Assembly: GCA_029689965.1 (NCBI GenBank)
Contig: CP121450.1
Location: forward strand, 186,001-250,000
DNA: 64,000 bases
Source of the DNA: Curtobacterium flaccumfaciens
Lineage (GTDB): Bacteria; Actinomycetota; Actinomycetes; Actinomycetales; Microbacteriaceae
Direction of reading: 5' to 3'
Part shown: piece after piece, positions 1 to 64,000 of the stretch
Layout: every line of letters starts with the position of its first letter
Numbering within the stretch: the first letter of the stretch is position 1
Program-made: the position numbers and the translations under genes
Notes under the pieces: model-generated
What the model saw: the letters and a program-made list of their open reading frames with translations, nothing else
Databases searched by the model: none
What the model was told of the DNA's origin: nothing

Positions 1-697
1 TGGTCGACGACGAGCCCCACGCCGAAGCCGGTGCCGAAGTACACGAAGGCGAAGTTGCGCGCCGAGGCCTCCCCCGCCAGGAACATCTCACCGACGACGG
101 CCGCCGTCACGTCCTTCTCGAGCAGCACCGGGTAGCCAGTGGCGTCGGCGAGCGCGTCCCGCAGCGGGACGTCGCGCCAACGGGGCAGGAACGGTGGGTC
201 GAGCACGACGCCGGCGTCCACGTCGATCGGCCGGGACTGGCGATCCCGACCCCGAGCACCGCGTCCACGTCCACCTGCGCCTCGGTGACGAGCCCGTCGA
301 CGGCGGTCGTGATCGTTCGGACGACCTCGGACGGGTCGTCCGCGGTCGGAGTCGACGTGGTGGTCGACGCGACGACGGTACCGGCGAGGTCGAGCAGCAC
401 GTACGTGACGACCGCGGGGTCGACGTGCACCCCGACTGCGTACCGGCTGCCGGCCTCGAGCCGCAGGATGGTCCGGGGCTTGCCGCGACCGGAGACGACG
501 GTGCCGGACTCGGCGATCATGCCAGCCTCGATCAGGAACCGCGTGACGTTCGACACCGTCTGGGCGCTGAGGCCCGTCCGTGACGCGAGCTCCACGCGGC
601 TGAGGCCGTCGGGCGAACGGCGGACGGCGTCGAGCACGACGGTTCGGTTGAACCCCCCGATCGACGGGAGGTTCGCCCCACGCCGATGTTCTGCCAT
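1..697 (-). CDS. ROK family transcriptional regulator / sugar kinase-like protein (C-terminus outside window)
   Basis: An N-terminal winged helix-turn-helix (residues about 15-65, with SRVELASRTGLSAQTVSN) is followed by the start of a ROK ATPase fold (VGVHVDPAVVTYVLLDLAG, then VLGVGIASPG). ROK proteins of this layout usually repress sugar catabolic genes and sense a sugar or sugar phosphate. The frame breaks near position 230, where GGCCGATC should read GGCCCGATC; beyond it the other frame gives RNFAFVYFGTGFGVGLVVD, a typical ROK glycine-rich stretch. I chose the ATG at 697 because the wHTH follows at once and a -10-like TATGGT (704-709) lies 6 nt upstream, suggesting a leaderless mRNA. The in-frame upstream extension is not protein-like. 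The C-terminus lies before base 1. The regulated genes cannot be told from this window. Confidence 0.85.
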
Positions 698-753
698 GCC
701 GCGACCATACCGCTCGGTCCGGCTTCGACACCGCGGAGGCACGCGCCCCGGTG

Positions 754-2780
754 TCAAGGCTCCGCGAGCACCGCGTCCCGCAGCACCGGAGCCAGGCGCT
801 CGGCGAACTCCTGGGTCAGGTGCTGGCCGTCCTTGCGGACCAGGACGCCGTCCACAGCGATGGGGCAGCGGTCCTCCACGCAATACCATCCGCTCGAATC
901 GACGAACGCTGCAGTCGATCTCGCTTCCGCCACTCGACGTTCCGCGTCAGCTCCGACCTCGTACGCCTTCGACAGCTCCGACGTGCACGCGTCGGGTCCA
1001 CTCGTGCGCAGAGCGGCACATTCACCCGGTGACCTGCCCTGCGGTACGGCCGCGACGAACACGACGCGCGCTCCGGACTCGGCGACGGCATCGACGAATC
1101 GGCCGGCCGCGCCCTCCCACTCCTTTCCGGCATCGGACAGGCTCGGCCGCCCGACGAGCTGCGCGACCCCGTCGTACCCGTGCGTGACGAGCACGATGTC
1201 CGGCTTCGAAGCGTTGATCTCTGCGATGGCATCTGCTCGCTGCTCGATGCAGCGCTGCTGGTCGTCGTGGGACTTGCCCCGGACGTTGATGTCCAACATC
1301 GGGCAGCCGCTGGCGGTCAGCCCGCGGACGATCGAGTCCTCGGCGAATGCGCCCGTGCTGCCGGCATGAGCGCGGCACCGACCGAGCTCCCGACGACCGT
1401 GACCTGTCGTACCGGCTCGTCCGGCGCCCAGCGGCAGGACGCCGGGTCCCCGATGTCGGTTCGGTCACAGGCCTCGAACCCGGCGGGAGGGCCCGGGCGA
1501 GATCGTCGAGCGCAGGCGTGAGACCGCTCGGCCACCGCGTGGCCCGCAGCCCGTCCCGGAGTGCGGCACTGAGCGTCGGAGCGCTCCAGGCCTCGGTCGT
1601 CCGCACGGCACCGTCGACGCGCTCCGACGGCTGTGGGACGGCCAGGACGCCACCCACGCCGGCTGCAACGGCCGCGCCGACGGCCACGGCGGTGACGGCG
1701 CGCCACGACGTGCCGAGTCCACGTCTCGCCCGCATCGCCGGGAGCTCCACCCAGCGGCGCGACGCGGCCCCGATCGCGACCCGGCCACGATCGCGACCGC
1801 ACCGGCGACGACCCGCTGGCCGGGGAAGACGAGACCGGCTGCGATCACCGCCGGGAGATGCCAGAGGTAGATCGAGTACGAGCGGTCTCCGAACCACTGC
1901 ACGAGTCGCCATCGGAGAACAGGGAGCGGCGGCAGCCCCTGCCCGGAGACCAGCACGAGAAGAGCACCGACCACGGCCGGCACCGCGTCGGGGACCGGAA
2001 CGGCGTCCGCCGCTGGGGCGGTGAGGCCCGCGAGCACGATCACGCCGAATCCCGTGTACACCCCCGCGATCCGCATCGCCTTCGGCACCCGGGAGCCGCC
2101 CTGCTCGGCGCGCACGGACACAGCACCGAGCGAAGCACCGGCGGCGAGCTCCCACAGACGCGTCCCGGTGTCGAAGTACGCCGCACCCGGCGACGCGGCT
2201 CCCAGGATCCAGGCCCAGCAACCCGAGATGACGAGGAGCACCGACGAGGCCAGGACCGTCGCGCGTCGCGCCCGCACCGGGTCCGCCCGCCGGATCGACC
2301 GCCAGGTCGCGATGAGGAGAACGGGGAAGGCCACGTAGAACTGGAGCTCGACGCTCAGCGACCAGAAGTGCTGCAGTGGCGAGGTCGACGATGCGGAGGC
2401 CCAGTAGTCCGCAGCCCGCCCGAGGAAGACCCAGTTCACGATGCCCGACGCGGCCGCACCGCGTCGACCAGGACGTTCGCGGCCAGCGGTGTGCGGAGTG
2501 CGACGACCGCGGCAGCGCACACGACGGCGAGGGTCGTCACGGCCGCCGGGAAGAGGCGCCAGAACCGCCGTACGAGGAACGCTCCGAGCAGGAAGCGGCC
2601 GGTGCGCAGCCGCTCGGACAGCATCGACCGTGCGATCAGGTATCCCGACAGGGCGAAGAAGACGTCCACTCCGACCCAGCCACCGGTCGGGATCCCGACG
2701 GCGTGCACCGCGACGACCAGGAGGACCGCGACGGCGCGCATCGCGTTCAGGTCGTGACGGAAGGCGGAGACATGACCCAT
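754..2780 (-). CDS. OafA/YrhL-type acyltransferase with C-terminal SGNH domain
   Basis: An integral membrane acyltransferase-3 domain (LNAMRAVAVLLVVAVHAV, then GVDVFFALSGYLI and HFWSLSVELQFY) with about ten hydrophobic segments is followed by a periplasmic SGNH hydrolase-like domain ending in RKDGQHLTQEFAERL, which holds the catalytic Asp-x-x-His. Such enzymes O-acetylate cell-surface glycans. The gene is broken by four single-base deletions near 2452, 1780, 1483 and 1365; repairing them gives about 676 aa, normal for the family. The SGNH block I reads VVGSSVGAAL, with Ser where GDS is usual, although a break lies close by. The start at 2780 follows AT-rich DNA (TAGTATATC) that could hold a -10 box. 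The gene is divergent from the GNAT gene. Confidence 0.85.
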
Positions 2781-2856
2781 GGCATTGATATACTACACTG
2801 CGGCTGTCGGAAGCGGTAGTGGCCCCCGCACGGGTCGCACGGTTACCCTGAGCGAC

Positions 2857-3312
2857 ATGACGGACCTCCGCCTCGAAGAACTCTCCGCGTCCACCGCTGC
2901 GGCGGCGAACTCCCTGACGCTCAAGCCCGGGCAGGAGCAGTTCGTGCAACCCACGACGTACAGCGTCGCGGAGTCCGACGTGAAGCCGAGCTCCGCGTGG
3001 ACCCGTGTGGTGCTCGACGATGACGAGGTCGTCGGCATGATCATCGGCACCTTCGACGAGGACAACTCCGAGGAAGAGCTCCGCAGTGCCATCTGGCGCG
3101 TGAACGTCTCAGCGACGGCGCAGGGTCGCGGTGTCGGCCGGTTCGCCGTGCACGGCCTGGCGGACGAAGCCCGCAGCCGTGGCCTCGAACGGCTCACCGT
3201 CGTCTACGAGCCCGGCGGCGACGACAGCCCGGAGGCGTTCTTCCGCGCCGTGGGGTTCGAGGTGGTGCGTGAGACGCAGTACGGCGACCACTTCGCGGTC
3301 CTCACGCTCTAG
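2857..3312 (+). CDS. GNAT family N-acetyltransferase
   Basis: This is an intact 151-aa single-domain GNAT protein. The acetyl-CoA binding segment is VNVSATAQGRGVGRFAVHGL, matching the (Q/R)xxGxG/A motif, and a C-terminal FFRAVGFEV is typical of motif B. The substrate is not recognisable. The start at 2857 is preferred over an in-frame ATG at 2779 because the upstream part is divergent promoter DNA and a -10-like TACCCT (2844-2849) sits 7 nt before this ATG, which would make the message leaderless. The stop codon TAG overlaps the GTG start of the next gene by one base, so the two are probably translated together. Confidence 0.85.
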   Translation: MTDLRLEELSASTAAAANSLTLKPGQEQFVQPTTYSVAESDVKPSSAWTRVVLDDDEVVGMIIGTFDEDNSEEELRSAIWRVNVSATAQGRGVGRFAVHGLADEARSRGLERLTVVYEPGGDDSPEAFFRAVGFEVVRETQYGDHFAVLTL

Positions 3313-3653
3313 TGGAACCGGATGCCCGTGTGGAGCAGGACTTCGGGGCGGCCGTCGCCGAGGTCGTCCGGCTCATCCCGCCCGGTCACGTGATGACCTA
3401 CGGCGACGTCGCCGCAACCCTCGGTTCCCGGGCATCCCGAGCCGTCGGCAAGGTCATGGCGCACGAGGGCTCCGACCTGCCGTGGTGGCGCGTGGTCCGG
3501 TCGGGCGGTCTGCCGCCGGTGCACCACGAGGCCCGGGCGCACGAGCACTACCGCGCCGAGGGCACGCCGCTCGTGCAGGGGACGACGACCTGGAGGATCG
3601 ACATGCGTCGGGCGCGCTGGTCACCCGCCACGGACGCGGACGACCCGTTCTGA
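3312..3653 (+). CDS. MGMT family alkyltransferase-like protein (ATL)
   Basis: This 113-aa protein matches the DNA-binding domain of O6-methylguanine-DNA methyltransferase: VVRLIPPGHVMTYGDVAATL and SRAVGKVM. At the active site it reads DLPWWRVVRSGG where true methyltransferases have PCHRV, so the alkyl-acceptor Cys is replaced by Trp. Alkyltransferase-like proteins of this kind bind O6-alkylguanine, flip it out and hand the lesion to nucleotide excision repair; they do not repair it themselves. The GTG start overlaps the stop of the upstream GNAT gene (TAGTG), an arrangement consistent with coupling. The reading frame is intact. The role is inferred from family knowledge and the missing Cys. 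Confidence 0.85.
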   Translation: MEPDARVEQDFGAAVAEVVRLIPPGHVMTYGDVAATLGSRASRAVGKVMAHEGSDLPWWRVVRSGGLPPVHHEARAHEHYRAEGTPLVQGTTTWRIDMRRARWSPATDADDPF

Positions 3654-3673
3654 CCCACGGTGCGCGCGTCGGC

Positions 3674-4098
3674 TCACGCGTCGAAGCGCGCGCCCTTCGG
3701 GTTCGGCGGGAGCAGGCACATGACGAACAGCACGAGCGAGCCGATGCCGACCAGGACGTGCAGGAACTGCCAGAAGCCGGACAGGTTCGCGTCGTGCAGC
3801 CGTCGCGCGCCGAGGGCGAGCGAGCCGATCAGCGTCGCGAGTCCCCACAGCACGAACAGGTACGAGCCGACCGGGTTCTCGAGCACCGGGTGTTCGGCGC
3901 GAACACCTGCGGGACCAGCTGCAGGACGAGGCCGATCGCGAACGACGTGATCCACCACCACCAGAACTCGGCACGGGACGCCCGCCCGGTGAACACGGTG
4001 TACTTCCGCCAGAACCGCCGGACGGCCTCGGCGAAGGGTGCCCCGTAGAAGGGGTCGCGCAGGGCCACGCCGCCGGGCTGCACGCTGTCGTCGCTCAT
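3674..4098 (-). CDS. DUF805 family membrane protein
   Basis: The protein carries [18 protein letters not shown] and [17 protein letters not shown], both hallmarks of DUF805 (YhaH-like) inner-membrane proteins with three to four transmembrane segments. The function of the family is not established. A single-base deletion near 3897 splits the gene; repaired length is about 141 aa. The start at 4098 gives [10 protein letters not shown], a short polar N-terminus typical for the family. It converges with the ATL gene, leaving only about 20 bp between the two stops. Confidence 0.8.
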
Positions 4099-4219
4099 GG
4101 GACAAGCCAACCACGGGTCGCCGTGCGTTCGTGCCCGGACACGAACATCGCGCCCCGTCGTGACGAGGCGCGATGTCCGTTGCGGGGCGCACACCGTGGT
4201 CGGTGCGCACGGAGCGCCG

Positions 4220-6123
4220 CTACACGAGCGAGTCGCGCCAGGCGGCGTGCAGCTGGGCGAACCGTCCGGTCCCGGCGATGAGGTCGTCCGGGTGCCGTCC
4301 TCGACGATCCGGCCGTACTCCATCACGAGCACCCGGTGGGCGATCGCGACGGTGGACAACCGGTGCGCGATGATCACCGCGGTCCGGTCGGCCAGCAGCG
4401 TCTCCAGCCCCTCCTGCACGAGCCGCTCGGACGGGATGTCGAGCGACGCCGTGGCCTCGTCGAGGATGAGCACCTTCGGGTCCGCGATGAACGCCCGAGC
4501 GAACGACAGGAGCTGCCGCTGACCGGCCGACACCCGGCCACCGCGCTTGTTCACGTCGGTGTCGTACCCGTCGGGCAGCGCCATGATGAACTCGTGCGCG
4601 CCCACGGCCCGCGCCGCCGCCTCGATCTCCTCGCGGGAGGCCCCGGGCTTGCCGAGTGCGATGTTGTCCGCCACGGTGCCGGAGAACAGGTAGGCCTCCT
4701 GCGTGACCATGACGATCGCACGGCGCATGTCCTTCGCGTCGAGCTCCCGCAGGTCCACCCCGTCGAGCTGCACCGAGCCCTGGGTCGGGTCGTAGAAGCG
4801 CGCCATGAGCTTGGCGAGCGTCGACTTGCCGGCGCCGGTGGACCCGACGAGCGCGATCGTCTGCCCCGCCGGGATGTGCAGGTCGAACTCCGGCAGCACG
4901 ACCTTGCCCGCGTTGTACGCGAACACGACGTCGTCGAAGTCCATCTTCCCGGTGGCGTCCGGCAGCTTCACCGGCTTCGCGGGGTCCGGCACGCTCGGCT
5001 GCTCCTCGAGCACGCCGGAGATCTTCTCCATCGCGGCCGAGGCCGACTGGTACCCGTTGTAGAACATCGCGAGTTCCTGCGCCGGGTCGAAGAAGCGCTT
5101 GGCGTACAGCGCGACCGCGAGCAGGGCGCCGACCTCGAGCGAACCGTCGACGATCCGGAAGCCGCCCACGATGACGACCGCCGCGAGCGTGGCGTTGCCG
5201 ATGAGCACGAGCACCGGGTCGAACGTCCCGAACAGGTTGAACACCTTGGTGTTCGCGACGCGGTAGTCCTCGACGAACCCGCCGTACTCGTCGCGGTTGC
5301 GGGACTCCTTGCGGAACGCCTGCACCGCGCGGATGCCCGTCATGGTCTCGACGAAGTGCACGATCACGCGGGCCGACGTCACGCGGGTGGCACGGAACAG
5401 CGTCTGCGAGTTCGACTGGAACCAGCGGATCAGGAACCACAGCGGCACGAGCGACACAGCGAGCACGAGCCCGGACGTCGGGTCGAGCGCCACGAGCGCC
5501 ACCGCGGTGAACACCATGTAGAGCACGCCCTGGATTAGCTGGTTCAGCCCGGAGTCGAGCAGCTCGCGGATCGAGTCGAGGTCACTCGTCTGGCGGGAGA
5601 TGATCCGGCCGGACGTGTAGGTCTCGTGGAACTCCAGCGAGAGCCGCTGCGTGTGCAGGAACACCCGCTTCCGCAGGTCGAACAGGATCGCCTGGCTGAT
5701 CCGCGCCGCGAGCACCGTGTACCAGGCGGTGAGGACCGCTCCGGCGATCGCCACGACGATGTACGTCGCGACGACGCCGAACGCCGGCACCCAGTCGTTC
5801 CGGTCGAGCACGGCGGGCAGGGCGTTGTCGATGCCCCACGCGATCAGGGCCGGGCCCGCGACGGTGCCCGCCGTGGAGACGACGACCACGACGGCGAGCA
5901 GCACGAGCCGGGCCTTGAGCGGTGCGGCGAGGGACCCGAGCAGGGCGAGGGACCGGCGCCGCAGGCGCTTGCTCTCGGCCTTGGTGAAGTCCTCACGCTC
6001 CTCGCCGCGCACGCCCAGGGTGGTGATCGACGCGGTGACGGGCGCGGCAGTCTGCGCACCCTCGGCGGTGTCGTCGACGGAAGCCGTGCCTCCAGGCAGG
6101 TTCTGGTCGGTCTGCTGGCTCAT
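4220..6123 (-). CDS. ABC exporter half-transporter, consensus-site subunit
   Basis: The fused membrane-ATPase layout has six transmembrane helices (residues about 55-340) then a nucleotide-binding domain. Visible motifs are Walker [10 protein letters not shown], a non-standard signature VSAGQRQ, Walker [13 protein letters not shown] with the catalytic Glu, and H-loop IIAHRLSTV. The start ATG overlaps the stop of the upstream half-transporter (ATGA), so the pair forms an operon and probably a heterodimer. A missing C near 4290 scrambles the last 25 residues; repaired length is 634 aa, ending [14 protein letters not shown]. The gene ends about 120 bp before the DUF805 gene start. The substrate is unknown; multidrug or lipid export is typical of the family. 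Confidence 0.9.
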
Positions 6124-7940
6124 GCCATCGCCTCCTCTCGTGCGGTGGCGTCGTCCTCGTCGAGCGACGAGATGACGTAGCGGTAGTGGTCGTTGTCCGC
6201 CATCAGCTCCGAGTGGGTGCCGACCGCGGTGACGACGCCGTTCTCCATGAGCGCCACGCGGTCGGCGAGGGTCACGGTGGACGGGCGGTGCGCCACGATG
6301 AGCGACGTGGTCTCGGCGAGGACGCGGCGCAGGCCGGCCTCGACCCGTGCCTCGGTGTCGACGTCGAGCGCCGACAGCGGGTCGTCGAGGACGAGCACCG
6401 ACGGCCGCGCCGCGATGGCGCGGGCGAGCGCCAATCGCTGCCGCTGGCCACCCGACAGGGACAGGCCCTCTTCCCGACGCGGGTGTCGACGCCGTCCGGC
6501 AGGTCGTCCACGAAGGACGCCTGGGCGATGTCGAGGGCCTCGCGCATGAGCGCATCGGCCTCGTCGCCCGAGACGTCCGGCCGCCCGAGCAGGACGTTCT
6601 CGCGCACCGTCGTCGAGAACAGCGTGGCGTCCTCGAACGCGACGCCGACGTGACGCCGGAGCTCCTCGCGCGTCAGCGAACGGATGTCGACGCCGTCGAT
6701 CGTCACCGAACCACCGGTGACGTCGTACAGCCGGGGCACGAGCGACAGCAGCGTGGTCTTGCCGCAGCCGGTCAGTCCGACGAGCGCCATGGTCTCGCCC
6801 GGACGGAGCTGCAGCTCGACGCCGTTGATCAGGTCGGGGAACTGCGACGGGGAGTCCTGGTACCGGAAGCGCACGCCGTTGAAGGACAGCGCACCGTGCG
6901 GCTCCGCGATCGTCTCCGGCGACTCGGGTCCGTGATCGTGTTCTCGGAGTCCATGACCTCGAAGAAGCGGTCGACCGCGGTGCGCGTGTCGAACGTCATC
7001 GAGAGCAGGAACCCGATCGACTCGATCGGGAACCGCAGCACCGTGGCCGTCGCGAAGAACGCGAACAGCTGGCCGACGGAGAGTTCCCCTGCGAGGCGAG
7101 CCAGATGCCGGCGAGCAGGCAGAGCGCGAACGCGACGTCCGGCACGAGCAGCAGCCACAGCCAGATGCCCGCGATCGCCTTGGCCTTCTCGATCTCGGTG
7201 CCGCGCAGCGCCTCGGCCTGCTCGCTGAACTCGTCGAGCTTGTACCGGCCGCGGCCGAACGCCTTGAGCACGCGGATGCCGTGCACGGACTGCTCGACGC
7301 TCGTGGCGAGGTCGCCGACCTGGTCCTGGCTGCGGCGCGCGACGACGGAGTACCGGCGTTCGAACAGCAGCCCGTTGATCCACAGCGGGATCGACGCGAC
7401 CAGGAACACCAGGCCGAGCAGCCACCCGAAGGTGAACAACACGACGAAGCCGACGACGATCGTCACGATGTTCACGACGAGCAGCACCACGCCGAAGGCC
7501 AGCCAGCGCCGGATGAGCGACAGGTCGGACACGGAACGGGACAGCAGCTGCCCGGACTCCCACCGGTCGTGGAACGCCACCGGCAGGTCCTGCAGCTTCG
7601 CGTAGAGCGCGTTCCGCATGCTCGTCTCGATGCGGGTCGACGGGCGCATCACCATCCGGCGGCGCGAGGCGATGAAGAACGCCTCGAGCACGCCGAGGGC
7701 GAGCACGCCCAGGCCCGCGGGCCAGATCTGTGCGGAGTCCTTCGAGGACAGCGGGCCGTCGACGAGCCACTGCAGGACGTAGGGGATCGCGAGGGCCACC
7801 AGGGAAGCGCCCATGGCGGCGAACATGCCGCCGATGAGCCGGCCCTGGTAGGGCTTCACGAAGGGGTAGATCCGCGCGATCGCGCGGACGGTAGAAGGGC
7901 GGTCGGTGGACGGGCGCGCCTGGTCTGGCGTCTTGGACAT
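6120..7940 (-). CDS. ABC exporter half-transporter, degenerate-site subunit
   Basis: This is the first gene of a two-gene exporter operon. It has a six-helix membrane domain (from [17 protein letters not shown]) and an ATPase domain with Walker [10 protein letters not shown], canonical signature [10 protein letters not shown], and Walker [13 protein letters not shown], where Asp replaces the catalytic Glu. The partner has the reverse pattern (normal Walker B, altered signature). Together they give one competent and one degenerate ATP site, as in TM287/288-type heterodimers. Three single-base deletions near 7090, 6928 and 6475 interrupt it; repaired length is 607 aa. Upstream lies about 350 bp without a clear gene and then a small ORF that may share the transcript. 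Confidence 0.9.
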
Positions 7941-8297
7941 GGGGGTTGCGTCCTCGTGCGTCGTGCCGGGGCCCCGGGGCCGGCCGCTGCTGTCGCAGCC
8001 GTCGGCCTGGAGGCTCGGTGTCCGTTGCGTGGTGGTCGTCGGCCGAGCGGGTCGGTCGCGCCCCGGGCCGCGCTCGCCCTGGTCGGGCGTGCTCGGTTCG
8101 CGTCGCGGTCGCCCGCCGCCGCTGGTCGAGCGGCGTCGGTTCGGTCGGAGTGCACCGGGAGACAGTCGTCCCCGGGTTTCAGGCGTGGGCTCGCGCGGGC
8201 CCGTGCTCGTCGTCGTCGCTGGTGTCGCGGCGGCTCGTCGCGTGCTCGTCGTCGTCGGGCGGTCCCGACGACTCGTCGCTGGCTGTGGGAGGCAGCC
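7941..8297. other. Gene-poor spacer upstream of the ABC exporter operon
   Basis: No convincing gene was found here. The spacer contains one copy of the dispersed 16-mer (8004-8018 region, GGCCTGGAGGCTCGG) and two copies of GTGCTCGTCGTCGTC near 8208 and 8240. In the minus frame next to the small ORF at 8298-8483, an acidic stretch (two DDDEH blocks) runs open to a stop at 8179. Given the indel rate, the small ORF may really continue into it. Confidence 0.4.
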
Positions 8298-8483
8298 CTA
8301 CGCGGACAGCGGTGCCGTGACGGCGGGCGCACCCCGGTAGGGGTACGGCGCGACGGCCGCGTGGGCGGGACGCGGGCGTACGCCGCGTGCTCCGCCGAAC
8401 GGTCGTGCGTCGGGAGCGGTCCCCACGGAGAGCACGAGACCCGCACGGGCAGCCGTCGCCACGGTTCCGGTCGTCGTGTTCAT
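8298..8483 (-). CDS. Small ORF, 61 aa, unknown function
   Basis: I do not recognise this protein. It begins MNTTTGTVATAARAG, is rich in Ala, Pro, Thr and Arg, and contains APYPYRGAPAV near its end. It is considered real because the ATG at 8483 has a well-placed ribosome site (GGAG, 5 nt spacing), its codons are GC-rich at third positions, and a plausible promoter lies about 90 bp upstream. It could share a transcript with the exporter operon. If one base is missing near its end, the frame runs on into an acidic tail with repeated DDDEH and stops at 8179, giving about 100 aa. Confidence 0.35.
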   Translation of the reverse strand: MNTTTGTVATAARAGLVLSVGTAPDARPFGGARGVRPRPAHAAVAPYPYRGAPAVTAPLSA

Positions 8484-8574
8484 CGTCACTCCAGTCGTCG
8501 TCTTCGTCACCGTTGTGTCCGCGGTGCCGCCGACCCGGTTGGAGGTCGTCGGCGTGCCTGTCGCGGAGCCTTAC

Positions 8575-8604
8575 AGACTATTCAGAGGGAGTCACAGGGC
8601 GCAA
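8575..8604 (-). promoter_or_regulatory. Candidate promoter for small ORF / ABC exporter operon
   Basis: On the minus strand, TTGCGC (8599-8604) and TAGTCT (8575-8580) are separated by 18 bp, in an AT-richer patch immediately downstream of purH. It would transcribe the small ORF and possibly the exporter genes. Confidence 0.35.
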
Positions 8605-8618
8605 CCACTTTCCTCGAA

Positions 8619-10254
8619 TCAGTGGAAGAAGTGCCGCTCGCCGGTGAAGTACATCGTCACGCCGGCGGCCTTCGCGGCGGCGATGACCTCGTCGTCGCGG
8701 ACGCTCCCGCCGGGCTGGGCCACGGCACGGACACCGGCGTCGAGCAGCACCTGCAGGCCGTCCGCGAAGGGGAAGAAGGCATCAGAGGCCGCGACGCTGC
8801 CCGCGGCCCGGTCACCGGCACGGTTCACCGCGAGGTGGCACGAGTCGACGCGGTTGACCTGGCCCATGCCGACGCCGACGCTCGCGCCCCGGTTCGCCAG
8901 GAGGATCGCGTTCGACTTCACGGAACGGCTGGCCTTCCACGCGAACGCGAGGTCGGCGAGCGTCTGCTCGTCCGCCGGCTCACCCGCCACGAGGGTCCAG
9001 GTGGACTGGTCGAAGGACGTGAACCGGTCGGCGTCCTGCACGAGGAAGCCGCCGGAGATCTGCTTCACCTCGCGCTCGGCCAGCGCGAAGTCGGTCGGCA
9101 GCGTGAGCAGGCGGATGTTCTTCTTGCGCGACAGGATCTCGATCGCCTCGGGGTCGAACGCCGGCGCGACGACCACCTCGGTGAAGATGTCCTTCACCGT
9201 CTCGGCCATGGCGACCGTGACCGGGCGGTTCGCGGCGATGACCCCGCCGAACGCGGACAGCGGGTCGCAGGCGTGCGCGGCGGCGTGGGCGGCGGCGATC
9301 GGGTCGGCGGCGTCGGCCGGGCGATCGCGATGCCGCACGGGTTGGCGTGCTTGATGATCGCGACCGCGGGCTCGGCGAAGTCGTAGGCCGCACGCACGGC
9401 GGCGTCGGCGTCGACGTAGTTGTTGTACGACATCTCCTTGCCGTGCAGCTGCGTCGCCTGGGCGATGCCGGTGCCCTGCGCGCTCGCGTACAGCGCGGCG
9501 GCCTGGTGGGCGTCTCGCCGTACCGGAGCGTGGCGGCGAGGTCGGCGCCGAACGACAGGTGCTCGTCGAACGTGCCGGGCGTCTCGATCTCGCCGGCCGT
9601 GGTCGGTGCGGCTGCCTCGGCCGCGACGACGTCGCTCGCGAAGTAGCCCGCGACCGCGGTGTCGTACGCGGCGGTGTGCGCGAAGGCCTGGGCAGCGAGA
9701 CGCTTCCGCAGCTCGAGCGTGGTCCCTCCCGCACGGACGGCCTCGACGACCTCGGCGTAGGACGACGGGGACACGACGATCGCGACGTTCGGGTGGTTCT
9801 TCGCCGACGCGCGCACCATCGCCGGGCCGCCGATGTCGACGTTCTCGACCACGGTCGCGGTGTCGGCACCCGAGGCCACCGTCTCGACGAACGGGTACAG
9901 GTTCACGACGACGAGTTCGAACGGCTCGATGCCGAGCTCGGTGAGCTGCTGCTCGTGCGACTCGAGGCGGAGGTCGGCGAGGAGACCCGCGTGCACCGAC
10001 GGGTGCAGGGTCTTCACGCGGCCGTCGAGCGACTCCGGGAAGCCCGTGACGCTCGACACGTCGGTGACGGCGTACCCGGCGTCGCGGATGGTCTGCGCGG
10101 TGGACCCGGTCGACACGATCTCCACACCGGAGTCGGCGAGGGCCCCGGCGAGCTCGAGCAGGCCGGACTTGTCGCTCACCGAGATGAGCGCCCGCCGCAC
10201 GGGGACGAGGTCCCGGTCGCGGTACAGGCTGGGGTCGGCTGCGTGCACGCTCAT
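8619..10254 (-). CDS. purH: Bifunctional AICAR transformylase / IMP cyclohydrolase
   Basis: PurH carries out the last two steps of IMP synthesis: formylation of AICAR, then ring closure. The N-terminal MGS-like cyclohydrolase domain shows [17 protein letters not shown] and [15 protein letters not shown]. The transformylase part shows [11 protein letters not shown] and ends [18 protein letters not shown]. The start ATG at 10254 overlaps the purN stop (ATGA), so purN-purH is an operon with coupled translation. Two single-base deletions near 9511 and 9320 break the frame; repaired length is 545 aa, close to the usual 520-540. Confidence 0.95.
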
Positions 10255-10843
10255 GCGCTCGGGGTGCCCTTCAGGTCGGTGGTGCCGTTGGCGATGTCGA
10301 GGATGGTCTGGATGAGCAGGCGTCGCTCGACCGGCTTGATGCGGTCGTGCAGCGTCGACTCGGAGTCGCCCGGCAGGACGGGGATGCGCTCCTGCGCCAG
10401 GATCGGGCCGCTGTCGACGCCGTCGTCGACCTTGATGACGCTCGCACCGGTCTGCTCGACGCCGGCGGCGAGGGCGTCCCGTACGCCGTGAGCGCCCGGG
10501 AACTCGGGCAGGTACGCCGGGTGGGTGTTGATGATCGCCGGTCCGAACTCGGACACCACGGCAGGGGCAGCAGCCGCATGAGGCCCGAGAGCACGAGGAG
10601 GTCGGGCGCCCAGGGACGGATCTGCGCGGCGAGCTCGCGGCCCCACTCCTCACGCGAGTCGAAGCGGGAGAACGGCACCGTGAAGGTCGGGATCGAGTAC
10701 TCCTCGCCCAGGCCGAGACCCTCGGCGTCGCGATCGGCGCCGATCGCGACGACCCGTGCGGGGTACTCGGCGTCGAGGGTCGCCTCGAGCAGGGCCCGCA
10801 GGTTCGAGCCGGCACCGGAGATCAGGACGACCAGTTCGAGCAC
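10251..10843 (-). CDS. purN: Phosphoribosylglycinamide formyltransferase
   Basis: PurN transfers a formyl group from 10-formyl-tetrahydrofolate to GAR in purine synthesis. The N-terminus [18 protein letters not shown] is typical, and the catalytic region reads [21 protein letters not shown] with the conserved His. A missing base near 10560 splits the gene; repaired length is 197 aa. The start is GTG at 10843. A -10-like TAGGGT (10851-10856) is exactly 7 nt upstream, so the purN-purH message is probably leaderless. The gene overlaps purH by 4 nt. Confidence 0.95.
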
Positions 10844-10885
10844 GGGATCAACCCTACCGGGCGTCCCGTCGTGCGACGCCGGGCA

Positions 10886-12814
10886 CTACCGGTCGCCCTT
10901 CGGCCGCCGCCACCACGGCAGTTCGTCGTCGGGGATCTGGTCCGTGGCGTCCCACGCGGGCTTCGCGGAGGGGTTCTGTGCCGCCGGTGCGGAGGAGTCC
11001 GCTGCCTCGTCGTCGACGTCGTCGCGACCGGCGACGAACTCCTCGGTGCTCCACGGGAACGCCGGCTGCGCCTCGGTCCCCGGCGCGCGCGGCGCCGGCT
11101 CCGCTGCGGAATCCGCCTCCTCGCGTTCGGCGTCGGCGCCGGTCACCCGGTCGCGCAGTTCCCGGCGCGTTCGCGGACGCCGTCGGCCGCGCCCCGGAGG
11201 CGCTCGCGGATCGCGCCGACACCACCGCGGGCGGCCGCGGGCTGACGGGTGGTCACACGGTCCGACGCCACGGCGTCGGTACGGGCCCAGTCCGGCAGCT
11301 CGACGTCGGCGTCCGGGTCGCGCGCGGGAGTCGGCTCGGAAGTCGTCTCGGCGGTGCGGCTCACCTTGTGCGGGTCCTGCGGCTCCGGCTCGGGGCGGTC
11401 GCCCTCGGCCGGGGTGGCGTGCGTCTCCTCGACGACGAAGCGGTGGACGTCCGTGGTGCGGCCGGCGCCCGCGTCGTCCAGCGCGGCGAGGAGCGACCCG
11501 TCCCGTCCGTCCGACTCCGCGCCCGTCTCAGACCCGGTTGCGGTCCCCGTGTCGGCGTCCGTCTCGTGCCAGCGCTCGCGCGTCCATCCACGTTCGGGGA
11601 TCCGGACGAGGTCGCTGCCGGCGGCGAGGGCGACGACGGCGGGCACGCCGACCTCGAGCGCGGCGAAGACACCCACGAGCAGCGCATGCGGTCCGACGTC
11701 GGCGAGGCGCCCGGGGCCGAACGACCCGACGTGAGCCAGGCGATCAGCCCCGTCAGCACGCCGGCGACGAGACCCGCGGCGACACCGCCGAGCGCGCGGC
11801 GCACCGCCGAGTTCACGGTGCCGAGGGCCCGAACGAGCCGGGGACGCAGGAGCCCGCCGACGGCGAACCCGGCGATCACGGGCACGAGCACCCAGACCAG
11901 TCCGAAGGCGTGCCCGGATGCCGGGAGAGCACCGAACACGGGGATGCCCGGATCGGCCCCAGGGTCGTGGCGATCGGCGAGACGCTCGAACCGGTGCCGA
12001 TCGCGAACCCCGGCCCGACGAGCCACGACGTCGCCCACCCGACGAAGTCCGGCAGGAACGCGAGCTGCCCGACCGTGAGGGCGATGCCGCCGACGACACC
12101 GGCGTGCGACCGCTCGTAGAGGGAGATGACCTCGGCGAACGAACCGAAGAGCAGGAAGGCGACGACGATGCCGGCGACGGCGACGACGGCGGCGGTCGCG
12201 GTCGTTCCGGCGCGGAGGCCGAACGCGACGACGGACCGCCAGGTCGCCGGGATGCGCTCGAGCAGATCGAGCACACGCTGGGTGACCGGATCCGCCGGCG
12301 CGCCTCGGCGTCTCCGGCACACCTCGGACGTGACCAGTGCGGGAACCCCGAACCAGAGCGCCGGCAGGACGACCGCCTGCCACGTCGTCGGGTCGGTGGC
12401 GGCGGAGCGTGAGGACAGTGCGACGGCGAGTCCGAGTACCGCCACGACGCCGGTGCCGACCAGGAGCCCGGTCGTCCGGTGCTCCGTCTCGGCGAACCGA
12501 CGGCCGGCACGACCGGCGAGCCACGCGGTGACGATCGCGAAGCCGAGCGCCGCGAGCGTGACGTGGATCGGGGCCGTGGCGCCGCTGACGCCGGAGGACT
12601 TCGCGAGCGCCGAACCCAGCAGGAACGACACGTCGACCCCGTGTCCGACGAGCCACACGCTGCCGGTGGCCTTCCAGAACACGTCCCAGTCGATCTGGAG
12701 CCCGTACTCGAAGCCCCAGAGGAGCGTGAGCGGCACGAGGGCGATGCCGATCCCGACGCCGACCGTCACGATCGCCTCGATCGCGGCGAGCAGTGCGGTT
12801 CCCAGGCGGTTCAT
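10886..12814 (-). CDS. DUF6350 family multi-spanning membrane protein
   Basis: A polytopic membrane protein starts MNRLGTALLAAIEAIVTV and shows about nine to ten hydrophobic segments, followed by a long acidic, disordered cytoplasmic tail that ends DELPWWRRPKGDR. Domain layout matches DUF6350 of Microbacteriaceae; its function is unknown. Three single-base deletions near 11950, 11735 and 11160 break it; the last makes the tail look like a separate small ORF (10886-11146), but restoring one base joins them. Repaired length is 643 aa. A -10-like TATCCT (12822-12827) lies 7 nt before the ATG at 12814, so it may be leaderless. It precedes purN on the same strand with about 40 bp between them. Confidence 0.75.
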
Positions 12815-12892
12815 CGGAGCGAGGATACGTGCCCCTCGGCCACTCGGACGGGAGCCGCGCGGCTCTCGTGGAGAGTCGTGCGGTACGACGCC

Positions 12893-12921
12893 TTGCGTGT
12901 TCAAATGTTGTATTTCATACT
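12893..12921 (+). promoter_or_regulatory. Leaderless promoter of the glycosyltransferase-like gene
   Basis: TTGCGT (12893-12898), a 17-bp spacer and CATACT (12916-12921) sit in an unusually AT-rich patch. The predicted start of transcription is at about 12928, the A of the ATG, and there is no Shine-Dalgarno sequence. Confidence 0.6.
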
Positions 12922-12927
12922 GAACAT

Positions 12928-13773
12928 ATGAACCCGATGCAGCCGGCCGCCGCGAAGGCATCCCGAATGGCCACACTCCACCTCCGGAACAGAGTCTCGA
13001 CACGGAGGGTGCTGGACCCGATGGGACCGGTGGTGAGCATGACGAGTTTCGGCGAGCGCATCGCCACAGCACATCTCGCGCTGGAGAGCATCGCCGCGGG
13101 CACCGCGCTTCCGAGCCGGATGATCCTCTGGCTCGACGACGAGGCCGCCGTGGCCTGCCCGACCGAGGGTCTGCGGCGGTTGATGCGACGCGGACTCGAG
13201 GTCCGCCATGCCGAGGACGACGGGCCGCACAAGAAGTACTACCCCTACGTGCAATCGGTGCCCACACACCGTGTGCCGCTCGTCACCGCCGACGACGACT
13301 GGCTGTTCCCTCGGCGATGGCTGGAGGACCTCATGGACGCCCATCGCGCCGACCCGTCCACCAACACCACTCACCGCGCACGGAGGATTCCGGTCTCCGG
13401 TGGCGTCATCGCCCCGTACGTCGAGTGGGCCCGGATCGGAGCGAGCCCGGCGTCGCCGCGGAACCTGGCGACCGGCGGATGGGGCCACGTCCTCACGTCC
13501 CGCATGCTCGAAGCCCTTCGCGATCGCCGTGCGGAGTTCCGGGCCGCAGCCCCGCGGGCCGACGACATCTGGCTGCACCGAGTGGCGGTCGAGACCGGTG
13601 CCGCACCGAAGTCGATCGGTCGCTACGACCACAGGCACATCCTGCACGTTCCGATCGGGGACGGCCCGACGCTCGCCGCGGACAACGTCGACGACGGCGG
13701 CAACGATCACCAGATCCGGAGCGCGTGGACGAACGAGGTCGTCGCGAGGATCCTCGCCGAGCGAGCGGCGTGA
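12928..13773 (+). CDS. Glycosyltransferase-like protein (GT-A fold)
   Basis: This intact 281-aa protein begins its core with PVVSMTSFGERIATAHLALE and MILWLDDEAA, a pattern shared by capsule and cell-wall glycosyltransferases of the type that open with VSLTSYxxRI. A candidate metal-binding DxD region is VTADDDWLFP, and KKYYPYVQ is a conserved element before it. It probably transfers a sugar to a surface polymer, but donor and acceptor cannot be read from the sequence. No partner sugar genes are adjacent, so it looks like an orphan. The start at 12928 is supported by a promoter placed for leaderless transcription. It converges with sucD over a shared strong terminator. Confidence 0.65.
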   Translation: MNPMQPAAAKASRMATLHLRNRVSTRRVLDPMGPVVSMTSFGERIATAHLALESIAAGTALPSRMILWLDDEAAVACPTEGLRRLMRRGLEVRHAEDDGPHKKYYPYVQSVPTHRVPLVTADDDWLFPRRWLEDLMDAHRADPSTNTTHRARRIPVSGGVIAPYVEWARIGASPASPRNLATGGWGHVLTSRMLEALRDRRAEFRAAAPRADDIWLHRVAVETGAAPKSIGRYDHRHILHVPIGDGPTLAADNVDDGGNDHQIRSAWTNEVVARILAERAA

Positions 13774-13865
13774 ACCCATCCGGGAACGACGGCAGGTGTG
13801 CCCCACCCGGCCGGTACCGGCACGACGCGGGGGCTGCCGAGCGGCGTGACGCCCGAGACGGCCAA

Positions 13866-13905
13866 GACGGGAGGGACGGTGCCAGCCGGCACCGTCCCTC
13901 CCGTC
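13866..13905. terminator. Bidirectional terminator between glycosyltransferase gene and sucD
   Basis: A perfect 18-bp stem (13866-13883 with 13888-13905) and a 4-nt loop AGCC lie between two convergent genes. There is no U-tract, as is common in actinobacteria. Confidence 0.8.
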
Positions 13906-13929
13906 CGTCTCATGCAGAGACGCGAGCCG

Positions 13930-15998
<2,069 letters not shown>

Positions 15999-16058
15999 GC
16001 TGTTCTTCTTCCCGCACGTTCCGTGCGATCGGCATCGGTTACCCGGTCGCCACACTCC

Positions 16059-16105
16059 ACATCGAGGGTCGCTCGATGTCGAGACAACGGCCGCTGGTCA
16101 GCCTA
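16059..16105 (-). promoter_or_regulatory. sucCD upstream region: -10 box and perfect hairpin
   Basis: On the minus strand a TAGGCT box (16100-16105) would start transcription at about 16093. Inside the resulting leader of about 95 nt lies a perfect 8-bp inverted repeat ACATCGAG-N5-CTCGATGT (16059-16079). It could be an operator for a TCA-cycle regulator or a leader hairpin; nothing here decides which. Confidence 0.4.
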
Positions 16106-16401
16106 GCGCCGCTGCGTGGACGTCCGGTGCGCGCGTCCCTGCCGGTGTCCCGGGAAGGGCCGGCATGCGCGAACGCGGAGGACCCGAGCGGGGAAGGCGC
16201 GGTCGCTCGACCACCCGTCGGCGACCGCGCTCCACTCCCCCGAGCACGAGAGAGTGTGCCTCGCAGGCGTGGCCCGGAGGTGTCCCGCAGGTGAACGCGA
16301 CACGAAACCGGGCGGCGCGGGAGCACGGGGCGCGGGAAGCCGGACGCGCCCGCAGGGCCGGGGCGTACAACAGGACTCCCCCGACGCGGAAGGAGCGCGC
16401 A

Positions 16402-16682
16402 GTGAGCGACCCGGCATCACGCCCGACGACGGAACCGACGAGTTCCGCGACGACGACGTGGACACCGAACACACCGGCCCCTACGAGGCGGACGAGCTCG
16501 AGGAGTCCCTCGAGACCGTGACGAACGACGGCGTGGCCGGCGAGACCGTCGAACCGCAGACCGGCGACGGCACGGACGACGGCCCGACCGGCGGCGCACC
16601 CCGTGAGGGATCGCCCGACCTGTGGGAGCAGGACGAGGAACGCCCCGACCTCGGGGACGACCTGGGCACGAAGCCCCTCTGA
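16402..16682 (+). CDS. Small acidic protein of unknown function
   Basis: I do not recognise a family. The GTG at 16402 has a good ribosome site (AAGGAG, 16389-16394). With one C restored near 16410 the product is a 93-aa, strongly acidic and probably disordered protein, for example DDGTDEFRDDDVDTEHTGPY and ERPDLGDDLGTKPL at the end. Without repair the N-terminal frame has Thr/Ser-rich residues and no protein character. The upstream stretch of about 290 bp back to the sucCD promoter shows no other gene. The MpaB-like gene begins 37 bp downstream on the same strand. Confidence 0.55.
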
Positions 16683-16719
16683 GCCGGTTCCGGTGGAGCA
16701 CGGCCCGGTACGATCGGCC

Positions 16720-17632
16720 GTGCTCCGCCGCGTCCAGGACCGTGTCCGCCGCATGGCGGCGGTGACCGGAGGACGGACTGGAGGCACGGCGCGCGACCGG
16801 CACCGCGCCTCCAGTCCGACCGCTGGCCGTGTCGCGGACCGCGACCTGCGTCGGTTCCTCGCCGACAGCACGCCGGTGGCCGCGGGTGGACGGGCGATCC
16901 TGCTGCAGATCGCCGACCCGGTGGTCGCGGCGGGCGTGCGTCGCCACTCGGACTTCGCGCGACGACCGCAGCAGCGGCTGGCGCACACCCTGATGTTCGT
17001 CTACGCCGTCGTGATCGGCAGCGACGCCGACGCTGCCGTCGCGGCCTCGTTCGTGAACCGCGCGCACCGGCCGGTCGCCGGGGCCGACGACGAGGACCGG
17101 CAGCTTCTGGGTCGCCGCCACGCTCTACGACTCCGCCGTCCGCGCGCACGCGCTGTTCGGCACTCCGGTCGGCGCCGCCCGCGCCCAGGCCGTGCTGGAC
17201 GCCTACCGCCCGATCGGGACGGCCCTACGCGTGCCGGCGGAGCGGTGGCCCACCTCGGTCGCCGCGTTCGAGCACTACTGGGACGCCGGACTCGACCGGC
17301 TCGAGGTGACCGACGACGCCCGCGGCGTGGTGCGGGACCTGCTGCACCCGCGGTTCGCACCGCTGTGGGTCAGGGCGGCGATGCCCCTCGTGCGGATCGT
17401 CACCGTGGGCATGCTGCCCGATGCCCTGCGTGCACAGTACGGCTTCGCGTGGGGGCCGTGCGAGCAGCGACGGTTCCGACGGGCCGTGGCCGGTGCGCGC
17501 GCCGTGCGTCGCGTCCTGCCGGGGTGGCTCCTGCGTCTCCCCGGGCCGCTGCTGCTGCGGGCGATGCGACGGGCCGCGGACGAGCGCTCGACGTCCGCGC
17601 GGTCCGGGCACGGGCACCCCGAGCGGGGTTGA
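16720..17632 (+). CDS. MpaB-like oxygenase (DUF2236 family)
   Basis: The protein matches the DUF2236 / MpaB latex-clearing-type oxygenase family: LQIADPVVAAGVRRHSDF at residues about 60-77, a histidine-containing helix RLAHTLMFVYAVV, FVNRAHRPV, and FWVAATLYDSAVRAH. Members bind a b-type haem, and most have unknown substrates. An extra base near 17107 (CAGCTTC where CAGTTC restores the family sequence) breaks the frame; repaired length is 303 aa. The GTG at 16720 follows a -10-like TACGAT (16709-16714) by 5 nt; an in-frame GTG at 16693 is the alternative. Its N-terminal region contains an inverted pair of the dispersed 16-mer, coding for RASSP in one copy. Confidence 0.7.
16774..16818. repeat. 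Inverted pair of the dispersed CCGNGCCTCCAGKCCG 16-mer
   Basis: CGGACTGGAGGCACGG (16774-16789) faces CCGCGCCTCCAGTCCG (16803-16818) across 13 bp, forming a potential hairpin inside the coding region of the MpaB-like gene, before its conserved core. Confidence 0.7.
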
Positions 17633-17640
17633 GTGGGGGC

Positions 17641-18278
17641 ATGGCATCCAGCCCCCTGTCCGGTGACTCCTCGTTCGCGTTCCCGGAGTTCGCCGACCCG
17701 CCCGCGACGCCCTTCGAGGTCGCCCGGGCCTGGATCGACGGCGCCCGGGAGCGCGACGTGTCGGAGCCCCGTCCATGACCCTCGCGACCGCTGGGACCGA
17801 CGGGCGGGTGTCGGCACGGACCGTCGACGTGAAGCGCCTCGACGACGCCGGCCTCGTGTTCGGGACCTCGACGCGCAGCCCCAAGGGCCGACAGCTCGAC
17901 GACAACCCGTTCGCGGCGCTGCAGGTCTACTGGCGGGAGACCATGCAGCAGCTCCGCTTCGAGGGTCGGGCGGTCGCACTGCCGGACGCCGAGTCGGACG
18001 CCCTGTTCGCGGACCGGTCGCCGGCGTCCCGCGCCGCCACCGCGGTCGCGGACCAGTCCGCCGCGTTCGGCTCACGGACGATCGACGACCTGATCGACGA
18101 CGCGAACGCGCTCCTCGACGAGGACGGGGAGGACGTGCCACGGCCGACGTCGTGGCGGGCATGGCGGCTCGAACCGGACCGCGTCGAGTTCTGGCACGGG
18201 AGCCGGGACCGGATGCACCGGCGTCTGCAGTACCGCCTCGGACCCGACGGCTGGGCCGCGGAGCGCCTGCAGCCCTAG
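17641..18278 (+). CDS. Pyridoxamine 5'-phosphate oxidase family protein
   Basis: After repair of one base near 17777 this is a 212-aa flavin-binding PNPOx-like protein. MTLATAGTDGRVSARTVDVK is the FMN-binding strand pair, followed by KGRQLDDNPFAAL and VYWRETMQQLRFEG. The C-terminal block RVEFWHGSRDRMHRRLQYRL resembles the PNPOx dimerisation/active-site tail. It could be pdxH-like (PNP/PMP to PLP) or a PhzG-type relative; the sequence does not decide. It sits 8 bp after the MpaB-like gene on the same strand and converges with the siderophore operon 53 bp away. Confidence 0.75.
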
Positions 18279-18331
18279 CCGCCGCGGACGGGCGTGGCGC
18301 GACTCGCCGTCGGTCCCGTGGTTCGTCCGGG

Positions 18332-20685
18332 CTACCGGGCGATCGGGTTCGGCATCGCGCCCGCGCGGATGAGCGACGACGACTGGTCCGCCAGGTCCAC
18401 CATCGACAGGGTGTTCCGCAGCTGCAGCCGGTTCAGGCACGAGTGCTCGAACGTCGACACCCGCAGGTCCAGCGGCCGCCGACGATCCGGGTGCGCGGCG
18501 GCGTGTGCGTCGACGCACTCCGCCACGACCTCCCAGAACCGCGTCTCGGGCAGGACCCCGTCGTCGTCGAGGATCGCCGCGACGAACCGCAGCACCCCGT
18601 CGAAGACGTCGGTGAACACGGCGAGCGCCGCCTCGTCGTCGGACACCGGGTGCACGATCCGCGCGATGTCCTCGGGCACCGGGCGATCGTCGTGCGTCCC
18701 GAGCACCGCTGTCTCCTCGCCGATGTCCTTCATCACGGCACGCACCACGACGCCGTCCCGCACGACGAGCACGAGGTTCTCGCCGTGCGGCATGAACACC
18801 AGGTCGTGCACGGTCAGGCAGTGCACGACGGGCAGCAGGTAGGCGTCGAGCCACCGCCGCACCCACGCGTGGGCTGGCAGCCCCGACGCGGCGATCAACG
18901 CGGAGACGACGGCGTTCCCGGCAGCGTCGCGGTGCAGCAGCGACGCCATGGTCATCAGCCGTTCGTCGTCCGTCACCGGGGCAGCGGACTCTCCCGCCAG
19001 AGCGCGGCGAGCATCTTCCGCTGCGGCGAGGACACGTCCACCCGGTGGTAGGCGTCGCCGGTGTACCCGATCGCGGCGTGCTCCCGCAGCACCTGGAACC
19101 CGGCGGCGGCCAGCGTCGGATCCCCGGCGACGAGCGCCGCCACCCAGTCGTTCACGGCCGGGGTGTTCCGCATGTACGCCGGGACATCCCGCGCAGGAAC
19201 CCCATGTTCTGCACGGCGAGCGCCGTCTTGACGTACGAACGCTCCGGACGTGAGCGGTCGAAGGCGGTCCGGATCGACTGCTGCGGCTGGTACTCGTCGG
19301 GGCTCTCACCGAGGTCGACGAGGTCCTGCCGGCCGAGGTCCGGCGCGAACGTCACGGCGATCCGGTGCTGCCACTGCCACGGGTGCACCGGGATCCACAC
19401 GTAGTCGTCGGGGTCGAGCCCCCGCTGGTGCAGCGTCGACCGGAACGCGGCGAGCGTCGCCTCGTCGAGCTCCGCCGTCCAGTGGTCGGCCTCGGTGCGG
19501 TCCGCGGCGAGCGCCAGGTGCGTGCAGCTGCGCCGTGCGGCGAGCCACCGGTAGCGGAACCGACCGCCCGTCTCGGGTGCGTAGGCGCGGAACTCGTCGA
19601 GCCCGAACCCGATCCGGCCGTTCGCGGCGATGAACGCGGGGTGTCCCTCGGTCATCGACGACTCGACGTCCTGGAACGAGGCGACGACACGGTCGAGCCC
19701 CTCGGTCCGTCCGCGGGCGAGCTGCGCGGCGGACGGACCGCCCCGCCGGTGCTTCGCCGCGGCGCTCGCCAGGGTCGAGGCGATCTCCTCCAGGTAGGTC
19801 CCGAGCAGCTCGTCGGGGATCCCGAGCACGTCCCGGAGCTCGAGCACGAGCTCCTGCGCACTGAGGGGCACGGGCTCGCCGTCGATCGTCCGCACCACCG
19901 ACGCCTCGTCGAGGCTCCAGTGCTCGAGTGCATGACGCCGGGCACGGAACCGGTAGGTGGACTCCCCGCGTCCAGTCGCCAGCCGTCCCGTCCGGCACGG
20001 GCGCGATGAGCCGCTCGTGCGTGAACTCCGCGATGGACTTCGCCACGAGGTGCCGCTCGGCCGGCTCGAGGTGCTCGGGCCGCAGGTGCGCAGCGGGTCC
20101 GTCGTCGTCGGGCACGCCGATCCGGTCGGTGTCGAGCACCGAGAGCAGGGCGCGTTTGCCGTCGACGTCGACCTCGCGGAGCACGCGGAACCCGACCTCG
20201 GCGTTCTTCGCGTGCACCGCGGTGTTCCGGACGTCCGGCTCGACGACGACCCGCCGCGCGCCGAGGGCGTCACGGCAGTGCTCCACCACCGCCCGCATGA
20301 CCGCGCTGGTCAGTCCGGGCACGCGGGCGTCGGCGGGCGGCGGGGCGACGAGCAGGTGCATGCCGACGTCGCCCGGCTCGGCGGCCCAGACGTCGGTGAG
20401 CAGGACGTGCGCCGGGTCGTAGGTCTCGGCGAGGAACACCGGCGCGCCGTCGCGGCGGCCGAGCCACGCGGCCTGGCCCGGGTCCGCCTGCACGCCGGCG
20501 AGGTACGCGCGCACCGCCTCGACGTCGAGGTGCCCCATCTCCCACCACGACGACGCCGGGTGGGCGAGCCAGGACTGCACGACGGAAGCGTCACGGTCCG
20601 GGTCAACGGGTTCGACGGACAGGAGGCCCGGTGCGGCCCCCACGGGTCGGCGCGCCGCCGGCGCGCTGGTCGCGTCCACGGTCAT
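18332..20685 (-). CDS. Fused siderophore N-acyltransferase and NIS synthetase (DesC-DesD type)
   Basis: The first about 200 residues form an IucB/DesC-like GNAT domain (SWWEMGHLDVEAVRAYLAGV, HLLVAPP). The rest is an IucA/IucC-type NIS synthetase with SSMTEGHPAFIAANGRIGFG, IPVHPWQWQH and VKTALAVQNMGF, plus a C-terminal FhuF-like part (MASLLHRDAAG, HGENLVLVVRDG). Its inferred role is to acylate hydroxycadaverine and then join and cyclise the units with ATP into a desferrioxamine-type siderophore. In Streptomyces these are separate DesC and DesD proteins. It follows the monooxygenase gene with an ATGA overlap. Frame breaks near 19963, 19190 and 18985 are indels; repaired length is about 785 aa. 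No frame break falls at the domain junction, so the fusion is not an artefact of one. Confidence 0.85.
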
Positions 20686-22024
20686 GCCGTCACCTCCGCG
20701 CGCTCGGTGACGGCATGCGGGGTGGACTGCCTGGTGGCGGGCAGGCCGAACTCCTGGAAGGCGATCCGTTCCTCCAGGCCGTGGACGGACCGACCCGTGA
20801 CGGACCGGATGATCGACGCGTTCCGCCACGCGCCCATCCCGAGGTCCGGGGCGGTGAGCCCGTGCGTGTGCTCCTCGGCGTTCTGCACCCAGATGCGGCC
20901 GCCGAGGCGGTCGACGTGGTGGTCGCGGGCGACCGCGAACCGCCCCCGTGCGTCGCGCGCGACCAGGTGCTCGACCGGGTCGAGGAACGACGTCGGCCGC
21001 GGGGCGTACCCGGTGGCGAGGACGAGGCGCTCGACCTCGTGCTCGTACGTCTCGCCGAGCTGCTCGTGGCGGAGCGTCAACCGGTACGTGCCCCGGTCGG
21101 CGAGCCACTCGGCATCGACCACGCTCGTCTCGGTGCGGAGGCTCGTCGGGACCGGACCGCGGGCGCTGATCCGGTAAAGCTGGTCGTACAGCTCGTCGAC
21201 CAGGTCGGCGCTGATCCCCTTGTACAGGCCGCGCTGCTCGCGCCCCAGACGGTCACGGACGCCCTCCGGCAGCGCGTGGAAGTGGTCCGTGTACTCGGGA
21301 CTCGTCATCTCCAGCGTGAGCTTCGTGTCCTCCATCGGGAAGAACCGCGGCGACCGGGTGATCCAGTCGAGGCGGTAGTCGTGCTGCCGGACGTCCTCGA
21401 GCAGGTCGCGGTAGACCTCGGCGGCGGACTGCCCGCTGCCGATCACCGCGATGCTCCCCGCGGTCCGGAGCCCCTCCCGGTTCGGCAGGTACTCGGCGGA
21501 GTGGATCGCGGGGCCGCCGATGCCGCGGAGGGGCTCCGGCACGACCGGCTCGGTGCCGATGCCGACGACGACGTGGCGTGCGCGGTACGTCTCGGGGCCG
21601 TGGTCGGTCTCGGCGTGCACCGTGAACAGGTCCGTCGTCACGTCGTGCTCGACGGCCGTGACCCGGCGGCCCCAGCGCAGCGTGTCCAGCCGGTCGGCGG
21701 CCCAGCGGCAGTAGGCGTCGTACTCGCTGCGCAGGGGTGGAAGTCCTCGCGGATGTAGAACGGGTACAGGCGCCCGGTCTCCTTGAGCCACGCCAGGAAC
21801 GAGAACGGTGACGTCGGGTCGGCCATCGTCACGAGGTCCGCCAGGAACGGCACCTGGATCGTGGCGTCGTCGAGCATCATGCCGTGGTGCCAGGCGAAGC
21901 CGTCGGCGGCGTCGAGGAACACCGCGTCGAGGTCGTCGATCGGGTCCGTCAGGCAGGCGAGGCCGAGGTTGAACGGGCCGACACCGATGCCGATCAGGTC
22001 GTGGGTCTGCTGGTCGGTGGTCAT
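20682..22024 (-). CDS. desB: Lysine/cadaverine N6-hydroxylase (siderophore monooxygenase)
   Basis: This FAD- and NADPH-dependent N-hydroxylating monooxygenase (IucD/DesB family) has the FAD motif [12 protein letters not shown] at residue about 12, [19 protein letters not shown], the NADPH motif [16 protein letters not shown], and a C-terminal [13 protein letters not shown]. It hydroxylates the terminal amine of cadaverine (or a related diamine). One base is missing near 21737; repaired length is 447 aa. The ATG at 22024 overlaps the end of the decarboxylase gene, and its stop overlaps the start of the DesC-DesD gene, so the three genes are tightly coupled and iron controlled from the promoter upstream of the decarboxylase. 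Confidence 0.9.
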
Positions 22025-23491
22025 CGAGCCGCTCCGCCATCGTGCCGGTCGTCGCACGTGCGGCGGCGCGTTCCGCGGTCGCCGCGACGTGCGCGAGCGA
22101 CGTCCGCATCTGCTCCACCGTGGTCAGCGGGTTGAGCAGCGTCAGCTTGTTGCACGGTCGGCCGTCGACCACCGTCTTCGCGATGAGTACGTGCCCCTCG
22201 GCGAGCAGTGCCGCGCGGATCGGAGCGACGAGGGCGTCCGCCTCGTCGTCGCCCAGACCTGCCGGCTGCCAGCGGAACAGCACCGTGCTGAGCTGCGTCG
22301 GGGCGACGAGCACGAGGTCGGGGTGCTCCTCGACGAGGGCGTGGGTGGCCGCGGCGAGGTCGATCACCGCGTCGAATGCGCGTCCGATGGCCTCGGCGCC
22401 CGCGGCGCGGAGGGTCGTCCAAAGCTTCAGCGCATCGAACCGACGGGTGGTCTGCAGGGACTTGTCGACCTGGTTCGGCTCGGCGGCGTCCTCGGGATTG
22501 AGGTAGTCGGCGTACCAAGCGGTCCGCCGCAGGTCGGCCTGGTCGCGGACGAGCAGTGCGCTCGAGGACACCGGCTGGAAGAACGACTTGTGCAGATCGG
22601 CGGTCACGCTCCGGGCGCGCTCGATGCCCGCGAGCAGGTGGCGCCGCGTCGGGGACACGAGCAGGCCGCAACCGTACGCCGCGTCGACGTGCAGCCACAC
22701 GTCCTCGAGGTCGCACACGTCGGCGATCGGCTCGAGGGGGTCGATCACGCCACGGTCCGTGGTGCCTGCGGTGGCGACGACGGCCATCGGGATGCACCCG
22801 GCGGCGCGGGCGGTGACGACGGCCCCGGCGAGGGCGGCGGGCAGCATCCGCCCCGCGGCGTCGGTGGGAACGTCCACCACGGCGTCGTCGGGCAGCCCGA
22901 GGAGCCGCGCGGACTTCCGCACGCTGAAGTGGGACTCGGCGGTGGCGAAGACGGTGAGGTGCTGGATGTCGGCGGTCGCAGCAGTCGCAGCAGTCGCAGC
23001 AGTTACGGCCTCCCGCGCCAGGAGGAGTGCCTGCAGGTTCGACTGGGAACCACCGGAGGTGAACACCCCGTCCCCTCGGCGAACCCGATCCGCCGGGCGA
23101 GCCAGTCGACGACGTGCCGCTCGATCTCGGTGCCGATCCGCGACTGGTCCCACGTGTCGACCGACGGGTTCACGGCGGCCAGGACCGACTCAGCGGCCAC
23201 GGCGGGCAGCGCGACCGGGCAGTTGAGGTGCGCGAGGTACGCCGGGTCGTGGAACCACACGGCCTCGCGGACGAACAGGTCGTCGAGCTCGGCGAGCGCC
23301 CGTTCCGTCCCGAGCGGCTCCGCGTCGAGGTCGACATCGGCCACGCGGGCCCGGAGCACGTCCGGGGCGGTGTCGGTGGTCGGGCGCTCGACGTCGGCGA
23401 TGCGGTCCGCGAGTCGGTCGACGGTGGACACCACGGTCGACCGGTAGCGCTCGGCGTTGGCAGAGGTCAGCATTTCGATGTGGGCTGTCAC
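22021..23491 (-). CDS. desA: PLP-dependent lysine (diamine-forming) decarboxylase
   Basis: This group II pyridoxal-phosphate decarboxylase has the PLP lysine in [39 protein letters not shown] before it, and [18 protein letters not shown] at the phosphate site. In the siderophore context it should convert lysine to cadaverine as the first step. Breaks near 23072 and 22040 are missing bases; repaired length is 490 aa and the stop then overlaps the next ATG. The GTG at 23491 abuts an iron box, and a TAGCCT -10 box within the box lies 8 nt upstream, so the message is probably leaderless. A longer GTG start at 23512 would place the start inside the operator. Confidence 0.88.
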
Positions 23492-23492
23492 G

Positions 23493-23511
23493 TTAGGTAA
23501 GGCTAACCTCA
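23493..23511. promoter_or_regulatory. DtxR/IdeR/DmdR-type iron box of the siderophore operon
   Basis: TTAGGTAAGGCTAACCTCA matches 16 of 19 positions of the iron-box consensus TTAGGTTAGCCTAACCTAA. It overlaps the -10 hexamer TAGCCT of the decarboxylase promoter; a -35-like GTGACG lies 18 bp further upstream. Binding of the iron-loaded repressor would block transcription, so the operon should be expressed under iron starvation. Confidence 0.85.
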
Positions 23512-23620
23512 CCTTCCCGCGAACGTCACCCGAACGGGGGTGTTCTCCCAGGTCTCGGGCGTGGCGTGCGCATCGCTGGGCATGCCGGACGCTGCCCGCC
23601 GGGAGACGCCGGGATGTACG

Positions 23621-23640
23621 GACCCTCAGCCCGAGGGGTC
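23621..23640 (-). terminator. Small hairpin at the pcrA stop
   Basis: GACCCTC (23621-23627) pairs with GAGGGGTC (23633-23640) with one bulge. It overlaps the pcrA stop codon. It is a weak candidate. Confidence 0.3.
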
Positions 23641-26097
23641 AGAGCTTCTCGATGGGGGCGATCTTGATCAGGAGCTTCTTGCGCCCAGCGGAGTCGAACG
23701 CGATCTCCGCGATGCGCTTCGCCCCGACCCCGGTGACCGCGGACACGGTGCCCTCGCCGAAGTCGACGTGCTTGATGCGGTCGCCCGCCTCGAGCTCCAT
23801 GTCGCCGTTGTCGCGGACCTGGCCGGACACCCGGTTCGCCCACTCCGTCTTCGGGCGCGTCTTCTGCGCGGCCGCCGCACGGTCGTACGAGCCACCGCCC
23901 CAGCCACCACCACCGCGGTAGCCGCCACCGCCGCCCGCGCCGCCGATGCCGCCACCACGTTGGGCGTTGAGCGCCCGTGGCTCGGTGCCACCCCGGCTGT
24001 TCGCCATGCCCGGGGACTGCTTCCACTCGATGAGCCCCTCGGGGATCTCCTGCAGGAAGCGGGAGGGCATCGCCACGTTCACGTCGCCGAACTGGGCACG
24101 GGTCATCGCGAGCGACAGGAAGAGCGACTTCTTCGCGCGGGTGATGCCCACGTAGAAGAGCCGGCGTTCCTCGGACGGGCCGCCCGGCTCGTTCGCCGAC
24201 ATCCGGTGCGGCAGCAGGTCTTCCTCGACGCCGGTGAGGAACACCGCGTCGTACTCGAGGCCCTTCGCCGTGTGCAGCGTCATGAGCGACACCGTGCCCG
24301 AGGAGTCGTCGAGCTCGTCGGCCGCAGCGACGAGCGAGACCTCGGTCAGGAAGTCGGACAGCGTTCCCTCGGGGTTGTTCTTCTGGAACTCCCGCGTCAC
24401 CGCGACGAGTTCGTCGATGTTGTCGGCACGAGCGGCGTCCTGCGCGTCCGGCGACTTCCGGAGGTTCTCGAGCAGGCCGGAGCCGTCGAGCAGCTGCGCG
24501 AGCGTGTCGACGACCGGCTGGGTCGGCGCCTTCTCGGACACGGTGTCGAGCAGCTCCGCGAACGCCGTGATGGCCGTGCGCACCTTCGGGCCGAACCCGA
24601 GCTCGTCGGCGTGCCGGAGCGCGTCCCGCATCGTCGTCTCGTGCTCGTCGGCGTAGCGCTGCAGCGTCGTCTCCGTGACGGCGCCGATACCGCGCTTCGG
24701 GACGTTGAGGATCCGCCGGAGGGCCATCGGGTCGGCGGGGTTCGCCACGGTGATCAGGTACGCCATGGCGTCCTTGATCTCGGCACGCTCGTAGAACTTC
24801 GTGCCGCCGAGCACCCGGTACGGGATCGCCGCACGGATGAAGATCTCCTCCAGCGCACGGGTCTGCGAGTTCGTCCGGTAGAAGACCGCCATGTCGCGGT
24901 AGTCCGTCCGGCGTCGTGCAGCCGCTGGATCTCGTCGGCGACGAACTGGGCCTCGTCGTGGCCGGTGTAGCCCGTGAACCCGACGATCTTGTCGCCGGCG
25001 CCGACGTCGGTGAACAGGTTCTTCGCCTGCCGGTCGAAGTTGTTCGCGATGACGGCGTTCGCCGCGTCGAGGATGTTCTGCGTCGACCGGTAGTTCTGCT
25101 CGAGCAGGATCACCTTCGAGTTCGGGAAGTCGCGTTCGAACTCGACGATGTTGCGGATGTCCGCCCCGCGGAACGCGTAGATCGACTGGTCCGAGTCGCC
25201 GACGACCGTCAGCGACGCGGGAGCGATCGAGCCGTCGGCCTCGCGCATGCGCGCCACGTGCTGCCCGGAGTCCTCGAGCTTGTCGACCTGCTCGACGGGG
25301 ACCGGCCGGGTGAGCTCGCGGATCAGGGCGTACTGCGCGTGGTTGGTGTCCTGGTACTCGTCGACCAGGACGAACCGGAACCGGCGCTGGTAGAGCGCGG
25401 CGACCTCGGGGAAGGCACGGAACAGGAACACCGTCTGGCCGATGAGGTCGTCGAAGTCGAACGCGTTCGCCCGACGCAGCTCGTTCGTGTAGCGACGGAA
25501 CACCTCGGTGAACATGACCTCTTGCGGGTCGTTCGCGTTGATGTTCCGTGCGTAGGAGTCGATGTCCTGCAGCTCGTTCTTAAGCTTCGAGATCTTCGAC
25601 GCCGCGGCACCGACGGTGAGACCGAGCGAATCCGCCTCGAGCTCCTTGATGATCCGCTTGAGCAGGGCACGGGAGTCGGCGGAGTCGTAGATCGTGAACG
25701 ACTGCGGGAACCCGAAACGTTCCGCTTCGCGACGGAGGATCCGGACGCACGCGGAGTGGAACGTCGAGATCCACATCCCCTCGGCGGCCTGACCGACCAG
25801 GGCCTGCACGCGTTCGCGCATCTCGGCGGCGGCCTTGTTCGTGAACGTGATCGCCAGGATCTGCGACGGCCACGCTTCGCGGTTGGCGAGCAGCAGCGCG
25901 ATCCGGCGGGTGAGCACGCTCGTCTTGCCGGAGCCCGCGCCGGCGACGATCAGCAGGGACTCACCGCGGTACTCGACGGCTTCCTTCTGCTGGGGGTTCA
26001 GACCCGCGGTGAACGGGTCGTCGTACGCGCGGGCAGCGGCGCCGGAACCGTCAGCACGGCCGGGCGTCGAGTCGAAGGGGTCGAGCACGATCGTCAT
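23639..26097 (-). CDS. pcrA: UvrD/PcrA family 3'-5' DNA helicase
   Basis: PcrA is the superfamily 1A helicase of repair and replication restart. Motifs in order: Q-motif GLNPQQKEAVEY, Walker A VAGAGSGKTSVLT, Ia ITFTNKAAAEMRERV, II VDEYQDTN, III VVGDSDQSIYAFRGAD, IV QNYRST, V TLHTAKGLEYD, VI RRLFYVGITRAK. A glycine-rich linker (GGAGGGGGYRGGGGWGGG) precedes a Tudor-like C-terminal domain (GDRIKHVDFGEGTVSAV) that in PcrA contacts RNA polymerase. A missing base near 24908 breaks the frame; repaired length is 819 aa. TAGACT (26107-26112) lies 9 nt before the ATG. It converges towards the siderophore operon start. Confidence 0.95.
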
Positions 26098-26109
26098 GTC
26101 CGGGACAGT

Positions 26110-27120
26110 CTAGGCGCGACCCCCGACAGCCGAGCGGGCCAGCACCGCCAGGTCCGTGTGGTCGGCGAAGACCCCGTCGACCCCGGTCCGGACGATCGAC
26201 GTGAACCAGCGCTCCCAGTCCCGAACGCGGCGACCTCGCCGCCGCGACGGAGCGGTGCAGGCAGGAAGCGGTTCTCCGGGCGGAGCGTCCACGTGTACAC
26301 GGCGAGCCCGGACTCGTGCGCACGGTCCACGATCGCGCTCCGCACCGGCGTCGGGTCGTCGAGCGCCACGCTGTCCGTGCCCGCCATCACCGTGGCGACC
26401 GCGAGGCTGATCCCGTGGAACTCGGTCGAGAGCGAGGTGAGCGCGTCCTCGGACCGCTCCGCGGCGTACGTGGGGGCCAGCGAGCCGTGTGACGCGACCT
26501 CGTCCGGGGCGCTGCCACGTGCCTCCTGGAGGTACACGAGCCGACCACCCGTCCCACGCGAGCGGAGGTCGCGGAGCACGCCCTTCTCGAAGCACTCGAC
26601 CGTGAGCCGCTCGTCGCCGCGCCACCCGGCGTCACCGAGGACGCCGTCGAGCAGCTCGTCCATCGGGAACCCGGCGCGGTGGAAGAAGTCGGCGTGCTTG
26701 ACCTCGGCGACGAGCCCGACCGGGCGCGGTGCCGCGTCGAGGATGCCGAGCAGGTCCTCGAGGCGCAGGACCGGCTCCTCGCCGTCGTGCTCCGCCGAAC
26801 CCGGACGCAGTGCGGGCAGGCGTTCCCGGGTCCGGAGCGTCTGCAGTTCGACCCACGTGAAGTCTTCGGTGAACCAGCCGGTCAGCGTCTGCCCGTCGAC
26901 GGTCTTCGTCGTGCGCAGGTGCCGGAACTCCGGATGGTCGGCCACGTCGGTCGTACCCGAGATCTCGTTCTCGTGGCGGAGGACCAGCACGCCGTCCCGC
27001 GTCGGTACCAGGTCCGGTTCGATCGCGTCGGCGCCGAGGCTCGATCGCGAGCTCGTACGCGCTCCGCGAGTGCTCGGGACGGTAGCCGGACGCGCCGCGG
27101 TGGGCGATCACCAGGGTCAT
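26110..27120 (-). CDS. Glycerophosphodiester phosphodiesterase
   Basis: The N-terminus TLVIAHRGASGYRPEHS has the GDPD catalytic HRG and the metal-binding E region; DLVPTRDGVLVLRHENEI gives the second His. It hydrolyses glycerophosphodiesters to glycerol-3-phosphate and an alcohol. No signal peptide is visible, so the protein is probably cytoplasmic. Two indels (an extra C near 27043 and a missing base near 26224) break it; repaired length is 336 aa. A TAGGGT box (27127-27132) lies 6 nt before the ATG at 27120, placing transcription start at or next to it. It lies 12 bp upstream of pcrA, which has its own -10-like box. Confidence 0.85.
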
Positions 27121-27243
27121 GGCCAGACCCTACTGGCCGGTCGTGACCGCGACGTGGGACCGGCGTCCCGAGAGGTGTGTCCGCCGACACATCCTCCCCG
27201 CCGGACGGTCTGGTTCGCAGCCCCCACGGCCACGATCCGGAGC

Positions 27244-28154
27244 ATGACCGTCCGAGCCCTCTCCACCGCCGTCGAGCACCGGATCGACCGGGCCGCCAGG
27301 CGGGTCCTCGACGCGGGCCACCAGCCGCACCGGCCGGGGCGGGTCCTCGTCACCGAGTTCCTCGTGTTCGGCGCGAAGCAGGCCTGGGCGTGCGCGTTCG
27401 GCGGTCTGCTGCTCGCGACCATGGCGATCGTGCACCTCACCGTCCCCGCCGGCGCACGCAACGACGTGCTCACGGTGGCTGCCGTGCTGCTGCAGGCCGG
27501 GATGCTCGTGTTCGGTCTCGAGACGGTCCGGGAACTCCGCGTCGTCCTCCTCTTCCACGTGGTCGGCACCATGATGGAGGTGTTCAAGACCCACATGGGC
27601 TCCTGGGCCTACGACCCCTCGGGCGTGCTGGTCCTGCTCGGGGTGCCACTGTTCTCCGGGTTCATGTACGGCGCGGTCGGGTCGTACATGGTGCGGGTGG
27701 TGCGGCTGTTCGACCTGCGCTTCGACCGGTACCCCCGGCAGTGGTTGCTCGCAGTCGTCGCCGGTGCGATCTACCTGAACTTCTTCGGCACCACTTCGTG
27801 TGGGACGCACGGTACGTCCTGCTCGCGCTCGTCGGGCTCCTGTTCGTGCGGACGACCATGCACGTACGGATCCACCGGTCGGTGCTGCGGATGCCGGTGC
27901 TCGTCGCGATGGGGCTCGTCGCACTGTTCATCTGGCTGGCCGAGAACGTCGCGACGTGGGCGGGCGCGTGGTCCTACCCGGCGCAGGCGGCGGCCTGGGA
28001 ACCGGTCGCGCCCACGAAGATCGTCGCCTGGCTGCTGCTCATGACCATCTCGGTCGCCCTCGTGACGTGGCTGTACCCCGCGGCCGGTCCCGAGACGACG
28101 ACCGCCCGTTCCCGAGCGCGGTCACCCCGTCTGCACGGCTCTGAGGTCCTGTGA
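27244..28154 (+). CDS. DUF817 family membrane protein
   Basis: After repair of one missing base near 27792 this is a 303-aa polytopic membrane protein matching DUF817 (YoaT-like): LVTEFLVFGAKQAWACAFG, VGTMMEVFKTHMGSWAYD, and FIWLAENVATWAGAWSYP. The family function is unknown. About eight hydrophobic segments are visible. The start at 27244 is divergent from the GDPD gene; CACGATC 7 nt upstream may serve as a -10 box. The stop lies inside the first copy of a 19-bp tandem duplication and converges with the GH3 gene. Confidence 0.8.
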
Positions 28155-30609
28155 CGGCTCTGAGGTCCTGTGACGAGGTACCGACGAACACCTGCGACGG
28201 CACGGTGATCGGTTCCCAGCGGCCCGCCCCCGTGTCCCACCGGCGGAACGCCGTGTCGGCCACCGTGATCGAGACCTCGGCGGACGCTCCCGCGACCAGT
28301 TCGCACGCCGATGCACCGGCGAACCACGGGACCGCGTACGCAGCGCCGGCCGCCGGGTGTGCGACGAAGACCTGGAGGACGACCCGCCCGCGTCGGGAGC
28401 CGGTGTTCCGCACGGGAACGGTGACGCTGGTCCCCGTGCGGGTGGAGTCGGCGCGAGCCTGACCGACGTCCCACGTCGTGTAACCGAGACCGTGCCCGAA
28501 CGGGTACGCGGGTACGGTTCCGGACCGCATGCAGGCGCGATGGCCGATGTCGAGCCCTTCCCGGTAGACCACGTCGCCGTCCTCCGGGAACGGGGAGGGC
28601 AACCCGTCCTCGCCGGACGGGAAGGTCACGGGCAGGCGTCCGCCGGGTTCGGCGGCACCCGTGAGGACGTCCGCGATCGCGTGCCCCGTCTCCTGTCCGC
28701 CGAACCAGGGGAGGACGATCGCCGCGACCTCGTCCCGCCAGGCAGGAGCACGGGAGCGCCCGCGTTCACGACCACGACCGTCCGCGGGTTCACCGCCGCG
28801 ACCGCGCGGACGAGGTCGTCCTGCCTGCCGGGGAGGGCGAGGTCGGTCCGGTCGAAGCCCTCCGCCTCGTTCTCGGCGCTCGTCCCGACGAACACCACCG
28901 CGACGTCCGACGAGCGGGCCACCTCGACGGCGTCCGCGATCATCCGGTCCGCGTCCGGGACGGCGGTGTCGAACCCGACGCGGAGCGCCGCCACCGTCCG
29001 CGGGGCGGTCGGTAGGTGAACTCCACGTCGACGGGACGGTCGGATCGCATGTCGAGTTCGACGACGGCCTGGGGAGGCAACGACATGCCGAGCACCGCGT
29101 CGTCGTTGATCGGCAGCAGGTCGTCGTCGAGACGGACCGCGCCGTCCACCGTCAGCAGCGCGTGACCCACTCCCGCGGCCGAGAGCAGGTGGGCGCCGTC
29201 CCGCTCCACGGTGATCGTGGTGCGCAGCCGGATCGCCGACACCTCGTCCTCGGGCACGCCGTCCGGGTACCCCATGCCGTACACGAGGGTGTCCGGCCGG
29301 TCCCGGACCTCGGCGCCGACCACCGTTCCGTCGGCACGGAGGAACTCGACCAGGACGACCCCGTCACCGCCCGGAGCACGCCCGTTCGCCGAGGTGAGCG
29401 GCCGGAGGAGCGACGACGGTCGCGCGCCCTCCGCGTACCGCACGTCCACACCGGGCAGCGCGTCGGTCAGGGCGTCGACGGGTGGGACCGCGTCGGGTGC
29501 GACGACCGCGGCGCTGCCGCCCCCGTTCGTCCGGGGCGTCCTGGCAGCGGGGCCGATCACGGCGATCGAGCCGGTCGCGGACGGATCGAGCGGGAGGACT
29601 CCGCCCTCGTTCCGGAGCAGCACCGTGCCGAGCGCAGCCGTCTCCCGCAGCGTGCGCCGTACTGTCGGGTCCTCGGGGTGCGGGGGCGACGCCAGGAGGG
29701 CACGGTCGACGAGCGGGGCGATGCCGTCGAGCGCACCGACACGCGCTCCGAGACGGAGCAGCCTGACCACCTTCTCGTCGATCGACGACTCGGGGACCTC
29801 GCCCGCGCGCACGGCTTCGACCAGTCCGTCCGCCCACCGGGTATGCGGACCCGGCATGGCGAGGTCCGTCCCGGCGCGAGCGGACGCCGCGACACTGCGG
29901 ATCGCTCCCCAGTCCGAGACGACGAAGCCGTCGAAGCCCCATTCCTCCCGCAGGAGCTCCTCCAGGATCTCCGAATGGACGACGGGCGTTCCGTTGAGCC
30001 GGTTGTACGACGCCATCACACCGAGACCGCCGGCCGCCACCACCGCTTCGAACGGGAGCAGGTACGCCTCGCGGAGCACGCGTTCCTCGATCACGGAGTT
30101 CGAGTGCAGCCGATCCGTCTCCGACTCGTTGCCGACGAAGTGCTTGACCGCCGTGGCCACCCCCTCCGCCTGCATGCCGGACACCATCGCAGCGCCCGTC
30201 CGCGCGGTGAGCAACGGATCCTCGCTGAACGCCTCGAAGTGACGGCCGCCGAACGGACTGCGCTGCAGGTTGACGACGGGCCCGAGGACGACGTCGACGC
30301 CCTTCCGTCTCGCCTCCCCGCCGATGATCGCGCCCATCGCCTGCGCGACCGCGGGATCGAACGTCGCGGCGATGGCGGTCGCCGACGGCGTGTTGATCGA
30401 CGTGTCGCGCTCGGTCCAGCGGACGCCCCGGACACCGACCGTCCCGTCCGAGAGGACGATCGACCGCAACCCGATCGAGGCATCCGGGTAGGTGCTCCAG
30501 TGGTCGCGACCGGAGAGGAGCCGGACCTTCCGCTCGAGGGGAAGGCGCCGACCCTGGCACGGATCTCCGCATCCGTCCTGGTGGCATCCGAGCTGGGGAT
30601 CGTCGGCAT
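28039..30609 (-). CDS. Glycoside hydrolase family 3 beta-glucosidase-type enzyme
   Basis: The GH3 (alpha/beta)8 domain shows RHFEAFSEDPLLTARTGAAM, AVKHFVGNESETDR and the nucleophile Asp in FDGFVVSDWGAIRS. The second domain includes VLLRNEGGVLPLDP and VAVVFVGTSAENEAEG, with an inserted PA14-like segment and a C-terminal fibronectin III-like domain (GSRRGRVVLQVFV). It probably releases terminal sugars from plant or microbial beta-glycosides inside the cell, as no signal peptide is seen. Missing bases near 30539, 29012 and 28737 break the frame; repaired length is about 857 aa. The 3' end is altered by the 19-bp duplication. About 230 bp upstream of the start carry no gene but hold two GCACAAC repeats. 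Confidence 0.85.
28137..28174. repeat. 19-bp perfect tandem duplication at a convergent gene junction
   Basis: GGCTCTGAGGTCCTGTGAC occurs twice back to back (28137-28155, 28156-28174). With a single copy the GH3 protein would end SSQDLRAVQTG at 28122. With two copies its frame runs on to 28039, antisense to the DUF817 gene. Confidence 0.85.
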
Positions 30610-30735
30610 CTGCTGTCCTCGACGTCGGGCCGCCCTGCCCGTCGTCGGCGTTCAGCGATCCCGGGCACGAAGCAGCGTCCGTGCGAGCGGGGTTCGCGGT
30701 CGGGGACGACCGCTGCGAGCAGGCCCGCTCAGTGT

Positions 30736-30762
30736 GCACAACGTCTGCCTACGACGCACAAC
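30736..30762. promoter_or_regulatory. Direct repeats upstream of the GH3 gene, possible operator
   Basis: GCACAAC occurs at 30736-30742 and 30756-30762, a 20-bp period (about two helical turns), within the gene-free 30610-30842 spacer. This could be an operator for a sugar-responsive repressor. The evidence is only the repeat and its position. Confidence 0.3.
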
Positions 30763-30842
30763 CTACTGCTTCCCACGCCCCGCGTCATCCCCGACGCCGG
30801 CGGCACTGCAGCGTCGCGACGGATCACAGGGGTCGCGACGGA

Positions 30843-31124
30843 TCAGGTGACGCGGCGCCGGACGACGAGGTCCCACCCCGCGGCCTGCACCGGCAGCACG
30901 TCCACCGCCCACACCCGATCCGGGATGGCCGTGCCGGCTGCCGTCCGGTGGGCCGGGACGGCCAGCGCCAGCGCCTCGTCGCCCGAACCACGGTCCAGCA
31001 GTTCCGCCACGACGGTGGGGCCGTCCGCGAACGCCAGCTCGACCGCGGCGGCCCGGACGGCCCCGGAGCCGCCGACGATCCGACATCCGGGGTAGAGGTG
31101 GCTCCGCGTGCAGCGCATCTTCAT
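30843..31124 (-). CDS. Hypothetical protein, 93 aa
   Basis: This intact ORF has no family I recognise. It starts MKMRCTRSHLYPGC and reads as a small beta-rich soluble domain with alternating hydrophobics (AAVELAFADGPTVVAELL, RVWAVDVLPVQAAGWDLVV). No signal peptide or membrane helix is visible. Codon third positions are GC-rich as in its neighbours. A weak AGG precedes the ATG at 31124. It lies between the GH3 gene upstream region and the Bax-inhibitor-like gene, from which it is divergent. Confidence 0.5.
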   Translation of the reverse strand: MKMRCTRSHLYPGCRIVGGSGAVRAAAVELAFADGPTVVAELLDRGSGDEALALAVPAHRTAAGTAIPDRVWAVDVLPVQAAGWDLVVRRRVT

Positions 31125-31305
31125 CGTGCCTGTCTACCGGGGTCGACACCGGTCGGTGTCACCACGGAATCGAGGGGTGGTTTCCCAGCGTTCGATGCCA
31201 TCGTTGGCCCACGCCGACGCGCTTCCGCTCGCCGCGAATCCTCAGCCTTCCGTGACCGACCACGCCTAGGCTGAGAGGACTCGAATCTCCAAGGAAGAGG
31301 ACACC

Positions 31306-32167
31306 ATGGCCTTCAAGCCCGGCTTCGACCAGTCCCCGCCTTCAACGACGCGGGCCGGAACGCCTGGGGCGCCGGTCAGCAGCAGGCCGGCTGGGTCAGA
31401 CGCCGCAGCAGGCGCAGGGCGGCATGTCGCCCGAGCAGCTGCAGTACCTGTACGACCGGCCATCGGCCAGCACCGTCGACACGGACCGCATGTCGTACGA
31501 GGACACGATCGTCAAGACGCTGCTCGCGTTCGGCGTGCTGATCGTCGGTGCGGTCGCCGGCTGGAACCTGCCGCCGATCGTCTGGATCGTCGGTGCGATC
31601 GTCGGTTTCGTGCTGGCGCTCGTGAACACCTTCAAGAAGAAGCCGTCGCCGGGTCTGGTGCTGGCGTACGCGTTCTTCGAGGGCCTGTTCGTCGGCGGCA
31701 TCTCGAACTACTTCCAGACCGCACTCCCGCAGGCGGACGGCATCGTCGCGCAGGCCGTGTTCGGCACCCTCGGGGTGTTCGCAGTCACGCTGCTGCTGTT
31801 CCTCTCGGGCAAGGTCCGCGCGACGCCGAAGCTCACCCGGTTCTTCCTCATTGCGATGGTCGGGTACATGGCGTTCTCCCTCGTGAACCTCGTCCTGATG
31901 TGGACGGGCGTCACGAAGACGGCGTTCGGGCTCATGGGCACGACGGTCTTCGGTATCCCGCTGGGCGTCGTGATCGGTATCTTCGTGGTGCTGATGGCCG
32001 CCTACTCGCTGATCCTCGACTTCGACCGGATCAAGACGGGCGTCCAGCGCGGTGCTCCGAAGATCTACGCGTGGACAGCCGCCTTCGGCCTGATCGTCAC
32101 CCTCGTGTGGCTCTACCTGGAGATCCTGCGCATCCTCGCGATCATCGCGAGCAGCCAGCGCAACTAG
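31306..32167 (+). CDS. Bax inhibitor-1 / YccA family membrane protein
   Basis: A polar Gln-rich N-terminus (GWGQTPQQAQGGMSPEQLQ after repair) is followed by seven hydrophobic segments. AYAFFEGLFVGGISNYF and DFDRIKTGVQRGAPK are typical of the YccA/BI-1 group, membrane proteins linked to calcium leak or protease regulation in other organisms. Two missing bases near 31338 and 31393 break the N-terminal part; repaired length is 287 aa. TAGGCT (31267-31272) is a clear -10 box and AAGGAAGAGG a ribosome site, so this gene has a short leader. A strong terminator follows the stop. Confidence 0.85.
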
Positions 32168-32207
32168 CAGCAGGCGCAACGAGCCGCCAGCGCGACGAGC
32201 TCCGACC

Positions 32208-32241
32208 CGAAGGGCCCCGGCGAACACGCCGGGGCCCTTCG
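32208..32241 (+). terminator. Terminator after the Bax-inhibitor-like gene
   Basis: A perfect 15-bp GC-rich stem (32208-32222 with 32227-32241) has loop AACA and is followed by TCGTCG rather than a T-run. Confidence 0.8.
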
Positions 32242-32455
32242 TCGTCGCTGGCGCGGCAGCGTTCCCGTCGAGTGGGCCTTTTCCGTCATGCTCGTCGGGT
32301 CCAGCCGCCGCTACCGCCCGTTCGGCGCACACATGCGGCGCGTCGTGCCCGTTCGCGGATGGTGTGCGGGGATGGGGACACGGGCACTGGGATGGGGACG
32401 GGCGCACGGGCATGGCACGGCACCGGCTCACGGCGCGGGCGACCGGGCACGCGAA

Positions 32456-32488
32456 GGGGCCCGGCACGCGTGGTGCGTGCCGGGCCCC
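32456..32488 (-). terminator. Terminator after guaA
   Basis: A perfect 14-bp stem (32456-32469 with 32475-32488) and a 5-nt loop lie just downstream of the guaA stop. Together with the previous hairpin it brackets a gene-free spacer (32242-32455) with only low-complexity GGGATGGGGAC-like sequence. Confidence 0.75.
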
Positions 32489-32503
32489 GTCAGCGCGGGA
32501 GGA

Positions 32504-34084
32504 CTACTCCCACTCGATCGTCCCCGGCGGCTTCGACGTGACGTCGAGCACGACACGGTTCACGTCGGACACCTCGTTCGTGATGCGGTTCGAGATCTTC
32601 GCGAGCGTGTCGTACGGCAGGCGTGTCCAGTCGGCGGTCATGGCGTCCTCCGACGAGACCGGACGGAGCACGATCGGGTGGCCGTACGTGCGCCCGTCGC
32701 CCTGGACGCCGACGGAGCGGACGTCGGCGAGCAGGACGACCGGGCACTGCCAGATCTCGTCGTCGAGCCCGGCCGCCGTCAGTTCTTCACGGGCGATCTT
32801 GTCGGCGGCGCGGAGCAGTTCGAGACGGTCCTTCGTCACCGAGCCCACGATGCGGATGCCCAGGCCGGGCCCGGGGAACGGCTGACGGCCGACGATGACC
32901 TCGGGCAGCCCAAGCTCTCGACCGACGGCGCGGACCTCGTCCTTGAACAGCGTGCGGAGCGGTTCGACGAGCTCGAACGTCATGTCCTCGGGCAGACCGC
33001 CGACGTTGTGGTGCGACTTGATGTTCGCCGTGCCCGAGCCGCCGCCGGACTCGACGACGTCGGGGTAGAGCGTGCCCTGCACGAGGAACTTCACCGCGGT
33101 GTCGGAGTCGGAGGCCCTGGCCTCGAGCACGAGCGCCTCGGCAGCAGCCTCGAACGTGCGGATGAACTCCCGCCCGATGATCTTGCGCTTCTGCTCCGGG
33201 TCGCTCACGCCGGCGAGGGCGTCGAGGAACTGCTGCTCGGCGTCGACCGTGACGAGCCGGACACCGGTGGAGGCGACGTAGTCCTCTTCCACCTGCTTGC
33301 GCTCGTCGGCGCGGAGGAGGCCGTGGTCGACGAAGACGCAGGTGAGCTGGTCGCCGACGGCCTTGTGCACCAGGGCGGCGGCCACGGCGGAGTCGACCCC
33401 GCCGGAGAGCCCGGCGATCACGCGCGCGGATCCGACCTGCTCGCGGATGCGCTCGACCTGCTCCTCGATGACGTTCGCGGAGTTCCAGTCACCGGGGAGC
33501 CCGGCAGCGCGGTGCAGGAAGTTCTCGAGGACGGCCTGGCCGTACGCGGAGTGCTTCACCTCGGGATGCCACTGCACGCCGTAGAGCTTCCGCTCGTCGG
33601 ACGCGAAGGCGGCGACGGGCGTCGAGGCGCTCGATGCGAGGACGTCGAAGCCCGCGGGCGCCTTGGCCACGGAGTCGCCGTGCGACATCCACGTGACCTG
33701 GGACGCCGGCTGGTCGCCGAGCAGCACGCTGTCGCCACCGGTCACGGTCACGTCCGTCGCGCCGTACTCCCGCTGCCCGGTGTGCGCGACCTCGCCGCCG
33801 AGCGCCGAGGCCATGGCCTGGAAGCCGTAGCAGATGCCGAGCACGGGGACCCCGAGATCGAGGATCTCGCCGTCGAGCGAGGGCGCGCCGGGCTCGTACA
33901 CCGACGAGGGGCCACCGGACAGCACGATGGCGGCCGGGTCCTTCGCGCGGATCTCATCCGCCGTGATCGAGTGCGGGACGATCTCGCTGTAGACGTTCGC
34001 CTCACGGACCCGTCGCGCGATGAGCTGCGCGTACTGGGCTCCGAAGTCGACGACGAGGACGGGACGCTGTTCGGTCTCGCTCAC
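32504..34084 (-). CDS. guaA: GMP synthase (glutamine-hydrolysing)
   Basis: GuaA converts XMP to GMP with glutamine as nitrogen donor. The reading frame is intact at 526 aa. The class I amidotransferase domain has the catalytic Cys in [12 protein letters not shown] and the His-Glu in YGVQWHPEV. The ATP-pyrophosphatase has the P-loop [16 protein letters not shown], and the dimerisation domain ends [17 protein letters not shown]. The GTG start at 34084 overlaps the stop of the DUF3817 gene (GTGA), so guaA is co-transcribed with it. A terminator follows. Together with guaB and GuaB3 in this window, most of the guanine branch is present. Confidence 0.97.
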
Positions 34085-34527
34085 CGAGCGGCCTCCTTCT
34101 CACGCTGCTGCGCAGCGGTCAGCTCGTGGTAGGTGTCCATGGCGATCTTCTGCATGCGGTGCTCGACCACGAAGGACATGAACGGGATGACGCCCCCGAG
34201 GGCGATGAGCAGGAAGCGGATCGGCTTCCAACGCATGATGCTCCACAGACGGAAGTCGGTGAAGAGGTAGAGCACGTACAGCCAGCCGTGGGCGATGAGG
34301 ATGCCGATCGACAGGTTGAACGTGCCCGGTTCCTTGCCCGCCGTGCCCTCCGGCACGAAGAACGCGCCGCCGCCGAGCTGCATCTCGCGGTGCAGCGGCG
34401 TGTACTTCAGGAGCATCTCGGCCACCAGGGCGAGCAGCAGCACACCGGTGATGTACGCGGAGACGCGGTACCACTTCACCGCACCCGGGATCTTCGGGAT
34501 GTCGCGGGTTCGGACGGTCAGAGCCAT
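34081..34527 (-). CDS. DUF3817 family membrane protein
   Basis: This intact protein has four transmembrane segments: [18 protein letters not shown], then [20 protein letters not shown] and [17 protein letters not shown]. It matches DUF3817 (YdzA-like). It is commonly found between SURF1 and guaA in actinobacteria, but its function is unknown. An ATG at 34536 lies inside the -10 box TAGGAT (34535-34540), so the ATG at 34527, 7 nt after the box, is the likely leaderless start; the product is then 148 aa, [15 protein letters not shown]. It overlaps guaA by 4 nt. Confidence 0.8.
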
Positions 34528-34537
34528 ATCGGCCATC

Positions 34538-35336
34538 CTACCGTCGGACGGAGGCCGCACCGGAGCCGTCGACACCCGAGGTCGCAGCGGCCTCGGCGGC
34601 CTCACGGCGCTCTTCCTCCTCGCGCTCCCAGGCGTCCTTCACGAAGCGGTACCAGAGGAACACCGCGAACCCGGCGAACACGACCCACTCGATCGCGTAG
34701 AAGAGGTTCAGCCAGTCGAACTGGACCTCGCGCGTGGGGGCCCGGTCGGCGATGGTGCCGAGGTCGGCCGCCTTCGCCGTGGCGCCGTCGGCGACCACGT
34801 ACCCGAGGTACATCCGGTCGTCGAAGGACTTCCACGTGTTCACGAACCGTGCGGGTGCGACCGCCGAGAACTCGCCCTTCGCGTAGGCGTCCTGGTCGGG
34901 GACTCCTCGGGTACAGCCGTCCCTCGACCGTGACGGTCGCGCCGTCGGTCAGACGGTCACCCCCGGCGACGGCGGCCGACCGCTGGTCGGACCAGCCGAG
35001 GACGACCGGGAGGCTCGCTCCGGTTCCCGAGACCACCAGGTGTCCCACGGTCTGGTACGTCCCACCCCCGCTGCGGCCGGTGAGCACCGTCGTGTCGCCG
35101 GAGACGAAGGTGCCGCTGACGCGGACCTTCTGGCCTGCGAGCGTCTCGGTGACGGGACGCATCGGCGTGATCGCGTCGTCGAGGGTCTTCCGCGTCTCCG
35201 TGGTCGCCGGCAGCGGCTTGCCGTTCTCGATGCTGCGCTCGAGCTGCCACTTGCCCAGGAACGCGAACACCGCCGCGAGCACGAGCGCCAGCAACAGCAG
35301 CGCGATCCACCTCGGTCGTCGGGCTACGGCCCACAT
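34538..35336 (-). CDS. SURF1-like cytochrome c oxidase assembly protein
   Basis: The SURF1 layout is present: an N-terminal membrane helix (ALLLLALVLAAVFAFLGKWQL with the conserved GxWQ), an extracytoplasmic domain (KVRVSGTF, TVTVEGRLYP), and a C-terminal helix after LNLFYAIEWVVFAGFAVFLW. Members help insert haem a into cytochrome aa3 oxidase. An extra base near 34905 breaks the frame; repaired length is 265 aa. The tail is acidic and basic (EREEEERREAAEAA). It follows the antiporter gene closely (6 bp). The start chosen is ATG 35336 (MWAVARRPRW). Confidence 0.8.
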
Positions 35337-35341
35337 TCGTA

Positions 35342-36807
35342 TCAGTACTCCGGATCGCGCTGTCGGACCGGGCGTTCGGGGCGCTCGGCGGGATCTCGAC
35401 CGACGACGTCCGGGGCTCGGACACCGTCTCCGGAGAGTCATTCTCCCGCTCTTCCCTGCCAGCCGCCTCCACCAGGGCGAACTCCTCCGCGAACTGGCGG
35501 TCGCGTTCGGCCCGACGTGCGGCCACGGCCGCGTCGTGGTCGGCGACGCCGGCGGTGGCCGCCGCGTCGGCCGCGTCCTCGAGGGCCGGTCCCGTGCCAC
35601 GGCCGAGCCGGGCGCGGAGCCGCGAGCGTAGCCGCGCCACGCGGGCCGGACGCACCACGAGGCGGCCGATCCGGTCCGAGTTCACCGCGAGCAGGGACCG
35701 AGGATGGCCATGACGAGGACGTAGAGGCCCGCGAACGCGGTGATCCGTGCCTCCAGGCCGGCGGCGGCCGAGAGCGTGGCGAGGATCAGCGCGAACTCGC
35801 CACGGTTCACCAGGATGACGGCGGTGTTGATGCCCTGCTGGACGTTGAATCCGTTCATGCGGGCGACGAGCTGCCCGGCGATCGCGTTCAGCGCGACCGT
35901 CATGCCGATGGCCCCCAGCACCGGCCAGAGGACCTCGCCGAACGTGGACAGGTCGAGCCCGAGGCCGAAGTTCACGAAGAAGAACGCCGCGAAGACGTCC
36001 CGCATCGGCAGGGCGAGCTGTTCGATGCGGTCGCGGTAACGGGTGGCTCCGCAGAGCAGGCCGATCACGAACGCGCCGATCGCGTCCGTCACGCCGAGCA
36101 GGTCCCCGATGCCGCCGAACATGACCGCGAGGCCGAAGAACAGCACCGTGAACAGTTCGTCGTCACGGGTGGCGAAGATCCGCGACACCCACCTGCCGGC
36201 GAACCGGGCGAGCGTGAACATGACGATCAGGAAGCCGAACGCCAGCGCCAGCTTGCCGACGACCGCCCAGATGTTCGTGTCGCCGGAGAGCACCACCGAC
36301 ACGATCGCGAGGTAGATCGCGATGAAGACGTCCTCGATCACCGTCACGCCGAGGATCATCGGCGTCTCGTCGTTCGCGAGCCGCCGCAGCTCGATGAGGA
36401 AGCTTGGTGACGATCGCACTCGACGACGTCGCCGTCATCCCCGCGATGATGAGGGCCTCGCGCGTCCCCCAGCCGAGCGAGAACCCGAAGGCGAAGCCCA
36501 CGCCCATGTTGATCACGACGTAGGTGCCACCGGACACCAGGAGTTTCCCGGCGTTGCCGTAGAACTCCTCCTGGTCGAACTCCAGGCCGAGGTTGAACAA
36601 CAGCAGGATGAGCCCGAACGTCGCGATGAGCTCGATGGTGTGGGACTCGACGTTCAGCCCGATCCACGGGGTGTGCGGACTGGCGATGAGCCCGACGACC
36701 ATGTAGATCGGGATGGCGGGCAGGCCGATGGTCTTGCCCAGTCGCCCGAGGACGTAGGCGATGAGGAACAGGCCGCCGATGGTCAGCAGCTCACCACCCA
36801 GGTGCAT
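35342..36807 (-). CDS. Kef-type K+/H+ antiporter (CPA2 family, KhtU-like)
   Basis: About 12 transmembrane segments of the CPA2 exchanger fold are visible: LFLIAYVLGRLGKTIGLPAI, GLILLLFNLGLEFDQEEF, ATSSSAIVTK, and GINTAVILVNRGEFALILA. Potassium or another monovalent cation is exchanged for protons. A TrkA_C-domain gene lies 3 bp upstream, as in khtTU, and probably gates it. Breaks lie near 36405 (extra C), 35698 and 35390 (missing bases). Repairing the last two adds a long charged cytoplasmic tail that ends RPERPVRQRDPEY just before the SURF1 start. Repaired length is 488 aa. Confidence 0.85.
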
Positions 36808-36810
36808 GCG

Positions 36811-37340
36811 CTAGCTCCCGGGCGGCGCCTCGGCGGCCGCGGCCGCGAGCTGTCCGCTGCGGTAGAAGGAGAACGCCTTGGCGACCTTCTCGGGGCGCCC
36901 GCGACGACGATGGTGTCCCCGGGGAACACGACGAAGTCCGGCGACGGGGCCGGGTTGGCACTGTCGCCACGGACGACGGCCACCACGGTCAGGCCGATGA
37001 AGCCGGAGTCGTGCAGGTCGCCGAGCGGCTTGCCGGCGATGGCGTCGTCGTAGTCGACCGAGAACCAGTCGATGCTGAGACCGGGGATCTCGTCGAGCTT
37101 GTCGAGGCCCTCGGTGATCCGAGTGCCGCCGAGCAGCTCGGCGAGCGTGTGCGCTTCGTCCTCGCTGAGGCGCAGCGAGACCTTCTCGGACTTGTCGGCG
37201 CCGTCCGAGACGTCGGCGAAGGAGATGAGGTCGGAGTGACCCGACCGGTGCGTGATGACACCGCACTTGCCACCGTCGTCGGTGTAGAAGCTGTGCAGCA
37301 CGCCGACTCCGGGGAGTTTGACGCGATGGACGTCGACCAT
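36811..37340 (-). CDS. Antiporter regulatory subunit with TrkA_C domain (KhtT-like)
   Basis: The N-terminal beta domain reads VKLPGVGVLHSFYTDDGGKC, and the C-terminal RCK_C/TrkA_C domain reads GKPLGDLHDSGFIGLTVVAV and FPGDTIVVAGAPEK. KhtT-type subunits bind nucleotides or sense pH and control the paired antiporter. One base is missing near 36897; repaired length is 176 aa. The ATG at 37340 has a strong ribosome site (AAGGGAG) and a -10-like TATCAT (37366-37371), so this gene starts the khtTU-like operon, with SURF1 following. Confidence 0.8.
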
Positions 37341-37406
37341 GATGGCTCCCTTTTCGAGTACCCCGATGATAACCACCGGGACGGCCCGTCCATTCCGCGG
37401 GAGACC

Positions 37407-38956
37407 TCAGTCGAAGGCGTCCGCGCTCGCTCCCCGCGCCGCCGCGAGCAGCGACCGGTCCGCGACGAGCTCGACGGCCGCGGCGATCTCCGGGGCGAGC
37501 CACCGGTCGTCCCCGGCCCCGCGACCCGCTGCCGGAGCACCGCGCGCACCGCACCCGTGAGCGGGGCCGTCCCGCCACCGCGCAGGTCCGCCGCGCGCGC
37601 CGCCGTCAGGATCTCGATCGCGAGCACCCGTGTGAGGCCGTCGACCGCTCGCCGGAGCTTGCGCGCGGCACCCAGCCCATCGACACGTGGTCCTCCTGCA
37701 TGGCCGAGGTCGGGATCGAGTCCACCGACGCGGGCACGGCCAGACGCTTCAGCTCCGCCACGATCCCGGCCTGGGTGTACTGCGCGATCATGTGCCGGAA
37801 TCGACACCGGGTCGTTCGCCAGGAACGGCGGGAGCCCACCGTTGCGGGTCGCGTCGAGGAACCGGTCGGTCCGGCGTTCGGACATGCTCGCGACGTCCGC
37901 CACGGCGATGGCGAGGAAGTCGAGCACGTACCCGACCGGCGCGCCGTGGAAGTTCCCGTTGGACTCCACCCGGCCGTCGACCGTGACGACGGGGTTGTCG
38001 ACCGCCGATGCCAGCTCGCGGGAGGCGACGAGCGCCGCGTGGTCCACGGTGTCCCGCGCGGCCCCGTGCACCTGCGGGGCGCACCGCAGGGAGTAGGCGT
38101 CCTGCACCCGCGTGAAGCCCGTGGAGCGGTGCGCGGCGATCACCGGCGAACCGTCCAGCGCGGCTCGCATGTTCGCGGCCGAGCGGGCCTGGCCCGGGTG
38201 CGGTCGCAGTGTGTGCAGGTCGGCGGCGAAGACGGCGTCCGTGCCGGCCAGGCCCTCGACGCTCATCGCCGCAGCGAGGTCTGCGGTGCTGAGCAGTGCG
38301 CCGAGGTCGTCGAGCGCCAGGACGAGCATCCCGAGCATGCCGTCGGTGCCGTTGATGAGCGCGAGGCCCTCCTTCTCGCGGAGCACCAGCGGCTCGATGC
38401 CCGCCGCGGCGAGCGCCTCGGCCGCCGGCATCGGGACGCCCTTGACCCGCACGTCGCCCTCCCCCATCGCGGCGAGCGCGCAGTGCGCCAGCGGGGCGAG
38501 GTCGCCGGAGCAGCCGAGACTGCCGTACTCCCCGATCACCGGGGTGATCCCGGCGTTGAGCAGGTCGGCGTACGTCCGAGCGACCTCGGGACGGACGCCC
38601 GTGCGACCGGTGGCGAGGGTGGACAGTCGGAGGAGCAGGAGCGCACGGACCACCTCGTCCTCGACCGCGGGGCCGCTCGACGCCGCATGGCTGCGGACGA
38701 GGGAGGCCTGCAGCTGCGCACGACGGTCGAACGGGATCTGCTTGGTCGCGAGGGCGCCGAAGCCGGTCGAGACGCCGTAGTGCGGCACGGTGTCGTCCGC
38801 GAGGGCCTCGATCACGGCACGACTCTCGGCCATCGCGGCGAGCGCGGCGGGTGCGAGCGCGACGTGGGCGCCGTGCCGGGCGACGGCGACCACGTCGCCG
38901 GGAGCGAGTGCGCCGACGTCGACCGTGACGGCGGGTGCGGTGGTGGTGGTGGTCAT
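37407..38956 (-). CDS. hutH: Histidine ammonia-lyase
   Basis: HutH deaminates histidine to urocanate, the first step of histidine use. The MIO cofactor loop reads [19 protein letters not shown], with Cys-Ser-Gly where Ala-Ser-Gly is the textbook tripeptide. Other marks are [12 protein letters not shown] near the N-terminus, [12 protein letters not shown], and [15 protein letters not shown]. Four missing bases (near 37814, 37800, 37672 and 37518) break the C-terminal third; repair restores [18 protein letters not shown] and a 517-aa protein ending SADAFD. No other hut genes are present here. GGAG precedes the ATG at 38956. Confidence 0.92.
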
Positions 38957-38992
38957 GCTGCTCCTGCGCTGGGCGCGGACGGCGCCGGGTCA

Positions 38993-39013
38993 ACGGTACC
39001 GACTGGACGGTAC
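38993..39013. promoter_or_regulatory. ACGGTAC direct repeat between hutH and a membrane-protein gene
   Basis: ACGGTAC occurs at 38993-38999 and 39007-39013 (14-bp period) in the divergent intergenic region of about 100 bp. It may be an operator for hutH or the membrane gene. The evidence is only the repeat and its place. Confidence 0.25.
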
Positions 39014-39055
39014 AGATCATGGCAGTGGTCCGGATGGTTCCGCTAGGGTCCGCGC

Positions 39056-39559
39056 ATGGGGAGAACACGCATCGTCGTCGTCGGGGTCGGGGTCCTGGCG
39101 GTCATCGTCTACGCAGCACTGCTCGCGGTGCAGGAACTCGTGCTCGATCCGCTCGCAGCCGTGCCGGGGACGCCACTCGCGACGATCTACGCACACCTCG
39201 ACGGGCAGGGGTTCGACGTGCGCTCCGACGTGGTGGGCGTCGTCGTCATCGCGTCGATCGGCGTCGTCCTCGCGATCGTGGTCGCCGTCGTGACGCTGTG
39301 GCGGCGCGCCGAAGCGCACTTCGTCGCCGCCTGGTTCCTCGGCGTCCTGGCTGCCGGCGCGGTCCCGGCGTTCGCCGCGGGTTTCCAGCTCGGCATGGAC
39401 GTCGCCGACGGGTACGGCATCAGCGGGGAGGACCACGCCATCTGGGCCGGTGTCCTGTACGTCACCAGCGCGATCGCGCTCGTCGCGATCCCGGTCGTCC
39501 TCGTGGTGGGTGAGCGACGCCGTGCGCGCCACGCCACGTCGGCGACGCTGGTCGCCTGA
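39056..39559 (+). CDS. Hypothetical membrane protein, 167 aa, four transmembrane segments
   Basis: The frame is intact and no family is recognised. Four hydrophobic segments are clear: TRIVVVGVGVLAVIVYAALL, VVGVVVIASIGVVLAIVVAV, FVAAWFLGVLAAGAVPAFAA and LYVTSAIALVAIPVVLVVG. The loop between the first two (LDPLAAVPGTPLATIYAHL) is outside-like, and the C-terminus is basic. A -10 box TAGGGT (39044-39049) lies 6 nt before the ATG, so the message is probably leaderless. A bidirectional terminator separates it from glpD. Confidence 0.65.
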   Translation: MGRTRIVVVGVGVLAVIVYAALLAVQELVLDPLAAVPGTPLATIYAHLDGQGFDVRSDVVGVVVIASIGVVLAIVVAVVTLWRRAEAHFVAAWFLGVLAAGAVPAFAAGFQLGMDVADGYGISGEDHAIWAGVLYVTSAIALVAIPVVLVVGERRRARHATSATLVA

Positions 39560-39660
39560 CGGGGGCGGGTCGCGCCTCCAGGCTGACGTCGGTCTGGGCC
39601 CACGCCGCCGGTTCCGGTGCGGCGCGCCAGCGGCGTGCCGGCCGTGCCGGTGGGGAGAGG

Positions 39661-39689
39661 CGCGACCCGCGTTCGTGACGCGGGTCGCG
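39661..39689. terminator. Bidirectional terminator between membrane gene and glpD
   Basis: A perfect 12-bp stem (39661-39672 with 39678-39689) and a 5-nt loop lie between convergent genes. The spacer also has one dispersed 16-mer copy near 39571. Confidence 0.75.
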
Positions 39690-39705
39690 TCGGGCGGGGC
39701 CGGGT

Positions 39706-41598
39706 CTACTCGGGTTCCGTCGTCTTCTCGCCGACCACCGCTTCGTCGGACGCCTTCGCGCCCTCCGCGCCGCTCGAGCGGCCACCGCCGACGACCACGT
39801 CGTCCTCATCGAAGCCGAACGCGATGTCCGGCGCCTCGAGACGGACGCGGTCCGCCGACTCGTCGTCGGGCTGCAGCTGCGACTCCCGCTCGGCGGCGAC
39901 GCGCTTCAGGTAGTTCGACACCTCGTTCTCGGTGGTCTCCTGGTCCCAGCCGAGCACGTCCGCCATGAGCTTCGCGGCGACCGGGGCGGCGGACTCACCG
40001 CGGTCCCACGCCTCGATCGAGATGCGGGTCCGGCGGGCGAGGACGTCCTCCAGGTGCAACGCACCCTCGTGCGAGGCCGCGTAGACCACCTCGGCGCCGA
40101 TGTAGTCGTCGGCGCCGGGGAGCGGCTCGGCGAGCGACGGGTCCTCCTTCACGAGCCGGAGGACCTCGGTCGCGAGCGTGCCGTAGCGGTTCAGCAGGTG
40201 CTCGATGCGGACCTTGTGCACCCCGAACGACCGGGCGGTGCGGCCGCGACGGTTCCACGCGGCCGGGTACCCCTCGGCGCCGAGGAGCGGGATGTCCTCG
40301 GTCGTCGATCCGGGGATCTTCCCGTCCATCGCCGCGACCGCCTCGTCGATGGCGTCCTTGCCCATCACGCGGTACGTCGTCCACTTGCCGCCGGCGACGA
40401 CCACGAGCCCCGGGACGGTGTGCGCGACGACGTGCTCGCGGCTGAGCTTCGACGTCTGGTCGGACTCACCCGCGAGCAGCGGCCGGAGTCCCGCGTAGAC
40501 GCCCTCGACGTCCTCGCGCGTGAGCGGGACCGCGAGGACCTTGTTCACGTGCTCGAGGATGTAGTCGATGTCCGCCGCGGTCGCCGCCGGGTGCGCCTTG
40601 TCGAGGTACCAGTCGGTGTCCGTCGTGCCGACGAGCCAGTGCCGTCCCCACGGGATCACGAACAGGACGCTCTTCTCGGTGCGGAGGATCATGCCCGTGT
40701 TCGACTGGAAGCGGTCCCGCGGGATGACGAGGTGCACGCCCTTCGACGCCCGCACCTTGAACTGCCCACGGGTGCCGATCATCGCCTGGGTGTCGTCGGT
40801 CCACACGCCCGTCGCGTTCACGACCTGCTTGGCACGGATCTCGAACCGCTCGCCGGTCTGGATGTCGTGCGCCTGGGCGCCCACGACCCGCTCCCCGACC
40901 CGGATGAATCCCTCGATCCGGACCCGGCTCGCCGCGTGCGCACCGTACGACGCCGCCGTGCGCACCAGCGAGGCGACGTACCGGGCGTCGTCGACCTGGG
41001 CGTCGTAGTAGGTCATGCCGCCCACGAAGGCGTCCTTCTTGAGCGACGGCATCGCCCGGAGCACCTGCGTCCGGCTGAGGTGCCGGTGGTGCGGGACCCC
41101 CGGCGGGCGTCCGCCGGACCAGCTGAACGCGTCGTACATCGCCATCCCGATGCCGATGTAGAACCGCTCCCACACGCGGTGGTTGAGCGGGTAGAGGAAA
41201 CGTACCGGCTTGACCAGGTGCGGGGCGATCCGCTGCAGCAGGAGGCCGCGCTCGATGAGTGCCTCGCGGACGAGGGCGAAGTTGAGTTGTTCGAGGTAGC
41301 GGATGCCGCCGTGCACCAGCTTCGACGACCGGCTCGACGTCCCGGAGCCCCAGTCGCGCGCCTCGACGATGCCGACACTGAGCCCGCGGGTGACGGCGTC
41401 GAGCGCGCTGCCCGCACCGACGATCCCGCCGCCGATGACCAGGACGTCGAGCTCCTTGGTCTTCAGGGCCTCGATCGCAGCCGAACGTTCGTCCGGTCCG
41501 AGTTTCGCCGACGGGTCGAAGCCCACCCCCGGGGCGGCGTTCTCCGCCCGCGCGGGCCTGGTCGCGCTGGACGTGTTGGTGGTGCCGGTCTTCGCCAT
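39706..41598 (-). CDS. glpD: Aerobic glycerol-3-phosphate dehydrogenase
   Basis: This intact 630-aa flavoprotein oxidises glycerol-3-phosphate to dihydroxyacetone phosphate and passes electrons to quinone. The FAD site is DVLVIGGGIVGAGSALDAVT; further marks are SRSSKLVHGGIRYLEQLNFAL and GVHLVIPRDRF. The C-terminal DAO_C domain is followed by an acidic tail (VRLEAPDIAFGFDEDDVVVG). The longer frame upstream is not conserved. The ATG at 41598 (MAKTGTTNTSS) has GGAGG 6 nt before it. The gene follows GuaB3 on the same strand by about 100 bp. Confidence 0.95.
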   Translation of the reverse strand: MAKTGTTNTSSATRPARAENAAPGVGFDPSAKLGPDERSAAIEALKTKELDVLVIGGGIVGAGSALDAVTRGLSVGIVEARDWGSGTSSRSSKLVHGGIRYLEQLNFALVREALIERGLLLQRIAPHLVKPVRFLYPLNHRVWERFYIGIGMAMYDAFSWSGGRPPGVPHHRHLSRTQVLRAMPSLKKDAFVGGMTYYDAQVDDARYVASLVRTAASYGAHAASRVRIEGFIRVGERVVGAQAHDIQTGERFEIRAKQVVNATGVWTDDTQAMIGTRGQFKVRASKGVHLVIPRDRFQSNTGMILRTEKSVLFVIPWGRHWLVGTTDTDWYLDKAHPAATAADIDYILEHVNKVLAVPLTREDVEGVYAGLRPLLAGESDQTSKLSREHVVAHTVPGLVVVAGGKWTTYRVMGKDAIDEAVAAMDGKIPGSTTEDIPLLGAEGYPAAWNRRGRTARSFGVHKVRIEHLLNRYGTLATEVLRLVKEDPSLAEPLPGADDYIGAEVVYAASHEGALHLEDVLARRTRISIEAWDRGESAAPVAAKLMADVLGWDQETTENEVSNYLKRVAAERESQLQPDDESADRVRLEAPDIAFGFDEDDVVVGGGRSSGAEGAKASDEAVVGEKTTEPE

Positions 41599-41694
41599 CG
41601 TCGCCTCCGTGTCGCGGTGCCACGACGCCGCCGTGTCGCGGTGCCGAGGTCGGCGCCGTGGCGTCACCCGGGCGGGGCCGACCGGGTGCCACCG

Positions 41695-42815
41695 TCACTG
41701 CTGGTGGTACGGCGCCACGACCACTTCTACTCGCTGGAACTCCTTGACGTCGGAGTATCCGGTCGTCGCCATCGACCGACGCAGGGCGCCGACGATGTTC
41801 GCGCGGCCGTCCCATGTCGGGGTCGGACCGTGCAGCACGTTCTCGAGCGGGGCGATGGTGCCGACCTCGACCCTGCGGCCGCGGGGCAGCTCAGGGTGGT
41901 GCGCCTCGGCACCCCAGTGGAAGCCACCACCGGGTGCCTCCGTCGCTCGGGCAAGCGCCGTGCCGAGCATGACGGCATCGGCGCCCATGGCGATCGCCTT
42001 GACCACGTCGCCCGCGGTGTCCAGACCGCCGTCCGCGATGACGTGCACGTACCGGCCGCCGGACTCGTCCATGTAGTCGCGGCGAGCGCCGGCGACGTCC
42101 GCGACGGCTGTGGCCATGGGGGCGTGGATGCCGAGCGCGGCGCGCGTGGTCGACGCCGCGCCGCCGCCGAAGCCGACGAGGACGCCCGCAGCACCGGTGC
42201 GCATGAGGTGCAGCGCCGCCGTGTAGGTCGAGGCGCCGCCGACGATGACCGGGACGTCGAGCTCGTAGATGAACTTCTTGAGGTTGAGCGGTTCGGTGTT
42301 CTGCGACACGTGCTCGGCCGACACCGTGGTCCCACGGATGACGAACAGGTCGACACCGGCGTCGACGACCGTCTGCGAGAACTCCTGCGTGCGCTGCGGG
42401 CTCAGGGAGCCGGCGACCGGGACCCCGGCGGCACGGATCTCGGCGAGACGGGCGCTGATCAGCTCGGCCTTGACCGGCTCGGAGTAGATCTCCTGCATGC
42501 GCTTCGTGACGTTGCCGTCGGTGAGCGTCTTGATCTCGTCGTAGTACGGAGTCGGGTCCTCGTACCGGTCCAGAGCCCCTCGAGGTCGAGCACGCCGAGC
42601 ATGCCGAGCTTGCCCATCTGGATGACCGTGGCCGGCGAGGCGACGGAGTCCATCGGCGCCGACAGGATCGGCGACTCGAACGTGAACGCGTCGATCGACC
42701 ACTGCACGCTCACGTCACGCGGGTCGCGCGTCCGCCGCGAGGGGACCACCGCGATGTCGTCGAACGCGTACGCCCGACGTCCGCGCTTGCCAGCACCGAT
42801 CTCGACTTCAGTCAC
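41695..42815 (-). CDS. GuaB3 family IMP dehydrogenase-related protein
   Basis: The TIM-barrel of the IMPDH/GMP reductase family is present (RRAYAFDDIAVVPSRRTRD, ILSAPMDSVASPATVIQMG), without CBS domains. The loop that holds the catalytic Cys in true IMPDH reads VGFGGGAASTTRAALGI here, with no Cys at that place, while the real GuaB in this window has GPGSICTTR. Its catalytic role is therefore uncertain. A missing base near 42573 breaks the frame; repaired length is 373 aa. The GTG at 42815 follows TAGGCT (42822-42827) by 6 nt, indicating a leaderless message. Upstream lies a 19-bp repeat array. Confidence 0.85.
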
Positions 42816-42875
42816 TCGGCAAGCCTACCGGTCCGGTCGCGCACGTGACCCGGGTGGGCGCGGCCGGCCCGCACC

Positions 42876-42979
42876 GTGCGAGGTGCCGCGCAGCGTGCGA
42901 GGTGCCGCGCAGCGTGCGAGGTGCCGCGCAGCGTGCGAGGTGCCGCGCAGCGTGCGAGGTGCCGCGCAGCGTGCGAGGT
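42876..42979. repeat. Tandem array, 19-bp unit, five copies plus partial
   Basis: The unit GTGCGAGGTGCCGCGCAGC is repeated perfectly at 42876, 42895, 42914, 42933 and 42952, and a partial copy starts at 42971. Inverted or lone GTGCGAG-type pieces follow near 43004 and 43055. The unit aligns with GTGCGAGACGCCGCGCTGC at 43306, so it belongs to the same family as the larger array beyond the small membrane gene. Confidence 0.9.
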
Positions 42980-43063
42980 CGCGCGGGTCGCACGGAGCGC
43001 GGAACCTCGCACAGTACGTGCCGGTGCGCGTCGCGTGCACGCAGGGGTCGCACCGTGCGAGCC

Positions 43064-43255
43064 TCAGCGCGGCGGATGTGTGCGGGCCCGGCGCTTGCGG
43101 AGGGCGCGCAGGACGAGTCCGAGCAGGAGCGCCAGCACGATCAGGACCCCGAGGAGCGCCGCGGCCACCTTCACGAGCAGGGCCGCTCCGACGAAGAGTG
43201 CGGCGAACACGAGCCAGACGAGGGCGTCGAGCACGAGGGGGCCGGGGGTACGCAC
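43064..43255 (-). CDS. Small membrane protein, 63 aa
   Basis: The intact short ORF begins VRTPGPLVLDALVWLVFAAL and has two hydrophobic helices (LVWLVFAALFVGAALLVKVA and LLGVLIVLALLLGLVL) followed by a basic tail ALRKRRARTHPPR. No family is recognised. The GTG at 43255 follows a TATCGT box (43263-43268) by 7 nt, so it is likely leaderless. The gene lies between two arrays of the same 19-bp repeat family, downstream of the liv operon and upstream of GuaB3. Confidence 0.6.
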   Translation of the reverse strand: MRTPGPLVLDALVWLVFAALFVGAALLVKVAAALLGVLIVLALLLGLVLRALRKRRARTHPPR

Positions 43256-43305
43256 GTGCGGAACGATACCGACCCTGCCGGGTCGAGCCGCGCCTCCAGG
43301 CCGGG

Positions 43306-43512
43306 TGCGAGACGCCGCGCTGCCCGCGAGACGCCGCGCGCACCGCGAGACGTCGCGGGATCCGGCGGCGTCTCGGCCGCCAGCCGGCGTCTCGGCCGCC
43401 AGCCGGCGTCTCGGCCGCCAGCCGGCGTCTCGGCCGCCAGCCGGCGTCTCGGCCGCCAGCCGGCGTCTCGGCCGCCGGGCGGTGTCTCGGCCGCCGGGCG
43501 GTGTCTCGACAC
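43306..43512. repeat. GCGAGAC/GTCTCGC repeat array (19-bp period, with inversion)
   Basis: Three direct copies of CGAGACGCCGC-type sequence (43308-43357) are followed by a turn at GGGATCCGG. Seven inverted 19-bp units then start GGCGTCTCGGCCGCCAGCC (43367-43499), the last two diverging to GGTGTCTCG and CCGGGC, and a partial copy follows. The array sits directly downstream of livF and next to a copy of the dispersed 16-mer (43288-43303). Confidence 0.9.
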
Positions 43513-43644
43513 GTGCGCGGCGTCTGCGTCCCGCACGACGCCGCCGACACATGAAAGGAGGGCCGCGCGGCGCATCAGCGACTTCGCACGACCCTCCTCG
43601 GTGCGGATGCCGCCCCCACAGCGACACCCACGTGCCGACGGGCG

Positions 43645-44450
43645 CTACCGCGCCGCGTCGACGTCCTTGGCGAGCGTTCCCAGGTACAGCTCGATGACCT
43701 TCGGGTCGTCGGCGAGCTCCTTCCCGGTACCCGAGTACGCGTTCCTCCCCTGGTCGAGCACGTACCCACGATCGCAGATCTGCAGACAGCGTCGCGCGTT
43801 CTGCTCCACCATGACGATCGACACACCGGCCTTGTTGATCCGGCGGGTGCGGATGAACGTCTCGTCCTGGCGCACCGGCGACAACCCGGCAGAGGGCTCG
43901 TCGAGCAGCAGCACCTTCGGGTCCATCATCAGCGCTCGCGCCATCGCCACGGACTGCCGCTCGCCGCCGGACAGCGATCCGGCACGCTGGCCCTTGCGCT
44001 GACCGAGGACGGGAAGAGGTCGTAGATGACCTCGAGGCGTTCGGCGAACTTCCGGGGCCGCAGGTACAGCCCCATCTGCAGGTTCTCCTCGATCGACAGC
44101 GAGGGGAAGACGTTGTTCGTCTGCGGGACGAAGCCGACGCCGGCCTGCACGAGCTTGTTCGCCCTGAGGTTCGTGATGTCCTCGCCCTGCAGCGTGACGG
44201 AACCGTCACGGATGGACACGAGGCCGAACAGCGCCTTGAGGAGCGTCGACTTGCCGGCGCCGTTCGGGCCGATGATGCCGATGAGCTCGCCCGGGTAGCA
44301 GTCGAGGTCGCAGCCGTTCAGGATGTTCACCCCCGGCAGGTAGCCGGCGACGAGGTTCTTCGCGCTGAGCACCGGCTCGCGTTCCAGCGTGGCCGCTGGG
44401 GACGGACTGGAGGCACGGCTCGCGTTCGTGGGGTCACTTGCGTCGGTCAT
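43645..44450 (-). CDS. livF: Branched-chain amino acid ABC transporter ATP-binding protein LivF
   Basis: This is the second ATPase of a Liv-type importer. Walker A is [15 protein letters not shown], signature LSGGERQ (after repair), Walker [14 protein letters not shown], and H-loop IVMVEQNAR, the LivF-specific form. An N-terminal extension ([16 protein letters not shown]) is unlike typical LivF and contains a copy of the dispersed 16-mer. A missing base near 44008 breaks the frame just before the signature; repaired length is 268 aa. The ATG at 44450 overlaps the livG stop (ATGA). It is the last gene of livHMGF. Confidence 0.93.
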
Positions 44451-45334
44451 CGGGTCGCCTCCTGCTCGTCTTCTTCCGCTACTTCCTCGGCGAGCTCCTC
44501 GTAGGTCTCCTCGGTGAGGAGCGAGTCGTCGCCCAGGTCGGTGTCGTGGTGGGCGCCGAGGTACGCGTCGATGACGGCCCGGTCGTCCATCACGGTGTCG
44601 GCGGGCCCCTCGGCCACTACCTTGCCCTCGGCCATCACGACGACCCAGTCCGAGATGTGCCGGACCATGTGCATGTCGTGCTCGACGAACAACACGGTCA
44701 TGCCGTCGTCGCGGAGGGACTGGATGTGACCGAGCAGCGACTGGGTGAGCGCGGGGTTCACGCCGGCCATCGGCTCGTCGAGCATGATCATCGTCGGGTC
44801 GGACATGAGCGCCCGTGCCATCTCGAGGAGCTTGCGCTGCCCGCCGCTCAGGGACCCCGCGTAGTCGTCCGCCTTGGTGTCGAGCTTGAAGCGGGCGAGG
44901 AGGTCCTCGGCCTTCGCCGTGATCTCCCGTTCGCGCTTCGCCCACACCGGCTTGACCAGGGCGGCGAAGAAGTTCTCGCCCGGCTGGTCTCGGGCGCCGA
45001 GCAGCATGTTCTGCATCACCGTCAGCCGGCTGAGCGCCTTGGTGAGCTGGAACGTCCGGACCATGCCGCGGTTCGCGATGTGCGTCGCGCTGGTCTTCTG
45101 CAGGGTGGCCCCGTCGAAGCGGGTGACGGCGCCGGCGCTCGGCTTGTCGAACCCGGTGAGCAGGTTGAAGAACGTCGTCTTGCCGGCGCCGTTCGGACCG
45201 ATGAGGGCCGTGATGGAACCGCGCTGGACCTCGAGGTGGTCGACGTCCACCGCGGTCATCCCGCCGAAGTGCCGGGTGACGGTGTCGACGGTGAGGATCG
45301 GGTCGGACTTGGGGTGGGCGTACGTCTCAGACAC
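44447..45334 (-). CDS. livG: Branched-chain amino acid ABC transporter ATP-binding protein LivG
   Basis: This intact 295-aa ATPase has Walker [20 protein letters not shown], signature SLSGGQRKLLEMARAL, Walker B MIMLDEPMAGVNP and H-loop VLFVEHDMHMV, with the LivG-specific insert RGMVRTFQLTKALSRLTV. A C-terminal acidic tail (EETYEELAEEVAEEDEQEA) extends beyond the usual end. The GTG start at 45334 overlaps the livM stop by 8 nt. With LivF it energises the LivH-LivM channel. Confidence 0.95.
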   Translation of the reverse strand: MSETYAHPKSDPILTVDTVTRHFGGMTAVDVDHLEVQRGSITALIGPNGAGKTTFFNLLTGFDKPSAGAVTRFDGATLQKTSATHIANRGMVRTFQLTKALSRLTVMQNMLLGARDQPGENFFAALVKPVWAKREREITAKAEDLLARFKLDTKADDYAGSLSGGQRKLLEMARALMSDPTMIMLDEPMAGVNPALTQSLLGHIQSLRDDGMTVLFVEHDMHMVRHISDWVVVMAEGKVVAEGPADTVMDDRAVIDAYLGAHHDTDLGDDSLLTEETYEELAEEVAEEDEQEATR

Positions 45335-46313
45335 TGAACGTCAGCTCCTTCCTGTTGCCGAGGAGGCCCTGTGGACGGAACACGATGAGGAGCATGAGCG
45401 CGACGCCGACGAGCACGTAGGAGAACTGCTCCGCCTGCTGCGCGTTCATGATCGAGTCGGGGATGAAGTCACCCGCCAGGGTGCGGATCGCGAGCCGGAC
45501 GACGAAGAACAGCACGGCGCCGAGCACCGGACCGAACACCGTCGCAGCGCCGCCGAGGATGAGCGCGGTCCAGATGAAGAACGTCATCGAGCGGCCCATC
45601 GCGTCCGGCTGCACACTCGACGGGAGGACGTAGATCACGCCGGCCAGCGCCCCGAGCGCACCGCCGAACACGAGCGCCTGCATCTTGTACGAGTACACGT
45701 TCTTGCCGAGGGAGCGGACGGCGTCCTCGTCCTCGCGGATGGCCTTCACGACGCGACCCCAGGGGCTGCGCATGAGCAGGAAGAGCACGAGCGTGAACAG
45801 GGCGACGAGGCCCCACGCCGCGATCCGGATCCACCAGCCGTTGACGCCGTTGTTCGAGTACGTGAACCACAGGACCGTCGTGGTGCCGTCGGGCAGCGGG
45901 CTGAGGGCGTTGAACGGGTCGCGGTAGCTCGATCCGGTGATGCCGTTCGAGCCGCCGGTCGTCGTGGTGAGCAGGCTCGAGCGTCCCACCATGCGGATGA
46001 TCTCGGCGCCGGAGATCGTCACGATCGCCAGGTAGTCACCGCGGAGCCGCAGGGTCGGGATGCCGAGGATGACCGCGAAGACGACCGCGACCAGGAGGGC
46101 CACGAGCACCGCGACCACGAACGGCAGCCCGTTCGTGATCGAGATCGCGAAGCCGTAGGCCCCGAGCAGGAGGAACGCCGCCTGGCCCATGTTGATCAGG
46201 CCCGTGAGCCCGAAGTGCACGTTCAGGCCGATCGCCGCGAGCGCGAAGGCCGCCGTGGTCGGGGCGAGTGCCTCCTGGCTGAGCGAGGACAGCAGGTCGA
46301 GGATGTAGTCCAT
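45327..46313 (-). CDS. livM: Branched-chain amino acid ABC transporter permease LivM
   Basis: This intact 328-aa permease has eight to ten transmembrane helices. INMGQAAFLLLGAYGFA and IPTLRLRGDYLAIVTISGAEI are signature segments of LivM, and the cytoplasmic coupling region reads SPWGRVVKAIREDEDAVRSLG. The ATG at 46313 follows a GGGAG ribosome site. It overlaps livG by 8 nt and follows livH by 12 nt, so all four genes form one operon on the minus strand. Confidence 0.95.
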   Translation of the reverse strand: MDYILDLLSSLSQEALAPTTAAFALAAIGLNVHFGLTGLINMGQAAFLLLGAYGFAISITNGLPFVVAVLVALLVAVVFAVILGIPTLRLRGDYLAIVTISGAEIIRMVGRSSLLTTTTGGSNGITGSSYRDPFNALSPLPDGTTTVLWFTYSNNGVNGWWIRIAAWGLVALFTLVLFLLMRSPWGRVVKAIREDEDAVRSLGKNVYSYKMQALVFGGALGALAGVIYVLPSSVQPDAMGRSMTFFIWTALILGGAATVFGPVLGAVLFFVVRLAIRTLAGDFIPDSIMNAQQAEQFSYVLVGVALMLLIVFRPQGLLGNRKELTFSV

Positions 46314-46325
46314 GGAGGCGCTCCC

Positions 46326-47746
46326 TTAGCCGATCCGCTCGGCGCGGCCGAAGATGCCCTGCGGCCGGAACAGCAGGATGAGGATGAGGATGACGAGGGC
46401 GGTCGCGTACTTGAAGTCGCCGGGGAGCACCAGGTTGGTGAGCTCGACGACGATGCCGATGACCATCGAGCCGACGAGCGCGCCGTAGGCGGTGCCCAGA
46501 CCGCCGAGGGTGACCGAGGCGAACATGAGCAGGAGCAGTGGAGCCCGGTCTGCCAGTTCACGCCGTTCAGCACGAGGCCGAGCATCACGCCGGACAGGCC
46601 CGCGAGGCCGGCGGCGAGCGTCCACGCGAACCGGATCACCCGGTCGACGTCGATGCCGGACGCGCTGGCGAGCGCCGGGTTGTCCGACACCGCCCGGGTC
46701 GCCCGGCCGAACCGGGTCTTCGCCAGGAACAGGCCGGTGGCGACCAGCACCACGAGCGCGATCGCCATCGCCACGTACGACTGCACGGTCAGCGTGACCC
46801 CGGCGAACGCGATCGTCTCCGGGTTGCCCTGCTGGATGCGGACGGTCGAGGCTCCGAAGAAGTACTGGAACGCGTACTGGGCGGCGATCGACAGCCCGAT
46901 CGTCACGATCATGAGCTGGGTCAGGCTGATGCGCCGGCGCCGCAGCGGACGCCAGATGCCGGCGTCCTGCAGCCAGCCGGTCGCCGCGCACAGGAGTGTG
47001 ACGACGATGCCGGTGAGCCAGATGTTCCACCCGAGCTGGTTGGCGAACACGTACGCCAGCAGGCCGCCGAGGGTCACCTGCTCGCCGTGCGAGAAGCTCG
47101 ACAGCCCGGTGGTGCCGTAGATGAGCGAGAGTCCCACCGACGCCAGGGCGATGAGCAGCCCGAGCCGGATGCCCGACGCGAACTGCTGCCACGCACGCTG
47201 CGGCGTGACGCTCGTCGCATCGTCGGTCGTCGTGACCCCTGCCGGTCCGAGAGCTGGAAGATCTGGCCGACGTTGGCGCCCAGACTCGCTGTGACCGTCC
47301 GCTTCGCATCCGCTGCGTTCGTCAGGTACTGCCCCTTCGGCAGGGTGTCCTGGTCGACGCTCAACGTGTACCGGCCGGCCCGGGTGACGCTCACCGACCA
47401 GCGCCCCGTGTCGGCCGTGGTCGCGGTCTGCGAGAGTCCCCGGCCCACTGACGTCGACGGCGACCCCCGCGACCGGTTCACGGTCGGAATCGGTGATCGT
47501 GCCCTGGATGCACCCGTTCGTCGGGCTGACCGTGCACGGCTGGCCGGTGGCGGGTGCCGTGCTCGCCGAGGCGCTCGCGGTCGGGACCGAGGTGGCGCCG
47601 ACCGCCGGCAGCGTCACCGCCCAGTCGATCAGGAAGGTCGCCAGGAACGCGGCGAGGAGGACGGCCATGAGGACCGGTCGCCGGCGCCCCGGGCGGAGGC
47701 GGAACCGGCGCAGCAGCACCGGTCCCGGAGGAGTGATGGATCCCAC
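46326..47746 (-). CDS. livH: LivH permease with an added N-terminal extracytoplasmic domain
   Basis: The C-terminal about 300 residues are a standard LivH permease (SVGLSLIYGTTGLSSFSHGE, RRRRISLTQLMIVTIGLSIA, LLFRPQGIFGRAE). Before it is an unusual block: a membrane helix (PVLMAVLLAAFLATFLIDWA), a Cys pair (GQPCTVSPTNGCIQGTITD), and a carboxypeptidase-regulatory/Cna_B-like beta domain (DTGRWSVSVTRAGRYTLSVD). Indels near 47470, 47238 and 46538 interrupt it; repaired length is 473 aa, against about 290-310 for plain LivH. No separate start with a good ribosome site was seen at the domain boundary, so a true fusion is the better reading. The GTG at 47746 begins the livHMGF operon. Confidence 0.85.
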
Positions 47747-47844
47747 GGAAGAGCCTCTCGTTCGGATGTCGAGAGACGCTAGGGGGATTGTGTGACACCC
47801 GTGTTTCCATCACGTTCCCTGTGTGATTCGTACTGGAACTGTGA

Positions 47845-49765
<1,921 letters not shown>

Positions 49766-49846
49766 ACACCGCGGAAGGCCTGGAGGCTCTCCACAGTTCG
49801 CCCCGAGGCGCACGTCGCCGCCGCTCGGGTCGGCAACGCTCGGCGC

Positions 49847-50745
49847 ATGCACTCGATCAACCGCGCCACCCTCGTCCGACCAGCGGGTTCTCTCCGCGAC
49901 CCGTCCGCCTGTTCCCGGGTAGTGCGGTCGAGCGATCAGACTGGCTCGCGATGACCCCGCTCGAGCGCCGACGCCTGGTCGTTCGTGCTCGCACGGATGC
50001 CGTCGGGATCGACGTCGACGGCATCGTGTCCCACCGGTCAGCCGCGGCGCTCTGGGGTCTGCCCGACTTCGACCGCGACGACGGCCGGCTGCACCTCATC
50101 GACGTCCGGCGGCCGAAGACGCACTGTGGGCCGGGCGTGGTGCGGCACGTCGGCACCCTCGGGCGGGACGAGGTCGTGCGGTTGGACGGAGTCCCGGTCA
50201 CGTCGCTGCTCCGCACGGTCGTGGACGTGATCCGATCGGTCTCGTTCGTCCACGCGATCATCGTGCTCGATCACGTGCTGCGCCTCGGTAGGCTGACGAA
50301 GCCTCAGCTGCTCGACGCCCTCGCGCCGCTGCGCGGCCTCCGTGGCAGCAGCCGGGCGATCGACGCCGTCGGGTTCGCCGACCCGCTCGCTGAATCCCCT
50401 GGCGAGTCGGCGAGTCGGGTCCAGGTCCGTGAGCTCCGGTTGCCGACCCCGGTCCTGCAACACGAGTTCGACACTCGGAACGGCCAGTACCGAGTCGACT
50501 TCTGGTGGCCGGAGCACGGGATCGTCGGCGAGTTCGACGGGCGCGTGAAGTACGACGACGCGGAGACACTCTGGCGCGAGAAGCTCCGCGAGGATGCACT
50601 CCGTCGGCACGCCTCGGTCCACGGAGTCGCCCGGTGGACGATGTCCGAGGCGGTCGATCCCGCGAAGCTCGCCACCGTCCTCATCGCCGCTGGGCTCCCG
50701 GTCCTCCGTGCTGCGCCCCGTCGCCCGTCCGCGCCTCGGGGATGA
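49847..50745 (+). CDS. DUF559 / AbiEi-like protein (putative nuclease-fold)
   Basis: MHSINRATLVR opens the protein and IVSHRSAAALWGLP is typical of AbiEi-type antitoxin/winged-helix proteins of actinobacteria. The C-terminal half reads YRVDFWWPEHGIVGEFDGR then VKYDD, the PD-(D/E)xK-like DUF559 pattern related to very-short-patch repair endonucleases. Function is unproven. One indel near 49880 separates the start from the main frame; repaired length is 299 aa. No toxin partner (AbiEii) is adjacent. GAGAC-repeat clusters border it on both sides. Confidence 0.6.
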
Positions 50746-50756
50746 TGCGGTGTTCC

Positions 50757-50880
50757 GCCGGAGCGAGACACCGTTGCCCGTCCGAGACACCGCACGCCCG
50801 CCGAGACGCCGCCGAATCCCGCGGAGTATCAGGGATCGGGCGGCGTCTCGCGCGCCGAGGGGTGTCTCGCCGCCGGGGCC
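50757..50880. repeat. GAGAC/GTCTC repeat cluster downstream of the DUF559 gene
   Basis: Three direct copies (CGAGACACCG twice, CGAGACGCCGCC) are followed by a turn near CCGCGG/GATC and two inverted copies (GCGGCGTCTCG, GGGTGTCTCG). Three GCCGGGGCC-like triplets (50875-50900) end the cluster. Confidence 0.85.
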
Positions 50881-50923
50881 GCCGGGGCCGCCGGGGCCGC
50901 CGCACCCCGCCACCCCGTCCTGC

Positions 50924-50985
50924 GTCACGGGTGGGTAACGAAACACTTTGCGTACCGCCCCGTCACGCGGCTGAAACACCGTGAC
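50924..50985 (+). promoter_or_regulatory. GlnR-like nitrogen boxes upstream of livK
   Basis: GTCAC-N6-GTAAC followed at once by GAAAC (50924-50944), and GTCAC-N6-GAAAC (50962-50977) then GTGAC (50981-50985), resemble the GlnR half-site pattern GTnAC-N6-GAAAC. TACGTT (50988-50993) is a possible -10 box. Nitrogen control of a branched-chain amino acid receptor is biologically reasonable but inferred. Confidence 0.45.
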
Positions 50986-51045
50986 CCTACGTTCTCTCAC
51001 GTCCCAGCGGGACCTGAGGTTCCGCGCAGAGAAAGGGCTCCACGG

Positions 51046-52374
51046 ATGATCAGAACCACCCGTGCCACCACGGCACTGGCAGTGGCGGGAGCGGCGGCGC
51101 TCCTGCTCGCCGCCTGTTCCACCAGCGGCGACGCCTCCCCGTCCTCCTCCGCGTCGAGCGGCGCCAGAAGGACCCCGCCGCGAGCTGCAAGGCCCCGGAC
51201 ACCCCGAGCACCGAGGCGCTGAAGATCGGCACGATCCTCCCGCTCACCGGTTCGCTGGCGTACCTCAACCCGCCCGCCGAGTCTGGTGTCGGTCTCGCGG
51301 TGCAGGACATCAACGCCGCCGGCGGTGTGCTCGACAAGGACGTCTCGATCGACCCGCCACCGACTCCGGTGACAGCAACGACATGACCGTGTCGAGCTCG
51401 GCCGCGACGAAGCTCGTGAACGCGAAGGTCCCGGTCGCGATCGGCGCCGAGTCCTCCAGCGTCACGCTCAACGTCATCGACCAGCTGACGAGCAACTGCA
51501 TCGTGGAGATCTCCCGGCGAACACCGCGTCCGACCTGTCGGGCTACTCGTCGTACTACTACCGGACCGCTCCGCCGGACTCGGTGCAGGGTTCGGCGCTC
51601 GGCCAGCTCGTCACGGGCGACGGCAACGCCAAGGTCGCGTTCCTCGTCTTCAACGACACGTACGGCACCGGCCTCCGCAACACCGTCCAGAAGGCCATCG
51701 AGGACTCCGGCGGATCCGTCGTTTACGGCGGCAAGGGCAAGGGCCAGGAGTTCCCGCCCGGCCAGACGACGTTCTCGTCCGAGGTCACCGCGGCACTCGC
51801 CACGAAGCCCGACGCCATCGTCATCCTGGCGTTCGACGAGACGAAGTCGATCATCCCGGAGCTGAAGTCCCAGGACGCCGACATGTCGAAGATCTACATG
51901 TCCGACGGCAACACGGCGGACTACTCGAAGGACTTCGACAAGGGCACGCTGACCGGAGCGCAGGGCACCATCCCCGGCGCGTCGCCGAAGGACGAGTTCA
52001 AGACGCAGCTCGCCGACTTCTACAAGAAGTCGTCCGGCAAGGACCTCGCCGACTACTCGTACGCTGCCGAGTCCTACGACGCCACCGTCCTGGCCGCCCT
52101 CGCCGCGGTGAAGGGCAAGGGCACGGACTCCGGAACCATCCAGGCCAACATGGCTGCGGTGTCCGGAGCCGACGGCGGCACCGAGTGCTCGACCTTCAAG
52201 GACTGCAAGGACCTGCTCGACAAGGGTGAGGACATCCACTACACGGGTCCGTCGGGCATCGGTCCGTTCGACGACAACAACGACCCGTCGAGCGCCTACA
52301 TCGGCATCTACAAGTTCGACGGCGACAACAAGCCCGTCTACCAGAGCGCGATCCAGGGCTCGGTCAAGAAGTAA
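51046..52374 (+). CDS. livK: Branched-chain amino acid ABC transporter substrate-binding lipoprotein
   Basis: A lipoprotein signal peptide ends at LLLAACSTSG (lipobox Cys near residue 25). The mature protein is a periplasmic-binding type I fold: LKIGTILPLTGSLAYL, VAIGAESSSVTLNVID, AFLVFNDTYGTGLRNTV and AESYDATVLAALAAV. It should capture branched-chain amino acids for the LivHMGF importer, which lies about 3.3 kb away on the other strand. Missing bases near 51167, 51355 and 51517 break the N-terminal third; repaired length is 443 aa. AAAGGG precedes the ATG. A strong terminator follows. Confidence 0.92.
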
Positions 52375-52394
52375 CACGCACCACCCGTCCCACA

Positions 52395-52438
52395 CTGGGC
52401 CCGAGTCTCGGCTTCACTAAGCCGAGACTCGGGCCCAG
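52395..52438. terminator. Strong bidirectional terminator after livK
   Basis: A perfect 20-bp stem (52395-52414 with 52419-52438) has loop CACT and contains GAGTCTCGG/CCGAGACTC, so it resembles the GAGAC family. A second CGCGAGAC and AAGACTCGGGT follow to about 52495, then a dispersed 16-mer copy at 52503. Confidence 0.85.
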
Positions 52439-52529
52439 CGACGTTTCGCGGGCTTCGAATCGCGAGACGTGTCGCTCACGCCAAGACTCGGGTCACCATC
52501 GACGGCCTGGAGGCGCGGTGCGGGGGCCG

Positions 52530-53490
52530 TCAGGCCGGCTCGGCAACGGTGGGCGCCGGCGTCCGGCGCCGCGATGCCCGAGCGGCAGCGAACGAGTCGA
52601 CCGTCAGGATGACCAGGGCCAGCCAGACGATGCCGAAGCCGACCCATCGCGCGCCCGACATCGGCTCGTGCTGCACGACCACCCCGACGAGCAACTGCAT
52701 GATCGGCGCCAGGTACTGTGTCAGCCCCAGCGTGGACAGGCTCACCCGCCGGGCGGACGACGCGAACAACAGCAGCGGTACGGCAGTCGCCGGCCCGGTC
52801 AGCACCGTCACGAGGACGTGCACCCACCCCTCGCTCGTGAACGTGACCCCGCCGCCGAGGCCCGTCGCCCGAGCACCACGAGCGCGATCACAGCGATCGG
52901 CAGCAGCCACACGGTCTCGATCGTCAGCCCGCTCAGGGCATCCACGGTGCCGCCGACACGCTTCTTCACCAGGCCGTACAGACCGAAGGAGAACGCCAGT
53001 GCGAGCGAGATCCACGGCATCCGGCCGTACCCGACCGCGATGACGACGACCGCGAGGACACTGATGCCGACGGCCGTCCACTGCAGCGGACGGAGGCGTT
53101 CGCGGAGCACCACCACGCCGAGCGCGATCGTCACGAGCGGGTTGATGAAGTACCCGAGCGCGGCCTCGACCGTGTGGCCCGTGGTCGTCGCCGCCACGTA
53201 CACGGTCCAGTTCACCAGGATGAGCACCGCCGCGAGGCCCATCACGAGCATCACCCGGCGCTGGGCCATCAGGGAGCGGGTCCGGAGCCACGACCGGGTG
53301 ACGGCGATCGCGACGGCGCAGAAGACCAGGCCGAACACGACCCGCCAGGCGACGATCTCGAACGCGCCGGCCGGTGCCATCGCGGCGAAGAGCAGGGGCA
53401 TGAGGCCCCAGAGGCCGTACGCGACGATCGCCTGCACGACACCGGCGGATGCCTCGCTGCGGACCGGGCGCGCCGGGTCGGTTCACTCAC
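52530..53490 (-). CDS. rarD: EamA family transporter RarD
   Basis: Ten transmembrane segments of the drug/metabolite transporter superfamily are visible. QAIVAYGLWGLMPLLFAAM opens it, NWTVYVAATTTGHTVEAALG is the RarD-specific segment, and LTQYLAPIMQLLVGVVV lies near the end. RarD was first tied to chloramphenicol sensitivity in E. coli; the substrate is unknown. Missing bases near 53472 and 52860 break it; repaired length is 320 aa (SEPTPARPVRSEASAG at the N-terminus). A TAGGAT box (53497-53502) lies 6 nt before the GTG at 53490, so it is probably leaderless. It converges with livK. Confidence 0.85.
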
Positions 53491-53645
53491 GGAACCATCC
53501 TAGGAAGAGCCACCGACGCCGGCGGGGCCGCACCGCGCCTCCCCATCGGCACGGCCGCCACGCCGCTGGCGCGTCGCGTCGGAACCGGCGACGCGGGCAC
53601 GGGCCCGCCCGCGACCACGCGCGCCGTGAGCCGCACCAGAACGCA

Positions 53646-53682
53646 CGAACGCCCCGCCGGCCGGAGCCGAACGGGGCGTTCG
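53646..53682 (-). terminator. Candidate terminator after groES
   Basis: An 11-bp stem (53646-53656 with 53672-53682) with a 15-nt loop lies downstream of the groES stop. The rest of the 53491-53713 spacer has no gene. Confidence 0.5.
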
Positions 53683-53713
53683 CAGCAGAGAACGAGTCTC
53701 AGTGCTCGTTACT

Positions 53714-54010
53714 TCAGTGCTCGATGACCGCGAGGACGTCGCGGGCCGAGAGGACGAGGAGGTCCTCACCCGAGTACTTGACCTCGGTGCCGCCGTACTT
53801 CGAGTAGATGACCTTGTCACCCACGGCGACGTCGAGCGGGACGCGGTTGCCGTTGTCGTCGATACGACCCGGACCGACGGCGACGACCTCGCCCTCCTGG
53901 GGCTTCTCCTTCGCGGTGTCCGGGATGACCAGACCGGAAGCGGTGGTCTGCTCCGCCTCGACCTGGCGGATGACGATGCGATCCTCGAGCGGCTTGATGC
54001 TGACGGCCAC
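53714..54010 (-). CDS. groES: Co-chaperonin GroES
   Basis: This intact 98-aa 10-kDa chaperonin caps GroEL. It starts [20 protein letters not shown], with the mobile loop [19 protein letters not shown] and [20 protein letters not shown]. groEL does not follow; a terminator-like hairpin does, so the gene is monocistronic here. Two CIRCE operators upstream put it under HrcA control, giving heat-shock induction. The GTG at 54010 follows an AGAGG ribosome site. Confidence 0.97.
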
Positions 54011-54057
54011 GGTGACCTCTTCTTCTCGGTACTGACTCGGTACAGATGGGAACCGGG

Positions 54058-54084
54058 TTGGCACTACGCGCAGGAGAGTGCCAA
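54058..54084. promoter_or_regulatory. CIRCE element 2 (HrcA operator)
   Basis: TTGGCACTA-N9-GAGTGCCAA has one mismatch in the inverted repeat and lies just downstream of the predicted groES transcription start. Confidence 0.88.
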
Positions 54085-54092
54085 CTGCCCCA

Positions 54093-54121
54093 ACTCTAGG
54101 GCGTCGTTGGCACTCGGTCAA
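54093..54121 (-). promoter_or_regulatory. groES promoter
   Basis: On the minus strand, -35 TTGACC (54116-54121), a 17-bp spacer and -10 TAGAGT (54093-54098) give a transcription start near 54086. One CIRCE covers the -35 and the other begins at about +2. Confidence 0.75.
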
Positions 54122-54133
54122 TCCGAGTGCCAA
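54107..54133. promoter_or_regulatory. CIRCE element 1 (HrcA operator)
   Basis: TTGGCACTC-N9-GAGTGCCAA is a perfect 9-bp inverted repeat with the canonical 9-bp spacer, overlapping the groES -35 box. Confidence 0.9.
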
Positions 54134-54172
54134 CGACGGACCGGGCTCTCGGCGACCTGGGAGGATCGTCGG

Positions 54173-55373
54173 GTGGAAGCCGCCGATCTCGCCCAGTTGC
54201 TGACCCCCGAGGGGATGGCCCTGCTCGACCGTACCCCGCCGTGTCCGACGGTGGTGAGATCGTCCGGGTCGTCTCCCGGTTGCGTTCCGAGGGCCACGAT
54301 CCCGGCCTCGTGGCGGCGGTCCTGACCCAGGCCAAGCTGCGCCAGAAGGCCCGCGGGAAGTTCGGGACTTCGCCGCCCGCATGCTCTTCACCGAGGCCGG
54401 CCTCGAACAGGCCACCCGGCTGCAGGTCGCCGCGCAGCACGCCGGACGGTTCACAGCGGCCGGGCTGACCCGCGTCGCGGACCTCGGCTGCGGCATCGGC
54501 GGCGACGCCCTGGCGATGGCCGCGCTCGACCTCGACGTCACCGCGGTCGACCGGGACGAGGTGACCGCAGCCGTGGCGACCCACAACCTCTCACCGTGGC
54601 GGAACGCGCGCGTCGAGCTCGGCGACGCAGCCGGTTTCGACCTGTCGCGCGTCGACGGTGTGTGGATGGACCCGGCACGGCGGACCTCCGGGCACACGAA
54701 CACGAAGCGGCTTGCCGACCCGGACGACTGGTCGCCGTCACTCGACACCGTGTTCGCGAGCGCGACGACCACGCCGACCGGCGTGAAGCTCGGTCCGGGC
54801 GTCGACCGCGACCTCATCCCCGACACCGCCGAGGCCCAGTGGACCTCGGTCGACCGCGAGGTCGTCGAACTCGCCCTCTGGTTCGGCCCGCTCGCCCGGC
54901 CGGGCATCCGCCGCGCGGCCACCGTCATCGGGTCGCACGGCATCGCGGAGCTCACGGGCGCTGCTGACGCCGAGGACGAGCCGGTCGGACCGCTCGGTGC
55001 GTACCTCTACGAACCTGACGGCGCGGTCATCCGAGCACGGCTCATCGGCGACCTCGCACGCTCCCTCGACGGCCGCATGCTGTCCGACGGGATCGCCTAC
55101 GTCACCTCGGACCAGGCGGTCACGACACCGTTCGCCCAGGGCTTCCGGGTCATCGACACGATGCCGCTCGACGTCAAGCAGCTCGCCGCACGACTGGCCG
55201 CGGACGACATCGGCACCGTCGAGATCAAGAAGCGAGGGGTCGACGTCGACCCCGCGCAGTTCCGGAAGCGGCTGCGGCCCCGCGGACGCGGTCGCGTCAC
55301 GCTCGTGCTCACCCGCCTGGAGGGACGGCACACCGCGATCATGTGCGAGCGGTTCGCGGACGTGGCCGGGTAG
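54173..55373 (+). CDS. Class I SAM methyltransferase with THUMP-like C-terminal domain
   Basis: A Rossmann methyltransferase core is visible: motif [19 protein letters not shown], acidic [14 protein letters not shown], and [13 protein letters not shown] in the motif IV position. The C-terminal THUMP-like module reads [19 protein letters not shown] and ends [17 protein letters not shown]. The substrate, possibly RNA, is not known. Two missing bases near 54238 and 54366 break the N-terminal part; repaired length is 400 aa. The GTG at 54173 follows GGGAGG. It is divergent from groES. Confidence 0.8.
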
Positions 55374-55422
55374 GGCGCGGGCGCTCCGCCCGGTCACGTG
55401 CGCAAGACCGCGGTCGCTCGGG

Positions 55423-56200
55423 TCAGCCGATGACGGCGCCGAGTCGTACCCGTAGTCGTAGTTGTCGGAGTACGAGTTCGCGGTGATGCCCACGATGATG
55501 ATGAGGCCGACGATCAGGATGAACAGTCCCGTCAGGATCCAGCCGCCGATGACTCCGGCGAGCGCCAAGCCGCGGCCGCCCTCACCGGACTGCTTGATCT
55601 TGCCGAGGGCGATGTGGCCCATGATCGCGCCGGCCGGGCTGGTGAGGATCACGAGCGGCCAGATGATGATGCCGCCGAAGGCGAACACGATCGACAGGAT
55701 GGCGAGGACGCTGGTCTTCGGACGCTGGGCGTACGGCTGGTACCCGGCCGACGCGTAGCCGGCCGGACCGGCGTAGGGGTTCTGCGATGCCGCGTACTGG
55801 TTGGCGTACGGGTTCTGCTGGGCCGCGTACGGGTTCTGCGGAGCGCCGTAGCCCGGTTGCCCGCTCGACTGCCCGGGGACGGCGTACGGGTTGCCCGGAG
55901 CGGCGTACGGATTCTGCGGCGCAGCGTAGGGGTTCTGCGGGGCCGCGTACGGGTTCTGCGGAGCGGTGTTGCCCTCCGACACACCCTGCGCCGCTGCCCC
56001 CGTCCGGACTGCGTCCACGGGTCCCCCTGCGCCGCCGCCGGAGCCTCCGGCGCCGACGCACCGTACTGCTGCGGCTGGCCCGACTCGGGCTGCGCGGCGC
56101 TCGACGGTGCACCCTGCTGCGATGCCGACCGCCCGGCCGCGGCGCCACCTTCCGGAGCCGTCTCGCCCGGCTTCGGCCACTGGTTCTGATCGGACACCAT
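55423..56200 (-). CDS. Membrane protein with Pro/Tyr-rich NPYA repeats (DUF4190-like)
   Basis: A disordered N-terminus with about ten NPYA-type repeats (APQNPYAAPQNPYA and variants) is followed by two transmembrane helices in a DUF4190-like arrangement: VLAILSIVFAFGGIIIWPLV, HIALGKIKQSGEGGRGLALA, then IGGWILTGLFILIVGLIIIV. The family is common in actinobacteria and its function is unknown. Missing bases near 56010 and 55440 break it; repaired length is 259 aa, ending AVIG. The ATG at 56200 follows AGGGG; GTG 56197 is an alternative. It lies 82 bp downstream of tsaD on the same strand. Confidence 0.7.
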
Positions 56201-56281
56201 CCACCCCTCTCGGCACCTGGTTCGTCGGCGCCCCTGTGAATCCTCCCACACACGCCCCTGCGTGGGTTCGGACGACGTGCC

Positions 56282-57336
56282 TCAGACCTGGACGGTCGTC
56301 ACCGGCAGCGTCGAGTCCGCTGCGATGCCGAGATCGCTCGGCGCGTGTCCCTCGGTGACGAGCCTCGCGCCGATCGCCGCGATCATCGCCCCGTTGTCCG
56401 TGCAGAGGTCGAACGGCGGGATCCGGAGCTCGACACCGGCCGCAGCGCAGCGGTCGAGCGCGACGGCTCGCAGCCGGGCGTTCGCGACGACGCCACCACC
56501 GAGCAGCAGCCGGTGCACGCCGGTGTCCCGGCAGGCGTTCAGGGCCTTCGTGACGAGCACGTCGACGACGGCCTCCCGGAAGCTCGCGGCGACGTCGGCG
56601 ACCGGGACCTCGCGTCCCTCGTCGCGGCAGCGCTCGACCCACCGCGCGACGGCGGTCTTCAGCCCCGAGAACGAGAAGTCGTACCGGTGCGCGGCCATGT
56701 CCTTCGGCAGGGTCAAGCCACGGGGGAACCGGATCGCGGTCGGGTCGCCGTCGGCTGCGGCCCGGTCGATCTGCGGCCCGCCCGGGTACGGCAGGCCGAG
56801 CAGCCGTGCGACCTTGTCGAACGCCTCGCCCGCCGCGTCGTCGATGGTCTCGCCGAGGAGCTCGACGTCGCCGACGAGGTCGCGCACGAGCAGCAGGGAC
56901 GTGTGCCCACCGGAGACGAGGAGCGCCACCGTCGGCAGTTCGATCTCCGACCCGTCCGACCGCAGCACGTCAGCGCCGACGTGTCCGACGAGGTGGTTCA
57001 CCCCGTACAGCGGCTTCCCCGTCGCGACGGCGAGCGCCTTGGCCGCACCGACTCCGACCATGAGCGCGCCCGCGAGGCCAGGGCCTGCTGTGACCGCGAC
57101 GGCGTCAAGGTCATCCAGGGTGACACCGGCCTGCTCGAGCGCGGCGGACAGCGTGGGGGTCATCGCCTCGAGGTGCGCCCGCGCGGCGACCTCGGGCACG
57201 ACGCCGCCGTAGCGCGCGTGCTCGTCCATGCTCGACGCGATGACGTTCGCGAGCAGGGTGTTCCCCGCACGATCCCGATCCCGGTCTCGTCGCAGCTGGT
57301 CTCGATGCCGAGCACCAGTGGTTCAGTCGTGCGCAC
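56282..57336 (-). CDS. tsaD: tRNA t6A37 threonylcarbamoyltransferase TsaD
   Basis: TsaD transfers threonylcarbamoyl to A37 of ANN-decoding tRNAs. It has [19 protein letters not shown], the metal-binding His pair in [27 protein letters not shown], and [21 protein letters not shown] missing base near 57268 breaks the N-terminus; repaired length is 351 aa. The GTG start at 57336 overlaps the end of rimI by 14 nt. It is the last gene of the tsaE-tsaB-rimI-tsaD cluster. Confidence 0.95.
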
Positions 57337-57865
57337 CGAGGGCCTCCTGTCCGATCGGGCCGACGCCGGTGGTCGCGGCGGGCGCCGCGGGTTCCAGCGA
57401 CGCACGCATCACCCACGCGTCGACCCCGTCCGGCTGGTAGTAGCGCGGACGCACGGCGATCCGCTCGAACCCGAACGCGGTGTACATCGCCTGGGCGACG
57501 GGGTTGTCGGCGCGGACCTCGAGGAAGATCTCGTGCACACCGCGTCGTCGGGCCTCGGCGAGGAGTTCGGTGAAGAGCACCCGGCCGATGCCCCTCCCGC
57601 GCTGCTCGGCCACGACCGCAATGGTCTGGACGTCGGCGACGGGGTTGCCCGCGAGCGAGGACAGCCCCGCGTACCCGACGATCGTCGGAGCGCCGTCCTC
57701 CGCGGTCTCGACCACGACGTAGTACCCGTGCGGCGAGTACAGCTCGCCGGACATCTGCGACGCCGACCACGCATCCGTCGGGAACGACGCGTGCTCCAGC
57801 CACATCACGTCGTCGAGGTCCTGCGGGTGGGCGCGCCGCAGGCGCAGCCCGTCGGGCAGGGTCAC
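57323..57865 (-). CDS. rimI: Ribosomal-protein S18 alanine N-acetyltransferase RimI
   Basis: This intact 180-aa GNAT protein has [20 protein letters not shown] as the acetyl-CoA loop and [20 protein letters not shown], the RimI pattern. A C-terminal Ala/Pro extension goes beyond the usual 150 residues. The GTG at 57865 overlaps the tsaB stop (GTGA), and its end overlaps tsaD. Its presence between tsaB and tsaD is a widespread synteny. The usual substrate is the N-terminal Ala of S18, although actinobacterial RimI can be broader. Confidence 0.93.
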
Positions 57866-58498
57866 TGCTTCACCCGCTTCGGCGCTCCCGGGACGGTCAC
57901 GTCGGGGTCGCGGAGGTAGAGGGGCGCGTCCTGGGCGAAGGGCGTACCGGAGGCGAAGCTGGTCCGCGGCGAGCGCGCCGAGCCTCCAGGCCGGGATGGA
58001 CGCGACGGTCACGCGGTCCCAGCCCACGGCGTCCGGCCTGGAGGCACGGATCGCCTCGGCGAGGTCGTCCGGCTTCGCGAGTCCCGGACCGGCGACGCGC
58101 GTGCCGGTCCCGTCGTAGGCGCTCCAGTAGACCTCGCGCCGGCGGGCGTCCGTCAGGACGACGAACGCGCCGTCCCGGCCGGACGCACGCTGGTCGACCG
58201 CGACGGCGTCGTGGCTGACCAGCGGCAGGAACGGGACGCCGCGTGCCGTGGCGAACGTGCGGGCAGCGGCGATGCCGACGCGGAGGCCGGTGAACGGACC
58301 GGGGCCCATGCCGGCGACGACACCGGTGACGTCAGCGCCGGTGATGCCGGCCTCGTCGAGGACCTCGGCGAGGAACGGGCCGATCACCTCGGCGTGCCGG
58401 CGACTGTCCTCGGTGTTCCGCGTCGCGCGGGCCTGGCCGGTGGCCGGGTCGACCACGGCCACGGAGGTCCCGGCAGAGGTGTCGATCGCGAGCAGCAC
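57862..58498 (-). CDS. tsaB: t6A biosynthesis protein TsaB
   Basis: TsaB is the inactive TsaD paralogue that scaffolds the t6A complex. It has LLAIDTSAGTSVAVVD at the N-terminus, VAGMGPGPFTGLRVGIAAAR, and VLTDARRREVYW. An extra base near 57957 (CAGCTTC for CAGTTC) breaks the frame. With it removed the C-terminus reads FASGTPFAQDAPLYLRDPDV and ends with the GTGA overlap to rimI; the length is then 211 aa. The GTG at 58498 follows a TACGAT box by 6 nt, so an internal leaderless promoter is possible. Two copies of the dispersed 16-mer lie in its coding region. Confidence 0.9.
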
Positions 58499-58515
58499 CC
58501 GTCCATCGTAGGCGG

Positions 58516-59017
58516 CTACAGGACGGCGTCGGCCCATCGGGTCCGGCGGCGGTGACGATGACGCGGCGCGGTTCGTCGGGGACGTCGTCCGGGTCGAAAT
58601 CGGTGCCACCGGCGCCGACGCCGGTCGCGCGGACGATCTCGACGTCGAGCACGTTCTCCGAGATTCCGTCGACGAATTCCGCCCCCACTCGACCACCACG
58701 ATCGACGCGTCCCAGTCGAGATCGAGGTCGTCGAGCTCCACGGGGTCGGACAGCCGGTAGGCGTCGACGTGCACGAGGTCCGGCCCGGCCGTGGTCGGGT
58801 GGGTCCGGGCGAGCACGAACGTCGGGCTCGACACCTGGCCACGGGCACCGAGCGCGGCACCGAGGCCACGAGTGAGCGTGGTCTTGCCAGCGCCGAGCGG
58901 TCCGGTCAGGACGACGAGGTCCCCGGCGCGCAGGACCGCGGCGAGCCGGGCACCGAGCGCACCCATCTCGTCGGTCGTCGCGACGGTGGTGTCGAGCAGG
59001 ACGCGAGCGTCGGTCAC
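58516..59017 (-). CDS. tsaE: t6A biosynthesis ATPase TsaE
   Basis: TsaE is the P-loop ATPase of the t6A complex: Walker A LTGPLGAGKTTLTRGL, SSPTFVLARTH, HVDAYRLSDPVELDDLDLD, and VVVEWG as the Walker B-like part. Missing bases near 58685 and 58545 break the frame; repaired length is 167 aa, ending RWADAVL. The GTG at 59017 overlaps the stop of the upstream alr gene (GTGA), so the run from alr to tsaD is one operon. Confidence 0.92.
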
Positions 59018-60173
59018 CGCTCGCCCCGGAGGTACTCCGCGACGTGCCCCTCGACGCCGTGACCCTGGTAGTCGCGCGGGACTCGTGACCCGATCCGGCA
59101 GACGATCTCCTCCCGATCGTGCCGAGCGCCTCGCCCCACTCGAGGACGGTCATCTCGTCGCGCTCACCCGTTCCGAACAGCACCACGGTGTCGCCGATCC
59201 GGACGTCGTCGTCACCGACGTCCACCAGGAACTGGTCCATCGCGACGCGGCCGGCGATCGGGTACCGCGTGCCGCCGATCGCGACCTCGATCCGACCCTG
59301 TGCGAGCCGCGGGACCCCGTCGGCGTACCCGACCGGCACGAGGGCGAGTGTCGTCTCGGCGGCCGTCCGGTAGGTGTAGTCGTACGAGACCCCGGTGTCG
59401 ACGGGCACGCGCTTGGTCTTCGCGACCGAGGCTGTCAGCGTCATCACGGGTTCGAGCCCGAGGTCGGACGCCGAGACGCCGTCAGCGCCGGGGATGCCGA
59501 ACAGGTTCGCCCCCATCCGGACCATGTGCTTGCGGAACTCCTTGCGCTCGAGCCCGGCGAGCGACGCCGCGACGTGCTCCATCGGGACGTCGAGACCGAG
59601 GTCCTCGGCCTGCTCGACGGCGGCGTCGAAGAGCGCCACGGCGTCGGTGTCGTCCTGGTCCGACGACTCCGCCAGGTGCGTGTACGCGGCGACGACGTCG
59701 ATGCGCCCGGCGCGCTGCGCCTCCAGTGCCAGGGACACCAGCGCCGGCCAGTCGTCCGGTGTCGCGCCGTCGCGGTGCAGGCCGGAGTCGACGCCGAGGT
59801 GCACGCGCGCGGGCCGCTGGTCGACGGCGTCGATCACCCGCTGCAGCTCCGGCACGTTCGAGACGCCGAGGTCGACCGCGGAGTCGATCGCGTCACGGAA
59901 GTCGAGCGCGGGGTCGTGCTGCCACGTGAACAGGCGCACGTCCTCGCCGACGCCGATCGAGCGCAGCCGCAGGGCCGCGGGGACGGTGAGCACGCCGATC
60001 CACCGGATGCCGGCGTCGACGGCGGCGAGGGCGATCGGCTCGAGGCCGTGCCCGTACGCGTCGGCCTTCATGATGGCCATCAGCTCGACGGGGTCCATCC
60101 ACTCCCGGACCAGGTCGAGGTTGGCGCGGTAGGCATCGAGGTCGATCTCGGCCCGGCGCAGCGGCGCGTTCAC
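59014..60173 (-). CDS. alr: Alanine racemase, copy 1
   Basis: This PLP-dependent racemase makes D-alanine for peptidoglycan. The PLP lysine is in LMAIMKADAYGHGLEP, the phosphate-side Arg in GVDSGLHRDGA, the second catalytic Tyr region reads DTGVSYDYTYRT, and the active-site Met-Asp-Gln is intact in GRVAMDQFLVDVG. A missing base near 59118 breaks the C-terminus; repaired it ends GVEGHVAEYLRGER at 386 aa. The GTG at 60173 overlaps the stop of the other racemase gene (GTGA). Confidence 0.93.
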
Positions 60174-61272
60174 GTCGTCCTCCGTTCGACGCTGCGGCCG
60201 ACCCGGGCGACCACCTCGTAGTTGATCGTGCCGATCGCCGCCGCCCAGTCCTCCACGGCGGGATCGCCGTTCGCCGGGTCGCCCCAGAGCACGGCCTCGT
60301 CACCGACCTGGACGTCGGCGTCGCCGATCTCGATGTGCATCGCGTTCATCGCCACGCGCCCGACGACGGGGAACGCCCGGTCACCGATCCGGACCGAGAC
60401 CCGGTTGCCGAAGTCACGGTCGAAGCCGTCGGCGTACCCGAGGCCGATGACCGCGAGCCGCGTGTCCGACTCGGCGCGCCAGGTGTAGCCGTAGCTGACG
60501 CCCTCGCCGGCGCGGACCGGGACCGTGCGCAGCACCGCGGCGGTCACCCGCATCGCCGGGCGCAGGCCGAGGTCGGCCGAGGTGCGGTCGGCGAACGGGC
60601 TGAGCCCGTAGAGCGCCAGGCCCACGCGGGCGACGTCGCGACGGGTCTCCGGCACGGCGATGCTCGCGGCACTGGCGGCGAGGTGCACCATGTCGGGCAC
60701 GATGCCGTTCGTCGCGAGGCCGTCGAGCGCCCGCTGGAGCGCTGCGTCCTGGTCGAGGTCGTCCGCTCGCGAGGCGTTCGACAGGTGCGACATGAGCCCC
60801 TCGACCCGGTCCGTCCGCCGCCACGCGCCAGGCGTCCGGCGGTCTCGAACAGCTCGGGCCACTCGGACTCGACCGCACCGTTGCGGCTGAGACCGGTGTC
60901 GACGCAGAGGTGCACGGCCGGGACCTCGGAGTCCGCCGCCGCCGACAGCTGCGACACGCTCGACACCGCCGGGGTGATGCCGTACTGCGCAGCCCGGCGG
61001 AAGTCCTCGTCGGGAGCGTGCAGCCACGCGAGGATGCGGACGCCCTCGTCGATGCCGGCCTGCCGGAGTGCGATGCCCTCGTCGATGTCCGCGACGCCGA
61101 GCCACTCCGCGCCGGCGTCCACGAACGCCTGCGCGGCCTCGGCCGCGCCGTGGCCGTACCCGTTGGCCTTGACGACCGCGATGACGCCGGACGGAGCCAC
61201 CTGCTCGGCGACCGTCGCGTAGTTGGCGATCAGCGCCTCCCGGTCGACCGTGATCCCCGTGAACGCGCTCAC
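60170..61272 (-). CDS. Alanine racemase paralogue, copy 2
   Basis: It has the same fold as its neighbour, with the PLP lysine in GVIAVVKANGYGHGAAEAAQ, CVDTGLSRNGA, and GEGVSYGYTWRAESDTRLAV as the catalytic Tyr loop. However, the GRVxMDQ motif reads VGRVAMNAMHIEIGD here, with Asn and Ala in place of Asp and Gln. It may therefore differ in activity or substrate. A missing base near 60828 breaks it; repaired length is 367 aa. The GTG at 61272 is the third of three tandem copies of the same 5' end; the preceding 25-codon mini-ORF overlaps it by GTGA. It is translated ahead of copy 1. Confidence 0.85.
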
Positions 61273-61420
61273 GACACGACCCCCTCGGCGATGAGCGGCA
61301 GCGCCGCATCCCGACGGTTGACCGTGATCCCCGTGAACGCACTCACGACACGACCCCCTCGGCGATGAGCGGCAGCGCCGCATCCCGACGGTCGACCGTG
61401 ATCCCCGTGAACGCGCTCAT
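61242..61420 (-). repeat. 74-bp tandem triplication of the alr 5' end
   Basis: The start region of the second racemase gene is present three times at 74-bp spacing (starts at 61272 GTG, 61346 GTG and 61420 ATG), almost perfectly conserved. The two upstream copies encode 25-codon mini-ORFs beginning MSAFTGITVDRRDAALPLIA, each ending in a TGA that overlaps the next GTG. A dispersed 16-mer copy follows at about 61437. Confidence 0.9.
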
Positions 61421-61493
61421 CGCGCGTCCTCGGGACCGGCCTGGAGGCACGGGTGCGGCCGCGCCGACAGGCGCGGCTCCGGCAAGTGGCTGG

Positions 61494-61868
61494 TCAATCC
61501 GGCTTCCCTTCGATGATGACGAACGCCGTCGCGATCCCTCCATCGTGCGACAGCGACAGGTGCACCGTCGACACCCCACGCTGCTCCGCGACCCGCCGCG
61601 CGCCCTCGTGCAGGGTCAGCGACGGGTTCCGCTGGTCGTCCGCGACGACCTCGAGCTCCTGCCAGCTCAACCCGGCGCTCGTCCCGAACGCCTTGATGAG
61701 CGCTTCCTTCGCGGCGAACCGCGCGGCGAGCGACGCGGCCGGGCGGGCTTCGCCGTCGCGCAGCAGCTCGGCGGGGGTGAACAACCGCGCGCGCATCGCC
61801 GGCGTCCGGTCGAGCACCCGCTCGAACCGCTCCAGGTCGACCACGTCGACCCCGATGCCGATGATCAT
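61494..61868 (-). CDS. acpS: Holo-[acyl-carrier-protein] synthase
   Basis: This intact 124-aa AcpS attaches 4'-phosphopantetheine to ACP. MIIGIGVDVVDLERFERVLD has the conserved Asp of the magnesium site, and SLAARFAAKEALIKAFGT is the second signature. The C-terminus reads TVHLSLSHDGGIATAFVII. The ATG at 61868 is 6 nt after the glmS stop, so it is co-transcribed with glmS. Confidence 0.95.
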   Translation of the reverse strand: MIIGIGVDVVDLERFERVLDRTPAMRARLFTPAELLRDGEARPAASLAARFAAKEALIKAFGTSAGLSWQELEVVADDQRNPSLTLHEGARRVAEQRGVSTVHLSLSHDGGIATAFVIIEGKPD

Positions 61869-61874
61869 CGCCGA

Positions 61875-63721
61875 CTACTCGACGGTGACCGACTTCGCGA
61901 GGTTGCGCGGCTGGTCGACGTCGAGGCCCTTGGCGGCCGCGAGCTCCATGCCGAACATGTGCAGCGGTGCCACGGCGAGCAGCGGCTCGAACAGCGGCGT
62001 CGCGAGCGGGATGCGCAGGACCTCGTCGGCGAAGGGCAGCACGGCGGCGTCGCCCTCTTCGGCGATCGCGATCACCCGGGCGCCGCGTGCGCGGATCTCC
62101 TGGATGTTCGAGACGACCTTCGGGTGCAGCGACCGCGGGTCACGCGGGGACGGCACGATCACGAAGACGATCTGGCCGGGCTCGATCAGCGCGATCGGGC
62201 CGTGCTTGAGCTCACCGGCGGCGAAGCCCTCGGCGTGGATGTACGCGAGCTCCTTGAGCTTCAGCGCACCCTCGAGCGCGATCGGGTACCCGACGTGGCG
62301 GCCGAGGAACAGGACGCTGCGGGTGTCGGCCATCCAGCGCGCGAGGTCCTTGATGCCGGAGGCGTCGTCGATGGTCTGCTGCAGCTTCGGCGCGAGGCCC
62401 TCGAGCTCGGCGACCTGCTCGGCGATCTGCTCGGCCGTCAGCGTGCCGCGCAGTGTCGCGAGGTGCAGCCCGAGCAGGTACAGCGCGACGCCCTGGGCGA
62501 TGAAGGCCTTCGTCGACGCGACGGCGACCTCAGGGCCGGCGTGCGTGTAGATCACCGCGTCGGACTCGCGCGGGATCGTCGCACCCTGGGTGTTGCAGAT
62601 CGAGAGGACCTGGGCGCCCTGCTCCCTGGCGTACTTGACGGCCATGAGCGTGTCCATGGTCTCGCCGGACTGGCTGATCGACACGACCAGAGTGCGCTCG
62701 TCGAGCACGGGGTCGCGGTAGCGGAACTCGTGCGCCAGCTCGACCTCGACCGGGACGCGGGCCCACTGCTCGATGGCGTACTTGCCGAGGATGCCGGCGT
62801 ACGCGGCGGTGCCGCAGGCGATCACGATGACCCGGTCGACCTGCGCGAGGCGCTCGGCGATCGGGTCGAGGTCCGACAGCGTGACGGCGCCGTCGTGCAC
62901 GCGGCCGAGGATCGTCTTGGCGACGGCCTCGGGCTCCTCGCTGATCTCCTTCGCCATGAAGGAGCTCCAGCCGCCCTTGTCGGCCGCGGAGGCGTCCCAG
63001 TTCACCTCGAACTCGGACGGCGTCGCGGGGGTGCCGTCGAAGTGGATCACGTCCACGCCGTCGGGCGGATCGTGGCGATCTCGTCCTGCCCGATGGCGAG
63101 GGCACGCTGCGTGTACGCGACGAACGCGGCGACGTCCGAGCCCATGAAGTTCTCGCCGTCGCCGAGGCCGACCACGAGCGGGGAGTTGCGACGGGCACCG
63201 ACGACGACACCCGGCTGGTCGGCGTGCACGACGAGGAGCGTGAAGGCACCCTCGAGCCGCTGCACGGCCTGCTGCATGGCGCCGGTCAGGTCACCGGTCT
63301 CGCGGAACGACCGTGCGACGAGGTGCGCGGCGACCTCGGAGTCGGTCTCGCTGAGGAACTCGACGCCCTCGGCCTGCAGCTCGGCGCGGAGCTCGGAGAA
63401 GTTCTCGATGATGCCGTTGTGGATGAGGGCGAGCCTGCCGCCGTCCGCCAGGTGCGGGTGCGCGTTGCCGTCGGTCGGCCCGCCGTGGGTCGCCCAGCGG
63501 GTGTGGCCGATGCCCGTGCCGCCGTCGGCGATCGGGTGCGACTCGAGCTCGTCGACCAGGGCCTGGAGCTTGCCGGCCTTCTTCGCCGAGGCCAGCTCGT
63601 GCGCGTCGTCCACGACGGCGATGCCCGCCGAGTCGTAGCCGCGGTACTCGAGCCGACGGAGACCACCGAGGAGCACGTCCTGACTGCTGTTGCTGCCGAC
63701 GTAGCCGACGATTCCACACAT
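61875..63721 (-). CDS. glmS: Glutamine-fructose-6-phosphate aminotransferase (isomerizing)
   Basis: GlmS makes glucosamine-6-phosphate for cell-wall synthesis. The N-terminal glutaminase begins CGIVGYVGSNSSQDVLLGGL, with the catalytic Cys after the initiator Met, and has HTRWATHGGPTDGNAHPH. Two SIS domains follow (VIACGTAAYAGILGKYAIEQ, SISQSGETMDTLMAVKYARE), and the protein ends DVDQPRNLAKSVTVE. A missing base near 63060 breaks it; repaired length is 615 aa. A TAGGAT box (63729-63734) lies 7 nt before the ATG, so the message is leaderless and has no room for a glmS ribozyme. Confidence 0.96.
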
Positions 63722-63728
63722 GGGGACG

Positions 63729-63784
63729 ATCCTACGGTCTGCCTGAACGACCACCCTGCATGCCCGCCGAAGTGGGGATACCGT
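63729..63784. promoter_or_regulatory. Divergent leaderless promoters of glmS and gpx
   Basis: The minus-strand -10 TAGGAT (63729-63734) is 7 nt from the glmS ATG. The plus-strand -10 TACCGT (63779-63784) is 7 nt from the glutathione peroxidase ATG. No Shine-Dalgarno sequence is seen on either side. Confidence 0.6.
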
Positions 63785-63791
63785 TTGGGAC

Positions 63792-64000
63792 ATGGGACGG
63801 TTCGACGACATCGCGATCACGACACTCCACGGCGAGGACACCACGTTCGGTGCCTTCTCCGACAAGGCGGTGCTCGTGGTGAACGTCGCGTCGCGCTGTG
63901 GTCTCGCCCCGCAGTACGAACAGCTCGAGGCGCTCCAGAGGGAGTACGGCCCGCGCGGGTTCACCGTGCTGGGCTTCCCCAGCAACCAGTTCCTGCAGGA
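63792..64000 (+). CDS. Glutathione peroxidase family protein (C-terminus outside window)
   Basis: The N-terminal 70 residues show the thioredoxin-fold peroxidase core: TTLHGEDTTFGAFSDKAVLV, then VNVASRCGLAPQYEQLEALQ with Cys (not selenocysteine) at the peroxidatic site, and VLGFPSNQFLQ, whose Gln belongs to the active site. In actinobacteria such enzymes usually depend on thioredoxin or mycothiol systems rather than glutathione. The ATG at 63792 follows a -10-like TACCGT by 7 nt. The gene is cut by the window end. Confidence 0.9.
   Translation, partial: MGRFDDIAITTLHGEDTTFGAFSDKAVLVVNVASRCGLAPQYEQLEALQREYGPRGFTVLGFPSNQFLQ

What the first reader, a model, noticed from the sequence alone, without database searches (positions are those of the whole stretch)
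43306..43512. GCGAGAC repeat array with internal inversion, 19-bp period
Direct CGAGACGCCGC copies turn at GGGATCC and become seven inverted 19-bp units. The direct copies align with the GuaB3-side unit (GTGCGAG-RY-GCCGCGC-W-GC), so both arrays belong to one family. The array lies just downstream of livF. It resembles a REP/terminator-like element but has no spacer variation, so it is not CRISPR. I know of no described family with this sequence.
Basis: partly seen in the sequence, partly recalled or inferred. Interest (0 to 1): 0.75.

Follow-up and report, generated by a model that had tools for sequence, protein, structure and literature searches.

The report
Phased inverted repeats ending Curtobacterium genes
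The odd repeat block is real and belongs to a family of short repeat arrays, seen almost only in the bacterial genus Curtobacterium, that sit behind the ends of genes and look more like rows of docking sites for an unknown DNA-binding protein than like a folded RNA signal.

Summary
The array is real: 3 direct and 8 (not 7) inverted copies of a 12-bp core, GCGAGACRCCGC, at 19-bp pitch, head-to-head around an 8-bp centre. The genome has 122 exact cores against 4 for the reversed pattern. The two-unit pattern occurs in 14 of 36 Curtobacterium and 0 of 23 other genomes. Arrays lie behind genes: 0 of 44 array-bearing gaps here are divergent, against 57 of 224 other gaps; in relatives 2 of 35 against 24 of 58. 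No RAYT/IS200 transposase was found in 60 of 60 Curtobacterium genomes. Pitch and core are kept while spacers are free. Facing halves show no clear covariation, which speaks, weakly in the near-invariant cores, against a selected RNA hairpin and for phased double-stranded sites. Arrays turn over fast: 8 of 10 are missing at syntenic sites of the closest genome compared. The guaB3-side array is a sister family with another core and the same pitch. Best reading (inferred): a protein-bound two-way barrier at gene 3' ends. Nearest kinds: STAR elements and REP/BIMEs; membership in REP is not met.

The parts
43307..43356 (+). direct arm: three 12-bp cores GCGAGACGCCGC / GCGAGACGCCGC / GCGAGACGTCGC at 19-bp pitch
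43357..43364 (.). 8-bp centre GGGATCCG; family consensus CGGATCCG
43365..43509 (-). inverted arm: eight cores at 19-bp pitch, spacers CCGCCAG or CCGCCGG
43533..43544 (+). degenerate outlying core GCACGACGCCGC
   Evidence: 2 mismatches
43288..43299 (-). half-site of a second repeat, CTGGAGGCRCGG ('F3'), beside the array
43555..43599 (-). livF's own stem-loop, also present in relatives that lack the array
   Evidence: the T-run scan does not score it
43645..44372 (-). livF, called in two frames (43645-43950 and 43929-44372)
43064..43255 (-). small ORF between the two arrays, no Pfam match
42870..43012 (+). sister-family ('F2') array: GTGCGAGGTGCC units at 19-bp pitch ending in a 61-bp F2 element (42952-43012)
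49573..49756 (.). second F1 array in the window, behind the gene I read as guaB, centre CGGATCCC
50747..50870 (.). third F1 array, starting directly behind a 264-aa ORF (first counted core degenerate; the direct units start at 50763)

Best explanation
The array belongs to a dispersed Curtobacterium family of 3'-end elements. Each element is a phased row of a non-palindromic 12-bp site (GCGAGACRCCGC) repeated every 19 bp and turned head-to-head over an 8-bp centre. Shown: the architecture, the near-restriction to the genus, 3' placement, free spacers, lack of clear pairing covariation, absence of RAYT, and rapid gain and loss. Inferred: each core is a double-stranded binding site for a Curtobacterium DNA-binding protein that assembles cooperatively at just under two helical turns per unit and is mirrored at the centre. 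Sitting behind genes, with convergent gaps over-represented, the complex would act as a two-way roadblock or insulator that stops read-through left by the ordinary terminators. Copy number within an arm changes by slippage.
For: Pitch: over 91 arrays there are 299 same-strand steps of exactly 19 bp (next: 38 bp, 18 times; 36 bp, 5 times), and 78 of 79 adjacent head-to-head junctions are 20 bp; 12 of 91 arrays have no adjacent junction. Head-to-head junctions 79, tail-to-tail 5. Core kept, spacer free: spacer identity 0.48 within an arm, 0.35 between arrays, random 0.30; spacer positions carry 0.02-0.56 bits. In the two arrays shared with G028, cores match 55/60 and 37/48, spacers 10/21 and 6/14. 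Facing halves nearly independent: 821 of 936 Watson-Crick pairs, shuffles 814 +- 5 (531 of 5000 reach it); with wobble 853, shuffles 850 (1224 reach it); centre 131 of 234, shuffles 133. Codirectional arrays read in RNA sense hold 16 G-U and 19 A-C cells, so wobble is not preferred. Sister family F2 has another core but the same 19-bp pitch and inversion, and its spacers do not covary (233 of 413, shuffles 232.4). Arms are equal in only 25 of 78 arrays, more sites than pairing needs. Placement; of 112 examined exact cores, 109 lie in arrays and 2 inside called genes.
Against: No binding protein was identified and no occupancy or transcript data exist here. The high information of the core positions (mostly 1-2 bits) is partly circular, because units were collected with that motif at up to 2 mismatches. 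The near-invariant cores give little power for a covariation test, and their small excess over shuffles (+1.4 sd) leaves room for weak pairing constraint. The fixed pitch inside an arm is partly a by-product of tandem duplication. Eight of ten syntenic arrays are absent in the closest genome compared, so single arrays are dispensable. The RNA of this array folds better than shuffles (z -4.1), as an inverted repeat would. The arm-length bias towards the upstream gene is weak (23 against 11 of 47, p 0.013 uncorrected), and a similar left/right imbalance (7 against 18 of 41) appears in convergent arrays where none is expected.
Confidence: 0.4

Rival explanations
1. RNA-level element: the head-to-head cores form GC-rich hairpins at mRNA 3' ends that terminate transcription or protect transcripts from exonucleases, like REP/PU elements or U-less actinobacterial terminators (the latter recalled).
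For: 3' placement; the sister F2 elements start close behind stop codons (44 of 54 distances are 67 nt or less); strong predicted folding, z -4.1; small, non-significant excess of Watson-Crick pairs over shuffles in the F1 cores.
Against: No clear covariation between facing cores, centres or F2 spacers; A-C mismatches as common as G-U in RNA sense; unequal arms; livF already has a stem-loop upstream of the array; no T-run terminator signal in 42700-43750.
Confidence: 0.3
2. Non-autonomous mobile or self-spreading repeat (MITE/REPIN-like) without a host function, kept near gene ends because insertions elsewhere are purged.
For: Empty site in G028 and G252 at livF; 8 of 10 arrays absent from G028; expansion in this genome, 122 exact cores against 2 to 53 in the other 59 genus genomes searched; an approximately 31-bp direct duplication flanks the array of L156 (read by eye).
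Against: No Y1 transposase in 60 of 60 genomes (other transposase types were not searched); no fixed ends; spacers differ between arrays, so arrays are not recent pasted copies; cores better kept than spacers between the two orthologous pairs.
Confidence: 0.25
3. Locally born tandem repeat (VNTR) with no wider meaning, or assembly artefact.
For: Several genes of the window are split over two frames; within-arm spacers are similar.
Against: Same core and pitch in 91 arrays of 14 Curtobacterium genomes (48 own, 43 from 13 others).
Confidence: 0.03

Closest known systems
STAR elements of Staphylococcus (PMC3532100; abstract, Background and Discussion read)
   Same: Short conserved core repeated in intergenic regions, spacers distinct at each locus but alike within a locus, loci differ between species, spreading mechanism and function unknown.
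   Different: STAR: 14-bp core with at least 40 bp between, direct repeats. Here: 12-bp core, 7-bp spacer, head-to-head inversion over an 8-bp centre, 3'-end placement, different sequence.
REP/BIME with RAYT (PMC2817692 and PMC3733652; passages read)
   Same: Abundant, extragenic, arranged in opposed pairs.
   Different: REP units are themselves palindromes with GTAG-type or CGTC tags, palindromy kept by complementary changes; here a unit is not a palindrome, halves do not clearly covary, no RAYT.
CGTC-tagged palindromic repeats (PMC3733652; passages read)
   Same: No dedicated transposase; head-to-head dimers; CGTC/TGTC variation recalls the R/Y site of the core.
   Different: They have an 8-9 bp stem and 4-5 nt loop inside each unit; not seen here. 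The word Actinobacteria does not occur in the main text of that paper.
BOX elements of Streptococcus pneumoniae (PMC3049150; search listing only; architecture recalled)
   Same: Modular intergenic element with a variable number of an internal unit (recalled).
   Different: Different modules; recalled, not tested.

Membership tests
REP/BIME | unit is itself an imperfect palindrome | tested here: not met
   12-bp core GCGAGACRCCGC is not self-complementary; only two facing cores are (inspection)
REP/BIME | IS200/IS605-type RAYT in the genome | tested here: not met
   PF01797: 0 of 1 own genome, 0 of 60 genus genomes; the control rings in 5 of 14 named genomes
REP/BIME | palindromy maintained by complementary mutations | tested here: not met
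   cores 821 of 936 against shuffles 814 +- 5 (low power), centre 131 of 234 against 133
REP/BIME | extragenic, many copies | tested here: met
   122 exact cores; 2 of 112 examined inside called genes
CGTC-tagged REP | CGTC tag next to an 8-9 bp stem with 4-5 nt loop | tested here: not met
   CGTC/TGTC occurs inside the core but no such stem within a unit (inspection sequences)
STAR element | consensus T(G/A/T)TGTTG(G/T)GGCCC(C/A) with at least 40 bp between copies | tested here: not met
   different core and 7-bp spacers; consensus read
STAR-like kind (works like) | locus-specific spacers, loci differing between species | tested here: met
Intrinsic terminator | hairpin followed by T-run | tested here: not met
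   0 found in 42700-43750
Intrinsic terminator | RNA 3' ends map there | not testable with these tools
   no transcript data
CRISPR | unrelated spacers between constant repeats in one direct array | tested here: not met
   spacers alike within an arm, array inverted
CRISPR | cas genes | not tested
   not searched

The most novel reading that the evidence does not exclude
Curtobacterium marks gene 3' ends with phased, mirror-image arrays of sites for a still unknown oligomerising protein that blocks RNA polymerase from both sides, a bacterial counterpart of array-type protein roadblock terminators; F1 and F2 would be the sites of two such proteins (or two specificities) sharing one 19-bp geometry.
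Probability: 0.25. Interest if true: 0.78.

Novelty: new variant of a known kind. Interest (0 to 1): 0.52.

Why it matters
Well-studied bacterial intergenic repeats are mostly hairpins tied to a transposase, or repeats of unknown purpose. Here two sequence families in one genus share a rigid geometry with free spacers and no clear pairing constraint, which points to a protein that could be pulled down directly. If it stops transcription, it would be a non-hairpin, non-Rho way of ending bacterial transcripts; if not, it is a clean, fast-evolving case for how such repeats spread without a RAYT.

Tried and rejected
RAYT/IS200 origin: rejected. Rfam families: one chance microRNA match below its cut-off. 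Association with the 264-aa ORF beside two arrays: one copy only in the 38 own sources, so no general partner there. Base-paired hairpin as the selected feature: no clear covariation in F1 or F2. Presence in other genera: exact cores number 2 in 721.8 kb over 71 non-Curtobacterium guaB3 loci; de novo 10-mer enrichment, run on 41 of those 71, gave no F1 core, though GAGAC-bearing words appear once in each of 5 loci (probably orthologous sequence), and an F3-like word (CAGGAGGCGC) recurs in the Frigoribacterium/Plantibacter/Rathayibacter group. The two-unit pattern is in 0 of 23 same-order genomes and the exact head-to-head pattern in 1 of 291 other-genus family genomes. Target-site duplication: inspected by eye; nothing consistent. 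Transcription-direction bias of arm length: weak, not used. Literature searches for the genus, for REP in actinobacteria and for the core letters showed no description (capped lists). The pair-counting tool was called once with a wrong id; I relied on my own shuffle tests.

Selections to know: of 122 exact cores in the genome, 112 lie in the 38 sources examined. Array counts require at least 3 cores (own) or 2 (relatives), one of them exact; that rule dropped 5 of the 7 G353 loci fetched, all 5 convergent when checked. I left out the lone G270 site (L235), which lies inside a gene in another genus. Seven arrays with a gap side over 1000 bp were skipped in the distance count. Gene calls come from a home-made codon-usage caller; its coding fraction is 69% in the window and 86% in the G028 stretch. 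The background gaps come from the same array-centred stretches, not from whole genomes. Shared or absent was judged by eye from alignments.

Full report
OBSERVATION. The array is at 43307-43509. Three direct cores (43307, 43326, 43345) and eight inverted cores (43365 to 43498) share the 12-bp core GCGAGACRCCGC or its complement; same-strand steps are 19 bp and the turn is an 8-bp centre, GGGATCCG. Two more arrays of the same kind lie at 49573-49756 and 50747-50870.

HOST AND EXTENT. Among the best 80 loci for the window's GuaB3 piece, nine named Curtobacterium records are 92-98% identical and other genera at most 87%, so the host is a Curtobacterium. The genome (G000, 3.84 Mb; window at C1:186001-250000) has 122 exact cores against 4 for the backward pattern. 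In 60 genus genomes exact cores range from 2 to 122, with this genome highest and the next 53; backward controls range from 0 to 8, so the lowest genomes are at background. The two-unit tandem pattern occurs in 14 of 59 genomes, all 14 among the 36 of this genus, and in 0 of 23 from elsewhere in the order. The exact head-to-head pattern occurs in 4 of 8 genomes of the genus and in 1 of 291 other members of the family, the latter a lone site inside a called gene.

ARCHITECTURE. In 91 arrays (48 own in 38 sources; 43 from 13 other Curtobacterium genomes) there are 299 same-strand steps of 19 bp, and 78 of 79 adjacent centres have a 20-bp step; 12 arrays have no adjacent centre. The centre consensus is CGGATCCG with A/T favoured in the middle. 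Head-to-head junctions number 79, tail-to-tail 5. Core positions carry mostly 1-2 bits (the first 0.5-0.7), which is partly circular since units were gathered with the motif; spacer positions carry 0.02-0.56. Spacers are 48% identical within an arm, 35% between arrays and 30% at random. Arms differ in length in 53 of 78 arrays, with up to 9 units in an arm.

PLACEMENT. Counting gaps once, 44 own gaps with arrays are 15 convergent, 29 codirectional, 0 divergent; 224 other gaps over 100 bp are 34, 133 and 57 (divergent p 1e-5, convergent p 0.005). In relatives, 35 gaps are 18, 15 and 2 against 9, 25 and 24 (p 1e-4, 4e-4). Five G353 loci missed by my array rule are all convergent. In codirectional gaps the array is nearer to the upstream stop than to the downstream start in 29 of 42. 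At livF the array lies beyond a stem-loop (43555-43599; -33.1 kcal/mol, z -4.5) that relatives without the array also have, so it is not livF's only 3' signal.

TURNOVER. In 30 orthologous livF-guaB3 stretches (the 30 best of 60 genomes), 7 including our own have three or more core-like matches and 23 have 0-2. The closest genomes of the 60, G028 (95% DNA identity over livF and its upstream neighbour) and G252 (93%), have an empty site in which only about 10 bp separate the livF stem-loop from the GCCTGGAGG sequence that follows the array here. Of 10 own arrays compared with the syntenic stretch of G028, 2 are shared and 8 absent. A 400-kb G028 stretch not chosen for its own hits holds 2 arrays, control 0. 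In the two shared arrays, cores match 55/60 and 37/48 and spacers 10/21 and 6/14: the core is held while spacers drift.

PAIRING TEST. If an RNA hairpin were selected, facing cores should covary. The signal is absent or very small: 821 of 936 Watson-Crick cells against 814 +- 5 in shuffles of halves among arrays (531 of 5000 reach it; with wobble 853 against 850, 1224 reach it); the variable centre gives 131 of 234 against 133. At the variable R/Y position the cells are G-C 39, A-T 9, G-T 17, A-C 13 and T-T 1 of 79. In codirectional arrays read in RNA sense, G-U cells number 16 and A-C cells 19. The cores are so conserved that this test is weak there; the centre varies enough to be informative.

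SISTER FAMILY. The guaB3-side array belongs to F2: GTGCGAGGTTCC-N7-GTGCGAG-N9-CTCGCAC-N7-GGAACCTCGCAC, 61 bp, with the same 19-bp pitch and inversion. GTGCGAGGTTCCGC occurs 43 times in the genome (control 0) and in 25 of 60 genus genomes. Fifty-nine elements show no spacer covariation (233 of 413, shuffles 232.4 +- 7.8; the inner core part is below its shuffles, 331 of 413 against 343.7). Of 59, 2 lie inside called genes; the other 57 are 27 convergent, 27 codirectional and 3 divergent against 19, 95 and 44 of 158 other gaps.

MECHANISM. Shown: a fixed-pitch, mirror-symmetric row of non-palindromic sites, behind genes, core-conserved, spacer-free, without clear pairing covariation, without RAYT. 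Inferred from these: a sequence-specific protein that assembles along the DNA at 19 bp per unit. Inferred further, and least certain: it acts as a two-way transcription barrier. An RNA hairpin role and a selfish-repeat origin remain open, and the last can be true alongside either function.

KNOWN KINDS. STAR elements (PMC3532100; abstract, Background and Discussion read) are the nearest in behaviour: locus-specific spacers, loci differing between species, unknown spreading mechanism and function. REP/BIMEs (passages of PMC2817692 and PMC3733652) fail on unit palindromy, RAYT and complementary change. In a 2025 survey of REP sequences in bacteria and archaea (PMC12306157, term search of the main text) the words Curtobacterium and Microbacteri- do not occur.

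Noticed in passing
genome-wide; half-site at window 43288-43299: A third repeat, F3 = CTGGAGGCRCGG-N12-CCGYGCCTCCAG or single halves, sits in the same gap as 34 of 48 own F1 arrays, against 14 of 34 convergent and 27 of 133 codirectional gaps without arrays; in relatives 17 of 43 against 0 of 9 and 5 of 25. In L028 and L047 an F3 palindrome lies between two F1 arrays. Words of it head the intergenic 10-mers of G028, but single-site hits have a high background: 91 against 50 for the reversed motif, 38 of the 91 inside genes.
   Followed up: partly
window 49573-50870: A 264-aa ORF without Pfam match is flanked by F1 arrays on both sides; arrays and ORF are absent from the syntenic G028 stretch, like a cassette.
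   Followed up: partly
window 41695-44372 and others: livF and guaB3 are split over two frames and the genome is scored 65.5% complete: perhaps sequencing errors, so unit counts in this assembly may also be off.
   Followed up: no
L156 (and, less well, L162), livF downstream: An approximately 31-bp direct duplication containing the GGCCMGGAGGCGCGG word flanks the F1 array in L156: a possible insertion scar or recombination between F3 copies.
   Followed up: no
own loci, e.g. window 49578-49600: A recurrent small hairpin, GTCTCGTCTC-N3-6-GAGACGAGAC, occurs 7 times in the 38 own sources, 6 of them within 120 bp of an F1 core.
   Followed up: partly
window 47975-48010: An 18-bp tandem repeat GGTGTCTCGACCACTTCA lies just upstream of the gene I read as guaB.
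   Followed up: no
window 61241-61419: A 74-bp unit repeated 2.4 times at 96% match.
   Followed up: no
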